Below are positions 1-64,000 of a stretch of 64,000 bases of DNA, piece by piece. The DNA lies in assembly GCF_001042615.1 (NCBI RefSeq), contig NZ_AP012327.1, forward strand, positions 1,922,001 through 1,986,000, given 5' to 3'. The notes under the pieces were generated by a model. The model had not been told where the DNA came from and searched no databases. It saw nothing but the letters and a program-made list of their open reading frames with translations. Each line of letters opens with the position of its first letter. Position 1 is the stretch's first letter. A program made the position numbers and the translations under genes. Source of the DNA: Bifidobacterium catenulatum subsp. kashiwanohense JCM 15439 = DSM 21854. GTDB lineage: Bacteria; Actinomycetota; Actinomycetes; Actinomycetales; Bifidobacteriaceae.

Positions 1-130
1 TCCAAATTGAACGCTCAGGGTGTTCAGGAACAAGTGCCGACAGTGAACACCTTTATTCGATCACACACAGGTTGGAGATGGAGGTGGACGTTTCAGAACA
101 AGTGGCGCCGGTATTCGCACGAAGGCAGGC

Positions 131-735
131 GTGATACGGGCCAACGAGGCGAAGCGCGAACCTGCCGGCCCCGCGAGTCCGGCGGCTACGCCCCGCACAC
201 GCGTCCGGCGGGCGATCTTACCTCTTGTTTATGGTCAAATAAACATGTACGGCGTCGGCGGAGGCTGGGCGTACGTGTGTCTGCTGGCCGGTCTGGCGGA
301 CAGGGGCATTGCCGGCCATTCCGCCGGGCGGACCCGGGACGCGGGCCTGGTGCCGCGTTCGCCACCCTCGACTTCCCGCTGGCGGACGTCCAGGTGTTCC
401 GCACCGACCGGGGCGGCGAGTTCGACAACACGAGGATTGACGAGCCATTCGACGTGTTCGACGTCAAAGGATCGTTGTCACGCAAGGGCAACCCCTACGG
501 CAACGCCGTGGTCGAATCGATGAACAGGCTGCTGAGGAAGGAGCTCGTGTACCGGAACCACTACACCACGATCGAGCAGCCGGGGCGCGACCCCGACGGC
601 TGCGTGTGGTGGTCCGACGACCAGCGGCTCCACTCCACCCTCGGATACCGGAGTCCGAAGGAATTCACCGAACAGGGACTCGTCCTCTAAGAAACCGTCC
701 AACACACCGTTGCCAATCCAAGGTTACCGAACTAT
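131..735 (+). pseudogene. IS3-family transposase (OrfB) remnant
   Basis: This is a degraded integrase-type transposase on the plus strand. One frame reads INMYGVGGGWAYVCLLAG and DRGIAGHSAGRTRDAGLV (about 240-350). A shifted frame then reads ATLDFPLADVQVFRTDRGGE (about 364-423), NAVVESMNRLLRKELV (about 502-549) and LHSTLGYRSPKEF (about 631-668), and a stop follows at 688-690. The HxD-type DRGGEFDN and the VESMN glutamate match the last two catalytic positions of IS3-family DDE transposases. At least one frameshift near 350-365, a likely internal deletion and missing N-terminal parts make it non-functional. The text after the stop (ETVQHTVANP) still fits the family tail. The exact boundaries are uncertain. 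Confidence 0.75.
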
Positions 736-914
736 TGAACGCGATGCTCGACCTTGTCACGCACCATGGCGTCGAGCTTTGTCTCGAACATAGCGTCGTC
801 GAACTGTATGATTTCCTTGGACATGGCCTCTGCCTCTTTCCGATCGCGGTTTTCTAGTGTCAGCGACTGCAAATCGTACCCGGCACGGGCCATGTCCTCT
901 TCCAGGAAACTCAA
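732..914 (-). pseudogene. IS256-family transposase, 5' remnant
   Basis: A minus-strand frame reads SLTLENRDRKEAEAMSKEII followed by QFDDAMFETKLDAMVRDKVE, then stops. This resembles the N-terminus of mutator/IS256-type transposases, whose opening helices typically contain a DxLVRD-like segment. The terminal sequence just upstream (918-948) matches the inverted repeat of the IS256 remnant at 5639-6615. Only about 60 codons remain; the catalytic core is absent, apparently replaced by the IS3 fragment to the left. Confidence 0.55.
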
Positions 915-917
915 ATC

Positions 918-948
918 ACAAAGTGCACAGAAATTCGGGCACTACCCA
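918..948. repeat. Terminal inverted repeat of IS256-type element
   Basis: Read on the minus strand, the segment contains GGGTAGTGCCCGAATT followed by TGTGCACTTTG. The two ends of the IS256 remnant at 5639-6615 share the pattern TAxxGxCCGAA, three bases, TTGCGCxCTTTGG. This marks the outer end of the truncated element at 732-914. Confidence 0.6.
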
Positions 949-955
949 AGGACGG

Positions 956-1263
956 GGAGAATCCCGACATCCACAGTGACCGTGGCTGCCACTACCGATG
1001 GCCGGAATGGATCCGCATCCGCAAGGAACACGATTTGTCACTTCCATGAGCGTGAAAGTCTGTTCTCCGGACAGCGCCGCCGTGGAGGGGTTCTTCGGCC
1101 GTCCCAGGCAGGAGTTCTTCCACAAGCGCGGTTTCGCGGGCGTCTCGTTGGACGGGCTCATCGGCATGCTGGACGAGTACATGGTCTGATATCGGGACAG
1201 GCGGATCAAGACGGAGTTCGGCATGAGCATCATGGACCGTCGACGCAGGCTCGGTCTTGTGGC
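956..1263 (+). pseudogene. IS3-family transposase C-terminal remnant
   Basis: The reading frames, once combined, give [16 protein letters not shown] (about 970-1020), CSPDSAAVEGFFGR (about 1062-1104), LDGLIGMLDEYMV and, after a TGA where Trp is expected (1187-1189), YRDRRIKTEFGMSIMDR. This is the C-terminal half of an IS3/IS150-type DDE transposase with the D (HSDRG) and E (AxEGFFGR) catalytic motifs. It is clearly related to, but distinct from, the intact copy at 6616-8043. A frameshift near 1030 and the internal stop show decay. Confidence 0.75.
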
Positions 1264-1271
1264 ATGATTGG

Positions 1272-1573
1272 TGATGATGGAATCAATGACGAGTCCAACA
1301 AAACGTCACCGCTCCCAAGTGTCCATCTCGATTTGCCGAAATACAATTCGTACGACAACGTCATGGCCGAGTCCGTCAATGGCGCGTACAAGACCATGCT
1401 AATTTGGCGATGCGTGCCGTTCTCGGATCTTTCGGATCTGAAGCTGACGACGTTCCGGTGGGTCTCGTGGTAGAACTCGAAGCGGTTCCACCAGTCACTG
1501 GGCTAGCAGGACACCGCAGGCGGTGGAAACCGAGTATTATGCAAACCAAGCGGCGCAGGCTGCCTCACTATAA
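1272..1573 (+). pseudogene. Second IS3-family transposase tail remnant
   Basis: The frame from 1272 reads DNVMAESVNGAYKTMLIW and LTTFRWVSW, then a stop, NSKRFHQSLG and another stop. A shifted frame from 1511 continues TPQAVETEYYANQAAQAASL to a stop at 1571-1573. The motif DNxxAESxNGxxKxELI followed by HQSLGY-like text is the C-terminus of a different IS3 subgroup (IS407/IS3-like). Stop codons replace Trp and Tyr positions. The fragment ends 56 bases before the nuclease gene, so the cassette promoter must lie in or just after this remnant. Confidence 0.7.
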
Positions 1574-1629
1574 AGACGGGAAAAAATTAGGCCACTTCAT
1601 ATTACTACAGATAAAAAATGGAGATATAT

Positions 1630-3618
1630 ATGCAATTATCAAAGATAAAAATTAAAAACTACAGATTGCTTATTGATGCTGAATTGGAAGTCGATTCTAG
1701 AACAACCTTAATTGTAGGCAGAAACAACACAGCCAAAACATCCTGTTTTTCATGCATTGGAAAGGTATTGAATGGGGAAGCCGTATCTTTCGATGACTAT
1801 CCACTATTAAGAAGAAAAGATTTCTACACAAAAATCGCTCTGTTCATGGAGAAAAAGCTCACTTATGAAGACCTTTGTAAGCATATTGAAATTATCTCTA
1901 TAGACTTCCTGGTGGACTATTCGTTGGATGATCTAGATGATAATTTGGGAGCATTGTCGCCATTTATCATCGATGTTGATGTGGACACAACAACCGCTCT
2001 AATTCGTGCAGAGTATCGCCTAAAAACTGACGAAAAAACCCTGTGGTCGCTCTTGGAAAGCAGCTATTATAAGGATGGTGCCTATTCGCCGAGCGAAGAA
2101 GCCCATAAAGTGCTTGCTGATAATTTCGGCAAATTGTTTGAATTAACCGTATATGCCATCAATCCGAATAATCCAGAAGACAAACAGGTAAAAAGCCAAA
2201 AGGAATTATATGATCTGTTCCCATTCCATGCAATTCCTGCTGAACGAGTTCTTGGCGAAGATGACGCACATAATAGTTCTCTCGGATTATTAATCTCCGG
2301 CTTCTTTGATACAAGCGAAGCGGAACTGGATCCAGATGTTGCCACAGAAATAAAACGATTACGCTCAATAGTGGAAAAAGCCAATAAAGACGTTCAAAAA
2401 CAGAGTGATGAAATCCTAAGTTCTGTTGTAAACAATTCTATTGGTTTTGGTTATCCCAACATAGAGGAATTAAAGCTCGGAGTTACAACGCAGCTCAGCA
2501 TCGACGATCAGATCAAGAATCAGACTAAGCTGTCTTATATATCCGGCACAGCAAACGAAAGTTTGCCAAGTTCTCATAATGGTCTTGGTTACAAAAATCT
2601 GATCAAAATGGAGTTCCTCCTTGCTGCATTTGCCAAGGATATTGAGAAACGTGGTGTTGCATGTGTGCCACTTCTCTTTATTGAGGAGCCTGAATCTCAC
2701 ATGCATCCACAAATGCAGACGGCTTTCGCTGCGTATTTGGAAAAATTTCTTGGCAAGCTCTCTGATGTGAAAATTCAAACTTTCCTAACCTCGCATTCCG
2801 CTCATATAGCTAATACTATGGAGTTTTCAAAAGTTCGGTATACGCAAAAGTCTAATACCGGTGTAATTTACAAAAACTTGAACACCTTTGCTCAAGACCA
2901 TCCTAATAATGTAGATTTTATTCGGAAGTATTTAACCCTGACCAAATGCGATTTGTTCTTTGCCGATAAAGCCATTTTTGTTGAGGGAGCATCCGAACGG
3001 TTGCTATTGCCTGACATGATTGAGAAATGCGAAAAATCTGGAGAGTTTAGTCACTGTAAATATCCTTTATCTGCGCAGTATTATGCCTTAATTGAAATCG
3101 GTGGAGCTTATGCACATAAATTCATTCCATTTATTGATTTTTTAGGAGTACCGTGCCTAATCCTTACGGATTTGGACTCTGTAGCAAACAGTAAAGGAAA
3201 AAATGGGAAGGCGGTAAAAAAATCCGTTATTGTTAGTCAAGGGGAAACTACGTCTAACGAAACGATAAAATGGTGGATTCGTAGAAATAAGGGGATTTCT
3301 GAGAATAATACTTCAAAAATCAACCTTTCGGAGATTAAAGCTATAACAGCAGATGACAAAACCAGAGGGAAATGCCATATCGAGTTCCAAACTACTGAAA
3401 ATGGATTGTGTGGACATTCTTTGGAAGAAGCCATACGCAATGTCAATCGAAAGCATTATAATTTAAGTGATAAAATAAGCGAGGATGAGCTTGAATTTAA
3501 AGGTAAGAGTAAAACGGATTTTGCACTTGATTTAATTTACAAATACTCTGATTATTGCGTTCCTGATTACATAAAATCCGGGTTAAAATGGCTAAATGAC
3601 CAAAGAGTTCTTGAGTAA
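1630..3618 (+). CDS. OLD-family ATPase/TOPRIM endonuclease, Gabija GajA-like
   Basis: This is an ATP-binding nuclease of the overcoming-lysogenization-defect (OLD) family. In order it has an N-terminal SMC/ABC-type ATPase with a Walker A-like GRNNTAKTS (about residues 30-38), a Walker B FIEEPESH (about 350) and a switch histidine in TSHSAH (about 386). A C-terminal TOPRIM domain follows, with FVEGASERLLLP (about 450) and LTDLDS (about 512). The start at 1630 is preferred over the ATG at 1618 because GGAG lies 6-7 bases ahead of it. The stop is 14 bases before a UvrD-like helicase, the arrangement of class 2 OLD or Gabija systems, in which GajA nicks DNA and GajB senses or unwinds ends. At 662 aa it is longer than the roughly 580 aa I recall for the prototype. 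Low GC and Firmicutes-like codon use suggest recent transfer. The Walker A glycine before the lysine is alanine. Confidence 0.85.
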   Translation: MQLSKIKIKNYRLLIDAELEVDSRTTLIVGRNNTAKTSCFSCIGKVLNGEAVSFDDYPLLRRKDFYTKIALFMEKKLTYEDLCKHIEIISIDFLVDYSLDDLDDNLGALSPFIIDVDVDTTTALIRAEYRLKTDEKTLWSLLESSYYKDGAYSPSEEAHKVLADNFGKLFELTVYAINPNNPEDKQVKSQKELYDLFPFHAIPAERVLGEDDAHNSSLGLLISGFFDTSEAELDPDVATEIKRLRSIVEKANKDVQKQSDEILSSVVNNSIGFGYPNIEELKLGVTTQLSIDDQIKNQTKLSYISGTANESLPSSHNGLGYKNLIKMEFLLAAFAKDIEKRGVACVPLLFIEEPESHMHPQMQTAFAAYLEKFLGKLSDVKIQTFLTSHSAHIANTMEFSKVRYTQKSNTGVIYKNLNTFAQDHPNNVDFIRKYLTLTKCDLFFADKAIFVEGASERLLLPDMIEKCEKSGEFSHCKYPLSAQYYALIEIGGAYAHKFIPFIDFLGVPCLILTDLDSVANSKGKNGKAVKKSVIVSQGETTSNETIKWWIRRNKGISENNTSKINLSEIKAITADDKTRGKCHIEFQTTENGLCGHSLEEAIRNVNRKHYNLSDKISEDELEFKGKSKTDFALDLIYKYSDYCVPDYIKSGLKWLNDQRVLE

Positions 3619-3632
3619 GGGAGGGCCAGTTC

Positions 3633-5375
3633 ATGAGTAAAGAGTGTATTGGCGTAAATTATGGTCTTGCAAAAGCAGAAGCCGATAAGGTTGATGCACG
3701 GATTATCGAAGCGCTTAAATCAGGACACAGTTTCCGTGTTGAAGCTGGTGCGGGTTCTGGAAAAACGTACTCTCTGAATCGAGTTATTGAATGGATACAA
3801 GCAAATAAATGGTCTGCCTATAACCGAAAGAAACAAAATGTGATCTGTATTACATATACAAATGCGGCTGTGGATGTAATTGCAGAAAGACTTGCAAAAG
3901 ATTCATTTATTCTTCCCTCTACAGTTCACTCGTTTGCATGGAATGCAATCAAACAGTATCAGGGTGTTTTGATCGAAGCTGTCACAACAAATCCCGATTA
4001 TCTGCCAGACGAAGGTGACTTTAATCAGGTCACCGAAGTTGCATATACTTTGGGGCATCGCTACAAGGAAAATGGTGTTCAGTACCTCTATCATGACGAC
4101 GTTCTAAAGCTCTTCTGCCAACTTCTTGATAACGCTAAATTTCGCCGGGTATTTGCAGATAAATACCCTTTGATATTGATTGATGAATATCAGGACTCCT
4201 ATAAGCCGATTATTGATCGCTTTATTAATTTTTTCATAGCAAAAAGTACTGGACCGCAGTTCGGCTTTTTCGGCGATGCTTGGCAAACCATCTATCAGTC
4301 AAACAAAGCCTGTGGAGAAATTAAACACGAAAAAATCGAGGTAATAAAGAAGGGATCAAATTTCCGATCTGCGCCAAGGATTGTTCAACTTTTAAATAAT
4401 ATCCGTCCTGAATTGCCGCAAAAATCAGCCATTGATGGATTTGACGGTGAAGTTTTAGTGATTACGTGTGATGATTATTCGGGAGCTCGTCGCACAGAAC
4501 GTAATTTCAAAAATGAATTGCCGGCTGCCGAGTTTAAGGCAAGACTGAACACTATCGTAACAAAAATTGAGCAGAACACACCTGCTGATGAAGATCTTAA
4601 AGTTCTGATGATTACGCACAAAGTTCTTGCTTCTCAACAAGGCTACGAGCAACTTTTGGATATACTGAATGATGCGTTGCGCAACAAGGAAGATCCTTTT
4701 CTTATTTTCTTTGCTGATACGATAGAATCGATATATCATGCGCTTGATACTTCGAACACCCAGTTGCTTTTTGACACGCTCGGAATCAAGCGGTATCCAA
4801 TTACAAAAAAATCCGAAAAAACCAAATGGAAAACGCTGTATGAGCAACTAACAGAAGTTCGCACACAAAAAGCTATTGATGTTTTGAAGACTATCATTGA
4901 TAGTCAACTGATACCCATTCCGCCTAAAGTGGATGGATGGTACCGACTTTATATGGATGCTCCAGAAACAATGTATGCATCAAAGGCCACAATTCAGCAG
5001 TTTTTACAGCTAGATTATGCACAATTTATTGCTGTTAGGGATTTTCTATATCCAGACGCACAATTTTCAACAGAACATGGCGTAAAGGGCGAAGAATACG
5101 ATAATGTTGTTTTTGTTATCAGCAGGGGATGGAACCAGTACCAATTTGAAACCTATGCGCCAATGATAACAGGTCATGCTTCTATTCCTAAAGGCAAAGA
5201 AGCATCGTATGAGCGAAACCGGAATCTTTTCTATGTTTGTTGTTCAAGGCCAAAAAAGCGGTTGTTCTTTTTTGTCACCGTGCCGATAGATTCTTCATTC
5301 AGAACTTTTTTGGTAAAACTAACCGGTGAAGAGAGTATTCTAACCTATCGACAATTTATGGAAGCATCTAATTAG
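3633..5375 (+). CDS. UvrD/Rep-like superfamily 1 helicase, Gabija GajB-like
   Basis: This is an SF1A DNA helicase with all the main motifs: Walker A AGAGSGKT (about residues 38-45), motif Ia ITYTNAAVDV, STVHSFAW, Walker B LILIDEYQD (about 184), motif III FGDAWQTIYQ (about 214), motif IV NFRSAPRIV (about 243), motif V HGVKGEEYDNV (about 484) and motif VI YVCCSRPKKRL (about 534). At 580 aa it is compact compared with UvrD or PcrA but larger than a typical GajB. A strong GGGAGG site seven to eight bases before the ATG, and a 14-base gap to the nuclease, indicate one transcript. It is inferred to act with the upstream OLD nuclease in anti-phage defence. AT-rich codon use matches its partner and contrasts with the rest of the window. 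Confidence 0.85.
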   Translation: MSKECIGVNYGLAKAEADKVDARIIEALKSGHSFRVEAGAGSGKTYSLNRVIEWIQANKWSAYNRKKQNVICITYTNAAVDVIAERLAKDSFILPSTVHSFAWNAIKQYQGVLIEAVTTNPDYLPDEGDFNQVTEVAYTLGHRYKENGVQYLYHDDVLKLFCQLLDNAKFRRVFADKYPLILIDEYQDSYKPIIDRFINFFIAKSTGPQFGFFGDAWQTIYQSNKACGEIKHEKIEVIKKGSNFRSAPRIVQLLNNIRPELPQKSAIDGFDGEVLVITCDDYSGARRTERNFKNELPAAEFKARLNTIVTKIEQNTPADEDLKVLMITHKVLASQQGYEQLLDILNDALRNKEDPFLIFFADTIESIYHALDTSNTQLLFDTLGIKRYPITKKSEKTKWKTLYEQLTEVRTQKAIDVLKTIIDSQLIPIPPKVDGWYRLYMDAPETMYASKATIQQFLQLDYAQFIAVRDFLYPDAQFSTEHGVKGEEYDNVVFVISRGWNQYQFETYAPMITGHASIPKGKEASYERNRNLFYVCCSRPKKRLFFFVTVPIDSSFRTFLVKLTGEESILTYRQFMEASN

Positions 5376-5433
5376 CGAACAACGAAATGCAGCTCACCGG
5401 TCATTGCTGATCGATGAGCAGCTATATGCTCAA

Positions 5434-5627
5434 TTATTCTTCCATAACTTCTAACATCATTCTGGCACCCAGTCTAAAACTGTTCTGAAATACCAGGCAA
5501 TCCGTGGTGGTTTGATGCTCTTGCACACAATCGGTATATTTCTCGAACAATTCTTTCTACTCGTCCGTTATGGTAGCTTTAAGCGTTTCTTTATTCCTGT
5601 TAATCAACTTCTGTAACTTCTTGGATT
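5434..5627 (-). pseudogene. DUF6809-like protein, broken C-terminal remnant
   Basis: The minus strand reads KLQKLINRNKETLKATITDE, a TAG stop, then KELFEKYTDCVQEHQTTTDC, LVFQNSFRLGARMMLEVMEE and a TAA. If the internal TAG was a Gln codon, the whole is a continuous small helical protein resembling the DUF6809 family of Clostridia (pattern EExKxLFEKY...FxxGFRLGxxMMxE). The N-terminus is cut off by the IS256 end at about 5632. It is AT-rich like the Gabija-like genes, so it probably arrived with them. The assignment rests on remembered family appearance only. Confidence 0.5.
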
Positions 5628-5638
5628 AGGAGGGGGGT

Positions 5639-6615
5639 AGTGCCCGAAAGGTTGCGCACTTTGGATCATGCCCGTCCATGGCGCGATGATCAGTTCGCTT
5701 CCACGAGGTTGCCATCGAACCGAGATATGTCGAGGTAGCGGCAGGTCGACCATTCGTTCGCGGTGACGTAGCAGATGCGGGTACATATGAACATCAACGC
5801 GCTGTCGCCGTCGGGGAAGCCGCCGGTCACGCGCTTGCGCCGCCTGATCTCCCGGTTCAGCCGTTCGACCATGTTGCTCGTGCGGATTCTCCTGCGGTGC
5901 CCGTCCGGGAACTCGTCCAGCAGATAGGCCCCCGGATTCTCTCCCGCAGGCAGTTCGCGGCGGCATTCAGCCTCCTGGCCTCCATCTCCACGGCGACGGT
6001 CTCGGCCTTGTCCAACGCGGATTCCCGGGACTCCATGGCGAACATGGCCTTCAGGGCCGCCGACGCCCATTCGCGGTGGCTGGGCGGCGTCTTCGAGAGC
6101 ACGTTGCGCATGAAACGCGCCATGCACCGCTGGCACCTCGCCTTCGGCATCATCGAGTCCACCGTGGAGACCAGTCCCGCGCACCGGTCGCCGACCACGA
6201 GCCGGACGCCCTCCAGACCGCGTTCGATCACCGCGGACGCGAACGGGGCGCCCTTCAATTTCGGCACCTTGAGCCCAAGCCTGCCGGCCTTGGCGGTCAG
6301 GCTCCGCTCGTAGTGGCTGGCCCGGTAGGCCTTCCGTCCGCCGGAACGCTCGTATCTGGACACCCGACGATCTCGTCGGCCTGAAGCGTCGGGCATCGCA
6401 TTGAGTACCTTGGACGCCTTCTGCGTGACAAGCTGGTCGAGCCTGGTCCCGGGCGTGTGCCGATCAATCCGTATGGCATTCTCGGGCATGGTTCCGTCTC
6501 CTGATTTCCAATCGCGGTTTTTCGTTTTGGCGAATGAAGAAATCGTGCACAGGACGCGGGCCATGCCTTTCACATCAAAGACGGAAACCCAAAGCGCGCA
6601 AGAATTCGGACGTTA
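5639..6615 (-). mobile_element. IS256-family element, internally deleted
   Basis: The left end TAGTGCCCGAAAGGTTGCGC and the right end, read on the minus strand as TAACGTCCGAATTCTTGCGC and continuing into CTTTGG, form imperfect inverted repeats around a single degraded transposase gene. At under 1 kb the element is shorter than a full IS256 (about 1.3 kb). An intact IS3 element has inserted at, or immediately beside, its right end. Confidence 0.65.
5690..6489 (-). pseudogene. IS256-family (mutator-type) transposase, deleted and frameshifted
   Basis: The start is the ATG at 6489, with GGAGACGG upstream. The frame reads GGRKAYRASHYERSLTAKAG, VPKLKGAPF, GLEGVRLVVGDRCAGLVSTV, then MPKARCQRCMARFMRNVL, and ends out of frame near 5857. 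A second frame continues RRIRTSNMVERLNREIRRR and KRVTGGFPDGDSALMF to 5690. These are recognisable IS256 transposase blocks: an N-terminal YERxxxRxxYRxGxYxR-like repeat, the central GLxGVxLVxGDxxxGL and the C-terminal TSNxVERLNREIRRR. About 80-100 residues between KLKGAPF and the GLEGV block, which include a catalytic region, are missing, and a frameshift lies near 5880-5920. It cannot encode an active transposase. Confidence 0.8.
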
Positions 6616-6660
6616 GGGGCTCCGGACGTTTTCTTGGAGACCGAACGGAAAGATTTTCGT

Positions 6661-7179
6661 ATGTTCAGTCTTGAGGAACGAGAGCGTGCGATGGAGTTGT
6701 ATTTCACCACGCCGATGACGACGGCCCAGGTGGTGGAGCATCTGGGTTATCCGACCAGGCAGTGTCTGGAGCGTTGGCTGGCGATGGATTCCCGGTATGC
6801 TGGCCATATGGCCAAACCCATCATCCCACTGGAGACCAGGCGAAGGGCAGTCGAGCTGGTGCTGGTCGGCATGCAGCAGAAGCAGGCCGCCAAACAGCTC
6901 GGCGTGAGCGTCGGCGCGGTGCATGGCTGGGTCAGGGCGTACCGCAAGGGCGGCATGGCCGCGTTGCAGCCCAAAAACAGGAACTCCGCGCAGGGCAATA
7001 AGCCCGCTGACTCCCGTCGCCGGCCGTCCGCAGCCGATGATGATGACGCGGAGGCTTTGCGCCGCAAGGTCGAGGAACTGGAGCTGGAGAACGCGTTGAT
7101 GCGGGAGGTGGCGGAGGTCGTAAAAAAGACCCCGGCGCCGACCTGCGGCGCCTGTCGAACAGGGAGAAGACCCTGTTGA
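6661..7179 (+). CDS. IS3-family transposase OrfA
   Basis: This is the DNA-binding subunit of the insertion sequence. The N-terminal half has two helix-turn-helix segments ([20 protein letters not shown] at about residues 21-40, and [20 protein letters not shown] further on). A linker rich in acidic and basic residues follows, then a leucine-zipper-like helix ([20 protein letters not shown]). The start at 6661 follows GGAAAG. The frame overlaps orfB, and the heptamer A_AAA_AAG at 7122-7128 is exactly in the zero frame. A minus-one slip there would give the OrfAB fusion that acts as transposase in this family. Confidence 0.88.
7122..7128 (+). promoter_or_regulatory. Programmed -1 frameshift site, A_AAA_AAG
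   Basis: The zero-frame codons are GTA AAA AAG, giving A_AAA_AAG. A minus-one slip changes the product from VVKKTPAP to [20 protein letters not shown] and runs directly into the orfB frame. This is the standard IS3-family arrangement. Confidence 0.85.
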
Positions 7180-8015
7180 TCGACCGGTTGAGGCCGGCGT
7201 ATTCGCTCAGCTCGATGACATGCTTGCTCGCCATCGCGCCCAGCAGCTACCACTACCACCACGCCCGGCTCGGCGTTGACAAGTACGCCGGACTCAGGGC
7301 AGAGGTGGCCGGGGCGTTCGCCGATTCCAAGGGCAGGTACGGGTACCACAGGATCAAGGCGGTGCTCAAGACCGGCGTATCGGAGAAGGTGGTCCGCAGG
7401 ATCATGGCGGAGGAAGGGCTCGTGGCGCACGTGCCCAAGCGACGCAGGTATAGTTCCTACGAGGGCGAGACGACGCCGGCTCCCGCCAATCTCGTCGACC
7501 GGGACTTCACGGCCGAGCGTCCGAACGAGAAGTGGCTGACGGACATCAGCGAGATCAAGGCCAGGGACGGGAAGGTGTACCTCTCGCCGATGATCGACTG
7601 CTTCGATGGCAAGATCGTCGCATACACCGCCGGCTTCAGCCCCAACGCGGAGCTGGCCAACCGGATGCTGGAGAAAGCGGCCTCGACGCTGCCGGGGAAC
7701 GCGCGTCCCCTGGTGCATTCCGACCGTGGATGCCATTACCGGTGGCCCGGATGGCTCGGGCTCATGGAACGCTTCGGGCTGACGCGCTCCATGAGCGCGA
7801 AGGGCTGTTCGCCGGACAACGCGGCCGCGGAGGGATTCTTCGGCAGGATGAAGACCGAGGCGGTCTACCCCGAGAAGTGGGAGGAACACACCCGCAACGA
7901 GGTGCTCGCCTTGGTCGATGAGTACATACGCTGGTACAACCACGAGCGCATCAAACAGTCGCTTGGTTGGATGAGCCCGGTACAATACCGTCAAAGCCAA
8001 GGAATGGCTGCGTGA
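7176..8015 (+). CDS. IS3-family transposase OrfB (DDE integrase domain)
   Basis: This is the catalytic half of the transposase, 279 aa as drawn from the internal ATG, probably made mainly as an OrfAB fusion. An HTH_21-like segment ([13 protein letters not shown]) precedes the rve integrase core. The catalytic residues are the D of KWLTDISEI, the D of VHSDRGCHY and the E of [12 protein letters not shown], followed by the family tail [20 protein letters not shown]. All three acidic residues and the spacing are preserved, unlike the fragments at 1-1573. Confidence 0.9.
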
Positions 8016-8043
8016 TTATCTCCAAGAAAATGTCCGCAGCCCC

Positions 8044-8140
8044 TTATCGCTATCGCCGGATAACCGTAGATCGCCATGCCAGCTTTCATTAGCTGCAATA
8101 CCACGTGCGCTGCCTCAATAACATCCGGATTCTTGCCCAT
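8044..8140 (-). pseudogene. Unrecognised ORF fragment truncated by IS3
   Basis: From an ATG at 8140 the minus strand reads MGKNPDVIEAAHVVLQLMKA then GMAIYGYPAIAIRG, running straight into the IS3 right end. It looks like the start of a real helical protein cut off by the insertion. I do not recognise a family. It may equally be a chance frame. Confidence 0.25.
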
Positions 8141-8176
8141 GTCTCGCCTATATATGGCAGATGCGAGCTTGTGCAG

Positions 8177-9451
8177 TTATGAAGACCGCAGTCGGCTCGT
8201 TACGAATGCGCAGACGGCGGCAGCGACCAGCAACAGAAGCGACGTGACGGCAAGCGCTTGGATTGCGGAGCCGGTACGGGGCATGTCTGGCTGCTTGGGC
8301 TCGGCGGGTTTGCCAGGCTCATCTGGCTTGTCTGGCTCTTCTGGCTTGGCGATGGATTTGATGTTCACTGTTACTTGCGTGCTGATTTCATCATGGCCGG
8401 AGGTACGGAATTGTGGGCCCGCTCCCCCATCGGCGATTTCAGTATTGCGTGTTGCAGTGATGGTGACGGTTTGGTTTACCGCATCAAATGCCTTTCGCTT
8501 GGCGACTGCCTGCAGCGCGAGCTCGATCTGCTTGTTGAGAGCTTGCAGTTGCTCGGCATCCGCTACGAGACGATAGTCGGAAATACCGTTCAGTTTGGTT
8601 CTGGTGAGATCCAGCAGACTGTCGTTGGTTAGATTCTGCAAGGTTGAGCCTTGCTCAAGTGCTACCGTGGGGTAATCACTTGAAATAGCCAGCTCACTGA
8701 TATCAAACATGCCGTCGTCGCCGTTTGGGATTAGGCCTACCATGTCGGCTAAGTAGGGTGTGAGATTCTCCGTAGTGGAGAATGAGCCACCCATGAGCAC
8801 GAGCGTGTCAAGCCCGGCGGGGATTGCGCCATGGTATTCACCGCCGCGAATGCTCGCATAGCCGAGGTGTTCTGCATCGTCCAACATGCCGATCAGTGTT
8901 GGTGCGGTGAATGTTCCTGCGGAAATACTGGCCTCGGCAGAGGCACCGCTTGTTTCCGCGAACCGCATGAGCGTGGTGTTCGATGTGAAGTTTCCACCTT
9001 GAATCCGCAACGCTCCACGGCAGTCGATTGCAGGATTATCTCCGCCGACAACCGTGCCCGATCCGGTGATGGTGAGCTGCATGTTGGCAGGAACGGTGAT
9101 TGCCGTGGTATTGCTGGCGTTGAGCACATGTCCGTTCAATTCGAGCGTAATCCCGCGCACCACTTTCGATGGGGTGACGGTGACGCTTTCCGTAGTATCG
9201 GTAAGCAATGTGACCGTATTGTTCTTCATCGACGTATGGCTAATCGCGTCTTGCACGCTCATATAGGTCGTGTTGCCCACTTGAGCGACCGGCTGCGGCT
9301 CATCTGCAAACGCCATCATGGGAAACAACATCGTTCCCGACGATAATGAGATAATCAAGAAAAACGCGATCATCGCCGTCGAAAGCGTTGACAACATATG
9401 GATGTGGTGTGATTGCAGGCGTTCGACCGCCTGCTTTTCATGCTTATACAT
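8177..9451 (-). CDS. Sortase-anchored surface protein with MPRTG motif
   Basis: This is a cell-wall-anchored exported protein of 424 aa. A signal peptide with hydrophobic core IAFFLIISLSSGTML and likely cleavage after AFA precedes a region rich in Thr, Asn and short Gly-rich beta strands (GSGTVVGGDNPAIDCRGALR, IQGGNF, IRGGEY, LMGGSF). That suggests a parallel beta-helix-like passenger. A Pro/Glu/Lys wall spacer (PEEPDKPDEPGKPAEPKQPD) leads to MPRTG, a hydrophobic helix and an RLRSS tail. MPRTG departs from LPXTG at the first position. The start at 9451 is set by AAGGA six bases upstream. The upstream 5' region is AT-rich. The ligand is unknown. No sortase gene is next to it. Confidence 0.8.
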   Translation of the reverse strand: MYKHEKQAVERLQSHHIHMLSTLSTAMIAFFLIISLSSGTMLFPMMAFADEPQPVAQVGNTTYMSVQDAISHTSMKNNTVTLLTDTTESVTVTPSKVVRGITLELNGHVLNASNTTAITVPANMQLTITGSGTVVGGDNPAIDCRGALRIQGGNFTSNTTLMRFAETSGASAEASISAGTFTAPTLIGMLDDAEHLGYASIRGGEYHGAIPAGLDTLVLMGGSFSTTENLTPYLADMVGLIPNGDDGMFDISELAISSDYPTVALEQGSTLQNLTNDSLLDLTRTKLNGISDYRLVADAEQLQALNKQIELALQAVAKRKAFDAVNQTVTITATRNTEIADGGAGPQFRTSGHDEISTQVTVNIKSIAKPEEPDKPDEPGKPAEPKQPDMPRTGSAIQALAVTSLLLLVAAAVCAFVTSRLRSS

Positions 9452-9914
9452 GATCGTTCCTTGCATGGAGCGGTGATTAACTATTTCAAACGCACCGAAA
9501 TGCGTGTAGACCACCCTCAGCTCTGAGGGATAAAGAAAAAGCAAAATAACAATATTACAGCGTTGAAAAATTATCTCACACAATCTACATAAAAAGCAAA
9601 TTCACTGCCGAAAGAAACTAAACAAATAGTAGAGTAACTAACTCCATATCAGTAGCATTGCAATCATGTTGGCAATTACCCAGAAATTTTTTATACAAGT
9701 AAAGAATAAGAATAACAGTAAAAGATACACCACAATTCAAATATTATAGGAAAGTTTTCTTACTTATACGTCAGTATTGCATGCAAAAACGACGCGATCC
9801 ATCCAGGCGATACAGACACCCCATGAACCGCGTCATACCCCACTATTTCCCAGTGCATAACACCTTAGGGCAGAAGAAAATTCAAAAGCTCGGCAAGAGC
9901 GAACCCAAAAAGAT
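9452..9914. other. AT-rich intergenic region, no gene seen
   Basis: This stretch separates two minus-strand genes. It is clearly more AT-rich than its surroundings between about 9530 and 9780. A short perfect inverted repeat CCCTCAG-CT-CTGAGGG (9514-9529) lies in the leader of the surface-protein gene. A weak stem (GCTC/GAGC, 9888-9900) followed on the minus strand by TTTTGAATTTTC could end the upstream transcript. No convincing coding frame is present. Confidence 0.6.
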
Positions 9915-11531
9915 TCAGAGCACACCCTGATCGCTTGGAGGCTGCGAACCAGAGCCAGAATCGCTACCAGAACCGGAATCAGAACCGCCATTGCCAGGCT
10001 TGACACCAGCACCAGGATTACTACTGGAACCGGAATCAGAACCGCCATTGCCAGGCTTGACACCAGCACCAGGATTACTACCGGAACTAGGAGTATTGCC
10101 AGGTGTAATAGGAGCCGAGGGAGTCAATCCGCCGGAAGGCTGCCGCGTGTACTGGTAGTTGTACGAATTGCCAGTATTGCCCTGTTGCTGCTGTTGATTC
10201 TGCGCAGCCAACGCGTTCATGGAAGCATTCACATCATCAGATGCGGTTTGCAAATCCGTTATCGACTGGTTAATGGCATTAGTATCGGTACTGTTGCCAT
10301 TGAACAGTTCCAAAGCATGGTCAATGGCACTCTGCAGCATCACTCGCGTGGAATCATCCGCCACTTGGTACAGGCTATTGTCAAGCAGTGACTGCGCATT
10401 ATTGATGGCTGCTTCAAGCTTCTTCAGCGCATCAGCGTTGTCTTGCTTCTCCTTGGCCTTCTGACTGTTCGTAACGGCTGTTGCAGAATCATTCAAGGTC
10501 TTGGACTGGCTTTGCAACGTAGGCAGTTGCTTGTTCATGGCTTTACTGCGCTGGCGAAGTCCAGCGTTGCTCAAATCAGCACTGCACTCCCCTACCGTTG
10601 TAAGATTCTGCGCATCTTTCACTGCAGACTGCAACGTGGTCAGCGTTTTCGCATCCGAAACCTGATCGCTTTTCACATTCTGCAACGATTTGGCATTCTT
10701 CAACGCCGCCTTGTATTCCTTCACAGCCTTCTCATATGCCTTGGAAGACTTTTTGCACATACTCAACGCGGTACGGTGCTGTTCGTTCCGTTCAAGCCCC
10801 TGGTCATACTGCCGGCGCTGCCAAACACCGAATCCAACGCCCGCGGCAACCAACGCCACTACGGCTACAATCGCAACGGTAATAATAATTGTCTTGCGAT
10901 GTGACTTCTTCGGCGGAACCGGAACAAGCTTCAATGGATCATGCTCATCGTTTTCCATGTCAGACAGGTCATCCGGCATGGGCAGGCTTTCAGGTATGAA
11001 GGTAGTAGAAGCAGATGCAGGGGAATCCACAAAAAGCGGCATAGTGGAATCCACAGAAGAGGCTGACTCTACCGGAGACGCGAACGAAACAGTTCCCTCG
11101 GCAGATTCGGCAGATGGTGAAGCATCAGCAGACTGTGTAACATCGAGCGTTGCGGTCGAAGAAGACGTCGAATCAGGCTCGCACGACGAGGCGGAATCGT
11201 TTTCAGCACCAGAAATATGCTTTTCTGCAATATTCGGAAAATCCTCAACACGAAGGTTTACCGTGGGCGCATCACTCACCGGCGTGGATGACGTGGCAGT
11301 GGTCATGCTTGTGGCTGCAGCCTGCGCATAAGCCGCATCAGATGCCTCGCCACGTTCCACAGCCGACTCAACTTCCGAAAAGGTGATCGGTGGAATATCC
11401 CAGAACGTATCCACCACATCATGCTCGGAAGCCGACTGCGCCTTGGTCTGCTGCTTGCCCTGAGAGCTCAGAGAGTCTCCCGACGAAACAAGATGCGACA
11501 GATTCGGCACAGTATTGTTGTTGTCACCCAT
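9915..11531 (-). CDS. Single-pass membrane protein with coiled-coil and Gly/Ser/Pro repeats
   Basis: This 538-aa protein has no known function. An N-terminal acidic, Ser/Ala-rich region (about residues 1-210), presumably cytoplasmic, precedes a basic KKSHRKT and one membrane helix (IIITVAIVAVVALVAAGVGF). The external part is a helical, FIVAR-like region with repeats such as LQSAVKDAQNL, LKKLEAAINNAQSLLDNSLY and MLQSAIDHALELF. A Gln/Asn-rich stretch and a low-complexity tail with two copies of a 19-residue unit (NPGAGVKPGNGGSDSGSSS) follow. The gene is 76 bases downstream of the Wzz/BY-kinase gene on the same strand, with a hairpin between them. A role in envelope or exopolysaccharide assembly is an inference from position only. 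Confidence 0.7.
   Translation of the reverse strand: MGDNNNTVPNLSHLVSSGDSLSSQGKQQTKAQSASEHDVVDTFWDIPPITFSEVESAVERGEASDAAYAQAAATSMTTATSSTPVSDAPTVNLRVEDFPNIAEKHISGAENDSASSCEPDSTSSSTATLDVTQSADASPSAESAEGTVSFASPVESASSVDSTMPLFVDSPASASTTFIPESLPMPDDLSDMENDEHDPLKLVPVPPKKSHRKTIIITVAIVAVVALVAAGVGFGVWQRRQYDQGLERNEQHRTALSMCKKSSKAYEKAVKEYKAALKNAKSLQNVKSDQVSDAKTLTTLQSAVKDAQNLTTVGECSADLSNAGLRQRSKAMNKQLPTLQSQSKTLNDSATAVTNSQKAKEKQDNADALKKLEAAINNAQSLLDNSLYQVADDSTRVMLQSAIDHALELFNGNSTDTNAINQSITDLQTASDDVNASMNALAAQNQQQQQGNTGNSYNYQYTRQPSGGLTPSAPITPGNTPSSGSNPGAGVKPGNGGSDSGSSSNPGAGVKPGNGGSDSGSGSDSGSGSQPPSDQGVL
9971..10084 (-). repeat. 57-bp tandem repeat (2 copies) encoding 19-aa unit
   Basis: AACCGGAATCAGAACCGCCA recurs at 9971 and 10028, giving a 57-base period in frame with the host gene. 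The unit translates as GAGVKPGNGGSDSGS plus SSNP. Copy number is likely to vary between strains. Confidence 0.8.
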
Positions 11532-11549
11532 GTTGATTCCTTATTACAG

Positions 11550-11582
11550 CGTGAGACCGAAGCTTCACGCTCCGGTCTCACG
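11550..11582 (-). terminator. Intercistronic hairpin
   Basis: CGTGAGACCG (11550-11559) pairs perfectly with CGGTCTCACG (11573-11582) around a 13-nt loop. It lies between the kinase stop and the start of the next minus-strand gene. No T-run follows, so it may attenuate or stabilise rather than fully terminate. Confidence 0.5.
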
Positions 11583-11607
11583 TTCACGCCTTATACACTA
11601 CTTGCGG

Positions 11608-13083
11608 CTACTTTTTGTGGCTTTTCTTCCGCGGAGCATCCTCGTAGTAGTAGTAATAGTAATTCGAATTGGAATGCGTCTTCTTCAGATCGGCATAGTT
11701 GAAGATGAAACCAAGCACAGGGACCTTGGCTACATGCAAGGATTCAGAAATCTCCTTGAGTTCCTTCTTCTCGCACACGCCACGACCGGTCACCAGAACC
11801 AGACCCTTGGCCCACCGGCCGAACACGATACCATCGTTGGAAACACTCAACGGAGCGGTATCAATAATAACGTAATCATACTGGGTCAAAGCCTGCTCGA
11901 CCATAATACGCATGGTGTCTGATCCAAGAAGCACGCCAGCATTCGCCGGGCGTTTACCAGCAGGAAGAATATGCAGAGTCGGCTTCCAGTAGTTCTGCAC
12001 CACATCTTTCGGAGACATCTGACCAGAAAGCACGTGCGCCAAACCGGCAGAACCTTCAAGACCCAAATGATGAGCAACGGAAGGATGACGCAGATCAGCG
12101 TCGACCAACAGCACGCGAGCACCATCTTCAGCCAAAGCCGCAGCCACGTTGATCGACGTGGTGGTTTTGCCTTCAGAAGGCTGCGCACTGGTAATAACCA
12201 GCAGCTGCCCCTTGCCCGCAACCTTATCGGTCTGCAAGAATTCGATATTAGTGTGAATACGACGGAATTCCTCAGCGATAGGGCCATTAGGCTGGCTGAC
12301 GAGCACTGGGCGCTTCTCACCTAGGGAATTATCCTGAGGCACGGAACCCAAGGAAGACGCCCCAACCAAGCTGCGCACGTCGGAAGTCTCCTCGACTTTA
12401 GTGTTCAGCATGTCTTTCAGTAGTGCGGCGAACACTCCAAGCACCAGACCTGCGACCACGCCGACCGCCAGATACAGCGGCTTATTCGGCGAGCTCGGGC
12501 TTTCAGGCACACGCGCCCTCTGCACGATGGAGATCTTCACCGGGGACTTATCTGCCGCGGAATACAGATCGTTTTGAATCACGTTCTGCATAGACACTGC
12601 CACCGCATTGGCAATGTCGGACGCCTGCTGCGCGTCACCATCTTCCGCGGAAATGTTCACGAACGCGGTGTCCGTAGGATTGGTGACAGTCAGTTGCTCG
12701 GCCAGACTCTTCACTGAAGTATCCAGTCCAAGATCCTTGATGACCGGCTCAAGTACGGTTTCGGTGGTTGCCAACGTTGTATACGACGTGATCTGGCCGG
12801 CGATGTACGTGCCACCCGTGTACTGCTGGCTAATGCCCGCATCATCCCCTTGGGATGCATTGTACGTAGCCATGGCCTGAGCCGTGGCGGTATACTTCGG
12901 CGGAACCAAGAAGGTGTACGCAGCCACCCCGGCGAAAACCATCACAAATATGATGGCCGCGGTGACCAGATGCTTGCGAATGATACGCATCAAATCCATC
13001 AGCGTGATGCCGTCTTCAGAATCATCTTCAACGGCAACCTGCTGGACGTTAGTGTTCTCTGCGGAAGTCACTGAACCCCTCAT
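11608..13083 (-). CDS. Wzz chain-length determinant fused to BY-kinase
   Basis: This is a capsular/exopolysaccharide co-polymerase with an intracellular tyrosine autokinase, 491 aa. The N-terminal Wzz part has a first membrane helix (LVTAAIIFVMVFAGVAAYTF) and a second (LYLAVGVVAGLVLGVFAALL). The C-terminal kinase has Walker A SAQPSEGKTTTSIN, Walker A' VLLVDADLRHPS and Walker B YVIIDTAPL, and ends in a tyrosine cluster (NSNYYYYYYEDAP) that would be the autophosphorylation site. Being a single fused chain it resembles the proteobacterial Wzc layout rather than the split CapA/CapB form. No glycosyltransferases, Wzx or Wzy lie nearby. The phosphatase at 15100-15720 could be its partner. Confidence 0.9.
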   Translation of the reverse strand: MRGSVTSAENTNVQQVAVEDDSEDGITLMDLMRIIRKHLVTAAIIFVMVFAGVAAYTFLVPPKYTATAQAMATYNASQGDDAGISQQYTGGTYIAGQITSYTTLATTETVLEPVIKDLGLDTSVKSLAEQLTVTNPTDTAFVNISAEDGDAQQASDIANAVAVSMQNVIQNDLYSAADKSPVKISIVQRARVPESPSSPNKPLYLAVGVVAGLVLGVFAALLKDMLNTKVEETSDVRSLVGASSLGSVPQDNSLGEKRPVLVSQPNGPIAEEFRRIHTNIEFLQTDKVAGKGQLLVITSAQPSEGKTTTSINVAAALAEDGARVLLVDADLRHPSVAHHLGLEGSAGLAHVLSGQMSPKDVVQNYWKPTLHILPAGKRPANAGVLLGSDTMRIMVEQALTQYDYVIIDTAPLSVSNDGIVFGRWAKGLVLVTGRGVCEKKELKEISESLHVAKVPVLGFIFNYADLKKTHSNSNYYYYYYEDAPRKKSHKK

Positions 13084-13227
13084 CTCCGTATATCAAAAAC
13101 CTTAGGAAATGCTACCCTACCCCCTAGAAATAGAGTCGGTTTTATCAGGCAGCAATCGCTTTTTTCACTATTTATCCATACGAATGTGCCATGATAAAAA
13201 GCTGGAACACCTAACAGAGGGGGATTA

Positions 13228-15033
13228 ATGTCTCAACATGCGAGCACTCACGCCGCCCGTTCTCACAAGCTTCGCAATACATTGCTTGTTATTACGGCAC
13301 TGCTCATCCTGCTGGTCATTGCCGGAGGCGTCGTCGGTCTGAATTTCTACAAGCAGGCGAAGGAAGTCAAAGCTCACGAGGAGCAGGCGGTCTCGTCTCT
13401 TTCGGCCATCACCGACGTCAATACGTTGAAGGATGTGCAAGCGTCGGATGCCGCAATCAAGCAGGCGCGGACCCATACCGCCGCGGCAAGAGATATTGCC
13501 AATGGAACACTGTGGAACATGCTGTCGAAGATGCCGGTTGTGGGCGGTGATGTTACCAACGTGCAGGGCATGACGCAGGTGGTGGATGATTTAGTGCAAC
13601 AAACACTGCCGTCACTCACCGATGTGGTACAACAGCTTGCGAACGCGCAGATCAGCGGCGAGAATGGCCAGTTGAATCTTCAGCCCATTGTGGATGCGCA
13701 AGACGACTTCTCTTCGGTAAGCAAGCAGGTGAAGTCGTTGAATTCGAAGCTCAGCAATCTGCCTGAACCACGTATCGGCATGGTGAAGAAGGCATATTCG
13801 CAGAGTCGCAGCCAGTTCACCAAGGTTACGGATATGGTGGAGCAAGTGAACAATGCGCTACAGATGCTCCCCTCCTTCTTGGGACAGAACGGTGCCCGAA
13901 CGTATCTGCTGGTGGCGCAGACCACTTCCGAACAACGTTCCGGCGGCGGACTGGTGGGCTCCATGGGTACGTTGCAGACCGATCATGGACAAATTCAGGT
14001 CGGTGAGTTCCATCACAATGGAGACTTCATTAACGGCAGTAATGGCAATGCTTCGGAACATGCCGTGTTCAAGGGGCCTCTGGGATTCTCCTTCGATATT
14101 CGCGACACGTTCGCGGTGCCAGACATCGCCCGCAATGCGGAAATGATGAATGAAGCTTGGCAGCGTTCCCAATATGCTTGCGATGTTGACGGTATCGTAT
14201 CTATCGATCCGGTGTTCATCCAGAAAATGGTAGAGATCAACGGCAATGTGACGCTGGAAGATGGTACTGTGCTCACCGGCAAAAATACCGCTGAATACAT
14301 GCTCAACACCATCTATAAGGAAGTTCCCGTATCTCTACAAGACACGTATTTCGAATACATCGCCTCCACCATCATGAACAACGCCTTCAGCAACATGGAC
14401 ATCACCAAGATGATGAAGGTGGCTCAAAGCATCGGCGAATTAACTAAGAACCGTCATTTCTACGCATACACGTTCCATGATGATGAAGCCAAATATTTCC
14501 AAGGTGCCGGACTCGCCAAGGGCACTCCAGACAGCGAGACCGATCCGGAAGTGGGCATTTACCTCAACGAACAGAATCCGTCGAAGTTGGGATGGTATAT
14601 CAACCGTAAGGCACAGATTACCAAAACCGGTCAGAATGCCGATGGGTCGAAAACCTACCATGTCACCTACACGTTGACCAATACGCTGACTTCCAGCGAA
14701 ATGGCCACCTGCACCGGCTATATTCTGGGCGGCGAGCAGGCAGGTGTAACGGGTAAGCCTGTTGCGGCTCCGGGAACGTCTGCGCAACGTATGCTGTTTT
14801 ACGCGCCGAAGGGTGGTTCCATCAGCGAGATCACCTCATCCGGAGACGTACGAGACCAAAGCAATGCTGTGATGGATGATCAAAAACTGGTCACCAATGT
14901 GGCTTATATCACCCCCGGGGAAAGCGTGACTTTCGATTTCGACGTGACCACCTCGCCGAAGGCCGAAAGCGATCTAACCATCGATCAGACACCATCCGGC
15001 AAAATGACTAACGAGGTCAACTACCAGTACTGA
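13228..15033 (+). CDS. DUF4012 domain membrane protein
   Basis: This 601-aa protein is divergent from the BY-kinase gene across a 144-base promoter region. It has a short basic N-terminus, one membrane helix (NTLLVITALLILLVIAGGVV, about residues 17-36) and a long extracytoplasmic region. The DUF4012 hallmark ARTYLLVAQTTSEQRSGGGL followed by VGSMGTL is at about residues 225-250. The family is found beside exopolysaccharide genes in Actinobacteria and Chloroflexi, and its biochemical role is unknown to me. GGGGG upstream of the ATG is a good ribosome site. It shares features with LytR-type accessory proteins only in topology. Confidence 0.85.
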   Translation: MSQHASTHAARSHKLRNTLLVITALLILLVIAGGVVGLNFYKQAKEVKAHEEQAVSSLSAITDVNTLKDVQASDAAIKQARTHTAAARDIANGTLWNMLSKMPVVGGDVTNVQGMTQVVDDLVQQTLPSLTDVVQQLANAQISGENGQLNLQPIVDAQDDFSSVSKQVKSLNSKLSNLPEPRIGMVKKAYSQSRSQFTKVTDMVEQVNNALQMLPSFLGQNGARTYLLVAQTTSEQRSGGGLVGSMGTLQTDHGQIQVGEFHHNGDFINGSNGNASEHAVFKGPLGFSFDIRDTFAVPDIARNAEMMNEAWQRSQYACDVDGIVSIDPVFIQKMVEINGNVTLEDGTVLTGKNTAEYMLNTIYKEVPVSLQDTYFEYIASTIMNNAFSNMDITKMMKVAQSIGELTKNRHFYAYTFHDDEAKYFQGAGLAKGTPDSETDPEVGIYLNEQNPSKLGWYINRKAQITKTGQNADGSKTYHVTYTLTNTLTSSEMATCTGYILGGEQAGVTGKPVAAPGTSAQRMLFYAPKGGSISEITSSGDVRDQSNAVMDDQKLVTNVAYITPGESVTFDFDVTTSPKAESDLTIDQTPSGKMTNEVNYQY

Positions 15034-15037
15034 CCGA

Positions 15038-15072
15038 TTCGTGCCGGCACTGACTGAAAGCGCCGGCACGAA
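15038..15072 (+). terminator. Hairpin after DUF4012 gene
   Basis: TTCGTGCCGGC (15038-15048) pairs with GCCGGCACGAA (15062-15072). It starts five bases after the stop codon. There is no T-run, but an 11-bp GC-rich stem between convergent genes fits a terminator. Confidence 0.55.
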
Positions 15073-15099
15073 ATCGTCGACCATGACGGCCACTGCCAT

Positions 15100-15720
15100 C
15101 TAAGCCCACATATTGTAGGTGGTAATGGGCTGCCCAGAACAAATCTGCGAGCGCACAGGCGCTATACCCATGCTGTAATGCTTTTTCATGCTTTTCAGCA
15201 TGGTTCGCAGAGCATTATTGGTCTGGTTGGCCGCGATACGGAACTTGTCGAACGACTTGCCGTGCGGGTCATCGATATCTTTGGGAGTGGGCAACATCGG
15301 ACGAATCATGGAAGAGACTTTGATAACGGATGCGAGACGCTCCTGGATGGTCAGTCCGCTTACCATGCCGTTTTGCGCGCAGTATTGGCACATGTTGGCG
15401 AAGTCGTTAAGCAGAAATGTATAACGGACCGCGCCTGGCGCGAGGGCAACGATGTCTTTGCGCTGTTCTTTCTCGAAGCAGAGAATCAGATCAGCACTCT
15501 CAGCCATAGATCGGGTGAGTCTGCGGGATCGGAATCCGCTTGGTTCAATGTTGACGCTGGTCATAAGTCTGGCACTGGACGGATCCATCTGGCATCGCGG
15601 AAGGCCACGCGTGCCGGCGCTAGAAACCTGCACAGTGGTGCCAGCGAGGTAGCGAGTGAGCAAGAGTTCGCCCATAGGCGACCGGCAGATATTGCCTGTA
15701 CAGACGAACATGATATGCAT
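15100..15720 (-). CDS. Low-molecular-weight protein-tyrosine phosphatase
   Basis: This is a cysteine-dependent phosphatase, 206 aa, cytoplasmic. The P-loop VCTGNICRSPMGE is at residues 6-18, with Cys7 as nucleophile. The DIDDPHGKS segment towards the C-terminus supplies the general acid Asp, where most members have DPF/DPW. The start at 15720 is chosen because AAAGGGG lies seven to eight bases upstream. The GTG at 15729 is less likely. In exopolysaccharide loci such enzymes dephosphorylate the BY-kinase tyrosine tail, so the kinase at 11608-13083 is the obvious candidate substrate. The C-terminal 40 residues beyond the conserved core are an extension. Confidence 0.88.
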   Translation of the reverse strand: MHIMFVCTGNICRSPMGELLLTRYLAGTTVQVSSAGTRGLPRCQMDPSSARLMTSVNIEPSGFRSRRLTRSMAESADLILCFEKEQRKDIVALAPGAVRYTFLLNDFANMCQYCAQNGMVSGLTIQERLASVIKVSSMIRPMLPTPKDIDDPHGKSFDKFRIAANQTNNALRTMLKSMKKHYSMGIAPVRSQICSGQPITTYNMWA

Positions 15721-15924
15721 ACCGCACACCCCTTTGTATCTCTACCTAACTTATGGAAACTACAATCCTCAATCTTACCTCAGGCATAGATATTACAATT
15801 TGGGGTTTAACCGTTTTACCCCTTCAGGGATACCTCAGGAAACATATATACCCTCGACAAAGGAGCGTGCTTCTTTAGTTGCAGGCTTATCGCAGAAGTT
15901 CGTTTCCGCCGCCACTTTCCGCCG

Positions 15925-16941
15925 CTATGCAATGGTTAGGGTGGCAAGCAGTGCGAGATGGTCGGAACCTTGAATCCGCTTGGTTGCAAGATCAGTTGCA
16001 CGCACGCCCTTGTCGTAAATAATATGGTCGATTTCAGCAATCGGAAATACTGCAGGGAACGTCATATGCAGGCCCTCCCCCGCGCTCTGACCAGCGTCAG
16101 TAAAACGATCACCAAGCAAATATCTAAAACTTGCATGATCCCACGTGGAATTAAAATCACCCATCAAAACATATGATTCATTATTATCATAATGCTGTAA
16201 TTGAGCGATAGAATCCAAACTTTTATTCCATAGACCTTGATTTCTGGGACGCGGAGAAAAAGGATGTACCGACCCGAATCTCACATTTCTTCCGTTGAGC
16301 ACAACAGTTGCAGCAGGGATGCTGCTTGATTCTATAGGAATAAGATTCTCAGTTGTTTCCTGCAATGGATGCGCACTGTACAGCACATTCACACCGCCAT
16401 TATCATGCCACGTAAGCTGCGGAATAACGAAATATGGAAGATAATCTGCGATTCCCTCATCGTTCAGTCTGTTCAGCAAATCCGAAGAAACCTCTTGCAT
16501 TGCCAAGACTTCGATATGCTCTTCGCGTATTGTTTCAACGATTTGTTGCGCATCGGCAACACCCTGCTTCGTGTTGAACGTCATAACACGAACCGTTGCC
16601 ATGGGCTGTGCGGCAGAGCTGGCAGCCGGCACAACATACCCCCAATGCCAAGCGACCTGTATGACCACGCATACCGCGCTCAATGCAGCCAACGCCCTTC
16701 GTTTGCCGATACGGCGAATTGTCAGAGCAAAAACCGCAATCACAGCGGAAAGCAAACCCAGCCACGGCATCAGCGCAACAACCAGAGGCACATAGCGTTT
16801 GCCATCAAGATTATTCGGCAGCATGCGCAACAACATCGCCACCACAATGACCGCGGTGACCAACCAAAGCAAAGCTGTCAGCAACGTTGAACGCGTTTCG
16901 CGATGCGTTTCATTGCGCTGAACGTCGCCAAGTCTAGTCAT
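15925..16941 (-). CDS. Membrane-anchored endonuclease/exonuclease/phosphatase family protein
   Basis: This 338-aa protein has three N-terminal membrane helices (LLTALLWLVTAVIVVAMLL, VPLVVALMPWLGLLSAVIAV and LAALSAVCVVIQVAWHWG) followed by an extracytoplasmic EEP domain. Family motifs are VMTFNTKQG, LAMQEVSS (metal-binding Glu), SVHPFSPR, LMGDFNST, IDHIIY and the catalytic SDHLAL. Actinobacterial members with this topology are annotated only as endonuclease/exonuclease/phosphatase; substrates could be nucleic acid, lipid or sugar phosphates. The start at 16941 follows AAAGGAG. Confidence 0.87.
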   Translation of the reverse strand: MTRLGDVQRNETHRETRSTLLTALLWLVTAVIVVAMLLRMLPNNLDGKRYVPLVVALMPWLGLLSAVIAVFALTIRRIGKRRALAALSAVCVVIQVAWHWGYVVPAASSAAQPMATVRVMTFNTKQGVADAQQIVETIREEHIEVLAMQEVSSDLLNRLNDEGIADYLPYFVIPQLTWHDNGGVNVLYSAHPLQETTENLIPIESSSIPAATVVLNGRNVRFGSVHPFSPRPRNQGLWNKSLDSIAQLQHYDNNESYVLMGDFNSTWDHASFRYLLGDRFTDAGQSAGEGLHMTFPAVFPIAEIDHIIYDKGVRATDLATKRIQGSDHLALLATLTIA

Positions 16942-17258
16942 GCACGCTCCTTTCCTGTTCCATATTCCCGTTTCATCTTCCTGTTCCACGCAATCCGCAA
17001 TCGTATGCAATCATATGTTGCAACCGAAAGTCTTACGCATCGTTTTTCACAACATCTCTCACAACATCTCTTCTCGTGAACGCTACCCGCGTTCATCCCC
17101 GCATATGTTTCCCGCACGCATGTAGGATGACGCCTTCACAAGAGTGCCACTATATGGACACTTTCCGGCATTTGGAATAGTTCTGATACGTTCATCCGAT
17201 AGTCTATAGGTTACAAAACGGCGCTTAACAAAAAGAGGCAATAGCAAAAGAGGCAATC
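16942..17258. other. Divergent intergenic region, no gene seen
   Basis: This stretch holds the upstream regions of the EEP gene (minus) and the small gene at 17259 (plus). The sequence AAAAGAGGCAAT occurs twice just before the 17259 start (about 17231 and 17247), and GAGGCAAT appears again inside the coding region. AGTGCC-ACTATAT-GGACACT near 17142 is an imperfect inverted repeat. No coding frame is supported. Confidence 0.5.
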
Positions 17259-17582
17259 ATGAGCGAAGAGGCAATGCGTGAAGAAGTGGCGCAAGCTGTG
17301 GAAGTGGCCGCAAACAAGGCCGCCGAAGAGGAAATCAGCAAGCTGTCCGAATTCGAAAGCGCCATCGACGAAACGCTCGCCTCCGGCTATTTGGACGATA
17401 CGCTCACCGTCACCGACGCAGACGGCGTGGCGCAAGTGCTGCCGGTGCTTGATTCCGAACCAATCTCACACCTGGTGGAAGGCTTGGAAGCCGTAGGCGG
17501 GAGCGCCAATGTGTTCGTGCGCACCAGCGCAGGCGTGGTGGCCCTCAGCGTAGTGGAATACAAGCCCAACGAAGAAGAGTAG
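17259..17582 (+). CDS. Small acidic hypothetical protein
   Basis: This 107-aa acidic protein has an N-terminal Ala/Glu-rich helix (AMREEVAQAVEVAANKAAEE) and a C-terminal alpha/beta part (VFVRTSAGVVALSVVEY). It has no signal peptide or membrane segment. The start is supported by AGAGGCAATC immediately upstream. The gene is convergent with the MFS gene, with only 18 bases between stops. I do not recognise a family. Codon use and position look like a genuine gene. Confidence 0.7.
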   Translation: MSEEAMREEVAQAVEVAANKAAEEEISKLSEFESAIDETLASGYLDDTLTVTDADGVAQVLPVLDSEPISHLVEGLEAVGGSANVFVRTSAGVVALSVVEYKPNEEE

Positions 17583-17600
17583 CCGTCGCAGCATGCACGG

Positions 17601-19142
17601 TCAGGCGGCACGCCTACGGTTGAGGGCGCGTTGCACGGTTTCATGCGTGGAACCGGCACCCTGGCCGCGCACGCCGAAGAACACCATTAGCACCATCACG
17701 AAGCAGATTGCCGCACTGATACGAAGCGCCCACTGAATGCCGAACACGTTGGCAGCCGCATACACGGCTTTTTTGCCACCGAGCGCAGTCCAACGAAGAG
17801 ACGTGAACGTCTCCATCAAAATCACCAACACCGGAGCGCCAATCGCGCCCGCAATCTGACGAACCGTATTCGTCACCGCGGATCCGGCGCTCACCTCTTC
17901 CGGTTCCAAACAATTCAGTGACCATGTGGTGATCGGCATCAACACGAAACCCATGCCGATCTGGCGCACAAACTGCCAAATCGACACCCACCAAATCCAC
18001 GAGGTCATGGAAATCAAACTCATCATGACTGTGCCGAAACACAAGGTAATCGTGCCTACCAACGCCACCGGGCGTGCACCGAAACGGTCAAGTATCTTAC
18101 CACCGAAAAACTGCGAAATGCACTGGCCCAAAGCACCCGGAAGCATCACCAGGCCGCTAATCGCAGCAGAATAGCCACGGCAATCCTGAATGTACAGGGG
18201 CATGATCACCATAATCGAACTGAACGCGAAGAACGAGAGCGCGGCCGTGATCGTGCCAACAGTAAAACTACGATTCTTCAACACGCTCAAATTCAACAGT
18301 GGCGGCTGCGCTTCAGGATTTTCAATCTGCCTGCGCGCGCCATGAATCTGGCGAAGCACAAACCAAATAATTCCCACAACGCCAATCACCATTGGCAACC
18401 AAACCATAGGATTTACAAACGAATACGATTCAATATTCGTAAAGCCGAACATTAGCCCGCCGAAACCGAAAATAGACAGTCCAACGGAAAAAAAGTCAGC
18501 CTTCGCGGTTTTATCATTCTCACCGAAATTATGCAATCCAAAATAGGCAAGAAGCAGCGAAATTACGCCGATAATGGTCAACGTGAGGAAAATTGAACGC
18601 CAACCGTTCAAGTCCGTCTGCACACCGCCAAGCGTCGGACCGATCGCCGGAGCCACGCTCATCGCCACACCAACCGTACCCATTGCGAAACCACGGCGAG
18701 ACAGCGGATAAATCGAAAACACCGTGATCTGCAACACCGGCCACATCACACCCGTGCCAACCGCCTCAAGCAAACGCCCGATCAGCACCATCAAAAAAGT
18801 TGGACCAAGCCAAGCGAACAGTGAACCGATCGTGAACACAACCATGGAAACAAGCACGATTTCGCGCGTCGAAAAACGTCTCGTAAGGTATGCCGTAAGC
18901 GGCACCATCACGCCCATGACCAGCTGGAAAATCGACGTCAGCCACTGACCGGTCGTAACGGAAATACCAAAATCACTGACGATCGTCGGCAACGCGGCGC
19001 TTAACTGCAATTGCGTGAAATTACCGACGAACGTAATAAATGTAAGAACCGCAATGGAAATAAACGCCGTGCGCGTTAAATGACCGTTCTGATACGATTC
19101 CTCTCGAGCAAGCGCTCGGGACATGCTCCGCTTCGCTGACAT
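17601..19142 (-). CDS. DHA2-type MFS multidrug efflux transporter
   Basis: This is a proton-driven drug exporter of the EmrB/QacA group, 513 aa, with about 14 predicted membrane helices. Helix 1 is AFISIAVLTFITFVGNFTQL. The antiporter motif C appears as SVAPAIGPTLGG. VMGVMVPLTAYLTRRFSTRE carries the loop 2-3 motif A variant. The middle loop has GARRQIENPEAQPP. The start at 19142 follows GGAGAAGG. It stands alone, with the N-terminus facing the diguanylate cyclase gene. The substrate is unknown; in bifidobacteria such pumps are often linked to bile or drug tolerance, which is an inference here. Confidence 0.88.
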   Translation of the reverse strand: MSAKRSMSRALAREESYQNGHLTRTAFISIAVLTFITFVGNFTQLQLSAALPTIVSDFGISVTTGQWLTSIFQLVMGVMVPLTAYLTRRFSTREIVLVSMVVFTIGSLFAWLGPTFLMVLIGRLLEAVGTGVMWPVLQITVFSIYPLSRRGFAMGTVGVAMSVAPAIGPTLGGVQTDLNGWRSIFLTLTIIGVISLLLAYFGLHNFGENDKTAKADFFSVGLSIFGFGGLMFGFTNIESYSFVNPMVWLPMVIGVVGIIWFVLRQIHGARRQIENPEAQPPLLNLSVLKNRSFTVGTITAALSFFAFSSIMVIMPLYIQDCRGYSAAISGLVMLPGALGQCISQFFGGKILDRFGARPVALVGTITLCFGTVMMSLISMTSWIWWVSIWQFVRQIGMGFVLMPITTWSLNCLEPEEVSAGSAVTNTVRQIAGAIGAPVLVILMETFTSLRWTALGGKKAVYAAANVFGIQWALRISAAICFVMVLMVFFGVRGQGAGSTHETVQRALNRRRAA

Positions 19143-19327
19143 CAATCACCTTCTCCACATTCAAACGCACAAACTATATGATAGCCCGTATGACAGAGGC
19201 ATGGATATTCACCTGCGGATTCCTGTTTTTGTCATTTCTGGGTAACGCTCCCTATTTAGAGGTATCATGACACACGAAAGAGATAGGCAGGTTTTCGGCG
19301 CAGGCAACGTCGGAGAGAGAGAGAGGG

Positions 19328-20608
19328 ATGATACCAGTCAGGGCCATGTTCCACATCTGCATGGAGTTGTGGGGCATTTTCATATGTCTGATTTTCGCAG
19401 GCGGAATTTTCATTGCAACACCACAAAAAACCAGACGAACTCGCATCAAAATACTCATGCAGATCGCCTGCATGCTTCTTCTTGGATCCGACGCGCTCAG
19501 CTGGTATTTTCACGCAAATGCAGACGAAACCACATACTATATAGTTCGCATAAGCAATTTCTCAGTATTCTGCATCAACTATATTTTCATGAGTTTCTTC
19601 GCAACCTATGTTTGGTTGACAGTGAGCAAAAATCAGCATCGCAAACCAGCCGCATTGCATACCGTCTACGCATTATCCGTAATTGGAATTCTCTTACTTA
19701 TCATCACACAATTCACTGGTCTTTTCTACTATTTCGATGACCACAATCTTTACCATCGCGGTAATTTCTATCTTCTTTCGCAAGCAATTGCGGTCTCGGG
19801 AATCGCATTATGCTTCTTCATGCTGATCTCATATCGCAAGAATCTTGATCGCATTACTTTCCTTTCCATGATGTCGTTCTTCGTACTACCAGTATTGGCG
19901 ACCATCTACCAAGCACTGACATACGGTTTTTCATTGCAATGTTTGGCGATCGTGATTTCCACACAGATTATGTTCATCATGGACACCGTGGAACTGAACA
20001 TGCGATTCTACTCGCAACAGGCCGCCTACGAAAAAGCAAGGTACAAAGCCGAACATGACGGCATGACCGGTTTGCTGAACAAAGAAGCGGGATATAAACG
20101 CATGCGCAAATACTTCGACCTCATGGATTCGTACGACGAAGCGATGCTGATGTTCGTCGACATCGACAATTTCAAAACCATCAACGACACATACGGACAC
20201 ACAGTCGGCGATTTCTGGATCCGCGAGGTCGCATCCCAGCTTCGGCACATCTACTGGCAAGATGACATCATCTGCCGATACGGCGGCGACGAATTCATAG
20301 CACTCATCCGAAACACCGCCAGCGAACAGGTGCTCGAAACCACGCTGGGCATGTTCTTCCAACAGTTGACACGCGCCTCGGAACAGCACGGGCAAGACGT
20401 GCATTGCAGCGTAGGCGTGTGCCGCATTGCCGCCATCCGCATCAGCGGAAACACGGATATCAGCAGAAACACGGATGGAGGAAACGGCGAAGATACCAGA
20501 GGCGGCGTGGATTTCGGCCAATGCGTCAAACAGGCCGACCTGGCGCTGTACGAAACCAAGCGATCCAACAAAGGAACATTCACCGTCTACAATTACGACC
20601 GCTCCTAG
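19328..20608 (+). CDS. Membrane-bound GGDEF diguanylate cyclase
   Basis: This 426-aa protein has six or seven N-terminal membrane helices (for example LWGIFICLIFAGGIFIA and VIGILLLIITQFTGLFYYF) and a C-terminal GGDEF domain starting AEHDGMTGLLNKEAGYKRM. The active site RYGGDEF is at about residues 314-320, so it should convert GTP to cyclic di-GMP. No RxxD inhibitory site is visible in front of it (YWQDDIIC). A Thr/Gly/Asn-rich insert (ISGNTDISRNTDGGNGED) precedes the final QADLALYETKRSNKGTF. Cyclic-di-GMP signalling is sparse in bifidobacteria, so the output is unknown. GAGAGAGAGGG precedes the start. Confidence 0.88.
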   Translation: MIPVRAMFHICMELWGIFICLIFAGGIFIATPQKTRRTRIKILMQIACMLLLGSDALSWYFHANADETTYYIVRISNFSVFCINYIFMSFFATYVWLTVSKNQHRKPAALHTVYALSVIGILLLIITQFTGLFYYFDDHNLYHRGNFYLLSQAIAVSGIALCFFMLISYRKNLDRITFLSMMSFFVLPVLATIYQALTYGFSLQCLAIVISTQIMFIMDTVELNMRFYSQQAAYEKARYKAEHDGMTGLLNKEAGYKRMRKYFDLMDSYDEAMLMFVDIDNFKTINDTYGHTVGDFWIREVASQLRHIYWQDDIICRYGGDEFIALIRNTASEQVLETTLGMFFQQLTRASEQHGQDVHCSVGVCRIAAIRISGNTDISRNTDGGNGEDTRGGVDFGQCVKQADLALYETKRSNKGTFTVYNYDRS

Positions 20609-20627
20609 CCAGCATCCGCAATCTGCA

Positions 20628-21890
20628 TCAGGAACGGCCGGAAAGCGTAAGGAAGACGAGAATCACATTAAGCGCAACAATCAGCGAAACAACTACCATA
20701 TTGATTGCGAATTTCACTGGACCATCCACATAATCGCCCATTAATGAGCGATCGTGAGTGTATTTCATCAGCGGAATGATTGCGAACGGAATGCCGATCG
20801 ACAGTACCACCTGCCCCATGATCAGCGCCTCCGTCGGATTCTTCGCAAACCACAGTACAACCAATGCCGGCACAAGCGTCACCACGCGGCACGCCCACAT
20901 CGGCGCTTTGATCCGCAACAGTCCATGCATGATTTCGGCACCGGCATACGTGCCGACCGATGTGGAGCTCAGGCTGGAAGCCAGCAGTCCGACCGAGAAA
21001 ATCGTGCCGACAACAGGGCCCAGAGCGGCGGCGATGGCATGCTGCGCGCCTTCGATCGAATCAGTGCCGGTCACGCCATACAGCGAATTCGCCGCGAGAA
21101 TCAGCAGCGCCAGATTCACCGTGCCGGCCAGAAGCAACGCCCATATCACATCGACCTTGCTGCCATACAGCAGCGTCTTGATGTCGGGCTTCTTTTGCCC
21201 CGCGGAATAATGGTCATTGACGAGTGTGGAATGCAGGTAAATCGCATGCGGCATCACCGTGGCTCCCAGCATCGAGGCGGCCATGAGCACGGTCGCAGAC
21301 CCTTTGAAACGCGGGATCAAGCCCGTTGCCACCTGCGTGGGATTCGGCGGGTCGATGAAAAGACCCGCGATGAAGCCGAACGTGATCACCAACAGCAGCG
21401 CGATGATCATCTTCTCGAAAAGACGATGCGTAGGCCCCTTCTGGAAAATCAGCAACACCGTGGAAATCGCGCCGATAATGCAGCCGCCGACGAACAACGG
21501 CAGACCGAACAGCAGTTTCAGTGCAATCGCTCCGCCGATCACCTCTGCCAGATCCGTGGCGATGGCGATCACCTCAGCCTGCATGAAGAACATGAACCGG
21601 CCGGCATTCCCTAGACGTTCGCTCAGAATCTCCGGCAGACTCCGGCCCGTGACGATGCCGAGTTTGGCTGACTGGTATTGGATGAGCACACTCATGCAGT
21701 TGGCCAGAACGAGCACCCATACCAGCAGATAGCCGTATGTGGCTCCGGAAGTAACATTCGCAGCCACGTTGCCTGGGTCCACGTATGCCACAGCCGCCAC
21801 AAAAGCGGGGCCGAGGATGCCGGCGAGCGCGTGCCCGTAATGCTGGTGAGATTGTGGTTGCGGAGTAGTTATTGCATTCTTTGAATCCAT
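20628..21890 (-). CDS. mntH: Nramp-family divalent metal transporter
   Basis: This is a proton-coupled Mn2+/Fe2+ importer, 420 aa, with about 11 membrane helices. The metal-binding motif DPGN occurs in AYVDPGNVAANVTSG (helix 1), and the helix 6 motif MPH occurs in GATVMPHAIYLHS. Both are needed for transport. The start at 21890 is chosen because GGAGGG lies eight bases upstream. It is convergent with the diguanylate cyclase gene (19 bases between stops) and divergent from an aldo-keto reductase gene. No Mn-responsive riboswitch is evident in the short upstream region. Confidence 0.9.
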   Translation of the reverse strand: MDSKNAITTPQPQSHQHYGHALAGILGPAFVAAVAYVDPGNVAANVTSGATYGYLLVWVLVLANCMSVLIQYQSAKLGIVTGRSLPEILSERLGNAGRFMFFMQAEVIAIATDLAEVIGGAIALKLLFGLPLFVGGCIIGAISTVLLIFQKGPTHRLFEKMIIALLLVITFGFIAGLFIDPPNPTQVATGLIPRFKGSATVLMAASMLGATVMPHAIYLHSTLVNDHYSAGQKKPDIKTLLYGSKVDVIWALLLAGTVNLALLILAANSLYGVTGTDSIEGAQHAIAAALGPVVGTIFSVGLLASSLSSTSVGTYAGAEIMHGLLRIKAPMWACRVVTLVPALVVLWFAKNPTEALIMGQVVLSIGIPFAIIPLMKYTHDRSLMGDYVDGPVKFAINMVVVSLIVALNVILVFLTLSGRS

Positions 21891-22012
21891 ATTGCCCTCC
21901 ATATCCGCGCAATGTTATAGCGCGCTTACCTGCATGGAATTGTTACGGCCGTTACGCCTCCCGCTAAACTGGTGTGGAGAACATCGCATATTCGATTCAA
22001 GGGGTTGTTTCC

Positions 22013-22867
22013 ATGGCTACTTTCCATACTCCGATGGTTACGCTTTCCGACGGCAATCTGATTCCGCAGATCGGTTTGGGCGTGCTGCGCATCGACGATG
22101 AGGGCGTTACTCCCGTAGTTGAGAGCGCGCTGGAAGCCGGCTATCGGCACATCGACGGTGCCGCGGGATACAACAATGAGGCTGGCGTGGGGCGTGCGCT
22201 GCGCAATGCGGGCTTCACGCAAGGCGAGCATCGCAAGAATCTGTGGGTGACCACGAAGCTGCGCGATTCGGAACAGGGGTACGATTCCGCACGCAAGGCG
22301 TTCGACCGGCAGCTGGGTCTGCTGCAGCTCGACTACGTGGACATGTACATGCTGCACTGGCCGACGCCGTTCAACTGGCGTTCCGGTGAGACGTGGAAGG
22401 CGTTCACTGAGTTTCGCGCGGAAAACCGCGTGCGCACACTGGGCGTGTGCAATTTCATGCCCGAACATCTTGACCGCTTGTATGAGGAAACCGGTGAATA
22501 TCCGGCCGTCAACCAGATTGAGCTGCATCCCACGTGGCAGCAGCGCGAGGTTGTGGAATACTGCAAGGCGCACGACATTGCAGTGGAAGCGTATTCGCCG
22601 ATGGCCCGCGGCGCTGATTTGAACGCTGGAAATGGCACGATCGAACGTATCGCAGCTGCGCACGGGATCACCCCGGCACAGGTGATTCTGCGCTGGCATA
22701 TCGAAAATGGAACAATCATCATCCCCAAGTCTGTGCATGCGGATCGGCAGAAGCAGAATCTCGATCTGTTCGGTTTCGTACTTGCTCCTGAAGAGCATGC
22801 CGCGATTGACGCGCTTGATGGTCCGACGCGCGCAGGTCATGATCCGATGACGTTCACTTACGCCTGA
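22013..22867 (+). CDS. Aldo/keto reductase (2,5-diketo-D-gluconate reductase type)
   Basis: This is an NADPH-dependent oxidoreductase with a TIM-barrel fold, 284 aa. The catalytic tetrad is visible: D in YRHIDGAAGYNNE, Y in the same segment, K in LWVTTKL and H in YMLHWPTPF. The cofactor-binding C-terminal segment IIIPKSVHADRQKQNLDLF is present. It resembles the AKR5 group (DkgA/B), which reduce 2,5-diketogluconate, methylglyoxal and other carbonyls. The start at 22013 follows AAGGGG eight bases upstream. An upstream ATG at 21974 lacks such a site. Confidence 0.92.
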   Translation: MATFHTPMVTLSDGNLIPQIGLGVLRIDDEGVTPVVESALEAGYRHIDGAAGYNNEAGVGRALRNAGFTQGEHRKNLWVTTKLRDSEQGYDSARKAFDRQLGLLQLDYVDMYMLHWPTPFNWRSGETWKAFTEFRAENRVRTLGVCNFMPEHLDRLYEETGEYPAVNQIELHPTWQQREVVEYCKAHDIAVEAYSPMARGADLNAGNGTIERIAAAHGITPAQVILRWHIENGTIIIPKSVHADRQKQNLDLFGFVLAPEEHAAIDALDGPTRAGHDPMTFTYA

Positions 22868-22917
22868 TATTCCTAATTCCGCAATTTCAGTGTGTTGCAT
22901 GTATTATTTCAATACTT

Positions 22918-23724
22918 ATGGCACGAAAGAATAATCGTAATTCCTATAATTATCGGAATATTGAGCAGGACGTGCGTGATATTCAGCGGGCCGGCAAACG
23001 GTTCAAAAAAAGTTGGATCAATGCTGACGGTCCGCTGGAACGCATTCTCATTCTGCTGGTCGTCGTTGCGGTAGTCGGCGTCACTATCGGCATGCTTCTG
23101 CCGAAAATCAATCCGACCGTAGGTGAGATTACCGGCGAATACACGGCAACCGGCACTGCCGCGGAAACGTTGGAAAAACTTACGGTTGACGACAATCCCA
23201 GCAAAGCCGGATATGATCGCGACGCGTTCGGATTCCGAGAAACCGACGACGACGGCAATGGTTGCGACGTGCGCGAAGATGTGCTCGCCCGCGATTTGAC
23301 GGACGTGCAATATAAGAACAGCCGCAGCTGCCAAGTTGCGTCGGGTACACTCGATGACCCATATACCGGTCAGACCATTCAGTTCGTGCGTGGAGTGAAA
23401 ACGTCTTCGGCGGTGCAGATCGACCATGTGGTCGCGTTGGAGAATGCATGGCAGTCGGGCGCGAACACGTGGGATCATACGAAGCTGTACCAATTCGGCA
23501 ACGACATGTACAATCTGCTGGCCGTGGATGGGCCGGCGAATCAGCAAAAGGGTTCCGCTTCGGCCGCATACTGGCTGCCGACGAACAGCGAATACCGTTG
23601 CGATTACGTGGCTCGGCAGATTGGCGTGAAAGACAAGTACGGACTGACCGTCACCACGCAGGAAAAGCGAGCGATGCTTTCCGTGCTGCACGGCTGCCCG
23701 GCGCAAAGCGTGCCGGAGCGGTGA
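22918..23724 (+). CDS. Exported or membrane-tethered HNH nuclease (DUF1524-like)
   Basis: This 268-aa protein has a basic N-terminus, one membrane helix (RILILLVVVAVVGVTIGMLL, about residues 41-60) and an outside nuclease domain. The HNH-like core reads VQIDHVVALENAWQSGAN then FGNDMYNLLAVDGPANQQKG, with DHVVAL, N and the NQQKG metal/catalytic positions typical of the DUF1524/GmrSD C-terminal family found in secreted actinobacterial nucleases. CDVREDVLARDL and RSCQVASGTLDDPYTG also match that group, and Cys residues may form disulphides. It may digest environmental DNA. The ribosome site is weak. A strong hairpin lies 64 bases after the stop. Confidence 0.85.
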   Translation: MARKNNRNSYNYRNIEQDVRDIQRAGKRFKKSWINADGPLERILILLVVVAVVGVTIGMLLPKINPTVGEITGEYTATGTAAETLEKLTVDDNPSKAGYDRDAFGFRETDDDGNGCDVREDVLARDLTDVQYKNSRSCQVASGTLDDPYTGQTIQFVRGVKTSSAVQIDHVVALENAWQSGANTWDHTKLYQFGNDMYNLLAVDGPANQQKGSASAAYWLPTNSEYRCDYVARQIGVKDKYGLTVTTQEKRAMLSVLHGCPAQSVPER

Positions 23725-24168
23725 GGCGCGTGGCAGGTGGCGGAGCGTAGGTGCGCGGTGAAGCGTAGGTGAGTGGCGGAGTCTCCTGAAATGTGTCACG
23801 ATTCGAAATTTCGGCTGTTTTTTCGAATCGTGACACATTTTTCCTTCCAAAAAAGCAATACGGGGGTATAAACGACATATTCCCAAGGAAAATGCCTCAA
23901 AAACATACCCCCGAACCGAAAGTGATGTGTCACGATCCAAAATTTTGGTCTTTTTTTCGAATCGTGACACAAAACAAGCGACACGGGCAGTACCGGAAGA
24001 GTAGGTCCAAGGCCTGCTCTGGAAAGGGCGGAGCTGGCGCACAGATAGCGTGGGCAGTGCCGGAAGAGCGGAATCAAGGCCTGCGACGGAAGCGAGGAGG
24101 GCACTCAGGGGAGGAGAAGGCATGCGGAAAGCGGGAGCACTAGGCGGCGCGAAACCAAACACGCGACA
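23725..24168. other. Intergenic region with nested palindromes and direct repeats
   Basis: No gene is seen. The left part holds the hairpin element at 23789-23971. The right part holds an imperfect direct repeat: GGGCAGTACCGGAAGAG at 23985 and GGGCAGTGCCGGAAGAG at 24052. In both copies CAAGGCCTGC follows about ten bases later. It lies between a plus-strand gene and the end of a minus-strand operon, so it may terminate both. Confidence 0.6.
23789..23971. repeat. Nested palindromic repeat element
   Basis: The first hairpin has perfect 20-bp arms: AAATGTGTCACGATTCGAAA (23789-23808) and its complement (23821-23840), with a 12-nt loop and a T-run after it. The second has 11-bp arms: TGTGTCACGAT (23926-23936) and ATCGTGACACA (23961-23971). 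Both right arms share TTTTTTCGAATCGTGACACA. Between them GGGGGTAT (23862-23869) pairs with ATACCCCC (23905-23912). This could be a small non-autonomous or REP-like element, or paired terminators. Confidence 0.7.
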
Positions 24169-25242
24169 CTAGGCACGGGTGGTGGCGCGGGCTATGATGC
24201 GGGATTGGGTGGTGATGAGCTCCGGTTCCAACGTACGGCTGCCATCGATGCGGTTGATGATGCGGCTGACCGCGGTCGGCGCGATCCAGTCGAGGCAGGA
24301 ATCCATGGTGGTCAGCGGCGGCTGGAAATATGCGGCTTCCTCGTTGTTGTCGAAGCCGATCACCTGCACCCGGTCGGGCACCGCGATGCCGTTCGCTGCC
24401 AAAGTGAACAGTGCGCCCAACGCAAGCTGGTCGTTGAACGCCACGATGCCATCGAAGGGGATGCCGGAGTCGACGATGCGCTGCGTCATGCGCGCGCCCG
24501 AGCCGATGGTCCAATCCTGGCCGACGTTGGGCACTAGCCGTGTGTCCAATTCGACGCCTTGGTCGGCACACGCTTCGAATATGCCTCGCATGCGCAGCTG
24601 CGCGTTGCCTTCCACGGCGTCGCGCAGCTCGAGGATATGCTCCGGATCGGTTCGCGAGCCGATCACCGCAAGATTCGTGGCACCGTGGTCGAACAGGTAT
24701 TGCGCGGCGAGACGCGCCTCCTGGACGTCGTCCGGGGTGACATGGTCCGCCTTGCCATGCGTGGACCGCGCGCCCACGCAGACCAGCGGATAATCCACGT
24801 CCAGGTCCTCGGGATCGAGATCCTCGACTTCGGAGATGGACAGGATCATGCCGTCCGACACCGTGGCATTGAAGTTTCGCAACAGCGCGCGGGCACCCTG
24901 CGCGGATCCTTCCGCATACGTGGTGATGTACACGGAATAGCCGTAGATGCGGGCCGCGTCGATCACCCGGTTGGCCAGTTCGGCCAAATATGGCGCGGTC
25001 AGGCTCGGCACCGCGAGCGTGATGAAGCCGGTTTTGCCGCGATTGAGATTGCGGGCCGACACGTTGACGCGGTAGCCGAGCCTGTCGATGACGTCCTGCA
25101 CTTTTTCGCGTGTGGCGTCGGCCATGCGGCCGGAATGGTTGATGACGTTCGACGCGGTTTTGAGGGAGACTCCGGCCTCTTGCGCCACTTCACGCAGTGT
25201 GACGCGTTTCCTGTCGGACTTGTCCGGCTTCACTTCGGCCAT
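24169..25242 (-). CDS. LacI-family transcriptional regulator of the galactoside operon
   Basis: This 357-aa DNA-binding repressor has an N-terminal HTH VTLREVAQEAGVSLKTASNV (about residues 14-33) and hinge INHSGRMADATREKV, then a periplasmic-binding-protein-like sensor domain (FITLAVPSL, IVAFNDQLALGALFTLAANG, VQVIGFDN). The start at 25242 follows GGGGGAG six bases upstream. It is the last gene after GH42, 44 bases away, so it is probably cotranscribed and self-regulated. The likely inducer is a galactoside or galactose. The palindrome at 33043-33054 over the operon promoter is a candidate operator. Confidence 0.88.
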   Translation of the reverse strand: MAEVKPDKSDRKRVTLREVAQEAGVSLKTASNVINHSGRMADATREKVQDVIDRLGYRVNVSARNLNRGKTGFITLAVPSLTAPYLAELANRVIDAARIYGYSVYITTYAEGSAQGARALLRNFNATVSDGMILSISEVEDLDPEDLDVDYPLVCVGARSTHGKADHVTPDDVQEARLAAQYLFDHGATNLAVIGSRTDPEHILELRDAVEGNAQLRMRGIFEACADQGVELDTRLVPNVGQDWTIGSGARMTQRIVDSGIPFDGIVAFNDQLALGALFTLAANGIAVPDRVQVIGFDNNEEAAYFQPPLTTMDSCLDWIAPTAVSRIINRIDGSRTLEPELITTQSRIIARATTRA

Positions 25243-25286
25243 ATCTCCCCCTAACCGCATCCGTCATCGATATTCGACTTCCGACT

Positions 25287-27389
25287 TTACCGCCTTACCA
25301 CGAGCACGCCGTTGCGGCGCACGGTGTACGAGCCGGGCTTTTCCTCCCGATCCGTCTGGAACAGGATGACCGGCTCGCCTTCGATGCCTTGCAATTCGAC
25401 CGTCTTCTTGCCACGGGGCAGGTAGAAGTCGAAGGTGGCGTCGGCGGAGGCGCGCACGGTGTGCAGCACGTCGGCATTCTCCTGCGACGAGGCCGCGAGA
25501 TATGCGCGGACCAGCTTCGTCAGATCGGCCACATCCAGGTCGCAGCCGACGAAATACGCTTCGCCGGAGCCGTACGGATTACGGGTGACCGCGGCCGTGC
25601 CGTCGAGCTCCCATTCGTCCGCTTCCTCGCCGGCGTACGTGGCAAGCACCTGCGCGTGTTCGCCGGTCACGTTCACGTCGTTCTGCCACAGGCGGGTCGT
25701 GGTGCCGTCCAGCGCGGCCGAATCGTCGGCGGACGACAGTCGGATCTCGCCCGGCTCGCCTTCGGCTTCGGCGCCGAGGATGTTGAATTCCTCGCCGCGG
25801 ACGCCCAGCATCGAGCGCAACAGGCCATCGCCCGCGCCCGGGTATCCGCCGAGCCAAGTGTGGAAATGCTCGTCGATCAGTCCGGTCGCGTAGCCGACCA
25901 CCACGCGGCCGCCGGCGGCCGCGAAGTCGGCCAACCGCTGCGTGTCGGCGGTGCTCAGGATCAGCACGGTCGGCAGCACGACGGTCTTGTACGAGCTCCA
26001 GTCGTAGGCGAGCGGCACGATGTCGGCGCGCGAGCCCGCGTCCAGGAACGCGCGGTACCAGTCACGCACGTCATGCCAGTGGTTGAGTTTCATGCTCGGC
26101 AGGGTCTGGGAGCGGGTGGCCCATTCCGATTCGGCGCTGAAGAGGATCGCCGTGTCGGAGTGCGCCAATTCGGTGCCCTGCACGCCGGCGTCGGCGAGCG
26201 TGTGCAACGACGCGCCCAGCTCGCACACCTGGCGGAACAGCTTCGTGTCCTCGCCGGCGTGCGGAACCATGGCCGAATGGAACGCTTCGGCACCGAACGC
26301 GGACGCGCGCCACTGGAAGAAGTTGATGGCGTCGGCGCCCATGGCCACATGGGCCAGGGAGTCACGCACGGTCTCGCCCTTGCGCTTGCGGGTGTTAAGC
26401 GGCTTCCACTGCACCGCCGAGGTGGAGTGTTCCATGACGTACCACGGCTTGCCGAGCGCGAGCGAATCCATGAGAGCGTCGGAGCAGGCCAGCTCGTCGA
26501 GGTGGGATTCGCCCTCGTGGAAGTAGTGGTCGTTGGATACGAAGTTCACTTCCTTGGCCCAGGCGGCGTAGTCCATGCAGCACTGGTCGGTGGAGACCAT
26601 GAAGTTCGTGGTGAACGGCTTGTCGGGGCAGATTTCGGCGATCGCGTCGCGTTCGGCTTTGTAGAAGTCGAGGAGCATGTCGTTGCCGAACCGTTCGAAG
26701 TCGAGCTTCTGGCCGGGGTTGACCATCGAGTCGGCGCCCATGAACCGTGGGATGAGCACTTCGTCGAAGCCGTTCATCTCCTGGCCCCAGAAGGTGGTGC
26801 CCCACGCCTGATTGAGCGCGTCGATGGTGCCGTACTTGCGGCGGCACCATGCGCGGAAGGCCTCGAGCGCGTTGTCGGAGTAGTCCTCGCGGTTGTTCCA
26901 CCCGTATTCGTTGCCCATGTGCCATGCGGTCACATACGGGTTGGTGCCGTACCGTTCGGCGAGCTTGCGGCACAGGGTCAGCGCGTATTCCTTGAACACC
27001 GGGCTGGTCGGGCTCCAGGATTGGCGCGAGCCGGCGTTGACCGGATGGCCGTACTTGTCACGCGGAAGGACCTCCGGGTGGCTTTCGTACAGCCACAGCG
27101 GCGCGGTCGCCGTCGCGGAGGCCAGGTCGACCACGATGCCGGCATTGCCGAGTTTGTCGATGATGCGGTCGAGCCAGCCGAAATCCCAACGATCCTCGGT
27201 GGGTTGGATGCGATCCCAGCTGAAGATGGCGAGGGCCACGGTGTTGACGCCGGCCTGCTTCATCAGGCGGATGTCGTCGTCCCAGATGTCCTCGGACCAT
27301 TGGTCGGGATTGTAGTCGCCACCGAAGGCGATGCCGCGGCCATCCGCGGTCAGCAGTTCCGGCCATTCGAAGTTGCGTCGCGCACTCAC
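25287..27389 (-). CDS. Beta-galactosidase, GH42
   Basis: This is a cytoplasmic retaining beta-galactosidase, 700 aa, the usual size for GH42. The domains are a TIM barrel (GGDYNPDQWSEDIWDDDIRL near the start), the acid/base Glu in WHMGNEYGWNN (about residue 161), the nucleophile Glu in VMEHSTSAVQWKP (about 320), a trimerisation domain and a C-terminal beta domain. The start is a GTG at 27389, supported by AAAGGAG seven bases upstream; longer frames run over the GH35 stop. No signal peptide is present, so it acts on imported oligosaccharides. GH42 enzymes in bifidobacteria favour galacto-oligosaccharides and beta-1,6/1,3/1,4-galactobiose rather than lactose. Operon context agrees with this. 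Confidence 0.94.
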   Translation of the reverse strand: MSARRNFEWPELLTADGRGIAFGGDYNPDQWSEDIWDDDIRLMKQAGVNTVALAIFSWDRIQPTEDRWDFGWLDRIIDKLGNAGIVVDLASATATAPLWLYESHPEVLPRDKYGHPVNAGSRQSWSPTSPVFKEYALTLCRKLAERYGTNPYVTAWHMGNEYGWNNREDYSDNALEAFRAWCRRKYGTIDALNQAWGTTFWGQEMNGFDEVLIPRFMGADSMVNPGQKLDFERFGNDMLLDFYKAERDAIAEICPDKPFTTNFMVSTDQCCMDYAAWAKEVNFVSNDHYFHEGESHLDELACSDALMDSLALGKPWYVMEHSTSAVQWKPLNTRKRKGETVRDSLAHVAMGADAINFFQWRASAFGAEAFHSAMVPHAGEDTKLFRQVCELGASLHTLADAGVQGTELAHSDTAILFSAESEWATRSQTLPSMKLNHWHDVRDWYRAFLDAGSRADIVPLAYDWSSYKTVVLPTVLILSTADTQRLADFAAAGGRVVVGYATGLIDEHFHTWLGGYPGAGDGLLRSMLGVRGEEFNILGAEAEGEPGEIRLSSADDSAALDGTTTRLWQNDVNVTGEHAQVLATYAGEEADEWELDGTAAVTRNPYGSGEAYFVGCDLDVADLTKLVRAYLAASSQENADVLHTVRASADATFDFYLPRGKKTVELQGIEGEPVILFQTDREEKPGSYTVRRNGVLVVRR

Positions 27390-27444
27390 GATTATCTCCT
27401 TTGGTAATTGGCATAAAGCCATGGTTTTTTGTATATTACATTCG

Positions 27445-29700
27445 TTATTCGCCCACCGGCATGTGGTACACCGGTGTAGCATACACGTCGGTGACGTCAG
27501 CGACGCACGCATCGGACTGCTCCAGGCGGGCCGCCATCGACGATGTTACCTTCACGCGGACCCCGCGCCTCAGCGGCGTGACGACCAGCGTCAGCTTTCC
27601 ACCAGCGGCATCGATGGCATCCGCGTAATCGCGCAATCCGACCTGCCATGTCTCGCCGTTGCAGAAATTATCGGCGATCAGCACATCGCCGCAGAACAGC
27701 CAGCCGATATCGCCCTGGTATGCGATGTTCAGCATGACATCGGCGACCTGCCGTTGATCGCGGAAAAGCCGTCCCATGCCAGCCGGCAAAGCGATTTCGT
27801 ACCGATCGGCGTGCAGTCTTCTCAGACGCGCATACACCGATACGGGCTCCACCGGCCGCGGAGAGCCGAGCAAGCCTTCCGGATATGCGGCGATCCCGTT
27901 TTCGGCGCGGGGCGATTCCAGCGTCCACCCATCGCCGTCCTCGTACAGCAACGCGTTGTCGTCGTCGACGAAGGCGAGGCCTCCGTCCAACACCGTCATC
28001 CGCCCGGCGAGCGCTCGTGTGACGCATACGATCTCCGCCGCGTCCCGGACCATGAAGCGTTCGAAATCCGCCTTGCCGACGGTGACGTCCTGGATGTCGC
28101 CTTCGAAATGGAACGTCAGCTCATCCATGCCATCGGGCTTGAGGAACACGAACGTGCGGAACGGTCGGCCCGGCACCCGCAGCACGGTGACCGGCTGCAG
28201 GTTGGCGCGGACGAGCCGCACGCCGTCCAGATCCATGTTGAACGGCAATATGCAGTTCTCCCCCTCGGCGAGGCCGATGCCGGTGAACCGTATGCGCTCA
28301 CCGGTACCCGTCGTCACGTCGATTTGCTCACCGTGACGGCTCGGCACGCGCGCATGGTCCTGGAAGTTGTCGATGGACACGAAACCCCGTTCGCCATCGC
28401 TGCGCACGGCATACCGGAGGGTCTCGGAGTCGGACGGATCGATGCGGTCCTGCCCGTCCTGCAACGAGACCGGCATTCCGGCGAGTTCCGGCCCGAAGGC
28501 TTTGACGAACTCGTGCAGGGTGCGCAGCCGCCGGTAGGATTCCCGCACCTGTCCGAATTCGCCAAGGGGCGCTTGGAAATCATAGGAGCGTTTCGGGGTC
28601 TGCCCCTCATTGAGGAATCCGGCCGCGCCCTTCGGGTTGGTTCCGCCATGGAACATGTAGTAGCCGAGGAAATCGCACCCCGAGCCGAGCTTGATGTTGG
28701 CCATCGCGTCGACGGAGCGCTTCGGCAGCACGAAACGGTAATCGTACGAATTGAACATCCCGCCGCCCATCTCGCAGCAGGCGTACGGGCGGCTGTCCGG
28801 ATCGTACGGGGGATCGAAGCCGTCGCTTGTGCTGGAGCCATGCAGCCTCCGGTATCGGTACTCGTCGGTGGCGGGATGCTCCGTCATCCCCTCGGCACCG
28901 ACGCCGTCGTAGAACAGCCACGGCCGGTACGCGTATCCACCCCACAGCGGCAGCATGTCGTCCGGAACCGGTGACTGCCAGCCGGTGCAGGTGAACATCG
29001 GCGGGTCGATGCCTTCCTCGATCGCGATGTCGCGCAGCCGTTCCAGGTAGCCGGCCCCATCGTGGCCGGACGGCACCCATTCACGGCTGATGCCGGTGGT
29101 CATCTCCCAAGGAGCCGACGACGCCATGTACTCGTTGTCGACCTGGGCCGCGATGATCGGCCCGCCATCCTTGAAATACAGGCCGCGCAGCTGCTGCGCG
29201 ATATGCGCGTAGAGACCGCGCACCGCATCGAGGAAGCCGGCGTCGAGGGAACGGACCTCATACGACTTGCCGTACAGCCAGTCGGGAAGTCCGCCGTTGC
29301 GCACCTCGCCATGGCAGAACGGTCCCAGCCGCACGATGACGTGCAGTCCGTGCCGGACGCACAATTCCACGAATCGGCGCACGTTCCTGTTGCCGGAGAA
29401 ATCCCACTCCCCCTCGCGCTCCTCATGGTGGTTCCAGAACACGTAGGTGGATACGACGTCGATGCCCGCCGCGGCCATCTTCGCGAGTTCCGTGTCCCAC
29501 CGTTCGGCGGCGATCCGCGAATAGTGCATCTCGCCGGCGATGGGGATCCATGGCGATCCGTCACGGGTCAGGAAGCGGTTCGTGGCGCCCAGGGTCCCGC
29601 CATCCGGCCCGCATGCGGCTGCGGCGCGGATGACGGGGATCCCGTATGCGGGCGTCCGCGCGAACTTGCTGGCTTCCGAAAGATCAACCTCATAGCGCAT
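27445..29700 (-). CDS. Beta-galactosidase, GH35
   Basis: This 751-aa protein has the GH35 signature IPIAGEMHYSRIAAERWDTE and VVSTYVFWNHHEEREGEWDF near the N-terminus, then LGPFCHGEVRNGGLPDWL. The proposed acid/base Glu lies in AAQVDNEY (about residue 189), and a likely nucleophile Glu in ACCEMGGGM (about 308). GYYMFHGGTNPKG marks the family substrate pocket. A long C-terminal beta-sandwich region follows. No signal peptide is seen, so it works inside the cell on galactosides imported by the ABC system just upstream. The start at 29700 follows AAGGAG. It is longer than bacterial BgaC-type enzymes (about 590 aa) and closer to the large actinobacterial GH35 group. The exact linkage specificity cannot be read. 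Confidence 0.9.
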   Translation of the reverse strand: MRYEVDLSEASKFARTPAYGIPVIRAAAACGPDGGTLGATNRFLTRDGSPWIPIAGEMHYSRIAAERWDTELAKMAAAGIDVVSTYVFWNHHEEREGEWDFSGNRNVRRFVELCVRHGLHVIVRLGPFCHGEVRNGGLPDWLYGKSYEVRSLDAGFLDAVRGLYAHIAQQLRGLYFKDGGPIIAAQVDNEYMASSAPWEMTTGISREWVPSGHDGAGYLERLRDIAIEEGIDPPMFTCTGWQSPVPDDMLPLWGGYAYRPWLFYDGVGAEGMTEHPATDEYRYRRLHGSSTSDGFDPPYDPDSRPYACCEMGGGMFNSYDYRFVLPKRSVDAMANIKLGSGCDFLGYYMFHGGTNPKGAAGFLNEGQTPKRSYDFQAPLGEFGQVRESYRRLRTLHEFVKAFGPELAGMPVSLQDGQDRIDPSDSETLRYAVRSDGERGFVSIDNFQDHARVPSRHGEQIDVTTGTGERIRFTGIGLAEGENCILPFNMDLDGVRLVRANLQPVTVLRVPGRPFRTFVFLKPDGMDELTFHFEGDIQDVTVGKADFERFMVRDAAEIVCVTRALAGRMTVLDGGLAFVDDDNALLYEDGDGWTLESPRAENGIAAYPEGLLGSPRPVEPVSVYARLRRLHADRYEIALPAGMGRLFRDQRQVADVMLNIAYQGDIGWLFCGDVLIADNFCNGETWQVGLRDYADAIDAAGGKLTLVVTPLRRGVRVKVTSSMAARLEQSDACVADVTDVYATPVYHMPVGE

Positions 29701-29741
29701 AACGCTGCTCCTTGTCGAATTCCCGCAAGCAGGAGGACCGG

Positions 29742-30575
29742 TCAGCCCTTGACCGAACCGGCGACCAGGCCGGCCACGATCCAACGCTGGCAGAAGATGA
29801 AGAACACGAACACCGGGATGAGCGCGATGGTGGTGACCGTCATGAACAACGGCCAGTTCGTCGTGAAGGTGCTGATCGCGTTGAACACCTGCAGCACGAT
29901 GGTCTGTTTGTTGGTCGACGAGATGTACACGCTCGGCGTCATGAAGTCGTTCCACGTGCCCATGGTCTGGAACACGATGACGGTGGTCAGGATCGGGCGG
30001 ATCAGCGGCAGCACGATCGTCCAGAAGATGCGGAACGGACCGGCGCCGTCGATACGGGCGGCCTCGATGATCTCATACGGCAGGCCGCGCATGTACTGCA
30101 CGATCAAGAAGTAGCAGAAGGTCGCGCCGCCCGTGTAAAGCACGATCAGGCCGAGCAGCGAATCGACGAGACCCACCTGTGCCTCCATGCGGTACTGCGG
30201 AATCAGCAGCGTCTGGCCGGGGATGATGAAGGACAGCATGAGCAGCACGCCGATCACGGCGGTGAACTTGCTCTTCTTCAGGATCATGCCGTATGCGGCG
30301 AGCGCGCCGAACAGCACCTGCAGACCGACGCCGACCACCGTCACGATGATGGTGTTCTTGAAGGCGTTGACAATGGGCAGATGCCCGAATGCATACGTGT
30401 AGTTCTCGAAATTCCATGTCTTTGGTAACCCAATCGGGTCCATGGACATCTCGGCGCTGCTTTTGAACGTGTTGATGACGATGACGTACAGCGGCACCGC
30501 GCAGATCAGCGCGATAGCGATGACGACGACGGAACGGATGATCGAGCCGATACGCTCGCGTTGCTGCAGAGTCAT
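29742..30575 (-). CDS. Sugar ABC transporter permease (MalG type)
   Basis: This is an inner-membrane component of a CUT1 carbohydrate importer, 277 aa, with six membrane helices (first SVVVIAIALICAVPLYVIVI). The cytoplasmic EAA loop, EIIEAARIDGAGPFRIFWTI then VLPLIRPI, docks the ATPase. The ATG overlaps the stop of the preceding permease by four bases (ATGA), indicating translational coupling. No ATPase gene is in the operon, so a shared MsmK-type ATPase encoded elsewhere is expected, as is usual in bifidobacteria. Confidence 0.93.
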   Translation of the reverse strand: MTLQQRERIGSIIRSVVVIAIALICAVPLYVIVINTFKSSAEMSMDPIGLPKTWNFENYTYAFGHLPIVNAFKNTIIVTVVGVGLQVLFGALAAYGMILKKSKFTAVIGVLLMLSFIIPGQTLLIPQYRMEAQVGLVDSLLGLIVLYTGGATFCYFLIVQYMRGLPYEIIEAARIDGAGPFRIFWTIVLPLIRPILTTVIVFQTMGTWNDFMTPSVYISSTNKQTIVLQVFNAISTFTTNWPLFMTVTTIALIPVFVFFIFCQRWIVAGLVAGSVKG

Positions 30576-31534
30576 GACAGCCTCTTTTCTACCAGATTGG
30601 TGATTACCTGCTGCAGGGCGACCAACAGCGCGCAGCAGATGAAGAAGATGACGCCCAGTGCGGAGCCCAGTCCGTACCGGCTCGAACCGATGCCCGTGAG
30701 GATGATGGACTGGGTCACGGTGTAGGTGGAGTAGCCCGGACCGCCGCTGGTGAGGCCATACGGCAGATCATAGACCTTCAAACCACCGGTAAGCAGCATG
30801 AAGATGCTCACACCCATGGCCGGAACCATCTGGGGCAGTGTGATGTTGAAGAACTGCTGGCGACGGTTTGCGCCATCGACGGCGGCCTGTTCGTAGATAT
30901 CGGCGGGGATAGCCTGCAGATACGCCAGATACAGCGTGGCGTGCCAGCCGATCTGAGCCCATACCGCTACGAAAATCACACAGAATTTGGCAAGTTCGGA
31001 ATTCGACAACCACGGAATCGCATCGATGCCGATCTTGGCGAGCAGCGTGTTGACGACGCCGGACTTCAGCGGGGAGAAGATGTACTGCCAGACCAAGCCG
31101 AGCACGGCCATGGACGGCACCGAGAAGAAGAAGAACAGGGAACGGGCGAAGTTACGGCCGAAGAACTTGCGGTTGAGCACCACAGCCAGCGGCAGGGCGA
31201 TCACGGTGATGAGCACGGTGGTGGCCACCGTGTACAGCAGCGTGAAGCCGAGGCCCGCGAGCAGCGTCGGATCCTTGAAGCACTGCACGTAGTTCGCGAA
31301 CCCCACGAACTTCGCGTCCGCGAAATTGTAACCGGAGTAATCGGTGAAGCTGAACACCAGGCTTTGCAGGAATGGGATGAGGATCACCACGATGAACACC
31401 ACCATGATCGGCAGCAGGAAGCGTGCCGAGGCGAAGTTCTCCATGAAGTTGCGGTGACGACGCTGCTTGAGATGCAACGCCTCTACCTGATCAGCGGAAT
31501 GTGGACGCGCCGCTGACGCTGTTGATACTGACAT
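30572..31534 (-). CDS. Sugar ABC transporter permease (MalF type)
   Basis: This is the CUT1-family partner permease, 320 aa, with a roughly 40-residue cytoplasmic N-terminus and six membrane helices (first ARFLLPIMVVFIVVILIPFL). The EAA motif is DIYEQAAVDGANRRQQFFNI then TLPQMVPAM. It lies 101 bases after the binding-protein gene, with a strong hairpin in that gap. The ribosome site is weak (GAAAG), consistent with lower expression than the binding protein. Confidence 0.93.
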   Translation of the reverse strand: MSVSTASAARPHSADQVEALHLKQRRHRNFMENFASARFLLPIMVVFIVVILIPFLQSLVFSFTDYSGYNFADAKFVGFANYVQCFKDPTLLAGLGFTLLYTVATTVLITVIALPLAVVLNRKFFGRNFARSLFFFFSVPSMAVLGLVWQYIFSPLKSGVVNTLLAKIGIDAIPWLSNSELAKFCVIFVAVWAQIGWHATLYLAYLQAIPADIYEQAAVDGANRRQQFFNITLPQMVPAMGVSIFMLLTGGLKVYDLPYGLTSGGPGYSTYTVTQSIILTGIGSSRYGLGSALGVIFFICCALLVALQQVITNLVEKRLS

Positions 31535-31578
31535 GTTGGTTGCTTTCTACAAAACGTGAGATTGGCAGGTCCAGGCGT

Positions 31579-31602
31579 GGCGCGGACGGAAGGGTCCGCG
31601 CC
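31579..31602 (-). terminator. Hairpin between binding-protein and permease genes
   Basis: GGCGCGGAC (31579-31587) pairs with GTCCGCGCC (31594-31602) around a 6-nt loop, and flanking TGGCAGG/CCTGCC can extend it. There is no T-run. Such intercistronic stems usually stabilise binding-protein mRNA and limit read-through to the permeases. Confidence 0.6.
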
Positions 31603-31635
31603 AGCCTGCCGCGATGGATGTCTGTTCGCGATGGA

Positions 31636-32886
31636 TCAGGAGAGGGTCTTGAGCTTGGAATCGAGGTTCTCCGCGGCCTGCGTAGGGCTGATGGAGCCGA
31701 GGGCTACCTGCTGCAGCTGGGTGAAGGTCTCGGCGCGCAGCGCGGTGGTGCCCTTGCTCCAGTGGGCGGAATTCAGGTACACGTTGCCGGTCTTGATGTA
31801 CAGGTCGTAGGCGTCCTTGAAGTGGTCGTCCACCGTGGCGTTGAAGCCCTTGACGGACGGGATCAGGCCCAGCTGCTTCTGGTACAGCTTGAGGCCCTCG
31901 TCGGAGGTCAGGAAGGTGAAGAACTTCTCCGCGGCCTTGAGCTTGTCTCCGGAGATCTTGTTGTTGATGCCGAAGGCCGGATCGATGGAGCCCGGCGCGT
32001 ACGGGGTGTCACCCTTCTTCAGCATAGGGATCTGGCCGAAACCGTAGTTGAGGCCGGTCTCATTGAAGCTGTCGATGTCCCACGAGCCGGAAGGATAGAC
32101 CGCAAGACGTCCGGCGGTGAATTCCGACTTGACCTGGTCGCCGCTCAGGCCGGACACGTCGGAGCTCATCAGGTTCTGCTTGATCAGCTTGTCCCATTCG
32201 CCGTAGTACTTGCCATACACGTTCTTGAACGTGTCCTTACCGGCGTCGATCTTGGCGTCGAGCGCCTCGCCCTGCTTGGCGGATTCAGCGCCGATCCAGC
32301 CCTCGACGGCGTTGCCCAGTCCATCCTTCGGCTCAAGGTATGGGGTGATTCCCGCGGCTTTGAGTTTGCCGCACATGGTCAGGAATTCATCCCACGTCGC
32401 CGGGATGGAGTCGTAACCGACCTTCTTCAGCAGATCCTTGTTGTACACCCAGGCATTGGTCCAGGTGCTCACGCCCATGGCGTATACTTTGCCATCCACG
32501 CTATAGGCCTTTTTTGCGGCATCGCCGATTTTATCCATGAAGCTTTCATTGCTCAGGTCCTTGGCGTAGTTGCCTTTGACCAGATCGCTCAACGCCTCCG
32601 GAGGAACGATGTAGACGTCGGCCAGGTTTCCGCCGGAGATTCGAGTCTGCAGCGTCTGCTGGTAGCCACTCTGGGAACCGGTGGTGGTGCTGTAGTCGAT
32701 CTTGATGTCCGGATTGGCCTTTTCGAACGCGTCGATGATCGGCTGGTACTTGTCCTGCGAATTGTTCGAGAAGAACGACAGCGTGGTCTTGCCGTCGGCG
32801 GCGTTTCCTCCACCGCACGCGGCCAGCGGAACAAGCATCGCCGCAGCGGCCACCGCCGCAATCATCCTGATGGATTTCTTCTCCAT
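31636..32886 (-). CDS. Galactoside ABC transporter substrate-binding lipoprotein
   Basis: This is a type 1 extracellular solute-binding protein, 416 aa. A lipoprotein signal (MEKKSIRMIAAVAAAAMLVP with lipobox LAAC) anchors it on the outer face of the membrane. The mature part has the family features KTTLSFFSNNSQDKYQPIID, ADVYIVPPEAL and WTNAWVYNKDLLKKVGYDSI then PATWDEF. It delivers oligosaccharide to the two permeases downstream. The start at 32886 follows AAGGAGG. Being first in an operon with GH35 and GH42 enzymes, it most likely binds beta-galacto-oligosaccharides. Confidence 0.92.
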   Translation of the reverse strand: MEKKSIRMIAAVAAAAMLVPLAACGGGNAADGKTTLSFFSNNSQDKYQPIIDAFEKANPDIKIDYSTTTGSQSGYQQTLQTRISGGNLADVYIVPPEALSDLVKGNYAKDLSNESFMDKIGDAAKKAYSVDGKVYAMGVSTWTNAWVYNKDLLKKVGYDSIPATWDEFLTMCGKLKAAGITPYLEPKDGLGNAVEGWIGAESAKQGEALDAKIDAGKDTFKNVYGKYYGEWDKLIKQNLMSSDVSGLSGDQVKSEFTAGRLAVYPSGSWDIDSFNETGLNYGFGQIPMLKKGDTPYAPGSIDPAFGINNKISGDKLKAAEKFFTFLTSDEGLKLYQKQLGLIPSVKGFNATVDDHFKDAYDLYIKTGNVYLNSAHWSKGTTALRAETFTQLQQVALGSISPTQAAENLDSKLKTLS

Positions 32887-33042
32887 GATGTACTCCTCCT
32901 TGTGTTCCATCGTTGGCACCCGCTTTACGTGCGTTCATTCGTCGAACCCACTCCAGCTGCGGTAGATACACGTCAATATGTCTTCAACTGTCCATTCAGT
33001 TGATTCGGGATATTTCCTTCCCTTTTTGGTATAACTGTGTAC

Positions 33043-33054
33043 CTGTTGAAACAG
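33043..33054. promoter_or_regulatory. Candidate LacI-type operator
   Basis: CTGTT-GA-AACAG is a palindrome overlapping the -10 box and start region of the promoter at 33053-33081. Binding here would block the polymerase. The regulator at 24169-25242 is the natural candidate. Only one copy is seen in the window. Confidence 0.4.
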
Positions 33055-33081
33055 TATAGGTTTTCCGGTGTACCATGTCAA
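33053..33081 (-). promoter_or_regulatory. Sigma-70-type promoter of galactoside operon
   Basis: Minus strand: TTGACA (33081-33076), a 17-base spacer, TATACT (33058-33053). The -35 box is a perfect consensus and the -10 box has two mismatches. It is about 165 bases ahead of the binding-protein ATG. Confidence 0.7.
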
Positions 33082-33324
33082 TTCAAACAAGGAAATTTGC
33101 ATCCCATCGACCGCTACCCCTACAAAACATCGGCGTGTCGTATACCGGCAGCACCGTCGACAGCGGACGACGACCCGCCCGCACCATCCGGAGACGCGCA
33201 GCCCGAAAGCGTATTGCGGGTGGGCAGGACGCATGTGGACAAGTCGGTGTATTACGGGGGATTATTTTTCCGATGAATTCCCCAGTATTAGTTGGGATTG
33301 AAAAGATGCTGAAAGTCCACAGAT

Positions 33325-33369
33325 AAAAAATCGGCGGCCCCAAGGAAATATCCTTGGAAGCCGCCGATA
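33325..33369 (-). terminator. Rho-independent terminator of pdxST
   Basis: On the minus strand ATCGGCGGC pairs with GCCGCCGAT, with an inner CCAAGGAT/ATCCTTGG-like stem, and TTTTTTA follows. It ends the transcript 95 bases after pdxT. Confidence 0.85.
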
Positions 33370-33463
33370 TGCTTGCGTGCGTCGCGCTACGGGCTCAAGC
33401 GAGTACACAGCGTGCTACGCAGACCGTGAGCAACACAGACCGCGCGCTACACAGAATCGCAAG

Positions 33464-34156
33464 CTACAAACTCAGGAACAGCTCGTGGATGCGGGTGTCG
33501 TCGGTGAGCTCGGGATGGAACGCCGTGGCGAGGATCTTGCCTTGGCGCAAGCCGACCACATTGCCGTCCACCGACGTTTCGACGGTGGCGGCCGGTCCGA
33601 CTTCGGCCACGAACGGCCCGCGGATGAACACCAGCGGGAAATCTTTGAGCACGATGTCGGCCGGGGCGTCCTGCGGAACATGCTCGCCCGGTGCGACCAC
33701 GACGGCGGAATCACCGGAAGAGGAGCCGAAATCGGCGGTGGCGGCGAACGAGCCAAGCTGGCGGCCGTATGCGTTGCGCCGCACGACGGCGTCAAGCGCG
33801 CCGAAGTAGACGTTGTCGTCGTTATCGAGCTTGCGGGCCAGCAGAATCATGCCGGCGCAGGTACCGAACACCGGTTTGCCGGCGGCGATATGCTCTGCAA
33901 TCGGCTTGAACAGGCCGGTGGAGCGCAGCAGCTTGCCCTGCGTGGTGCTCTCGCCGCCGGGCAGAATCACCCGGTCGATCGAATCGTCGAAATCCTCGGC
34001 CGCGCGCAGCAGCTTCCACGGCGCGCCGAGGCGATCCAGCATGGCGGCGTGCTCGGCGAACGCGCCCTGCACGGCGAGGATGCCGGTCACGCCATGTTTC
34101 GCGGCTTCGACGCCGGCCGATTCTTCCTTCGAAATGTATTCAACTGCTACAACCAT
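33464..34156 (-). CDS. pdxT: Pyridoxal 5'-phosphate synthase glutaminase subunit
   Basis: This is the class I glutaminase that supplies ammonia to PdxS for PLP synthesis, 230 aa. The motifs are GILAVQGAFAEHAAML, ILPGGESTT (oxyanion region), the nucleophile Cys in VFGTCAGMILLA, and the His-Glu pair in ATAFHPELTDD. The start at 34156 follows AGGAACGG. It lies 87 bases after pdxS on the same strand. The N-terminus is about 15-20 residues longer than short homologues. Confidence 0.95.
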   Translation of the reverse strand: MVVAVEYISKEESAGVEAAKHGVTGILAVQGAFAEHAAMLDRLGAPWKLLRAAEDFDDSIDRVILPGGESTTQGKLLRSTGLFKPIAEHIAAGKPVFGTCAGMILLARKLDNDDNVYFGALDAVVRRNAYGRQLGSFAATADFGSSSGDSAVVVAPGEHVPQDAPADIVLKDFPLVFIRGPFVAEVGPAATVETSVDGNVVGLRQGKILATAFHPELTDDTRIHELFLSL

Positions 34157-34243
34157 TACCGTTCCTGTGCTTTCGGATGTGCCGGCTCCGCGGTGCTTCT
34201 CGCTGCCCGCGGAGCCGGCGTCACGCATGCGCCGTGCGGGCCG

Positions 34244-35119
34244 TCACTCGCCGCGGGCGGCCATGATGGTTTCGATCTCATCTTCGTTGATGCCGACCAT
34301 GGCCTCACCGAGGTTCTCGGAAAGGCGTGCAAGTAGATCGGCGTCCTGCCAATTGGCGGTGGCCTGCACGATGGCGGCGGCACGCTTGGCCGGATCTCCG
34401 GACTTGAAGATGCCGGAACCGACGAACACGCCTTCGACACCCAGCTCCATCATGAGTGCGGCATCGGCCGGAGTGGCCACGCCACCTGCGGCGAAGTTGA
34501 CGACCGGCAGACGGCCATTGTCGTGCACGTACTTGGCGAGATCGTACGGCACGGCCAGCTGCTTGGCAGCCTCGTACACCTCGTCGTCGCGCAGGGAGAC
34601 GAGTTCGCGGATCTGCTTGTTCATGGTGCGCATGTGGCGCACGGCCTGGATCACATCGCCGGTGCCCGGCTCGCCCTTGGTGCGGATCATGGACGCGCCC
34701 TCGGCGATACGGCGCAGCGCTTCGCCCAGGTTCTTCGCGCCGCACACGAACGGCACGTCGAACTGGTTCTTGTCGATGTGGTACACGTCATCCGCGGGGC
34801 TTAGCACTTCGGATTCATCGATGTAATCGATTTCGATGGCCTGCAGAATGCGAGCTTCGGCAACATGACCAATACGGACCTTTGCCATGACCGGAATAGA
34901 CACGGCTTCCTGAATGCCCTTGATCATGGCCGGATCGCTCATGCGGGAAACACCGCCGGCAGCACGAATATCGGCCGGAATGCGTTCGAGCGCCATCACC
35001 GCGCATGCGCCCGCATCCTGTGCGATCTTCGCCTGTTCCGGGGTGGTGACGTCCATGATTACGCCACCCTTGAGCATCTGCGCCAGATTCTTGTTCAGTT
35101 CGTTCCTGTTGTTGGCCAT
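34244..35119 (-). CDS. pdxS: Pyridoxal 5'-phosphate synthase lyase subunit
   Basis: This TIM-barrel synthase, 291 aa, combines ribose 5-phosphate, glyceraldehyde 3-phosphate and ammonia into [23 protein letters not shown] opens the barrel. VMAKVRIGH holds the active-site Lys that binds the pentose, and [13 protein letters not shown] holds the second Lys. [20 protein letters not shown] and GVFVGSGIF bind phosphate. The size and composition are normal. AAAGGCTGG precedes the ATG. An inverted repeat (TAACGA-TTTT-TCGTTA) lies 65-80 bases upstream. Confidence 0.97.
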
Positions 35120-35524
35120 CGCCAGCCTTTCGTCGAATCGTATTCCACTCTTCTACAGAGCGGATATCTCTTGACACAGATACTAACGATTTTTCGTTAC
35201 AAAATCATGTGAACTGAATATTTGCACGTCTCAAAAAGTTGCTTTTCTTAAATTTTGACAATCATTTTCATGATTGTTTCATTTTCTTACGATTTCGATT
35301 CCGTCGACGATTCCACAATTTCGCCCGCTTTTCTTACCTGTCATACGTTGTTTGCTTTCGATTCGCGCGCACAGTGCCTTTCGGCAGCGCTTTCGACGCA
35401 CGTTATAAGAAATATGAATGACGCACGATTTTCATACGACCACATTGCGGACAGGGGCGCGATGCGCACACACTTGCGCAACACTGCGTGACACTGCATG
35501 CGCCACGTAATGCTGCAAGGAGCC
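35120..35524. other. pdxS upstream region, no gene seen
   Basis: An inverted repeat TAACGA-TTTT-TCGTTA at 35184-35199 is placed where a regulator could control pdxST. The part between about 35220 and 35410 is AT-rich and without a convincing frame. The last 100 bases lie beyond the end of the ABC exporter gene and show no clear terminator. Confidence 0.5.
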
Positions 35525-38500
35525 CTACATACGCAATATGCGATCGGCGACGCGCATGGTGGAATCGCGGTGCGACACTAGCACGACGGCACTCCCCTGC
35601 TCGGCGAGATTGTTGACCGATCCGAGAATCACCGACTCGTTATAGGCGTCGAGACGGCTCGTCGGCTCGTCGAAGAGCACCAGATCGGCGTCACGCAGAA
35701 ACATGCGGGCCAATCCGATGCGCTGCTTTTCACCCTCCGAAAGGCGGCCGCCCAGCTCGCCGACCTTCGTATCCAAGCTGTTCGGCAGCGCATCGACCAA
35801 CTCGAGCGCGGACGCCTTGGCGAGCGCCTCGCGCAATACGGAATCGGGGATGGCGGACGCTGCGGAATCGGCAGAATTGCAGGCAATGGTGAGGTTCTCT
35901 CGAATCGTACCGTCAAAAAGGTAAGTTTCCTGCCCCATCATCGTCTGCACACGGCGACGCCAGCCAGCGTCAACCTGAGGCAATGGAATATTCGATAGCG
36001 AAATCGTGCCGGAATCCGGATCCCAATAGCGCATGAGCATCTTCAGCATCGTTGATTTTCCACGGCCGGACGGTCCTTGAATGCCAAGAATGCCATGCTG
36101 TGGAACATCGAGTGAAACATGGTCGAGCACGGGTTGCGAGGCACTGCCGGAAGTGCGGCCGCCGGAAGTGTGGGCACTGGAACCATAGCCGAATGTGACG
36201 TCGCTCATTGTCATACCTTGATATTCCGGGCGTTCGGCACCCTGCTCAACCACAGCGGGAGCCTCATCCATCAACGCAAACAGGCGACGTGCCGAAGCGA
36301 ACGTTTGCGTCAAATTCGCCGGCAGCGCGCTCAATGCAAGCGTCGGACCAAACGAGCTGGTAAGCAATACGAAAGCCACAACCAGCGCAGGGGCGTTCGA
36401 ATCCGCGGAACCCATCCAAATCAGGCCTTCCGGCATATCGGCGGCAGTGGAAACCACGGTGCACAACGTCATCACAAGGAACGCTGCAATCGCGGTAAAC
36501 AGCATCACCAATACCGCACCCAATCCTGCAAAATCGCCATTCTTCGCACTCAATCGCAAACGTTTGCCCCACAACGAAAGGGTGCGCCGAGCGATGGAAT
36601 CGAGCCGGGCACTACCCTGACCGAAGCGGATGATTTCGCCGATACCACGCATATCGTCAAGCATTTCGTCGTCGAGGGCAGCGGATTCCTTGCGAAGTTC
36701 CGGACCGATGCCTCGCACCGCCGACGCGAACAACTTTGGTAGTACGACGCCGACTGTGAGGTGCGCGATGACCAGCGTCACCGCGAAGGGTGCACTCAGG
36801 GTGAGCAATGCGAGTGCGTAGACGACGGTGGTCACAACAGCGATGACAATCGGGCTGATGGTGTGCGCGAAGAAGATTTCCAACAGCTCCACGTCGGTGG
36901 TGACCAGCGCGATCAGGTCGCCCTTGCCTTTGCCCGCAAGTTTGGCCGGGGCGAGACGCCGCAGGGCCGCGAAGGCTTTCGTACGGAACAATGCGAGCAA
37001 CCGGAACGCCACATTGTGGTTCATGAACTGTTCGGCATAGCGCATGCCGCCGCGAATCAGCGCGCAGACGGCCATGGCGGTGAGCGCTGCGGGAACGCTG
37101 AGATTCCAGATGGGCGAGCCGACGGCCGCGAAAGCCGCCGCAATGCCGAATATCGGCAGGAAAGTGGCGGCGAAGTGGCCAAGCGTGCCGCAAACGCATG
37201 CGACGATCATGTACTTACGTAGCGGCCTGACTTCCTTCAGCAGCCGCGCGATAAGGCGCGACGTAGGCATACCCTGTATGTCCGATTCTGCAGAATCGGA
37301 CATACAAGGCACGGTTTCGGTACGCTGGCTGTCCGATTCGGGAGAATCGGACATATTGGGTGCGCAAGCTGAGGTTACGTCGGTTGCGGATGTGAGCTGT
37401 TGGGTTTGCGGCAGCATTCCTACGTTTTCCACGGTTTGTTGGGCGTAGAACAGTTTGGCGTATATTCCGTTGGCGCGCATGAGTTCTGCGTGCGCGCCTT
37501 GTTCCGCCACGCGCCCGCGTTCAAGCACCACCACATGATCGGCGTCGGCTGCATTCGCCATGCGATGTGTCACCATGATCACGGTTTTGCCGCGATTAGC
37601 AAGCACACGAATGGTTTGCAGAATCAGGGTTTCGCTTTCCACGTCAACGCTGCTGGTAGCTTCGTCGAAAATGTAGACGGCAGACTCCCGCAGCAATGCG
37701 CGTGCGATGGCGATGCGCTGTTTTTGGCCTCCAGACAGGTTGCTCGCGCCCTGTTCGATGGCCAGGTCAAGTTCTTGCGATTGCGCACGCACGAATTCAT
37801 CGATATGTGCCGCTTCCAGCGCTTGCCACAGTTCGCTTTCGGTGGCATTCGGCTTGGCCATCAGCAGATTGTCGCGCAACGTTCCTGCAAAAAGGTGGCT
37901 TTGCGCCGCCACGATGGCGATTTCCCTCGTAAGGGATTCGACGGAAAGATCGTTGATTTGGTACCGTTGCGTCGAGCTGTTTCCTGCATTTTCGGACAGC
38001 AGCCACATACATCCTTCATATCCGGAAAGATTTCCGGAGAGCAGTTCGACGGCGGTAGATTTGCCGGATCCGGACGGACCGACGATGGCGGTCACCTGCC
38101 CGCGCCGCGCAGTGAAAGAGACGCCATGCAATGCGACGACCGAACCATCGTCATCTTTCGACATGCCTGTTTTTCCAGCACCAACCACACCGGACTCTCC
38201 CCCGATTTGTCCAGTTTTCCCAGTTTCCACATCCGCCGCAACGTCCGCGCCCACGTCCGCATATCGGAACGACACGTCATCAAAGCACACGTCCACACCG
38301 TTATCGGAAGCACCGAATTCCGGCATTTCCTGCACCCCATGCGCAGGAATCGGCGTATCAAGCAATGCGAAAATACGCTTGGTTGAAGTCATGCCGTTCA
38401 TCGCAACATGGAAGAACGACCCCAATTGGCGCAGCGGAATGAAGAAATCCGCGGAAAGAAGCACTATCAGCAGCACGCCGGCAAGCGGCAATGCGGCACC

Positions 38501-39382
38501 GCTCGCATACTGCCAGATCGCCACGCCCACGCCGGCCGCAGCACCCCCGTATGCAACGATGTCCATGGCGGTGAGCGAGCGCAGCTGAATTTGCAGAACA
38601 TTCATGGTCATTACACGGAATTGTTCCGCCTGCTCGTTCATTTTCTTGGCGGCATGCGCATCCGCATCAAAAGTTTTCAGCGTTTCAAGACCTTGTACAT
38701 TGTCAAGAAACACAGATCCCATGTCGGTGTATTTTCCCCAATATTTTTTGAATACTCGGGATGCGCGCATTGCGACCATGCCAACAATCAATGCAATCAA
38801 TGGCGCGCATATAAGCAATGTAACAGCCGTCGGCATATTAATCGGCGCAACTATAAAAAATAACGTTACCGGCGCGAGAATCGCATAAAACAGTTGCGGT
38901 AGGAATAATTCGAAGAAGCTTTGGATTTGTTCGATGCCTTCACCAGCAGATTGCACCACGTCGGCAGTACTGATATGTTGCGAATATGATGGTCCGATCG
39001 CAAGCATTTTATTGAATAATTGTTCACGTAACGCGAGTTTGACACGCTCGGCCGCTTCCGCGCCGAAATAGGCCGCAGTGCGCATCATCAGAAAACGCAG
39101 CACCGCGCAGACCACGATCGCCAGTACGCATCCGACGTACGTTTCCGCGCTGAAACCGCCGTAGCCAAAGCCGACGAACAGGCGGGAAATCAAGCCACTA
39201 TCACCCATGGAGAACATGGGGTCGAACGCCGATTCCACCATGGCAAGCGCCGGTGAAAGCATGAGCACCATCGTCACCACGAACACGACGTTGGACAGCA
39301 GTCCGATCCATTGGCAGAGCACTTTCGCCGCAACCAACCGTCCCACGCCGGGAGCGAGGGAAAACAGCCGTTTGTCAAACAT
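35525..39382 (-). CDS. Fused double ABC exporter (CydDC-like)
   Basis: This is a single 1285-aa chain with two complete half-exporters. The first half has six membrane helices, Walker A VGPSGSGKSTAVE, signature LSGGQKQRIAIARALL and Walker B VYIFDEATSSVD. A linker of about 60 residues follows, with two MSDSxESD repeats. The second half has another membrane domain, Walker A IQGPSGRGKSTML, signature LSEGEKQRIGLARMFL and Walker B LVLFDEPTSRLD. The D/C order and membrane motifs are nearest to CydD-CydC, which export glutathione/cysteine or haem-linked thiols, but bifidobacteria lack cytochrome bd, so the substrate is open. The second signature is LSEGE instead of LSGGQ, so one ATP site may be weaker. 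The start at 39382 follows AGGAAAGGA; an in-frame ATG lies further upstream. Confidence 0.85.
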   Translation of the reverse strand: MFDKRLFSLAPGVGRLVAAKVLCQWIGLLSNVVFVVTMVLMLSPALAMVESAFDPMFSMGDSGLISRLFVGFGYGGFSAETYVGCVLAIVVCAVLRFLMMRTAAYFGAEAAERVKLALREQLFNKMLAIGPSYSQHISTADVVQSAGEGIEQIQSFFELFLPQLFYAILAPVTLFFIVAPINMPTAVTLLICAPLIALIVGMVAMRASRVFKKYWGKYTDMGSVFLDNVQGLETLKTFDADAHAAKKMNEQAEQFRVMTMNVLQIQLRSLTAMDIVAYGGAAAGVGVAIWQYASGAALPLAGVLLIVLLSADFFIPLRQLGSFFHVAMNGMTSTKRIFALLDTPIPAHGVQEMPEFGASDNGVDVCFDDVSFRYADVGADVAADVETGKTGQIGGESGVVGAGKTGMSKDDDGSVVALHGVSFTARRGQVTAIVGPSGSGKSTAVELLSGNLSGYEGCMWLLSENAGNSSTQRYQINDLSVESLTREIAIVAAQSHLFAGTLRDNLLMAKPNATESELWQALEAAHIDEFVRAQSQELDLAIEQGASNLSGGQKQRIAIARALLRESAVYIFDEATSSVDVESETLILQTIRVLANRGKTVIMVTHRMANAADADHVVVLERGRVAEQGAHAELMRANGIYAKLFYAQQTVENVGMLPQTQQLTSATDVTSACAPNMSDSPESDSQRTETVPCMSDSAESDIQGMPTSRLIARLLKEVRPLRKYMIVACVCGTLGHFAATFLPIFGIAAAFAAVGSPIWNLSVPAALTAMAVCALIRGGMRYAEQFMNHNVAFRLLALFRTKAFAALRRLAPAKLAGKGKGDLIALVTTDVELLEIFFAHTISPIVIAVVTTVVYALALLTLSAPFAVTLVIAHLTVGVVLPKLFASAVRGIGPELRKESAALDDEMLDDMRGIGEIIRFGQGSARLDSIARRTLSLWGKRLRLSAKNGDFAGLGAVLVMLFTAIAAFLVMTLCTVVSTAADMPEGLIWMGSADSNAPALVVAFVLLTSSFGPTLALSALPANLTQTFASARRLFALMDEAPAVVEQGAERPEYQGMTMSDVTFGYGSSAHTSGGRTSGSASQPVLDHVSLDVPQHGILGIQGPSGRGKSTMLKMLMRYWDPDSGTISLSNIPLPQVDAGWRRRVQTMMGQETYLFDGTIRENLTIACNSADSAASAIPDSVLREALAKASALELVDALPNSLDTKVGELGGRLSEGEKQRIGLARMFLRDADLVLFDEPTSRLDAYNESVILGSVNNLAEQGSAVVLVSHRDSTMRVADRILRM
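37275..37353. repeat. Two palindromic repeats inside the ABC exporter gene
   Basis: TGTATGTCCGATTCTG followed by its exact complement (37275-37306) is a perfect 32-bp palindrome. A related one, TGTCCGATTC-GGGA-GAATCGGACA, is at 37330-37353. Both are in frame, in the linker between the two ABC halves, and encode MSDSAESDIQ and MSDSPESDSQ. Confidence 0.85.
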
Positions 39383-40017
39383 CGAAATCCTTTCCTTCAC
39401 ATTCACGCGGTTCAATTTGCGCGCCCGCATCACCATGTCTCTCGATTCAGCCTATCCACCCGGAAACAGAAACGTCAAGAGCTCATCGCACATAGCAATC
39501 GCAAACGCATCTCCAGCAAAAATACGCGAACCAAGCACACGTGCGGCCCATGCCACACGACCAGCGAAACGGCGAAAGAGTAAAAAGGCTGGATGTTCGC
39601 CGTTGAGCAGGCAGCCCTCTGACGCAAGGGGTAAATTGCGTCACTCGTGAGTGTACTCGATAAAAATCGCTCGCACCACCATTTCTTCGTATTTCTCTGG
39701 TTTTACGGTCATTTCGGGAATATATGGAAAGCATGGCAGCTCCCCCACAACCGTTACGTCAAGCCTTTTTCCGAACGGATATAGCGCGACATCAAACACT
39801 TGATTTTTGACGGAATATCACCATTTGTCAGTTCATACAAAGTTGATGAAATATTTCTTGTCGCTTCTCACAATGCAGACTTACGGCCCCGTAACTTAGA
39901 ATGTGCGAGGTGCGCAAGGGGTAGGAAACGCGGACACACGGTTTGCATCGCTCCCGCACGCATCACAAGCAGAAATACGCGGAAATAACGCAAAAACCGC
40001 GAGAAAGAGAACGCTTC
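39383..40017. other. Intergenic region, no gene seen
   Basis: This is a divergent spacer between the ABC exporter and the acyl-CoA ligase gene. A perfect 8-bp inverted repeat TGACGCAA-N8-TTGCGTCA (39620-39643) is the only clear structure and could be an operator. Several short open frames lack ribosome sites and family features. Confidence 0.5.
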
Positions 40018-41841
40018 ATGCTCACCGAGTACACTGCACCGGGCGAATCCGTCGAGGTCGGCGACGACGAATCCATCTATTCCCTGCTTACCGGACGCAT
40101 CGCGCGCACTGGCGAGGATACCGTGATCGCGGAACGCAAAACCGCCCCCGGCCAATGGATGAAGGTCACTACCGGCGAATTTCACAAGGATGTGATCGCC
40201 GCCGCCAAAGGTCTTATCGCGTTCGGCATCGCCAAGGGCGACGCCGTCACCATCTTCTCCGCCACCCGCTACGAGTGGGGTGTGCTCGATTTCGCACTGG
40301 CCGCAATCGGCGCGGTCAATGTGCCGATCTACGACACTGATTCCGCAGCGCAAGCCGAGCGTATCCTCAACGATTCGGATGTGAAACTGGCTATCGCCGA
40401 CAATCGCGAGCGCTTCGACCGTCTCGACTCCGTAATCGACCGCTGCCCGTCTCTCAAGCACATTCTGATGCTCGATTCCAACGCCATGGGCGCGTTGGAA
40501 GGCTTGGGCGTCACCGTGTCCGACGAGGAGCTGGAAGCGCGCATCGATTCGGTGCATGCAGACGATCTGGCTACCATCGTGTACACGTCTGGTTCGACGG
40601 GAGCTCCAAAGGGTGCCGAGCTATCGCACCGCAATTTCATATCGATCACGCGTGCGGGCAGTCTGGCGTTGCATGAGATCGTTCTCGAAGATCATCCGCG
40701 ACTGCTCCTCTTCCTGCCGCTTGCCCACTGTTTCGCACGGTTCATTCAGTACGCGTCGATCGCTTCCGACGACGGCGTGGTCGGCTATCTGCCGGACACA
40801 AAGACGCTGCTGCCCGATTTGCGTTCCTTCGAACCGACATATCTGCTGGGCGTGCCACGAGTGTTTGAGAAGGTGTATAACGCGGCCTCCCGCAAGGCCG
40901 GCATGGGTTGGAAGGGACGCCTGTTCCTCAAGGCTGCCGAGGCCGCACGCGATTGGTCGCGCATGCAGCAGGCTGGTGAGAAGCCAACCATGAAGCAGAC
41001 CGCCGAACATCTCTCGTATGAGGCTTCCGTATACCGTACCGTGCGTGGCGCCCTCGGCCCGCGCATCCGCTACGTGGCATGCGGTGGCGCTCCTCTGGAC
41101 GTGTCTTTGGCGCATTTCTTCAACGGCATCGGCCTGCCGATGATTCAGGGTTACGGTATGACGGAAACCGCTGCGCCGTTCGCAGCCAACCGTGTCACCG
41201 ACAATGTGATCGGCACTGTTGGTCAACCGGCTCCGGGATCGTCTGTACGCATTTCCGATGATGGCGAACTACAGGTCAAGGGACCAAACGTGTTCAGAGG
41301 CTACCATAATCTGCCCGAGAAGACGGCGGAAGCGTTCACCGAGGATGGATGGCTGAAAACAGGCGATTTGGCGTCGATCGATGACGAGGGACGTATTACG
41401 ATCACTGGCCGTAAGAAGGACATCATCATCACGGCCGGCGGTAAGAACGTCTCCCCGATTCCGATGGAACAGGAGATCGTGAAATGTCCGATTGTGGAGC
41501 ATGCGGTAGTTGTTGGCGACAATCGCCCGTTCATCGGTGCGCTGGTCACGCTGGATCCGGAGGGATTGGCAGCTTGGCTGCCGTCCGTAGGATTGTCCGC
41601 AGACACTCCACTCGACCGCATCGCGACCGTCGCTGCCGTACATGATGAGATTCAGAAGTATGTGGACAAGGCGAACGCAACGGTTTCGCGCGCCGAATCC
41701 GTACGAAAGTTCGTAGTGCTAGATACCCAGTTCACGCAGGAAAACAAGTGCCTGACCCCGTCGCTGAAAGTGGTGCGTCCGGCAGTGAACCGCGTGTTCG
41801 CGCAGGTGATCGATCAGCAGCTGTACTCCGGCAAGCGCTGA
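40018..41841 (+). CDS. Long-chain fatty acid-CoA ligase (AMP-forming)
   Basis: This ANL-superfamily enzyme, 607 aa, activates fatty acids to acyl-CoA through an acyl-adenylate. The P-loop is IVYTSGSTGAPKGAELSH. The A5 motif is GYGMTETAAP. The A7-A8 region is DGWLKTGDLASIDDEGR then ITGRKKDIIITAGGKNVSP. The hinge and C-terminal subdomain with catalytic Lys sit near LTPSLKVVRPAVN. The size matches FadD15-type actinobacterial enzymes. The start at 40018 follows GAGAAAGAGA; upstream frames lack support. Bifidobacteria do not degrade fatty acids, so a role in recycling exogenous acids for lipids is likely. Confidence 0.93.
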   Translation: MLTEYTAPGESVEVGDDESIYSLLTGRIARTGEDTVIAERKTAPGQWMKVTTGEFHKDVIAAAKGLIAFGIAKGDAVTIFSATRYEWGVLDFALAAIGAVNVPIYDTDSAAQAERILNDSDVKLAIADNRERFDRLDSVIDRCPSLKHILMLDSNAMGALEGLGVTVSDEELEARIDSVHADDLATIVYTSGSTGAPKGAELSHRNFISITRAGSLALHEIVLEDHPRLLLFLPLAHCFARFIQYASIASDDGVVGYLPDTKTLLPDLRSFEPTYLLGVPRVFEKVYNAASRKAGMGWKGRLFLKAAEAARDWSRMQQAGEKPTMKQTAEHLSYEASVYRTVRGALGPRIRYVACGGAPLDVSLAHFFNGIGLPMIQGYGMTETAAPFAANRVTDNVIGTVGQPAPGSSVRISDDGELQVKGPNVFRGYHNLPEKTAEAFTEDGWLKTGDLASIDDEGRITITGRKKDIIITAGGKNVSPIPMEQEIVKCPIVEHAVVVGDNRPFIGALVTLDPEGLAAWLPSVGLSADTPLDRIATVAAVHDEIQKYVDKANATVSRAESVRKFVVLDTQFTQENKCLTPSLKVVRPAVNRVFAQVIDQQLYSGKR

Positions 41842-41860
41842 ATGGGGCGATCGTAGAGAA

Positions 41861-41909
41861 AAATACGGGCCGTCGTTGGGATTTCCCAGCGGCGGCCCGT
41901 ATTTTTTTA
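41861..41909 (+). terminator. Rho-independent terminator after acyl-CoA ligase
   Basis: AAATACGGGCCG pairs with CGGCCCGTATTT around a loop that itself contains TGGG-ATTT-CCCA, followed by TTTTTTATT. The arm is followed by A/T on both sides, so it could also serve the convergent araA transcript. Confidence 0.85.
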
Positions 41910-41913
41910 TTGC

Positions 41914-41946
41914 ATCTTCGATGACGCTCGCAGCGTCATCGAAGAT
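41914..41946. terminator. Perfect 15-bp hairpin before the araA end
   Basis: ATCTTCGATGACGCT, a 3-nt CGC loop, then its exact complement. It lies 24-56 bases after the araA stop on the minus strand. There is no T-run next to it, so it may be a 3' stabilising structure or part of a double terminator with the one at 41861-41909. Confidence 0.6.
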
Positions 41947-41969
41947 AACGTGCGCAACGCTCCGTTATT

Positions 41970-43484
41970 TCAGTGACGGTTGTTGAGACGGTGGTACATT
42001 TCGCTCAGCTGCAGTTCCTTCTCGAACTGGCGGGCGGTGGTGTTCTCGTCGATGACGGCGAGCTCGACACCGGCGATACGGGCGAAGTCCTCCCAAGCCT
42101 CACGACCGACGGAGGTGGTCATGCAGGTGTGGTGGGAGCCGCCGGCCGCGATCCAGCACTGCACGGCGGTCTTGAGGTCCGGCTTCGGCTTCCAGACAGC
42201 ACGTGCGCACGGCAGGTTCTTGAGGGAACCCTGCGGCTCGACGATGGAGACCTCGTCCATGAGCAGACGGAAACGTTCACGCTCGTCAGCCATGGAAACC
42301 ACGACGGCGTCACCAGGCTTGCCGGAGAACACCAGACGCACCGGATCGGACTTGCCGCCGATACCCAGCGGGTAGATGGCCAGCTTGGGCTTGGCGATGG
42401 TACCGATGGACGGGGAGACTTCCAGCATGTGGGAACCCATGTCGAGCTCGTTGCCGGCGGTGAAGTTGTAGGAGTAGTCCTCCATCAGGGATGCGCCACC
42501 TTCAAGGCCGTAGCCCATCACGGCGCCGATACGCACCAGCACGGCGGTCTTCCAGTCGCCTTCGGCGGAGAAGCCCCAGCCGTACTCGGACGGGAATCGC
42601 TGCGGGCCGACACCCGGCAGCTGCGGCAGGGCACCAAGGTCTTCGAAGTTGTCAACGCCGGCGGTGCAGCCGTTTTCGCGCATCATGTTGACCATGGCGC
42701 ACTCTTCCTTGGCAGCGATGAAGAGCTCGTCGTAGCGGGAGTCGAGCAGCTCGGGAGCCACGTCGTACTTGGCCTTGTAGTCCTCGATGAGGGCCTTGAC
42801 CTGATCGTCCTTGACCTTGTCGTATGCAGCGACGAGCTCGTTGACGGCCCAGGTGTTGATGGAGGCGCCGAACACGCGTTCGGCCTCGGTCTTGTCGCCC
42901 TCGGTGACGGCGACGTTGCGCATGTTGTCGCCCCAACGCATGACCTTCATGTTCTGGGATGCGTTCCAGCCGGCGCAGGCGCGTGCCCAGGTGCCGACCT
43001 TTTCGGCGACTTCCGGATCGGTGTAGTGTCCGACAACGATCTTGCGCGGAATGCCGAGGCGGGACACCATGTAGCCGAACTCACGGTCGCCGTGGGCGGC
43101 CTGGTTGAGGTTCATGAAGTCCATGTCGATGGTCTCCCACGGAATCTCCTTATGGTGCTGGGTGGCCAGCTGCAGCAGCGGCTTGGTAAGCACTTCGAGG
43201 CCACGGATCCACATCTTGGCCGGGGAGAAGGTATGACACCAAGTGATCACACCGATGACGTTCGGGTTGGCGGAGGCTTCGGTCATGAAGGCCTTGACGC
43301 CGTCGGAGGACTTCAGGGTGGGCTTGAGCACGATCTTGGCCGGGATCTTGCCGGTGCTGTTCAGGAAGTCGACCATTTCGCCGGTCTGCTGAGCCACCTG
43401 GCGCAACGCTTCCTCGCCGTACAGGTCCTGCGAACCGACGCCGAACCAGATTTCCTTACCTTCGAACGGGTTTTCCATTGCCAT
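41970..43484 (-). CDS. araA: L-arabinose isomerase
   Basis: This Mn2+-dependent isomerase, 504 aa, converts L-arabinose to L-ribulose. The characteristic start is EIWFGVGSQDLYGEEAL, with VIGVITWCHTFSPAKMWIRG, TAGVDNFEDLGALPQLPGVG and FSAEGDWKTAVLVRIGAVMG around the metal-binding Glu residues, and AAGGSHHTCMTT with the conserved His residues near the end. The size is normal. AAGGAAAC precedes the ATG. It is the last gene of araB-araD-araA, 82 bases after araD. Confidence 0.97.
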   Translation of the reverse strand: MAMENPFEGKEIWFGVGSQDLYGEEALRQVAQQTGEMVDFLNSTGKIPAKIVLKPTLKSSDGVKAFMTEASANPNVIGVITWCHTFSPAKMWIRGLEVLTKPLLQLATQHHKEIPWETIDMDFMNLNQAAHGDREFGYMVSRLGIPRKIVVGHYTDPEVAEKVGTWARACAGWNASQNMKVMRWGDNMRNVAVTEGDKTEAERVFGASINTWAVNELVAAYDKVKDDQVKALIEDYKAKYDVAPELLDSRYDELFIAAKEECAMVNMMRENGCTAGVDNFEDLGALPQLPGVGPQRFPSEYGWGFSAEGDWKTAVLVRIGAVMGYGLEGGASLMEDYSYNFTAGNELDMGSHMLEVSPSIGTIAKPKLAIYPLGIGGKSDPVRLVFSGKPGDAVVVSMADERERFRLLMDEVSIVEPQGSLKNLPCARAVWKPKPDLKTAVQCWIAAGGSHHTCMTTSVGREAWEDFARIAGVELAVIDENTTARQFEKELQLSEMYHRLNNRH

Positions 43485-43566
43485 CGTTGTTTCCTTACTT
43501 CATTGTGTTGGATAGGGGTATGTGTTGTGTGGCAGAGCGGAACCATGTAGGATCCGCTCCGTCACG

Positions 43567-44259
43567 TCAATGCTGTCCGTAGACGTTGGTGTAACGGTCG
43601 TTAAGCTTGTCGATGTCTTCCTGGGCAATCGGGATGATGTCACCGATCTGCTTGGCGGCCCACATGGTGCGGGCGACCTCTTCGGTCATAGCGGCCGCCT
43701 TGACGGCGCCTTCAGCATCCTTGCCGATGGTGAACGGGCCATGGTTCTGCATGAGCACGGCCGGAGACTTCGGATATTTCTTCAGGGTTTCCACCACGCC
43801 TTCGCCAATGGCTTCGGAGCCGATGAGACGGAAGGGACCTACCGGCACCGGACCGCCGAATTCGTCACCCATCATGGTCAGACCGCAAGGAATGTTCTGA
43901 CCGGTGGCCGCCCATGCGGTGGCGTAGGTGGAGTGGGTGTGCACTACACCGTAGACATCGGGCATGTGGCGGTAGATGTAGGCGTGGGAGGCGGTGTCGG
44001 AGCTCGGGGCTTCGGAACCGTCCACCACGTTGCCGTCGAGGTCGCAAACGACCATCGAGCTCGGGGTGAGGTACTCGTAACGCAGGCCGGAGGGCTTGAT
44101 GACCATCAGGTCGGCGGTGTGCAGACGCTGGGAGACGTTGCCGGCGGTCCACACCACGAGGTTCCACTTGATGAGCTGCTCGTGCAGGGTGGCCACGACT
44201 TCGCGCACCTGCTTGACTTCGGCGCGTACTTCCGGGCCGTAATCAGCCAAAGTTGCCAT
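43567..44259 (-). CDS. araD: L-ribulose-5-phosphate 4-epimerase
   Basis: This class II aldolase-fold zinc enzyme, 230 aa, makes D-xylulose 5-phosphate, which enters the bifid shunt. The motifs are LVVWTAGNVSQRL, LMVIKPSGLRYEYLTP, the zinc ligands in VVHTHSTYATAWA, and VLMQNHGPFTIG. The gene begins 23 bases after the araB stop, with AGGAAACAT as ribosome site, so it is in the same operon. Confidence 0.96.
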   Translation of the reverse strand: MATLADYGPEVRAEVKQVREVVATLHEQLIKWNLVVWTAGNVSQRLHTADLMVIKPSGLRYEYLTPSSMVVCDLDGNVVDGSEAPSSDTASHAYIYRHMPDVYGVVHTHSTYATAWAATGQNIPCGLTMMGDEFGGPVPVGPFRLIGSEAIGEGVVETLKKYPKSPAVLMQNHGPFTIGKDAEGAVKAAAMTEEVARTMWAAKQIGDIIPIAQEDIDKLNDRYTNVYGQH

Positions 44260-44282
44260 GATATGTTTCCTTTCTACAAAAC

Positions 44283-45920
44283 TTACTTGGTTTCCAAGGG
44301 AATATTTGCGATTGCCGTGTGTTCAATCGCCAGCCCCTTGCGGAAGCGATCGAAGAATTCCTCGAATCCTGCAACATCGTTTTCATCCGGATTTTCCGTA
44401 GTGGACGCGGCATCGGCGAACACGCGAGCGTCAAGGAATTCATCGAGCGGCTGGTCGGCATGCCACAGATAATCGGCAAGCACGGCCATGCCCCATGCGC
44501 CGCCTTCGGCAGCGGTGGACATTACCTTGATCGGTGTATCGAATGCGGCTGCGAGAATCTTCTGGGCAACTTTCGGGGTGGTGAAGATGCCACCGTGGCC
44601 GACGAGGGAGTCGACCGCGACGCCTTCGTCCTTGGTCATCACATCCATGCCGATCTTCACCGGAGAGAATGCGCTGAACAGCTGAGCGCGCATGAAGTTG
44701 CCCAGACTCATGCGGGCTTCAGGACCACGCACGAATAGCGGGCGTCCTTCCGACAGACCTGCAAGGAATTCACCGGAGCGGAACGGATAGTTGATGAGTC
44801 CGCCGCAGTTGACATCGACACCGTCCGCGATCGCGGCACGGAACAGCGTGCCGTACAGGCTGCCCGTATCGACGGGCGTTCCCAAGGCGGCCGCGAACTG
44901 GCCGAACAGACCAACCCACGCGTTGAGGTCAGAAGTGAAGTTATTGGCGTGGCTCATGCCAGCGAGATCGCCGGCCGGAGTGGTGACGAGGTCGACTTCC
45001 GGGTGCAGAGCCTTGAGCTTGTGCTCAAGAACAACCATCGCGAAGATGGAGGTGCCTGCGGAGACATTGCCGGTACGTACGCGCACGGAGTTGGTGGCGA
45101 CCATGCCAGTGCCCGCGTCACCTTCCGGCGGCGCGAGGACAATGCCCGGCTGGAGGGTTCCGGTCGGGTCGAGCAGCTTGGCGCCTTCGGCGGTCAGCGT
45201 GCCGGCCGGGGTGCCTGCGACCAACGGTTCCGGCAGCAGGTCGGTGAGCTTCCACGGCTGTGCGGCGACTTCCGGCAACGCGCTGAACTTCTCGATGAAT
45301 TCGGTTTCGTAGGCGTGGGTGATCGGGTCGATCGGGAACATGCCGGAGGCATCGCCGATGCCGAGAACCTTCTTGCCGGTGAGCTTCCAGTGCACGTAGC
45401 CGGCGAGCGTGGTGACGTAGTCCACCTTACCGATGTGCTCCTCTTTGTTGAGTACCGCCTGGTACAGATGGGCGATGGACCAGCGTTCCGGAATGTTGTA
45501 CTGGAACAGTTCGGAAAGCTTCTCGTGCGCTTCGGAGGTGTTGGTGTTCTGCCAGGTGCGGAACGGCACGAGCAGCTCGCCGTTCTTGTCAAAGGCAAGA
45601 TAGCCGTGCATCATGGCGGAGAATCCGATATGTCCGACTCGCGCGAGCTTCTCACCGTATGCGGCTTCCACATTCTGAGCCATCGCCGCGTATGCGGTCT
45701 GCAGACCCTTCCAAATCTCTTCCTGGGTGTAGCTCCACAGGCCATCCTCAAGATGACTGGCCCAGCCATAATCGCCGGCGGCGATTGTGCGATAGGTGTC
45801 GTCGATGAGTACGGCCTTGATTCGGGTGGAACCGAATTCGATGCCTAGGCTCGTCTTACCGGCACGGATCTTCTCGGCGGTCAATGCGACTTGGTCGTCA
45901 AGTTCTTGCTCTTGCGCCAT
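44283..45920 (-). CDS. araB: FGGY-family kinase, L-ribulokinase
   Basis: This 545-aa sugar kinase phosphorylates L-ribulose in the arabinose pathway, as placed by the operon. The FGGY fold is shown by LGIEFGSTRIKAVLIDDTYR (phosphate-1 loop), FSAMMHGYLAFDKNGELLV and FRTWQNTN in the sugar pocket, and GHGGIFTTPKVAQKILAAAF with AAEGGAWGMAVLADYLW in the ATP-binding C-terminal half. The sequence differs from the E. coli AraB type and resembles the actinobacterial group sometimes annotated only as ATPase or xylulokinase. AAGGAG is seven bases before the ATG, and the operator pair at 45974-45998 lies just upstream. Confidence 0.88.
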   Translation of the reverse strand: MAQEQELDDQVALTAEKIRAGKTSLGIEFGSTRIKAVLIDDTYRTIAAGDYGWASHLEDGLWSYTQEEIWKGLQTAYAAMAQNVEAAYGEKLARVGHIGFSAMMHGYLAFDKNGELLVPFRTWQNTNTSEAHEKLSELFQYNIPERWSIAHLYQAVLNKEEHIGKVDYVTTLAGYVHWKLTGKKVLGIGDASGMFPIDPITHAYETEFIEKFSALPEVAAQPWKLTDLLPEPLVAGTPAGTLTAEGAKLLDPTGTLQPGIVLAPPEGDAGTGMVATNSVRVRTGNVSAGTSIFAMVVLEHKLKALHPEVDLVTTPAGDLAGMSHANNFTSDLNAWVGLFGQFAAALGTPVDTGSLYGTLFRAAIADGVDVNCGGLINYPFRSGEFLAGLSEGRPLFVRGPEARMSLGNFMRAQLFSAFSPVKIGMDVMTKDEGVAVDSLVGHGGIFTTPKVAQKILAAAFDTPIKVMSTAAEGGAWGMAVLADYLWHADQPLDEFLDARVFADAASTTENPDENDVAGFEEFFDRFRKGLAIEHTAIANIPLETK

Positions 45921-45973
45921 AGTGTCAAACTCCTTGTGTCCAAGCGCCTACGCAACCACTCTGTCAACTGAAT

Positions 45974-45998
45974 GTTAGCGCTCACTGTTAACGCTCAC
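45974..45998. promoter_or_regulatory. Tandem operators upstream of araB
   Basis: GTTAGCGCTCAC (45974-45985) and GTTAACGCTCAC (45987-45998) are two direct copies 13 bases apart, each an imperfect palindrome of the LacI type. They lie directly downstream of a -10-like TAGAAT (46005-46000, minus). They match the perfect GTTAGCGCTAAC at 47319-47330 in front of the regulator gene. Confidence 0.8.
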
Positions 45999-45999
45999 T

Positions 46000-46028
46000 A
46001 TTCTAAACGTAAATTACGAACCGCACAA
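46000..46028 (-). promoter_or_regulatory. Candidate araBDA promoter
   Basis: Minus strand: TTGTGC (46028-46023), a 17-base spacer, TAGAAT (46005-46000). The operators sit immediately downstream, where a bound repressor would block initiation. The -35 match is poor. Confidence 0.5.
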
Positions 46029-46076
46029 ACTCGCGTGTCAAAGAAACAATCCGTCAGCGCAATCGTCCGAAACAGC

Positions 46077-46110
46077 GAACCGGTGCCGAGTCCGCACTCA
46101 GCACCGGTTC
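46077..46110 (-). terminator. Hairpin after the araR-like gene
   Basis: GAACCGGTGC (46077-46086) pairs perfectly with GCACCGGTTC (46101-46110), 31 bases beyond the regulator stop. A terminator is likely, but there is no long T-run. Confidence 0.55.
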
Positions 46111-46140
46111 ACGAAATCATAGGAGGAGAACAACCGACCA

Positions 46141-47259
46141 TCAACGTCGCTGCACGGGACCGATTGAACTGCGCTTGATCAGTTCCGCCGATACCAAACC
46201 AACGCCATGCCGGGACGCGGCGAACGAATTCTCGTCACCCTCCCCCAACAGATACAACGCCTCACGCATCGCAGCCACACCCAACTGCTCGAAACTAGGA
46301 CGAACCGTGGTCAGCGGAGGGAACATGTTGTCCATCGCAGGCATGTCGTCGAATCCGACCAAGCTCACATCCTGCGGAATCCGTACTCCATGCTCATGCA
46401 ATGCGCGTGCCACTCCAACAGCCTGGCTGTCGTTCGCACACACCATGCAGGTTGGCAAACTGCCGCCGGTACGTCCGATGTTGTCAAGAATATGGTTCAT
46501 TTTGCCGTACGCCTCGGAGGCTTCCCACGTATTGCACTGCACGGTCACCGAATTAACGGCATTGGTCGCGCACAGCTTGTTCCACGCCAGCAGTCTTGTG
46601 GCCGCATCACGCCAATCTTTCGGACCGGCGAAATACAGTACGGAACGATGACCGTACTCCACTACGAGACGCATCACTTCAGCCATTGCGGACCATTGGT
46701 CCATACCGACGACGGATACGCGACGGCGATCGGCGGGAGACATCAATCGCAAACCATCCTGCACGCCGATACTGCCATGCGTGGAAGTGACGATCACACG
46801 CGGCTGCATGACCTGCGTACGGCAGGCCGCAGAGAACATGACATCGGTCGGCGTGAGGAGAATGAAGGCATCGACGTTCATCTCATCGAACGTACGGCAT
46901 AGGTCGTCGAATTCAGCCTGCGTGCACAGGGCCTCGTGCACCATGCTCACCGTCATGAACAGACCATGCTGTCGAGCCATCGATTCTATCGACGAAATCG
47001 CGGAAATCGGTCCGTAAAACCGTTGACCGCCGGCGATGAGCCCGATGGTGCGGGAACGGCGCGAGGCAAGCGCGCGGGCAGAGTTGCTAGGGCGATAGCC
47101 AAGTTCGTCAATAGCCTTCTGCACCTTCTCACGCGTCACATCGGAAACGTCCGGCGAATGGTTGATAACCCGGGATACGGTCTGATGGCTCACTCCCGCG
47201 AATTTTGCCACTTCGAACATCGAAGGACGTTTTTTGCCTGCATTACGCCTGCCTGCCAT
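46141..47259 (-). CDS. LacI-family arabinose regulator
   Basis: This 372-aa repressor has HTH PSMFEVAKFAGVSHQTVSRV and hinge INHSPDVSDVTREKVQKAID near the N-terminus, then a sensor domain with IGLIAGGQRF, CMVCANDSQAVGVARALHEH and VSLVGFDDMPAMDNMFPPLT. The start at 47259 follows GGGAGGCG. It is codirectional with araBDA and downstream of the maf/nudix gene, with its own promoter. The operator GTTAGCGCTAAC ahead of it overlaps that promoter, so it represses itself as well as araBDA. It is an AraR-like regulator of the LacI type, not an AraC type. Confidence 0.88.
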   Translation of the reverse strand: MAGRRNAGKKRPSMFEVAKFAGVSHQTVSRVINHSPDVSDVTREKVQKAIDELGYRPSNSARALASRRSRTIGLIAGGQRFYGPISAISSIESMARQHGLFMTVSMVHEALCTQAEFDDLCRTFDEMNVDAFILLTPTDVMFSAACRTQVMQPRVIVTSTHGSIGVQDGLRLMSPADRRRVSVVGMDQWSAMAEVMRLVVEYGHRSVLYFAGPKDWRDAATRLLAWNKLCATNAVNSVTVQCNTWEASEAYGKMNHILDNIGRTGGSLPTCMVCANDSQAVGVARALHEHGVRIPQDVSLVGFDDMPAMDNMFPPLTTVRPSFEQLGVAAMREALYLLGEGDENSFAASRHGVGLVSAELIKRSSIGPVQRR

Positions 47260-47300
47260 GCCCCGTCGCCTCCCGCACACTACCGTTGTTACTTTCGACT

Positions 47301-47330
47301 ATTCTACACGCAGCCTCGGTTAGCGCTAAC
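47301..47330 (-). promoter_or_regulatory. Autoregulated promoter and operator of the regulator gene
   Basis: The palindrome GTTAGCGCTAAC (47319-47330) covers the -35 position (TTAGCG) of a promoter whose -10 is TAGAAT (47306-47301, minus), with a 17-base spacer. Confidence 0.75.
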
Positions 47331-47335
47331 AGACG

Positions 47336-48808
47336 CTATTTTTCAGCCATTTGAGCAAGTCGTGCTGCGAAGTTGGGCCAGTCGGTACGCATGGCGGTTA
47401 ACAGTTTACGATTGGGGACTTCCTCAATCGGCACCCATTCGATTTCCATGCTTTCGTCGTCGTTGGCCTTCGGCTCCACGCGGTGTCCCGGCTTTTCGAA
47501 AGCGAACACGGTGGTGTACGCCCACGGTCCGTGGTCTTCGCAGTACGATCCGACCACGTCAATATCTTCAGGGGTAATGTTGGCTTCCTCGTACGATTCG
47601 CGCAGCGCGCCTTCGATCGGGCTTTCACCGTCGGCGGTGGCACCTCCTGGAATGCCCCATGTGCCACCTTCCGCGCTCCACACCGCGCGATGTTGCATGA
47701 CAACGTGCGTCACTTCGCCGGTCTGTTCGCTTCGGCGGGCCAGCAGCACACCGGACGCGCCGTTCGTACCCCAATGCTTGCGGCCGCAATCGCAATCAAT
47801 CCAACCATCACCCGGCTGATGCACGTTTTCCTTGGGAGGAAGCAGTTTTGCGGCACCGGTTCGCGAATCGTGTTCAACGTTCGGTTCTTGATCGGCTCGC
47901 GTCACGTTCCACAGATCAGTCCATTCCACGCCAAGCTCGGCGGCCAAACGGCGCGCCAGCGGAAGACTCAGGCCGATAATGCCATGCGGATCGCCTTCGA
48001 TGGAGTCGATGAACGCTCCACCGAAGCCCTCAAGCGTGAAGGAACCGGCCACCTCCAACGGTTCTCCGGTAGCGATGTACCGTTCGATATCAGTGTCGGA
48101 ATATTCACTGAAGTGCAGCGTGGCCCTGCTCGCGCCTCGCGCGATACGCCCGGTGGCGAAGTCGATCAGGCAATGGCCCGTCCACAGTTCGCCGGTGGCA
48201 CCGCGCATGGCACGCAGCCGTTCCCGAGCCACCTCAACGCTATGCGGCTTGCCGTAGCATTCGCCGTCAAGTAGGAACATGGAATCGCAGCCAAGAATCA
48301 GCGGACCGACTTCCGCACGGGTCAGGCTCGGCTCGTCATCAACGAAATCAGCAATCGATTCAGTGATCGTAGGAATGGTGATTCCCGAAAAATCGCGGGT
48401 ATTTACGTCGGAGGCGGACTGCACTTCGTCTGCACGCAATGTAATACGAGGATGTTCTAAAGATGCAGCATCTCCAGTATTTTCAGCATTATCTGAATGT
48501 TTGGAAGATTTGGCAACGGCTTTCAGCGGATATCCGATTATGCGATTGCCGTGCGCCGCCGCAGCGGTGGCGGCAACGTTACGATACGCCTGATGCACGG
48601 CTTCGGCTTTGGCCGTAGCGAGAATCATCACCCGCTGCTCCACGCTCAGATCGCTTACGGCAACGCCCATGGCGGCTGCCTCACGTTCAAGCGCTGCCGG
48701 CTCGTCTACGTTCGATACACGAATCGTGGGGCAAATACCAGCCGAGAAAAGCACGTCACGGCGAGGCTTGGATTTGGAGGCGAGAATCAGCGGAACGGAG
48801 TTGTTCAT
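47336..48808 (-). CDS. Maf nucleotide pyrophosphatase fused to a Nudix hydrolase
   Basis: This 490-aa protein has two domains. An N-terminal Maf/YhdE-type domain hydrolyses non-canonical nucleoside triphosphates (ILASKSKPRRDVLFSAG, LILGCDSMFLLDG, GKPHSVEVARERL, GFGGAFIDSIEGDPHGIIGL). It is interrupted by an insert of roughly 80 residues, hydrophilic and with no known motif. The C-terminal Nudix domain has the box GGATADGESPIEGALRESYE then EANI, which keeps the Glu metal ligands but has Asn at the usual Gly. The linker includes WIDCDCGRKHWG, a possible zinc-binding segment. The start overlaps the thrB stop (ATGA), so translation is coupled. A 195-base longer frame upstream overlaps thrB and is not favoured. 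Confidence 0.88.
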   Translation of the reverse strand: MNNSVPLILASKSKPRRDVLFSAGICPTIRVSNVDEPAALEREAAAMGVAVSDLSVEQRVMILATAKAEAVHQAYRNVAATAAAAHGNRIIGYPLKAVAKSSKHSDNAENTGDAASLEHPRITLRADEVQSASDVNTRDFSGITIPTITESIADFVDDEPSLTRAEVGPLILGCDSMFLLDGECYGKPHSVEVARERLRAMRGATGELWTGHCLIDFATGRIARGASRATLHFSEYSDTDIERYIATGEPLEVAGSFTLEGFGGAFIDSIEGDPHGIIGLSLPLARRLAAELGVEWTDLWNVTRADQEPNVEHDSRTGAAKLLPPKENVHQPGDGWIDCDCGRKHWGTNGASGVLLARRSEQTGEVTHVVMQHRAVWSAEGGTWGIPGGATADGESPIEGALRESYEEANITPEDIDVVGSYCEDHGPWAYTTVFAFEKPGHRVEPKANDDESMEIEWVPIEEVPNRKLLTAMRTDWPNFAARLAQMAEK

Positions 48809-49809
48809 ACGCGTTCCACCTGCACGCCCTTGGTGTCGACGCCCAAATGCAGCACACGCCAATGGCCGGAAGCGAGCTCTTCGGAAGCGAGCTGTTCCAG
48901 CTGTTCGCGGGCGTCGCCATGATGCAACACGAGCACGCATGGGCCGGCACCGGAAACCATGGATGCGAAACCATGGGAACGCAGCTTTTCGATCAGCGCC
49001 CATGACGGTTCCATCAAAGGAGCGCGATACGGCTGATGCAGACGATCCTGCGTGGCTGCGAACAGCAACGCATTGGCGTTCTGATGCTGGCCAGTCGCCA
49101 GCATCGCAGGATTCATGGCGGCCGGCAGTAGGCTCACACGAGACACATTGTGTACGGCATCCTTGAACGCCAGCTGACCCGGCAGCGCCTGACGCGCCTT
49201 TTCGGTGGACAGCTCATAATCCGGCACGAACACGGCTGCGGTCAGATCGTCGGCAACACGATAGTTGATGGTGTGGAAGCCCTTGTGCAGCGGCTCGCAG
49301 CCCGGAATCGGCACGGAACCGACACCTTCGGGGGTTTCCATGTCCCAAGACATGGTGAGGCCGCCATACACGGCAGGAGCCACGTTGTCCGGATGGCCTT
49401 CGATGGCGGCGGCAAGCTCGAACACGGCATCACGGTTGAGTTCGTCGTCCTGCGCGAAGGCGGCCGCGGCTGCAATGCCCGCCACAATGGCCTCTGCGGA
49501 AGAGCCCATGCCTCGTGCCTGAGGAATGTTGTTGTGAGCCTGAAGAATGAAGCCTACACGGCCCAGCCCGAAGGTCTGGCATGCGCGGCGGAACGTGGAA
49601 ACCACCAAGTGGGTTTCGTCACGCGGGAGGGTATCGGCGCCTTCGCCTTCGATCATCACCTGAGCCGCAGTGTTCACCGGATCGGCGCTCAGTGTGAATT
49701 CAAGTTCGTCGTGGTAGTCCAGAGCGAGTCCGACCGTATCAAAGCCAGAACCAAGATTGGCGCTGGTAGCCGGAACACGCACGCGTACTTTGCGAGTAAC
49801 TGGAGTCAT
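48805..49809 (-). CDS. thrB: Homoserine kinase
   Basis: This GHMP kinase, 334 aa, phosphorylates homoserine on the way to threonine. Motif 1 VPATSANLGSGFDTVGLAL is near the start, motif 2 PQARGMGSSAEAIVAGIAAA is the ATP-binding loop, and motif 3 is FASMVSGAGPCVLVL. The size is normal. It follows hom by about 200 bases on the same strand, with a terminator between them, and its stop overlaps the maf/nudix start by four bases. Confidence 0.96.
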   Translation of the reverse strand: MTPVTRKVRVRVPATSANLGSGFDTVGLALDYHDELEFTLSADPVNTAAQVMIEGEGADTLPRDETHLVVSTFRRACQTFGLGRVGFILQAHNNIPQARGMGSSAEAIVAGIAAAAAFAQDDELNRDAVFELAAAIEGHPDNVAPAVYGGLTMSWDMETPEGVGSVPIPGCEPLHKGFHTINYRVADDLTAAVFVPDYELSTEKARQALPGQLAFKDAVHNVSRVSLLPAAMNPAMLATGQHQNANALLFAATQDRLHQPYRAPLMEPSWALIEKLRSHGFASMVSGAGPCVLVLHHGDAREQLEQLASEELASGHWRVLHLGVDTKGVQVERV

Positions 49810-49959
49810 ATCTCGTCGTCCTTCGTCGCATCTTCTTTACAAGTCAAGCACCGTATACCCGAAAGGGTACAAGAGTCAAATTCAAACCCATAATCGGCAG
49901 ACAATTCAGTAAACAATCGGCAAGCAATTGCCTAAAACAACAGCCGGAATATGAACAAA

Positions 49960-49999
49960 GAGACGGCCGCCCAATCGCAACGATTTGAGCAGCCGTCTC
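49960..49999 (-). terminator. Terminator after hom
   Basis: GAGACGGCTGC/GCGGCCGTCTC-like stem with a TCGTTGCGAT loop, followed on the minus strand by TTTGTT. It lies right at the hom stop and upstream of thrB, so hom and thrB are mainly separate transcripts. Confidence 0.7.
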
Positions 50000-50006
50000 A
50001 TAACTG

Positions 50007-51323
50007 TTAGTTGAGCACGCGGAGGATGGAAGGCTCGCCGACCACGCAATCAAGCGCGCACACATCCTTCACGGTTTCACGCAGGGTCAGCTCGTCAGTC
50101 ATGTGCGTGACAAGGCGCAGCTGCTGCAGTTCGCCGTCGTAGCCCGGATCCTTCAGCGTGGGCTTGAGGTCTTGGTTCACACCATTGATGGACACGCCAT
50201 GCTCGGCGAACTTGGCCGCGATGGCCGCAAGCACGCCCGGATTGTCGTGAATCACGAAACGCACCGCGAACTCGGCCTTGGAAGCCTCAATCGGAGCCTT
50301 CTTCAAATCCTTATACAGCGGAATGGTCGGACCGGTGCAGCCCTGTGCGATGTGACGCGCTTCGGTCACCACATCGCCAACCACTGCGGAAGCGGTCGGA
50401 GCGCCGCCAGCGCCACGACCATAGAACATCAGATCATCGGCCGCTTCGGCCTTCACGAACACCGCATTGAAGGAACCATGCACAGAAGCCAGCGGATGCT
50501 CGTTGGAAATCAGCGCCGGATACACGCGGGCAGACACACCGGCCTCGCCATTCTCCACCACGGCCAGCAGCTTGATGACCTTGTTTTCGGCGGTTGCGGC
50601 AGCAATATCGTCGGCGGTGATCTTGGTGATGCCCTCAACGGACACGTCGTCGATGGTCACATTGGTATGGAAACCGAGCGTGGCCATGATGGCTGCCTTG
50701 TTGGCCGCATCGTAGCCTTCGATGTCTCCAGTCGGATCCGCTTCGGCGTATCCCTTAGCCTGAGCGTCCTTCAGCACGTCGTCGAAATCAAGACCCTTGG
50801 TGGTCATTTCGTCGAGAATGTAGTTCGTGGTGCCGTTGACGATGCCAAGCATGCTCGTCACCTTGTCTCCGACGAGGGATTCACGCAGTGGCTTGAGGAA
50901 TGGAATAGCACCGCCCACGGAAGCCTCAAAGTAGATATCGACGCCCTTGGCTTCGGCGGCCGCATAGATCTCCGGACCATACTTGGCCAGTAGCGCCTTG
51001 TTGGCCGTGACCACGGAAGCGCCGGATTCGATGGCCGCAAGCACGAACTTGCGGGCCACGCCGGTTCCGCCGATCAGTTCGACCACAATGTCGGCATTGG
51101 TGGCCACGCTCATGGTGTCGGTGGTCACCACGGACTTGTCAATCCACGGGAACGGGTCGGTTTCCGCCGGATCAAGGCAGGCGACGCCGGTCAGTTCGAT
51201 CGGTCGTCCGATGCGTGCGGCAAGCTCATCCTTCTGCTCCACCAGCAGACGTGCGGTCTGAGAGCCGACCGTGCCCGCGCCCAACAATCCAACGCGAATC
51301 GGCGCAACATCTTCCTGTGCCAA
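50007..51323 (-). CDS. hom: Homoserine dehydrogenase
   Basis: This NAD(P)-dependent enzyme reduces aspartate semialdehyde to homoserine, 438 aa. The domains are a Rossmann fold (RVGLLGAGTVGSQTARLLVE), the catalytic region with SGASVVTANKALLAKYG and IVNGTTNYILDEMT, then FYGRGAGGAPTASAVVGDVV and a C-terminal ACT regulatory domain (VIHDNPGVLAAIAAKFAEHG). The start is a TTG at 51323, chosen because GGGAGG is seven to eight bases upstream and the length then matches the family; an ATG further upstream would add 27 unlike residues. The ACT domain implies threonine feedback. Confidence 0.93.
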   Translation of the reverse strand: MAQEDVAPIRVGLLGAGTVGSQTARLLVEQKDELAARIGRPIELTGVACLDPAETDPFPWIDKSVVTTDTMSVATNADIVVELIGGTGVARKFVLAAIESGASVVTANKALLAKYGPEIYAAAEAKGVDIYFEASVGGAIPFLKPLRESLVGDKVTSMLGIVNGTTNYILDEMTTKGLDFDDVLKDAQAKGYAEADPTGDIEGYDAANKAAIMATLGFHTNVTIDDVSVEGITKITADDIAAATAENKVIKLLAVVENGEAGVSARVYPALISNEHPLASVHGSFNAVFVKAEAADDLMFYGRGAGGAPTASAVVGDVVTEARHIAQGCTGPTIPLYKDLKKAPIEASKAEFAVRFVIHDNPGVLAAIAAKFAEHGVSINGVNQDLKPTLKDPGYDGELQQLRLVTHMTDELTLRETVKDVCALDCVVGEPSILRVLN

Positions 51324-51410
51324 GGCATCCTCCCTTGAATGTGAAGTATTGGTGTAACCCTGCCTATTGTACGGTCCCGATATGACGTAAGACCGCGAAA
51401 TCATACGAAA

Positions 51411-51448
51411 ATGGACGGTTTCTGAGCTTTGCCCCGAAAACCGTCCAT
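51411..51448 (-). terminator. Terminator after lysA
   Basis: ATGGACGGTTT (51411-51421) pairs with AAACCGTCCAT (51438-51448), followed on the minus strand by TTTTCG. It ends the argS-lysA transcript ahead of hom. Confidence 0.8.
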
Positions 51449-51526
51449 GCTACATCCATGTCGCGTCCGCAATTTGAGACGAATCGCCATGAACAATACG
51501 AAACACGGGCGAAATGCCACGAATCG

Positions 51527-53107
51527 CTATTCGCTCACATCCCAATCCAGCAGATCTTCGACCGTCTGACGGCGAATCATCACATGCGCGTCTTGCTTGG
51601 ATACGGCAACAACCGCAGGAATCAGCGCCTGATTGTAGTTGCTGGCCATCGTACGACCGTATGCACCCGTAACAGGCACCGCCAGCACGTCACCGCGCTG
51701 AATATCGGCAGGAAGACGCACCTCGTTGACGATGATATCGCCCGATTCGCAGTGCATGCCGACCACACGGCACAGCTTGGTTTCGCTGGAACCCTCACGA
51801 TTGGCGATTTTCGCAGTGTAATCCGATCCGTACAATGCCGGGCGAATATTGTCGCTCATGCCGCCGTCGACAGACACGTACACGCGTTCCGTAACCGGAT
51901 TGCCAGCCTTGTCTTTCGCGGTTCCGGCAAGCTGCACCGGCTTGACCGTACCCACGCGGTACAGGGTGACGCCGGTCGGGGCGACCGTCCAACGGCCCGG
52001 TTCGAACGAAATGACCGGAGCGGGCATGCCGAGCGCACGGTTCACGGTGGTGACCGCGCTGGCAAGACGAACAAGTTCCGTATCGAGGTCCATGGAATCC
52101 TCACCATCGGTGTAAGCCACGGAATAGCCGCCGCCCAAGTCAACCTCCGGCAGGGTGTATGCGTCGGTAGCGTAGAAGGTCTTGCGTAGCAGCATCATGC
52201 GCTTCGCGGCCTGGATAAAGGCGTCCGCATCGTGAATGTTCGATCCGATATGCGAATGCACGCCGACCAATTCGAGCACATCCTGATGGCGGTAGATCTC
52301 CTTCAACACGGCGAGCGCGGGGCCATCAGCCACCATGGTCATGGCTTCGGCGAGTTTACGGTCGCCTTCGGAAACCTTCTCATGGCTCATGTCGTACGGG
52401 TATTTGATGTCGTACTGCAGCTGGCGTTCTGCGTTTTCGCCCGGAGTGGTTTCGCTTTCACCTAGGCGTGCATTCGACCCCGCAGGGGTCACGTCAGTCA
52501 AATCGTCAAGCACGTTCAGCTTGCTTGCATCGGCACCAACCGGCAGCAAGGCAACACCGAACTTCTGGTCCTCATGCGCGGTAGACACGAACTCGTGGCC
52601 GCCCGCATGAATGCCGGACGTAACACGCAACATCACACGAGCGCGCTTGCCGAGACGCTTGGCGATTTCGGCAATACGGGCCGGCTCGTTCGGCTCGTCC
52701 ACCACGATTTTGGCGAAGCCTTCGGTAATGGCGAGTTCGATTTCCGCATCGGACTTATTGTTGCCGTGCAGCACGAGTCGTCTTCCGGGAACACCTGCGG
52801 CGAGCGCGATGCGCATCTCGCCCATGGTGCATGTGTCGATCAGCATGCCGGATTTGGTGACGATACGGCAGATTTCCTTGGAAAGCAGTGCTTTTCCTGC
52901 GAAACTGACGTGGGTTACGGTGTTGTTGAATGCATTTGCCGCGGATTTGACGAATTTGGCGGCACGGGCTCGCACGTCATCGGTGTCGATGACGTAGAGC
53001 GGTGAGCCAAATTCGTTCAGCAGGCTTTCGGCAGTGCGACCATGGAACGTGATTTCACCTTGCTCGTTCACACTGGAGCCGGCCGGCCAGATGGGGGTGA
53101 CTGCCAT
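51527..53107 (-). CDS. lysA: Diaminopimelate decarboxylase
   Basis: This PLP-dependent fold III decarboxylase makes L-lysine from meso-diaminopimelate, 526 aa. The PLP Lys is in HVSFAGKALLSKE. HSHIGSNIHDADAFIQAAKR, PEVDLGGGYSVAYTDGED and SFEPGRWTVAPTGVTLYRVG follow, with the substrate Cys in RVVGMHCESGDI. It is about 80-100 residues longer than many LysA proteins, largely through an insert at about residues 200-245 that reads NVLDDLTDVTPAGSNARLG and on to QLQYDIKYPYD. The ATG at 53107 is preferred; a GTG at 53116 overlaps the argS stop. It is translationally linked to argS. Confidence 0.93.
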   Translation of the reverse strand: MAVTPIWPAGSSVNEQGEITFHGRTAESLLNEFGSPLYVIDTDDVRARAAKFVKSAANAFNNTVTHVSFAGKALLSKEICRIVTKSGMLIDTCTMGEMRIALAAGVPGRRLVLHGNNKSDAEIELAITEGFAKIVVDEPNEPARIAEIAKRLGKRARVMLRVTSGIHAGGHEFVSTAHEDQKFGVALLPVGADASKLNVLDDLTDVTPAGSNARLGESETTPGENAERQLQYDIKYPYDMSHEKVSEGDRKLAEAMTMVADGPALAVLKEIYRHQDVLELVGVHSHIGSNIHDADAFIQAAKRMMLLRKTFYATDAYTLPEVDLGGGYSVAYTDGEDSMDLDTELVRLASAVTTVNRALGMPAPVISFEPGRWTVAPTGVTLYRVGTVKPVQLAGTAKDKAGNPVTERVYVSVDGGMSDNIRPALYGSDYTAKIANREGSSETKLCRVVGMHCESGDIIVNEVRLPADIQRGDVLAVPVTGAYGRTMASNYNQALIPAVVAVSKQDAHVMIRRQTVEDLLDWDVSE

Positions 53108-53112
53108 GGCGA

Positions 53113-54903
53113 TCACATCCTGTCTGGGGCTGCGACGCCAAGCAGGTCAAGGCCTTCGGCGATAACCGTCTTGACGGCGTCATTGAGCTTCAAACGTGCG
53201 GCCGCACGAGCCGGTTCCGGAGCCTTGGCGATGCGCAGGGCTTCGGCCTGTTCGCCGCGAGCTTCCGGATCGGTGAGTTCCATAGGCACCACACGTTCCA
53301 CGTTGTACCACTTGTGGTAGGTGGCTGCGAGGTCTTCCAAGTAGTGGGCCACACGATGCGGGGCACGCAGGTCTCCGGCTTCGCGCAGCAGGGCCGGCCA
53401 CTGGGCGAGTGCGGCAAGCACTTCGCCGTCGGCGGCGGTGTCGAGCAGGCTCACGTCGGCGCCCTCGTAGGTGATGCCGGCAGCAGCCGCATTGCGATCC
53501 ACATTGCAGGAGCGGGCGTGCGCGTACTGCACGTAGTACACCGGATTCTCGTTGGAATGCGAAGCGAGCAGGTTCAGGTCGATATCGACCGGAGAATTGT
53601 AGTCGGTGCGTGCCAACGAATAACGAGAAGCATCCACGCCGATAGCGTCGGTCAAATCGTCGATGGTCACCACATTGCCGGCGCGTTTCGACATGCGCAC
53701 TGCCTTGCCGTCCTTCAACACGTTGACGAGCTGGCCAATAAGAATCTGCATGTTTTCGCCAGGCTCGTCGCCGAATGCGGCGCACATGGCCATCATACGG
53801 CCGATATAGCCGTGATGGTCGGCACCCAGCATATAAATGGCGATGTCTGCCGGATCGTTGTCACGATGGCGCTTGTTGCGATAGTAAGCAATATCAGCTG
53901 CGAAATACGCATAGTTGCCGTCGGACTTGATGATCACACGATCCTTGTCGTCACCATGCTTGGTGGACTCGAACCAGGTTGCGCCGTCCTTTTCGTAAAT
54001 GTCGCCACGTTCGCGCAAATCAGCGATCGCCTTGTCGACCTCGCCATCGGAATACAGGCTGTTCTCATGGAACCATACGTCGAAGTTCACACGGAAATCC
54101 TTCATGGATTTGCGGATTTCTTCGAACATCATCGGTACCGCACGCTTGCGGAACTCCTCACGCTGTTCGGAATCGCCCTCACCCAACGGATTGCCATCGT
54201 TGTCAACGCCACCGTCGACGCGTGGCAGGTCGAGAATCGCAACACCGTCGGCATTTGCCTCATCGATAACGCGACGCGCAATCTCATCGATATAAGCACC
54301 CTTGTAGCCGTCGATCGGGGTTTCCTCACCGTGAGCGGCCGCAACCAGCGACTTAGCGAAACGGTTGATCTGCTCGCCGTGATCGTTGAAATAATATTCG
54401 CGCACCACCTTGGCGCCGTTCGCTTCAAGCACGCGGGCCATGGAATCACCGACCGCAGCCCAACGGGTGCCGCCGATATGGATCGGACCGGTCGGATTGG
54501 CGGACACGAATTCAAGATTCAGGGTTTTGCCGGAAAGATGGTCGTTCTTGCCGTAGTCCGTGCCCTCGCCAAGCACAGTGTCAACCACGGCTGCGGCGGA
54601 CGCGGAATCAAGCACAATGTTGATGAAGCCGGGGCCGGCCACTTCCACGGACTTGATGCCATCGGCATTGGCAAGTTCCGCAGCGAACAGTTCGGCGAAA
54701 TCGTGAGGCTTCATGCCGGCCTTCTTAGCCAGCTGCATGGCCGCGTTCGACGCCCAATCACCGTGCGCGCGGTCCTTCGGACGCATGACGGCGAATTTGG
54801 CCTGTGGAGGGATGAGATCGGTGGTCAGGGTGCCTGCCTTGCCTTCGTTCACAAGGTTGTTGGCAATATTGAAAATCAGTTCACTAAGCGCTTCTGGACT
54901 CAT
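53113..54903 (-). CDS. argS: Arginyl-tRNA synthetase
   Basis: This class I aminoacyl-tRNA synthetase, 596 aa, is essential. The N-terminal Add1 domain recognises the tRNA D-loop (about residues 1-110). The catalytic core has SANPTGPIHIGGTRWAAVGD, with the actinobacterial HIGG form of HIGH, and KAVRMSKRAGNVVT in place of KMSKS. The DALR anticodon-binding domain closes with YHKWYNVERVVPM and LKLNDAVKTVIAEGLDLLGV. The start at 54903 follows GGAGGA directly. It lies 31 bases after the permease gene and runs into lysA. Confidence 0.96.
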   Translation of the reverse strand: MSPEALSELIFNIANNLVNEGKAGTLTTDLIPPQAKFAVMRPKDRAHGDWASNAAMQLAKKAGMKPHDFAELFAAELANADGIKSVEVAGPGFINIVLDSASAAAVVDTVLGEGTDYGKNDHLSGKTLNLEFVSANPTGPIHIGGTRWAAVGDSMARVLEANGAKVVREYYFNDHGEQINRFAKSLVAAAHGEETPIDGYKGAYIDEIARRVIDEANADGVAILDLPRVDGGVDNDGNPLGEGDSEQREEFRKRAVPMMFEEIRKSMKDFRVNFDVWFHENSLYSDGEVDKAIADLRERGDIYEKDGATWFESTKHGDDKDRVIIKSDGNYAYFAADIAYYRNKRHRDNDPADIAIYMLGADHHGYIGRMMAMCAAFGDEPGENMQILIGQLVNVLKDGKAVRMSKRAGNVVTIDDLTDAIGVDASRYSLARTDYNSPVDIDLNLLASHSNENPVYYVQYAHARSCNVDRNAAAAGITYEGADVSLLDTAADGEVLAALAQWPALLREAGDLRAPHRVAHYLEDLAATYHKWYNVERVVPMELTDPEARGEQAEALRIAKAPEPARAAARLKLNDAVKTVIAEGLDLLGVAAPDRM

Positions 54904-54934
54904 TCCTCCAAGTCTACCGATTATGCAGACAGAA

Positions 54935-56404
54935 TCAGCCTTGCGTATCGCCCCGCGTATCATCCTGCAGTTCGCCATGCTTTCTGCGCCAAGCCACGGA
55001 AATGTAATAGCCGATATAGCAGATCGCAACGAACGGAATCATATACAACAATGTGGAGCGCTGCGACGGATCGCAAATCACCAAAACCAACGCGCCAATA
55101 CACATCACAATCGCAGCGATCGGCACGAACGGAAAACCGGGGGCACGATACTTCAAATCGTCAACAGAATGGCCTTGAGCAAGCCACTGCTTGCGGAAAC
55201 GCAAGTGGCAGACGGAAACCGACGCCCACACCACCAGCGTGGCCAAGCCGGAAACCGCAACCAACGCCAAATACACCGTCGAAGCGGCAACCACAGAAGA
55301 CAGCAACGCCAACAACGATCCGGCCATACTGAAGAGCACCGCAAACACGGGCACACCATGGAAATTCGTCTTGCCGAGCACGCGCGGAATCATACCCTCC
55401 TGCGCAAGCGACCAAACCATACGCGAACACACATACAAGCCGGAATTCGCAGCGGACAGCACCGCCGTCAACACCACGAAATTCATCACATCGCCGGCAA
55501 ACGGCATGCCGATCGACTGGAACACGAGCACAAACGGACTCGTGTCGACACCCGACTGATGCCACGGAATCAGCGCGGACATCACCGCAATCGAACCGAT
55601 GAAGAAAATCGCAAGACGCAACACCGTGGTATGCACGGCCTTCGGAATCGCCTGCGCCGGATCCTTCGTCTCCCCCGCCGCAACACCAACGACCTCAGTG
55701 CCCGAAAACGCGAACACCACCGTCAACAGCGTCGAAAAAATCGGCAACACACCATTCGGGAGCCAGCCGTCATTATAAAAATTCTCAAACAGCGGAGCAT
55801 GATCGTAGCCGGCAATCGGAATCGCGCCAAACATGGCAAGCAAGCCGACCACAATGAACGCGATAATTGCAAACACCTTAATGGATGCGAACCAGAATTC
55901 CGACTCGCCATACAGCCTCACCGACAGAATATTGAGCATGAACACCACCGCAATAAAGGCGGCAGACCAAATCCACGCGGGCGAATCAGGAAACCAACGT
56001 TGCATCAGCAGACCGGCTGCCGTGAATTCCGAAGCGAGCGCCACCGCCCAATTCAGCCAGTACAGCACGGCGATGGTGAACGCGGTGCCGGGGCCGATGA
56101 AACGCTTCGCATACAGGTGGAAACTGCCCGCATACGGCATAGCCACCGACAGTTCGCCGAGGCTGAGCATCACAAAATACACAAGCACGGATCCGATGCC
56201 ATACGCGATGATCGCGCCAAGAGGGCCGGCTTGGTGAATCGTGTAGCCGGAGCTGAGAAACAAGCCAGTGCCGATCACACCACCCAGCGAAATCATGGTC
56301 AGATGGCGGGTTTCCATCTTGCGTTCAAGACCGCCCCGCTCAGCTTCAGCGGACTCAGCGACGTCAGTGCCTGCAGTGGATGCGTTGACTTGCGATTCGG
56401 CCAT
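54935..56404 (-). CDS. Amino acid permease (APC superfamily, AAT type)
   Basis: This amino acid/proton symporter, 489 aa, has 12 predicted membrane helices. The signature ISLGGVIGTGLFLSSGYTIH opens helix 1. VVFAFSGTEVVGVAAGETKD is the family consensus in the middle, and ALSAANSGLYVCSRMV-like text follows as LTAVLSAANSGLYVCSRM. It belongs with LysP, AroP and GabP types. Being codirectional with argS and lysA at 31 bases, a basic amino acid is a reasonable guess for the substrate. The start at 56404 follows AAGGAG nine bases upstream. Confidence 0.9.
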   Translation of the reverse strand: MAESQVNASTAGTDVAESAEAERGGLERKMETRHLTMISLGGVIGTGLFLSSGYTIHQAGPLGAIIAYGIGSVLVYFVMLSLGELSVAMPYAGSFHLYAKRFIGPGTAFTIAVLYWLNWAVALASEFTAAGLLMQRWFPDSPAWIWSAAFIAVVFMLNILSVRLYGESEFWFASIKVFAIIAFIVVGLLAMFGAIPIAGYDHAPLFENFYNDGWLPNGVLPIFSTLLTVVFAFSGTEVVGVAAGETKDPAQAIPKAVHTTVLRLAIFFIGSIAVMSALIPWHQSGVDTSPFVLVFQSIGMPFAGDVMNFVVLTAVLSAANSGLYVCSRMVWSLAQEGMIPRVLGKTNFHGVPVFAVLFSMAGSLLALLSSVVAASTVYLALVAVSGLATLVVWASVSVCHLRFRKQWLAQGHSVDDLKYRAPGFPFVPIAAIVMCIGALVLVICDPSQRSTLLYMIPFVAICYIGYYISVAWRRKHGELQDDTRGDTQG

Positions 56405-56555
56405 GCGCGACTGCTCCTTCATATTTGGATGGGCGCGTTCTTGCGTTCTTGCGTTTGCATGCGTTTGCACAATACCCAATCGCATTACTATACGGAAATC
56501 GGTGGAATCATGTTGCCTGCTGTTCACTTTTAGCGGCAATCCTGAGGTTGCATAA

Positions 56556-56600
56556 ACAAAACAGGCTCACATGCAGCGTAAGAAACCGCATACGAGCCTG
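56556..56600 (-). terminator. Terminator after ridA
   Basis: CAGGCTC (56562-56568) pairs with GAGCCTG (56594-56600), extended by partial GTATGCG/CGCTGCAT pairing, with TTTTGTTT following on the minus strand. Confidence 0.75.
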
Positions 56601-56639
56601 AAAAGGATTTCCTGGAGATTTGCAATCAACGCACTGAAA

Positions 56640-57029
56640 TCAGAGCACAGCGATGGCGTCGATCTCAACGAGAGCGCCCTTCGGAATGTTGTTGCCGCCG
56701 AACGCGACGCGGGCCGGCTTCACGGAGCCGATGAAGGCCTGCGCATACACGTCGTCGATCTCGTGGAAGTCTTCGACGTTCTTCATGTAGATGGTGGCGC
56801 GGCAGACGTGCTCGATGCCGGTGCCTGCGGCGTCAAGAATGTGCTTGATGTTCTTCAGTGCCTGGGCTGCCTGCTCGCCGGCGGTTTCGCCGGCCAGTTC
56901 GCCGGTGGCCGGGTCGATGCCCAGCTGGCCTGAGACGAACACGAAACCGTTGGCCTTCACGGCCTGGCTGTATGCGCCCAGTGCAGCCGGGGCTTCAGAA
57001 GTCGCAACCGCTTCCATCTTCTCGCTCAT
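56640..57029 (-). CDS. ridA: RidA family enamine/imine deaminase
   Basis: This small trimeric cytoplasmic hydrolase, 129 aa, clears reactive 2-aminoacrylate-type enamines. Family motifs are LGAYSQAVKANGFVFVSGQL, GIDPATGELAG, EQAAQALKNIKHIL and the catalytic Arg in the KPARVAFGGNNIPKGALVEI segment. The start at 57029 follows GAAGGAGA. It is a single gene with its own terminator, next to the tRNA-Arg gene. Confidence 0.95.
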   Translation of the reverse strand: MSEKMEAVATSEAPAALGAYSQAVKANGFVFVSGQLGIDPATGELAGETAGEQAAQALKNIKHILDAAGTGIEHVCRATIYMKNVEDFHEIDDVYAQAFIGSVKPARVAFGGNNIPKGALVEIDAIAVL

Positions 57030-57191
57030 AATGTTCTCCTTCGAAGAACGTGTTATTGCATCTTGCTTGCGTTCAGGCCGTGGCAAACCACGACAACGCA
57101 ATCTCAAGCAATCACTGTACCCATGGAATCGACGTGCATTGTCCCATGTTCCAAATACCGGCTCTGCGACCCGACCCTTCACATATCTTTG

Positions 57192-57267
57192 TGGTGGGCT
57201 TGATGGGAATCGAACCCACGACCTTCTGTTCCGGAGACAGACGCTCTATCCACTGAGCTACAAACCC
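57192..57267 (-). tRNA. tRNA-Arg (anticodon CCG)
   Basis: The minus strand folds as a full cloverleaf. The acceptor stem is GGGTTTG/CAAGCCC. The D-arm is GCTC...GAGC. The anticodon stem-loop is TCTGT-CTCCGGA-ACAGA with CCG at positions 34-36. The T-arm is GTGGG-TTCGATT-CCCAT, followed by encoded A-CCA. It reads CGG codons. It is a lone gene. Confidence 0.96.
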
Positions 57268-57498
57268 GTGCGTCAACCTACTTTACACTGCCTTGAGATG
57301 AAAGCGACACTTTTTACGGAAAAAATGGTTTTTGAATCTCAGTCATTATGTTGGCAAAACAAGCGTGGATGGGGTTTCGGCAACGCGCCCAACTATGTAG
57401 GGGATTTGACGGGTGCAGAACGGGGAACGAAGAGTATTACATCATAATTTACGGCGCAATAACGCTATTTACCGCGTCTTTTCCACTAGACTGAAAAT

Positions 57499-58137
57499 AT
57501 GGTTGAGGATTCAGGCAGAAATATAGGCGATTTCGAATACACGCGCCGTTTTTTCTGCCGTGCCCTGCCGACGCAGTTGGATGACAGTGACAGTCCGACA
57601 TTAATCGTACAAAGTTATTACGTTCATCAAGATAATTACGCGCTGCGCGTGCGATTAAAAACAAAGTCCGTTCGCATCGCCATGACTCCGGACCTCGACC
57701 CGCTGGCCGTGCTCGAAAAGTATCGCGACGAATTCCGGATTGGATCAGTCACCGTGAAAGGGCCGTCCGTGGGAGGCACACGCTATGAGGCAAGCCGCGA
57801 CTTGGATTCGCGCATCGCCGGGGAGCTCATCAAACGCGGCGGACACGTAACCATCAAAAACCGTTTCACCGACTGGATCGATGAGGACGGCTGGAACATC
57901 GACGTGTTCGGAGGCACCAACGCTCCCCTGATCATTGCGGAAGCGGAACGCATCGGCCCGGTCACCAATCTGGTGATTCCGAAATTCTGCACCACCGAAA
58001 TCACCGACCAATCGCGGTTCAGCAATGAAGGGCTTGCCGCGAATCCATATTCACGATGGAAATCCGAATTCGAAGCCGAACTGGAAGCGGACGGACCGCA
58101 ATTCCTTGACTATTTCGGCACCAATCGTATGGAATAA
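57499..58137 (+). CDS. CYTH-like domain protein
   Basis: This 212-aa cytoplasmic protein opens with FEYTRRFFCRALP, comparable to the EIERKFLV start of CYTH (adenylyl cyclase/thiamine triphosphatase) proteins, and continues with alternating charged beta strands: YALRVRLKTKSVRIAMTP, VTIKNRFTDWIDEDGWNIDV and PLIIAEAERIGPV. It ends with FCTTEITDQSRFSNEGLAAN then PYSRW, very like the CYTH C-terminal VTxDxRYxNxxLAxxPY pattern. These tunnel-fold proteins hydrolyse triphosphates; the substrate here is unknown. Codon use is normal. Confidence 0.75.
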   Translation: MVEDSGRNIGDFEYTRRFFCRALPTQLDDSDSPTLIVQSYYVHQDNYALRVRLKTKSVRIAMTPDLDPLAVLEKYRDEFRIGSVTVKGPSVGGTRYEASRDLDSRIAGELIKRGGHVTIKNRFTDWIDEDGWNIDVFGGTNAPLIIAEAERIGPVTNLVIPKFCTTEITDQSRFSNEGLAANPYSRWKSEFEAELEADGPQFLDYFGTNRME

Positions 58138-58149
58138 GTCTTTTTTTAA

Positions 58150-58204
58150 ATATAAAAAACAACCGTAGGCTGTAAAGAACGATTTGGTTGTCAGCCTACG
58201 GTTG
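58150..58204 (-). terminator. Terminator after the thioredoxin-like gene
   Basis: CAACCGTAGGCTG (58160-58172) pairs perfectly with CAGCCTACGGTTG (58192-58204), and TTTTTTATAT follows on the minus strand. On the plus strand TTTTTTT near 58140 precedes it, so it may be bidirectional in effect. Confidence 0.85.
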
Positions 58205-58241
58205 AACGGTACCCAAAACGGTATCTAAGTCAATAAACGTA

Positions 58242-59204
58242 TCAGTACATAAGCGTGGCGAGGCGACGGCGGGCGCGCTTCAAACGCTCGTCGGTCGGCT
58301 CAGGAATCGTGAAATATTCCAATAGACGCTTGCGCACCGGTTCAATATCAGCCTTGTGACCGGCCGCAACGAAATCCAGCAAACGGTCGAACGCATCCTG
58401 AATCTGACCGCCGATCATATCAATGTCAGCAACGGCAAGCTGCGCTTCAACATCATCGGGATTGTCGGCAGCGGCGGCACGCACCTCACGCACGTTCGCA
58501 TTGGCGGAACGGGCCAACAGCAACGCCTTCGCACGCTCGCGGGCTGCGCGGGCATCGTTCGGATCGGCTTCAAGCACCTTCTCGTACGCGGCTGCGGCAC
58601 CAGCGTAATCGCCCTGCTGGGCCAGCATATACGCCTCCTGATGCTCCGGAGGCACCTGCTCCTGGGCGCCGGCATCGGAATTCGCCGCATCGGAATCCGG
58701 ATCGCCCGAATACGGCGCGGAACCGGTCACGCCAGCCTGTTGGGCGGCGGCAACCAGATTCGGAATCACCGCGTCCACAAGCTGCTGCATTTCCTCAGCG
58801 GACGGCAAGCCCTGCAGAATCGGCATCGGACGGCCGTTGATCAACGCGAACAAAGCAGGAGCACCCTGCACTTGAAACGCCTGCGCGATCGACGGATTCG
58901 ACGCGATATCGATACGAGACAGCTGAATCTGGCCGTTCAGCTGGTTCACGGCATCGCCCAACTGGCGTGCCATATCGAACAGGCGATCATCGGTCGGCAC
59001 CCACAACAGCAGCAGAATCGGGAACGTGGCCGACGTCTGCACCATGGCCTGGAACGTGTTCTCCGTAGTGTCGATCACGTAACCGCCAGCGGCCGGAGCT
59101 CCTCCAGCCTGCCCCGGCTCAGCCTTCACCTGATGCTTCAACGCTTCAAGATCGACGGCTCCCGCCAAGGAAACTCCCGGATTAAACGGCCTTTGACCTG
59201 CCAT
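58242..59204 (-). CDS. Thioredoxin-fold TPR protein (YbbN/CnoX type)
   Basis: This 320-aa co-chaperone-like protein has a thioredoxin-like domain (about residues 40-150) in which the CxxC is replaced by LLWVPTDDRLFD, so it has no redox site. The family ending VQGAPALFALINGRPM (cis-Pro) is kept. The C-terminal half has TPR-like helices (AYMLAQQGDYAGAAAAYEKV, LEADPNDARAARERA). Homologues hold unfolded proteins or hand them to GroEL/DnaK. The N-terminal 40 residues are low complexity. Confidence 0.88.
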   Translation of the reverse strand: MAGQRPFNPGVSLAGAVDLEALKHQVKAEPGQAGGAPAAGGYVIDTTENTFQAMVQTSATFPILLLLWVPTDDRLFDMARQLGDAVNQLNGQIQLSRIDIASNPSIAQAFQVQGAPALFALINGRPMPILQGLPSAEEMQQLVDAVIPNLVAAAQQAGVTGSAPYSGDPDSDAANSDAGAQEQVPPEHQEAYMLAQQGDYAGAAAAYEKVLEADPNDARAARERAKALLLARSANANVREVRAAAADNPDDVEAQLAVADIDMIGGQIQDAFDRLLDFVAAGHKADIEPVRKRLLEYFTIPEPTDERLKRARRRLATLMY

Positions 59205-59299
59205 GCTTGCCTCCTAAATATCAACAATCAACAACATTAAGCGCCCAGCGCAACACGCATTGCAAACGTTCGCCCCAAGCTTACGCGCAACCGCCACGA

Positions 59300-60298
59300 T
59301 TACAGCGCCTCAACCTTGACCGGCTGACGTTCAGAACCGACTGCGGTGATCTTCTCGCCGGAATTCGCCGGAGGCACGTACAACGCGATCACATTCACAT
59401 ACGTGGTTTTCATGGTGCTGGTGGCCCGACCGTCGCCAAACAGCGCTTTTTCCGCATCGGAAGCGGGCTGCGATTCACGGCCGGAGCCAGCTGAGCGCGT
59501 CCATTCGGAATTGATCTGTGCCACTACCAAGTCGCCACCATCCGCGGAACGCATAACGCTGATGGCACCGTCAACCGGCGTGAACGCCTGCTGCTGCGAT
59601 CCCTCGTTCAGCTCCATGGCCTTCTGCACCTGTCCGGTCAGATCGGCAAGCTTCGTACGCAAATCGTCGTCGGCAAACTTCTGCGCATACTGGCTGGACG
59701 CACCGTTCTGCAACACGTCGGCATATGCAGCAACCGCATCCTTCGGAGTCATGACCAGACCGGTGTCTTTTTCCGTTCCCTGTGCGCTACCGGTTTTGGA
59801 AATCTCAAAACTCGGCATTTTCACGCCCGAGAACAGTCGTGCCACACCCCACAATTTGTAGTTCTGGCGTGCGGAATCCTGGCGGAACACCAGCAGACGC
59901 TTGGACTGCTGGTCGTCCGTGGTGGAAGTGATGGAAAACACCGAACGTGGCCATCCACTGTCCGTGGAAATCACGGCCTGTGCCAAATCGGTTGGAATCG
60001 CGGTCTTACGATCAAGATTGCCCGTGACCTGCGCCACATGAAGTTCACTTGTGCGAATCTCAAGTTCCGGCCCCTCCAGAATTGAGCCGAGGGCGTCGAT
60101 ATTGCGATCGTTATTGCACTGGTCAAGCGTTTTGAGAATATTCGTGCGGATGGTTTTCTCTTGCTTGGCGGTCAGATTCGGCGCATCCTGACGTTGCGTG
60201 GCTTTCGGCTGCGGCAGCTGCCCCTCGCATCCGCACATGCCAACGACCATTCCCAATGCGAGCACGGCCGCCGCGATTACGTTGAAACGCTTCTTCAT
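59300..60298 (-). CDS. Predicted lipoprotein of unknown function
   Basis: This 332-aa protein has a lipoprotein signal: KKRFNVIAAAVLALGMVVGM with lipobox MCGC, so it should be anchored outside the membrane. The mature region has no motif I recognise; it contains RLLVFRQDSARQNYKLWGVA and LKDAVAAYADVL-like segments seen in actinobacterial lipoproteins of unknown role. Its ATG overlaps the stop of the upstream membrane-protein gene by one base (TGATG), showing coupled translation. It may form an envelope complex with that partner. Confidence 0.8.
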   Translation of the reverse strand: MKKRFNVIAAAVLALGMVVGMCGCEGQLPQPKATQRQDAPNLTAKQEKTIRTNILKTLDQCNNDRNIDALGSILEGPELEIRTSELHVAQVTGNLDRKTAIPTDLAQAVISTDSGWPRSVFSITSTTDDQQSKRLLVFRQDSARQNYKLWGVARLFSGVKMPSFEISKTGSAQGTEKDTGLVMTPKDAVAAYADVLQNGASSQYAQKFADDDLRTKLADLTGQVQKAMELNEGSQQQAFTPVDGAISVMRSADGGDLVVAQINSEWTRSAGSGRESQPASDAEKALFGDGRATSTMKTTYVNVIALYVPPANSGEKITAVGSERQPVKVEAL

Positions 60299-61446
60299 CA
60301 CTTGGCCTCCTCGTTGTCAGATTCGTCGGATTCGTCGTTTTCGGATGTTTCGTTGGATTCCACAGATCCTGAGGACGCTGCGGCCGCACTGCTTTCCTCT
60401 TGTGCGAGACGTGCGAAATATGCGGCAAGCTCGTCTTGCGAAATCACGGAAGTCTGTTCGAAATCGTCGTTTTCACCAACGCCATCAGTGGCGGCATTCT
60501 GCTGGTCGGCAACCAAATTTCGAGCGGAAGGATCGATAATCGTAGGTTGTGCCATCTCATTTTGCATGTTTTCCGAACCGGTCGCACGATGGCTCGCATG
60601 GCGACGGCGCTTACGATTCGACCCGCTCTTATCACTACGGGCGGCACTTGCTTCGGCGTTCTTCACCCATGCGGCAACCTCGTCATCGTCACCCTGCGTG
60701 GAACCGATGCCGTCAACCATGGCAAACACGCGCTTGTTACGGCGCTTATGCGGAGGCATGGCAAACACAGAAGCCGAAAGCACTGCAAGTATTGCCAGCA
60801 ATCCGCCGGAAAGATAGAACGGCATGGCGAAATTCAGCAGCAAACGACGAGTCCAATCAAGCGTGACCGAACCTCCGTTGCGATTGCCGTAATCGATAAT
60901 CGCAACGGAATCCTCGGCATTATTCGTATTCGTACCCTTGATCTGCATATCAACGGAACCGGCATTGCATTTGACGGTGCGCCACATGTCGGAATCCTGG
61001 AACGCGACCTGGCCTTCGGAATTATCAGCAGTGCCCTGAGCCGTGGCCTTCAGCGTGGACAGGGTGGACCAGTCAGACAACCCGGTGACGCGCACGTATT
61101 TGGATCCCGCGATCCATCCGGCAACATCACGGGCGGAACCGATGGCGATGCACACGTTCGCGGATTTGTCTCGGGACTTCGCCGAAATGGTGACACGATC
61201 ATCAACCAATTGCAGCACATTCGGATCGGTGACCACATACTGTGGTCCCGTGACCGTGGCGGACGCCGAGACCTGCGTCGAGGGCTTCCAGATCGTCGCG
61301 TTCAAGACGCCAAGCACGATGCAAGTAATGGCAAGCAAACCGAAAATAGGCGTGACAATGCCGCGCATGATCTTGGCGTGTCGCGTGGGACCCGCCTTGG
61401 ACTGCGGCTTTTCCTGTTCTTCCTGCAATAAAGTCATAGCATTCAC
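60298..61446 (-). CDS. Two-helix membrane protein of unknown function
   Basis: This 382-aa protein has a short basic N-terminus and a first membrane helix (IVTPIFGLLAITCIVLGVLN). An extracytoplasmic domain of about 150 residues contains two Cys (NVCIAIG and TVKCNAG), which might form a disulphide. A second helix (FYLSGGLLAILAVLSASVFA) and an acidic Ser-rich cytoplasmic tail follow, with a basic GSNRKRRRHASHR segment. It is coupled to the downstream lipoprotein. I know no family; the layout recalls actinobacterial envelope-assembly partners. The start may be 61446 or the ATG nine bases on. Confidence 0.75.
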   Translation of the reverse strand: MNAMTLLQEEQEKPQSKAGPTRHAKIMRGIVTPIFGLLAITCIVLGVLNATIWKPSTQVSASATVTGPQYVVTDPNVLQLVDDRVTISAKSRDKSANVCIAIGSARDVAGWIAGSKYVRVTGLSDWSTLSTLKATAQGTADNSEGQVAFQDSDMWRTVKCNAGSVDMQIKGTNTNNAEDSVAIIDYGNRNGGSVTLDWTRRLLLNFAMPFYLSGGLLAILAVLSASVFAMPPHKRRNKRVFAMVDGIGSTQGDDDEVAAWVKNAEASAARSDKSGSNRKRRRHASHRATGSENMQNEMAQPTIIDPSARNLVADQQNAATDGVGENDDFEQTSVISQDELAAYFARLAQEESSAAAASSGSVESNETSENDESDESDNEEAK

Positions 61447-61518
61447 TATTCTACATTGCCCCTCTGCAAAAGCCTGAAAAAACTATGAAAATCAATGATT
61501 GCCACTAAGGTGGAACCT

Positions 61519-62475
61519 ATGCGCAAATCTACTCTTTTCAAAGCCGTCGCAGCCGCTTGCACGACGATCATGTGCCTAGGATTCGCGGCATGCGGAAGTT
61601 CCGACGCGAAGTCAGGTTCATCTTCCGATTCGTCATCGTCTTCCTCCAACTCCTCGTCGAAGATGAACCAGATTGCTGGCGTGACCGCCACGGGCAAGCC
61701 CGGCGAGAAGCCGACCGTCTCCTTCAAAACCCCTATGACGGTAGAAGACAACAGCTACGTCGTACTGCAGAAAGGCAACGGCGACCAGATCGAAGACGGC
61801 GACCGCATATGCACGCAGGGCATCGCCATCAATGTCAAGGACGGTTCCGAATTAGCGAGCACATGGGAGAAAAACACCCCCGATTGCTCCACGGTGGTCA
61901 CTTCCGACACCAGTCAGATGACTGAGAATTATTACAACATTTTCAAGGATCAGAAGCTTAACGCCACGATTGCGTTCGGTGTGAACGATTCAAATTCCGC
62001 AGGCACATCATATTTGATGGTGCTCACGATCGTGTCGAAGTCGAAGGATCTGACGAAGGCAACGGGCACGAAGGTGCATGACGTGCCTACCGATCTACCG
62101 AAGGTCACGCTTGCAAAGGACGGCAAGCCGTCGATCGACATGAACGGTTACCAGGGTTCCGACACGTTGGTTTCGCAGGATTTGATCAAGGGCGAAGGTG
62201 CCGAGGTCAAGGATACGCAGACCGTAGTGGCGCATTACACCGGCTGGCTGCTGGACGGCACGCAATTCGATTCCTCGTGGGATCGTGGCAAATCCTCCAC
62301 GTTCTCGCTTGACGGCGTGATCAAGGGATGGAAGCAGGGGCTGGCCGGCCACACCGTCGGTTCCCAGGTACTGCTGGTGGTGCCACCGAGCCTCGGCTAC
62401 GGCAGCAAGGCGAAGGATAAGATTCCGGCGAACTCCACGCTGGTCTTCGTCGTCGACATCCTCGCCGCCTACTGA
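61519..62475 (+). CDS. FKBP-type peptidyl-prolyl isomerase lipoprotein
   Basis: This extracytoplasmic foldase has 318 aa. A lipoprotein signal (MRKSTLFKAVAAACTTIMCL then GFAAC) anchors it. A Ser-rich linker and a first degenerate domain lead to a complete FKBP domain in the last 100 residues (VVAHYTGWLLDGTQFDSSWD, VIKGWKQGLAGHTVGSQVLL, PPSLGYGSK, LVFVVDILAAY). Key pocket residues Y, D, W and F are in place. It catalyses prolyl cis-trans isomerisation of exported proteins. The start at 61519 follows AAGGTGG. Confidence 0.93.
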   Translation: MRKSTLFKAVAAACTTIMCLGFAACGSSDAKSGSSSDSSSSSSNSSSKMNQIAGVTATGKPGEKPTVSFKTPMTVEDNSYVVLQKGNGDQIEDGDRICTQGIAINVKDGSELASTWEKNTPDCSTVVTSDTSQMTENYYNIFKDQKLNATIAFGVNDSNSAGTSYLMVLTIVSKSKDLTKATGTKVHDVPTDLPKVTLAKDGKPSIDMNGYQGSDTLVSQDLIKGEGAEVKDTQTVVAHYTGWLLDGTQFDSSWDRGKSSTFSLDGVIKGWKQGLAGHTVGSQVLLVVPPSLGYGSKAKDKIPANSTLVFVVDILAAY

Positions 62476-62496
62476 TCTACATCACGATTCGTGCAT

Positions 62497-62530
62497 AAAA
62501 AACTCCCTGCATAACAACAGGGAGTTTTTT
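62497..62530. terminator. Bidirectional terminator
   Basis: AAAACTCCCTG, a short loop (CATAACAA), then CAGGGAGTTTT with T-runs on both sides. It separates the FKBP gene and the convergent nucS gene, which end 22 and 5 bases away respectively. Confidence 0.92.
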
Positions 62531-62535
62531 ATAAG

Positions 62536-63240
62536 CTAGAAGAGTCGTAAGGAGTCGTCTTCGGTGCCCTTCATCTCGTCATAGTCGAGGATCAGGCAGT
62601 CGAAGCCGCGGTCTTGGGCAAGCACACGGGCCTGCGGAGTGATGGTCTGCGCGGCGAAAATACCACGTACGGGGGCTAGCAAAGGATCGCGGTTGAGTAG
62701 TTCGCAGTAGCGAGTGAGCTGCTCGACGCCGTCGATACCACCGTTTCTCTTGATTTCGATGGCAACGTGCTTGCCACTAGCGTCGATGGCCATGATGTCG
62801 ACCGGTCCAATGGCAGTCGGGTATTCGCGGCGCACGAGCGTCGCCCCCTCGCCGATGCGTTCGATCTGTTCAGCCAAGTATTTTTGCAGATGGTCTTCGA
62901 CACCATCTTTGATCAGTCCCGGATCTTCGCCCAAATCGTACGTTTCATCGGAATAAATATGCTGCAAGGTCACTTCGAGCACGTCGTTGGATTTATCTGC
63001 CGAAGCGCGGATGACTTTCTGCGGAACTTCCGTTTCGACATCGTCGTCAGCATGGTTCGGAGTGATGTCTTTAATGGTGCAGGGCGCTGCCATCCAATTA
63101 AGCGGCTTGTATGATCCAAGTTCGGAAAAAATCAGCAGACTGTTGTCGGCTTTGATGAGCAACACGCGCCTGGCGAGCGGCAGGGACGCGTTCAAACGTC
63201 CGGAATATTCGGCAGAGCAATCAGCAACAATAATTCGCAC
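62536..63240 (-). CDS. nucS: Mismatch-specific endonuclease NucS/EndoMS
   Basis: This 234-aa dimeric endonuclease cuts both strands at mismatches in actinobacteria and archaea, which lack MutS/MutL. The N-terminal DNA-binding domain contains LLIKADNSLLIFSELGSYKP then LNWM. The C-terminal RecB-like nuclease has GPVDIMAIDASGKHVAIEIK (PD-(D/E)xK: D, E, K) and VEQLTRYCELLNRDP. The start is a GTG at 63240. The position near the atp operon is a conserved actinobacterial arrangement. Confidence 0.95.
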   Translation of the reverse strand: MRIIVADCSAEYSGRLNASLPLARRVLLIKADNSLLIFSELGSYKPLNWMAAPCTIKDITPNHADDDVETEVPQKVIRASADKSNDVLEVTLQHIYSDETYDLGEDPGLIKDGVEDHLQKYLAEQIERIGEGATLVRREYPTAIGPVDIMAIDASGKHVAIEIKRNGGIDGVEQLTRYCELLNRDPLLAPVRGIFAAQTITPQARVLAQDRGFDCLILDYDEMKGTEDDSLRLF

Positions 63241-63335
63241 GAGGCACTACCCTACCATGATTGCCGTAAGCCCTGAATCCGTAATCAGTGCAATCTTTTT
63301 TTATTGTAATTAATACCGTTTTTTGAAAAGAAAAA

Positions 63336-63404
63336 CGACCTGTCCACTACAACTGCAGTAATCGCAATCATATGCAAATTGCTGCAATCGCAACAGACAG
63401 GCCG
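63336..63404 (-). terminator. Terminator of the atp operon
   Basis: CGACCTGTC and GACAGGCCG form the base of a long imperfect stem containing TTGC/GCAA repeats, with TTTTTC following on the minus strand. It lies right after atpC. Confidence 0.7.
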
Positions 63405-63425
63405 TCAGAAGTATGCTACCGAGTG

Positions 63426-63703
63426 CTACTCGGCCATCTTGACGTTACGTCCACGCTCAACCGCAACGGTGAGCTTGTTCGAATCGAAGGAGATGAAACC
63501 GTCGGTCACTTCGAAGGAGCGACGGCTACCATCCGGATCCACCACAACGATGGTTCCTTCCTTGATTACGGTCAATACAGGCTCGTGGTTGGGCAGGATG
63601 CCCATTCCGCCTTCAAAAGCCGGAATGGTGACGGACTTCGCCGTACCGTGCCACACAGGGTGGTCTGCGGCGACGATGTTCACCTGCATTGTCAATCCGG
63701 CCA

Positions 63704-63704
<1 letters not shown>
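63426..63704 (-). CDS. atpC: ATP synthase F1 epsilon subunit
   Basis: This 92-aa subunit of the F1 stalk couples rotation to catalysis. It has the beta-sandwich pattern LTMQVNIVAADHPVWHGTAK, IPAFEGGMGILPNHEPVLTV and a C-terminal strand ending VERGRNVKMAE. The C-terminal helical hairpin of longer epsilon subunits is absent, as in other bifidobacteria. The ATG overlaps the atpD stop by one base (TGATG). Confidence 0.94.

Positions 63705-64000
<296 letters not shown>

Follow-up and report, generated by a model that had tools for sequence, protein, structure and literature searches.

How did a gene pair resembling the anti-phage system Gabija come to lie between insertion sequences in a Bifidobacterium chromosome, and is it still a complete defence system? 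The window analysed here, a 64,000-nucleotide stretch of the Bifidobacterium catenulatum subsp. kashiwanohense genome (NZ_AP012327.1), carries gajA (1630-3618, plus strand), coding for a 662-residue OLD-family ABC ATPase with a TOPRIM nuclease, and gajB (3633-5375, plus strand), coding for a 580-residue UvrD-like SF1 helicase. Only 14 bases separate the gajA stop from the gajB start and both frames are open; Pfam places AAA_15 and OLD-like_TOPRIM in the first protein and UvrD-helicase and AAA_19 in the second, in agreement with the initial annotation, which had described adjacent genes for an ATPase-TOPRIM nuclease and an SF1 helicase. Candidate ribosome-binding sites precede each gene: GGGAGGG (3619-3625, plus strand) lies before the gajB ATG at 3633, while for gajA we prefer the ATG at 1630 over the in-frame ATG at 1618 because a Shine-Dalgarno-like GGAG is found at 1620-1623 (plus strand).

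The proposal that the two genes constitute Gabija is borne out by the PADLOC models, which cover both proteins nearly in full: the GajA profile (PDLC00063) matches residues 1-660 (E 7.9e-217) and the GajB profile (PDLC00113) residues 12-573 (E 7.8e-206). The window pair shares its length with these models as well (679 and 579 positions respectively), and, as judged from the profiles, no difference was seen. The pair is an ordinary member of the known Gabija family.

The catalytic residues are conserved. We aligned the window GajA with 19 of the 26 genome loci that carry relatives, leaving aside two with a stop codon within the translated stretch (L018 and L025), three where the match is in two pieces (L019, L021 and L023), one partial sequence (L022) and the most distant (L027). 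Across the resulting 20 rows, E452, D514, D516, E599, E600 and K628 are invariant. One account of class 2 OLD proteins (PMC10781630) gives the TOPRIM active site as an invariant Glu, DxD and Gly; the window protein has E452, G491/G492 and D514-x-D516, all invariant in these rows. In the Walker A motif, GRNNTAKTS, K36 and T37 are likewise invariant, though the motif is unusual in reading AKT instead of GKT, with A replacing G in 17 of the 20 rows. The GajB alignment takes in the window copy and 23 of the 26 loci (no gajB was seen in L018 and L022, and that of L023 is broken); in these 24 rows, Walker A (GAGSGKT) is invariant except for G39, and DEYQD is invariant throughout.

Predicted folds were compared, as had been suggested as a check. 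In Foldseek the five best matches of the GajA model all fall on chains of B. cereus GajA (8u7i, E 1.7e-18; 8x5i, 8sm3 and 8tjy among them), at a low TM-score of 0.34 on the query. With residues 1-439 alone, VIA Z-scores reached 18.1 (248 and 293 residues aligned): six GajA entries scored 17.4-18.1, Retron-Eco8 16.4 and an SMC head 16.0, while four further GajA entries, at 15.2-16.3, were on a par with Eco8 and SMC heads. The ATPase part of GajA is thus predicted to fold like that of B. cereus GajA. The TOPRIM half, which in B. cereus GajA has a helical insert, was modelled with low confidence (mean pLDDT 63.3), so its residues were assigned by motif, with no overlay. For GajB, Rep, UvrD and PcrA ranked above GajB in Foldseek; its profile matches GajB chains (8sm3_B, E 1e-13). 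The window system shares with that of B. cereus VD045 (8SM3 and others) the order of its domains, the helicase motifs, the motif-assigned TOPRIM residues and the best GajA fold match, but differs in the AKT of Walker A and in GajA sequence: neither sequence nor profile comparison linked window GajA to the B. cereus GajA chains, with thresholds as loose as E 10. The OLD nuclease of Retron-Eco8 (class 3 OLD) is similar in ATPase fold and gives a weak profile match; in contrast to Eco8, however, the window gene is paired with a helicase, and there is no reverse transcriptase gene among the neighbours examined (the helicase downstream and IS pieces on both sides, about five ORFs).

If they behave like the Gabija systems already studied, the two proteins would form one 4:4 complex, in which the GajA ABC domain would bind nucleotide, GajB would act as an SF1 motor on DNA ends or single strands, and the TOPRIM domain would cut or block incoming linear phage DNA, so protecting the host from phage.

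The closest relatives found are in Clostridia, at 90% protein identity. DNA identity to L002-L004 is 88-89% over 1601-5404 (blastn), a span that includes both genes and the spacer. L002-L007 and L020 share with the window copy a 14-base spacer and a GC content of 0.39-0.41, with protein identities of 85-90% for GajA and 78-89% for GajB; they differ in carrying a methyltransferase/specificity pair upstream (the L004 contig holds the specificity gene only). In the tree, seven rows (six labelled Bacillota, plus the unlabelled L004) join the window copy in one group at 100/100. Across the 26 genome loci gajB follows gajA in 24, the other two (L018 and L022) ending in or just after gajA, but locus counts are not independent since several loci are near-duplicates (L002-L004, L005-L006 and L011-L012). 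L005 and L006 come from goat rectum, according to the record titles, and some other relatives are presumably also of gut origin. In a sample of 394 genomes from the order of the L005 genome, relatives at E <= 1e-100 occur in only four, among them the three genomes that contain L004, L005 and L016; in this sample, then, the clade is uncommon.

Within Bifidobacterium, a protein search found relatives of gajAB in none of 111 other genomes (one of 112, the host itself), so that the wide presence in bifidobacteria that would have spoken against acquisition is not seen; the other outcome named initially as a refutation, a best match to housekeeping proteins, did not arise either. The PDLC00063 family search matched five of the 112 genomes at E <= 1e-10, including the host; the other four gave weak GajA-model matches (E 1.4e-22 to 2.4e-12). 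Four further genomes in a sample of 396 from the phylum gave weaker matches only, at 28-41% identity. Matches among plasmids (417 records) and phages (six records) were all below 60% identity, and none of the 11 pattern matches in viral contigs is a GajA relative; no carrier plasmid or phage was therefore found. Both the closest relatives and the tree indicate that the source lay in Bacillota, as the initial annotation had supposed in proposing probable acquisition from Firmicutes, and, judged from sequence, gajAB moved from the Clostridia side into Bifidobacterium kashiwanohense in a clear, well-resolved transfer across phyla.

The limits of the acquired segment (1601-5635, plus strand) run from IS to IS. 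Similarity to Clostridia (blastn against L002-L007) starts at 1598-1602 and ends at 5623, the last 12 bp of the segment lying beyond it. The segment has a GC content of 39%, against 57% beyond the IS elements; the lowest GC among 520 overlapping blocks of segment length in 8045-64000 is 0.499, compared with 0.389 for the segment, and the AT-richness first noted for these genes is thereby confirmed. Also derived from the donor side is the truncated remnant of a convergent gene of DUF6809 type, interrupted by a stop codon (5434-5622, minus strand); its intact counterpart lies in L005 (11810-12151, minus strand) and matches DUF6809 at E 4.3e-24. On the left, the segment abuts bifidobacterial IS-type sequence (1348-1606, plus strand) that has matches in this and other genomes of the genus, many of them ending at 1594-1606; further out is an IS3-type transposase fragment (7-690, plus strand; rve_3 in 7-687, E 1.3e-8). 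The right neighbour of the segment is an IS256/Mutator-family remnant (5636-6615, minus strand), with Transposase_mut in transposase remains spanning 5857-6570 (minus strand); many matches in the genus run from 5633-5636, or in one case from 5616, as far as 6615. Transposase remains do flank the pair on both sides, as initially reported, but the right flank is more than debris, since the IS3-type element that follows (6615-8044, plus strand; two frames, 26-bp inverted ends, HTH and rve domains) looks complete. By eye, no target-site duplication was seen around 1600/5635. In a genome of the same species (G019), similarity around the segment is too patchy for an empty site to be placed. The gene pair lies near apparent exopolysaccharide genes.

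Does the transferred pair still function? Source sequence extends only about 29 bp 5' of gajA, a scan for consensus promoters turned up no plus-strand candidate ahead of it, and in many relatives gajA begins 17-84 bp after another gene, all of which makes expression in the new host uncertain. It is accordingly a possibility to be taken seriously, if the less probable one, that this Gabija-type pair is silent, having been separated from the operon and promoter it once had, and that, hemmed in by IS elements, it is decaying without a role in defence; the adjacent DUF6809-type gene is already truncated. Against this, both reading frames are uninterrupted, each gene has a good ribosome-binding site, and promoters can come from IS ends, from which, or from another non-native promoter, the pair would be expressed. 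Moreover, dN/dS between the window copy and L002 is 0.087 for gajA and 0.154 for gajB; both genes are under purifying selection between copies, although that selection may have acted in the source lineage, ahead of the transfer. We regard the pair as very probably a complete Gabija anti-phage system of Clostridia-side origin, now set among IS elements.

Whether it is also a subtype, as suggested from the length of the proteins, is another matter. We take both to be longer than the B. cereus VD045 prototypes, yet this length is not new, since PADLOC already holds models of such size; distance from B. cereus GajA and the unusual Walker A favour the suggestion weakly. It is improbable that the long-form GajA clade with AKT in Walker A, standing behind exchangeable defence modules, is a mechanistically distinct subtype in which the ATPase serves as a nucleotide sensor only and for which the Bifidobacterium copy offers a natural experiment on whether the pair works without a restriction-methylation partner.

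Less probable still is that in this clade GajAB serves as the effector of a larger unit that includes a type IIG-like methyltransferase and specificity gene, in which methylation is needed to tell self from non-self, leaving the Bifidobacterium copy, which has no such pair, incomplete. In relatives, a further defence module often stands ahead of gajAB, the commonest being a type IIG-like restriction-methylation pair: in 14 of 26 loci the gene immediately upstream is a specificity gene (Methylase_S), a count in which L008 (1,166 bp) and L025 (256 bp) offer little upstream sequence, and an N6_Mtase gene precedes it in all 12 loci scanned (L004 holds the specificity gene only, and in L019 the methyltransferase is split in two frames, outside the scan), with PADLOC type IIG matches in L003 (1.8e-164) and L005 (7.3e-38). 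Elsewhere, however, the upstream modules are quite different, namely AbiEii (L017), AbiEi (L018), a dCTPase-like deaminase (L021), RloB (L022), a methyltransferase with an Mrr domain (L016) and, about 1 kb away, an Avs2-like module (L009), a variety that fits an ordinary defence island; and Gabija is already described as often adjoining restriction-modification systems in lactic acid bacteria (PMC13304284). That the genes are instead an OLD/RecF-UvrD repair pair is hardly credible: the helicase fold is nearest UvrD/Rep in Foldseek, but NCBIfam repair equivalogs score only 25-41 bits against cut-offs of 543-1168 (the best, 41.3 against 951), the pair is sporadically distributed and its neighbours in relatives are of defence type.

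The very probable Gabija system of B. kashiwanohense JCM 15439T documents a phage-defence system crossing phyla, with near-exact junctions and unaltered base composition, in a culturable type strain. It adds a case of Gabija in an infant-gut Bifidobacterium, a genus for which full-text matches to both names in one library concern, by title, other subjects. As the restriction-methylation genes of its nearest relatives are missing, the window copy could reveal whether Gabija systems of this kind depend on a partner.

The gajA gene (1630-3618, forward strand) is an open frame of 662 aa with AAA_15 and OLD-like_TOPRIM domains (Pfam), followed after 14 bases by gajB (3633-5375, forward strand), an open frame of 580 aa with UvrD-helicase and AAA_19 domains (Pfam); in the sequence, a plausible ribosome-binding site precedes each. 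The nuclease-helicase pair reported in the initial annotation thus holds, as does its assignment to Gabija, since PADLOC models match both proteins nearly end to end (GajA: PDLC00063, E 7.9e-217, residues 1-660; GajB: PDLC00113, E 7.8e-206, residues 12-573). A housekeeping repair helicase, which would have argued otherwise, is not the best match, NCBIfam repair-helicase scores falling far below cut-offs. PMC10568477 counts as GajA every class 2 OLD protein that has a helicase partner of this kind. The suggestion, from protein length, of a possible subtype is weakly supported: GajA is far from Bacillus cereus GajA by profile, but a Gabija family of long form is already known. We conclude that the pair is a genuine Gabija system, belongs to that long-form family and looks intact.

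Comparison of folds, which had been proposed as a check, favours GajA by a small lead and does not single out GajB. Searched against solved structures, the GajA profile did not find B. cereus GajA, even at E 10; the GajB profile recovers the GajB chains. The predicted structure of GajA is of low confidence (mean pLDDT 63.3), and the top five Foldseek matches are B. cereus GajA chains, but with low TM-scores (0.32-0.34 on the query). A second structure alignment of GajA residues 1-439 places six GajA entries at Z 17.4-18.1; their lead is small, with Eco8 at 16.4, the head of an SMC protein at 16.0 and another four GajA entries at 15.2-16.3. For the better GajB model (mean pLDDT 82.0), UvrD, Rep and PcrA come first and GajB chains appear only from rank 23.

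The TOPRIM residues of B. cereus GajA named in part of PMC10781630 have counterparts in E452, G491/G492 and D514-x-D516, all invariant, like E599/E600 and K628, across 20 aligned rows (this copy and 19 of 26 related loci). The Walker A motif reads GRNNTAKTS (residues 30-38, window 1717-1743); the usual G before K is A in 17 of the 20 rows, being kept in L003, L004 and L026, and this AKT form may alter nucleotide handling.

As first noted, the pair is much richer in AT than its surroundings: GC is 0.389 in 1601-5635, against 0.588 (1-1600), 0.632 (5636-8044) and 0.568 (8045-64000), where the minimum among 520 overlapping blocks of equal length is 0.499. Third-position GC (0.34-0.36) lies below that of all 13 nearby host genes (0.48-0.86). 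Nor is the system widespread in bifidobacteria, a distribution that would have spoken against acquisition: a protein search of the genus found a relative in one of 112 genomes, the host itself, to which a family search added four weak matches, and in a phylum sample of 396 genomes four others match, only more weakly (28-41% identity). The species genome collection yielded 26 loci, 23 of them at 61-90% identity, mostly labelled Lachnospiraceae, Oscillospiraceae and other Bacillota. DNA identity to the clostridial loci L002-L004 is 88.3-88.8% over 1601-5404, and to L005 and L006 about 80% over 1629-5623. In a tree rooted at the midpoint for drawing only, this copy groups with seven rows (six labelled Bacillota and the unlabelled L004) at 100/100, with no single row singled out as closest sister. 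These comparisons agree with the proposed Firmicutes source, and gajAB in Bifidobacterium is best read as a cross-phylum transfer from Clostridia. Against L002, dN/dS is 0.087 (gajA) and 0.154 (gajB); dS values of 0.54 and 0.35 mark L002-L004 as relatives of the donor rather than as the donor. Separately, L002 and L003 have nearly identical gajB (dS 0.003) and differing gajA (dS 0.156), as if the two genes had recombined. The genome carrying the intact L003 copy (G508) also holds L023, a second copy of the clade with gajA in two pieces.

On the left, clostridial similarity begins at 1598-1602 for several loci. It abuts bifidobacterial IS-type sequence (1348-1606) that has relatives in the host genome itself and in other members of the genus; many of these stop at 1594-1606. 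On the right, clostridial similarity stops at 5623; an IS256/Mutator remnant follows (~5636 to 6615; numerous matches within the genus begin at 5633-5636 and one at 5616), adjoined by an IS3-type element (6615-8044) with 26-bp inverted ends. Transposase remains do flank the pair, but this last element is apparently complete rather than debris. The stretch from gajB to the IS holds what remains of a convergent DUF6809-type gene, truncated and stop-bearing here but intact in L005. The IS sequences are local and the cargo foreign, because 59 of the 112 genomes of the genus match window 5560-6640, and 36 match either of two pieces of 1100-1640 (host included). Beyond the IS, translations read by eye in 8177-15729 and in chromosome left of the window (L034) include glycosyltransferase, polysaccharide-type, chain-length and low-molecular-weight phosphatase-like genes, suggesting an exopolysaccharide locus with many IS fragments.

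Among the relatives, a Methylase_S gene is next 5' of gajA in 14 of the 26 loci (each of them positive by domain scan; L008 and L025 have a short upstream stretch), 32-288 bp away, and an N6_Mtase gene precedes it in 12 of 12 scanned loci; in L003 PADLOC calls the two a type IIG enzyme and a type II specificity subunit. Elsewhere the upstream gene encodes an N6_N4_Mtase/Mrr protein (L016), AbiEii (L017), AbiEi (L018), a dCTPase/dCMP-deaminase-type defence protein (L021:6245-7981, ending 17 bp before gajA) or an RloB/AbiLii-like protein (L022); L009 has an Avs2-like gene ~1 kb upstream. By eye, L023 has a truncated version of the L016-type gene, separated by a transposase-like ORF from a gajA in two pieces, and L013, L026 and L027 show no defence module upstream. 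The Bifidobacterium copy has no such module, with ~29 bp of source DNA ahead of gajA. The adjacency is not new in kind, because part of PMC13304284 describes Gabija beside R-M systems in lactic acid bacteria. A uracil-5-methyltransferase-like gene adjoins the island in L002 (12079-13839, Pfam), L007 (12043-13710) and L013 (6234-7778; the latter two by eye), and is possibly its integration site.

Portions of PMC10822852 and PMC10568477 describe a 4:4 complex of GajA and GajB, and PMC12407980 reports that in Pseudomonas aeruginosa Gabija keeps linear phage DNA lacking RecBCD from circularising. By family membership, GajA and GajB here would act in the same manner, and we propose that the system works as known Gabija systems do.
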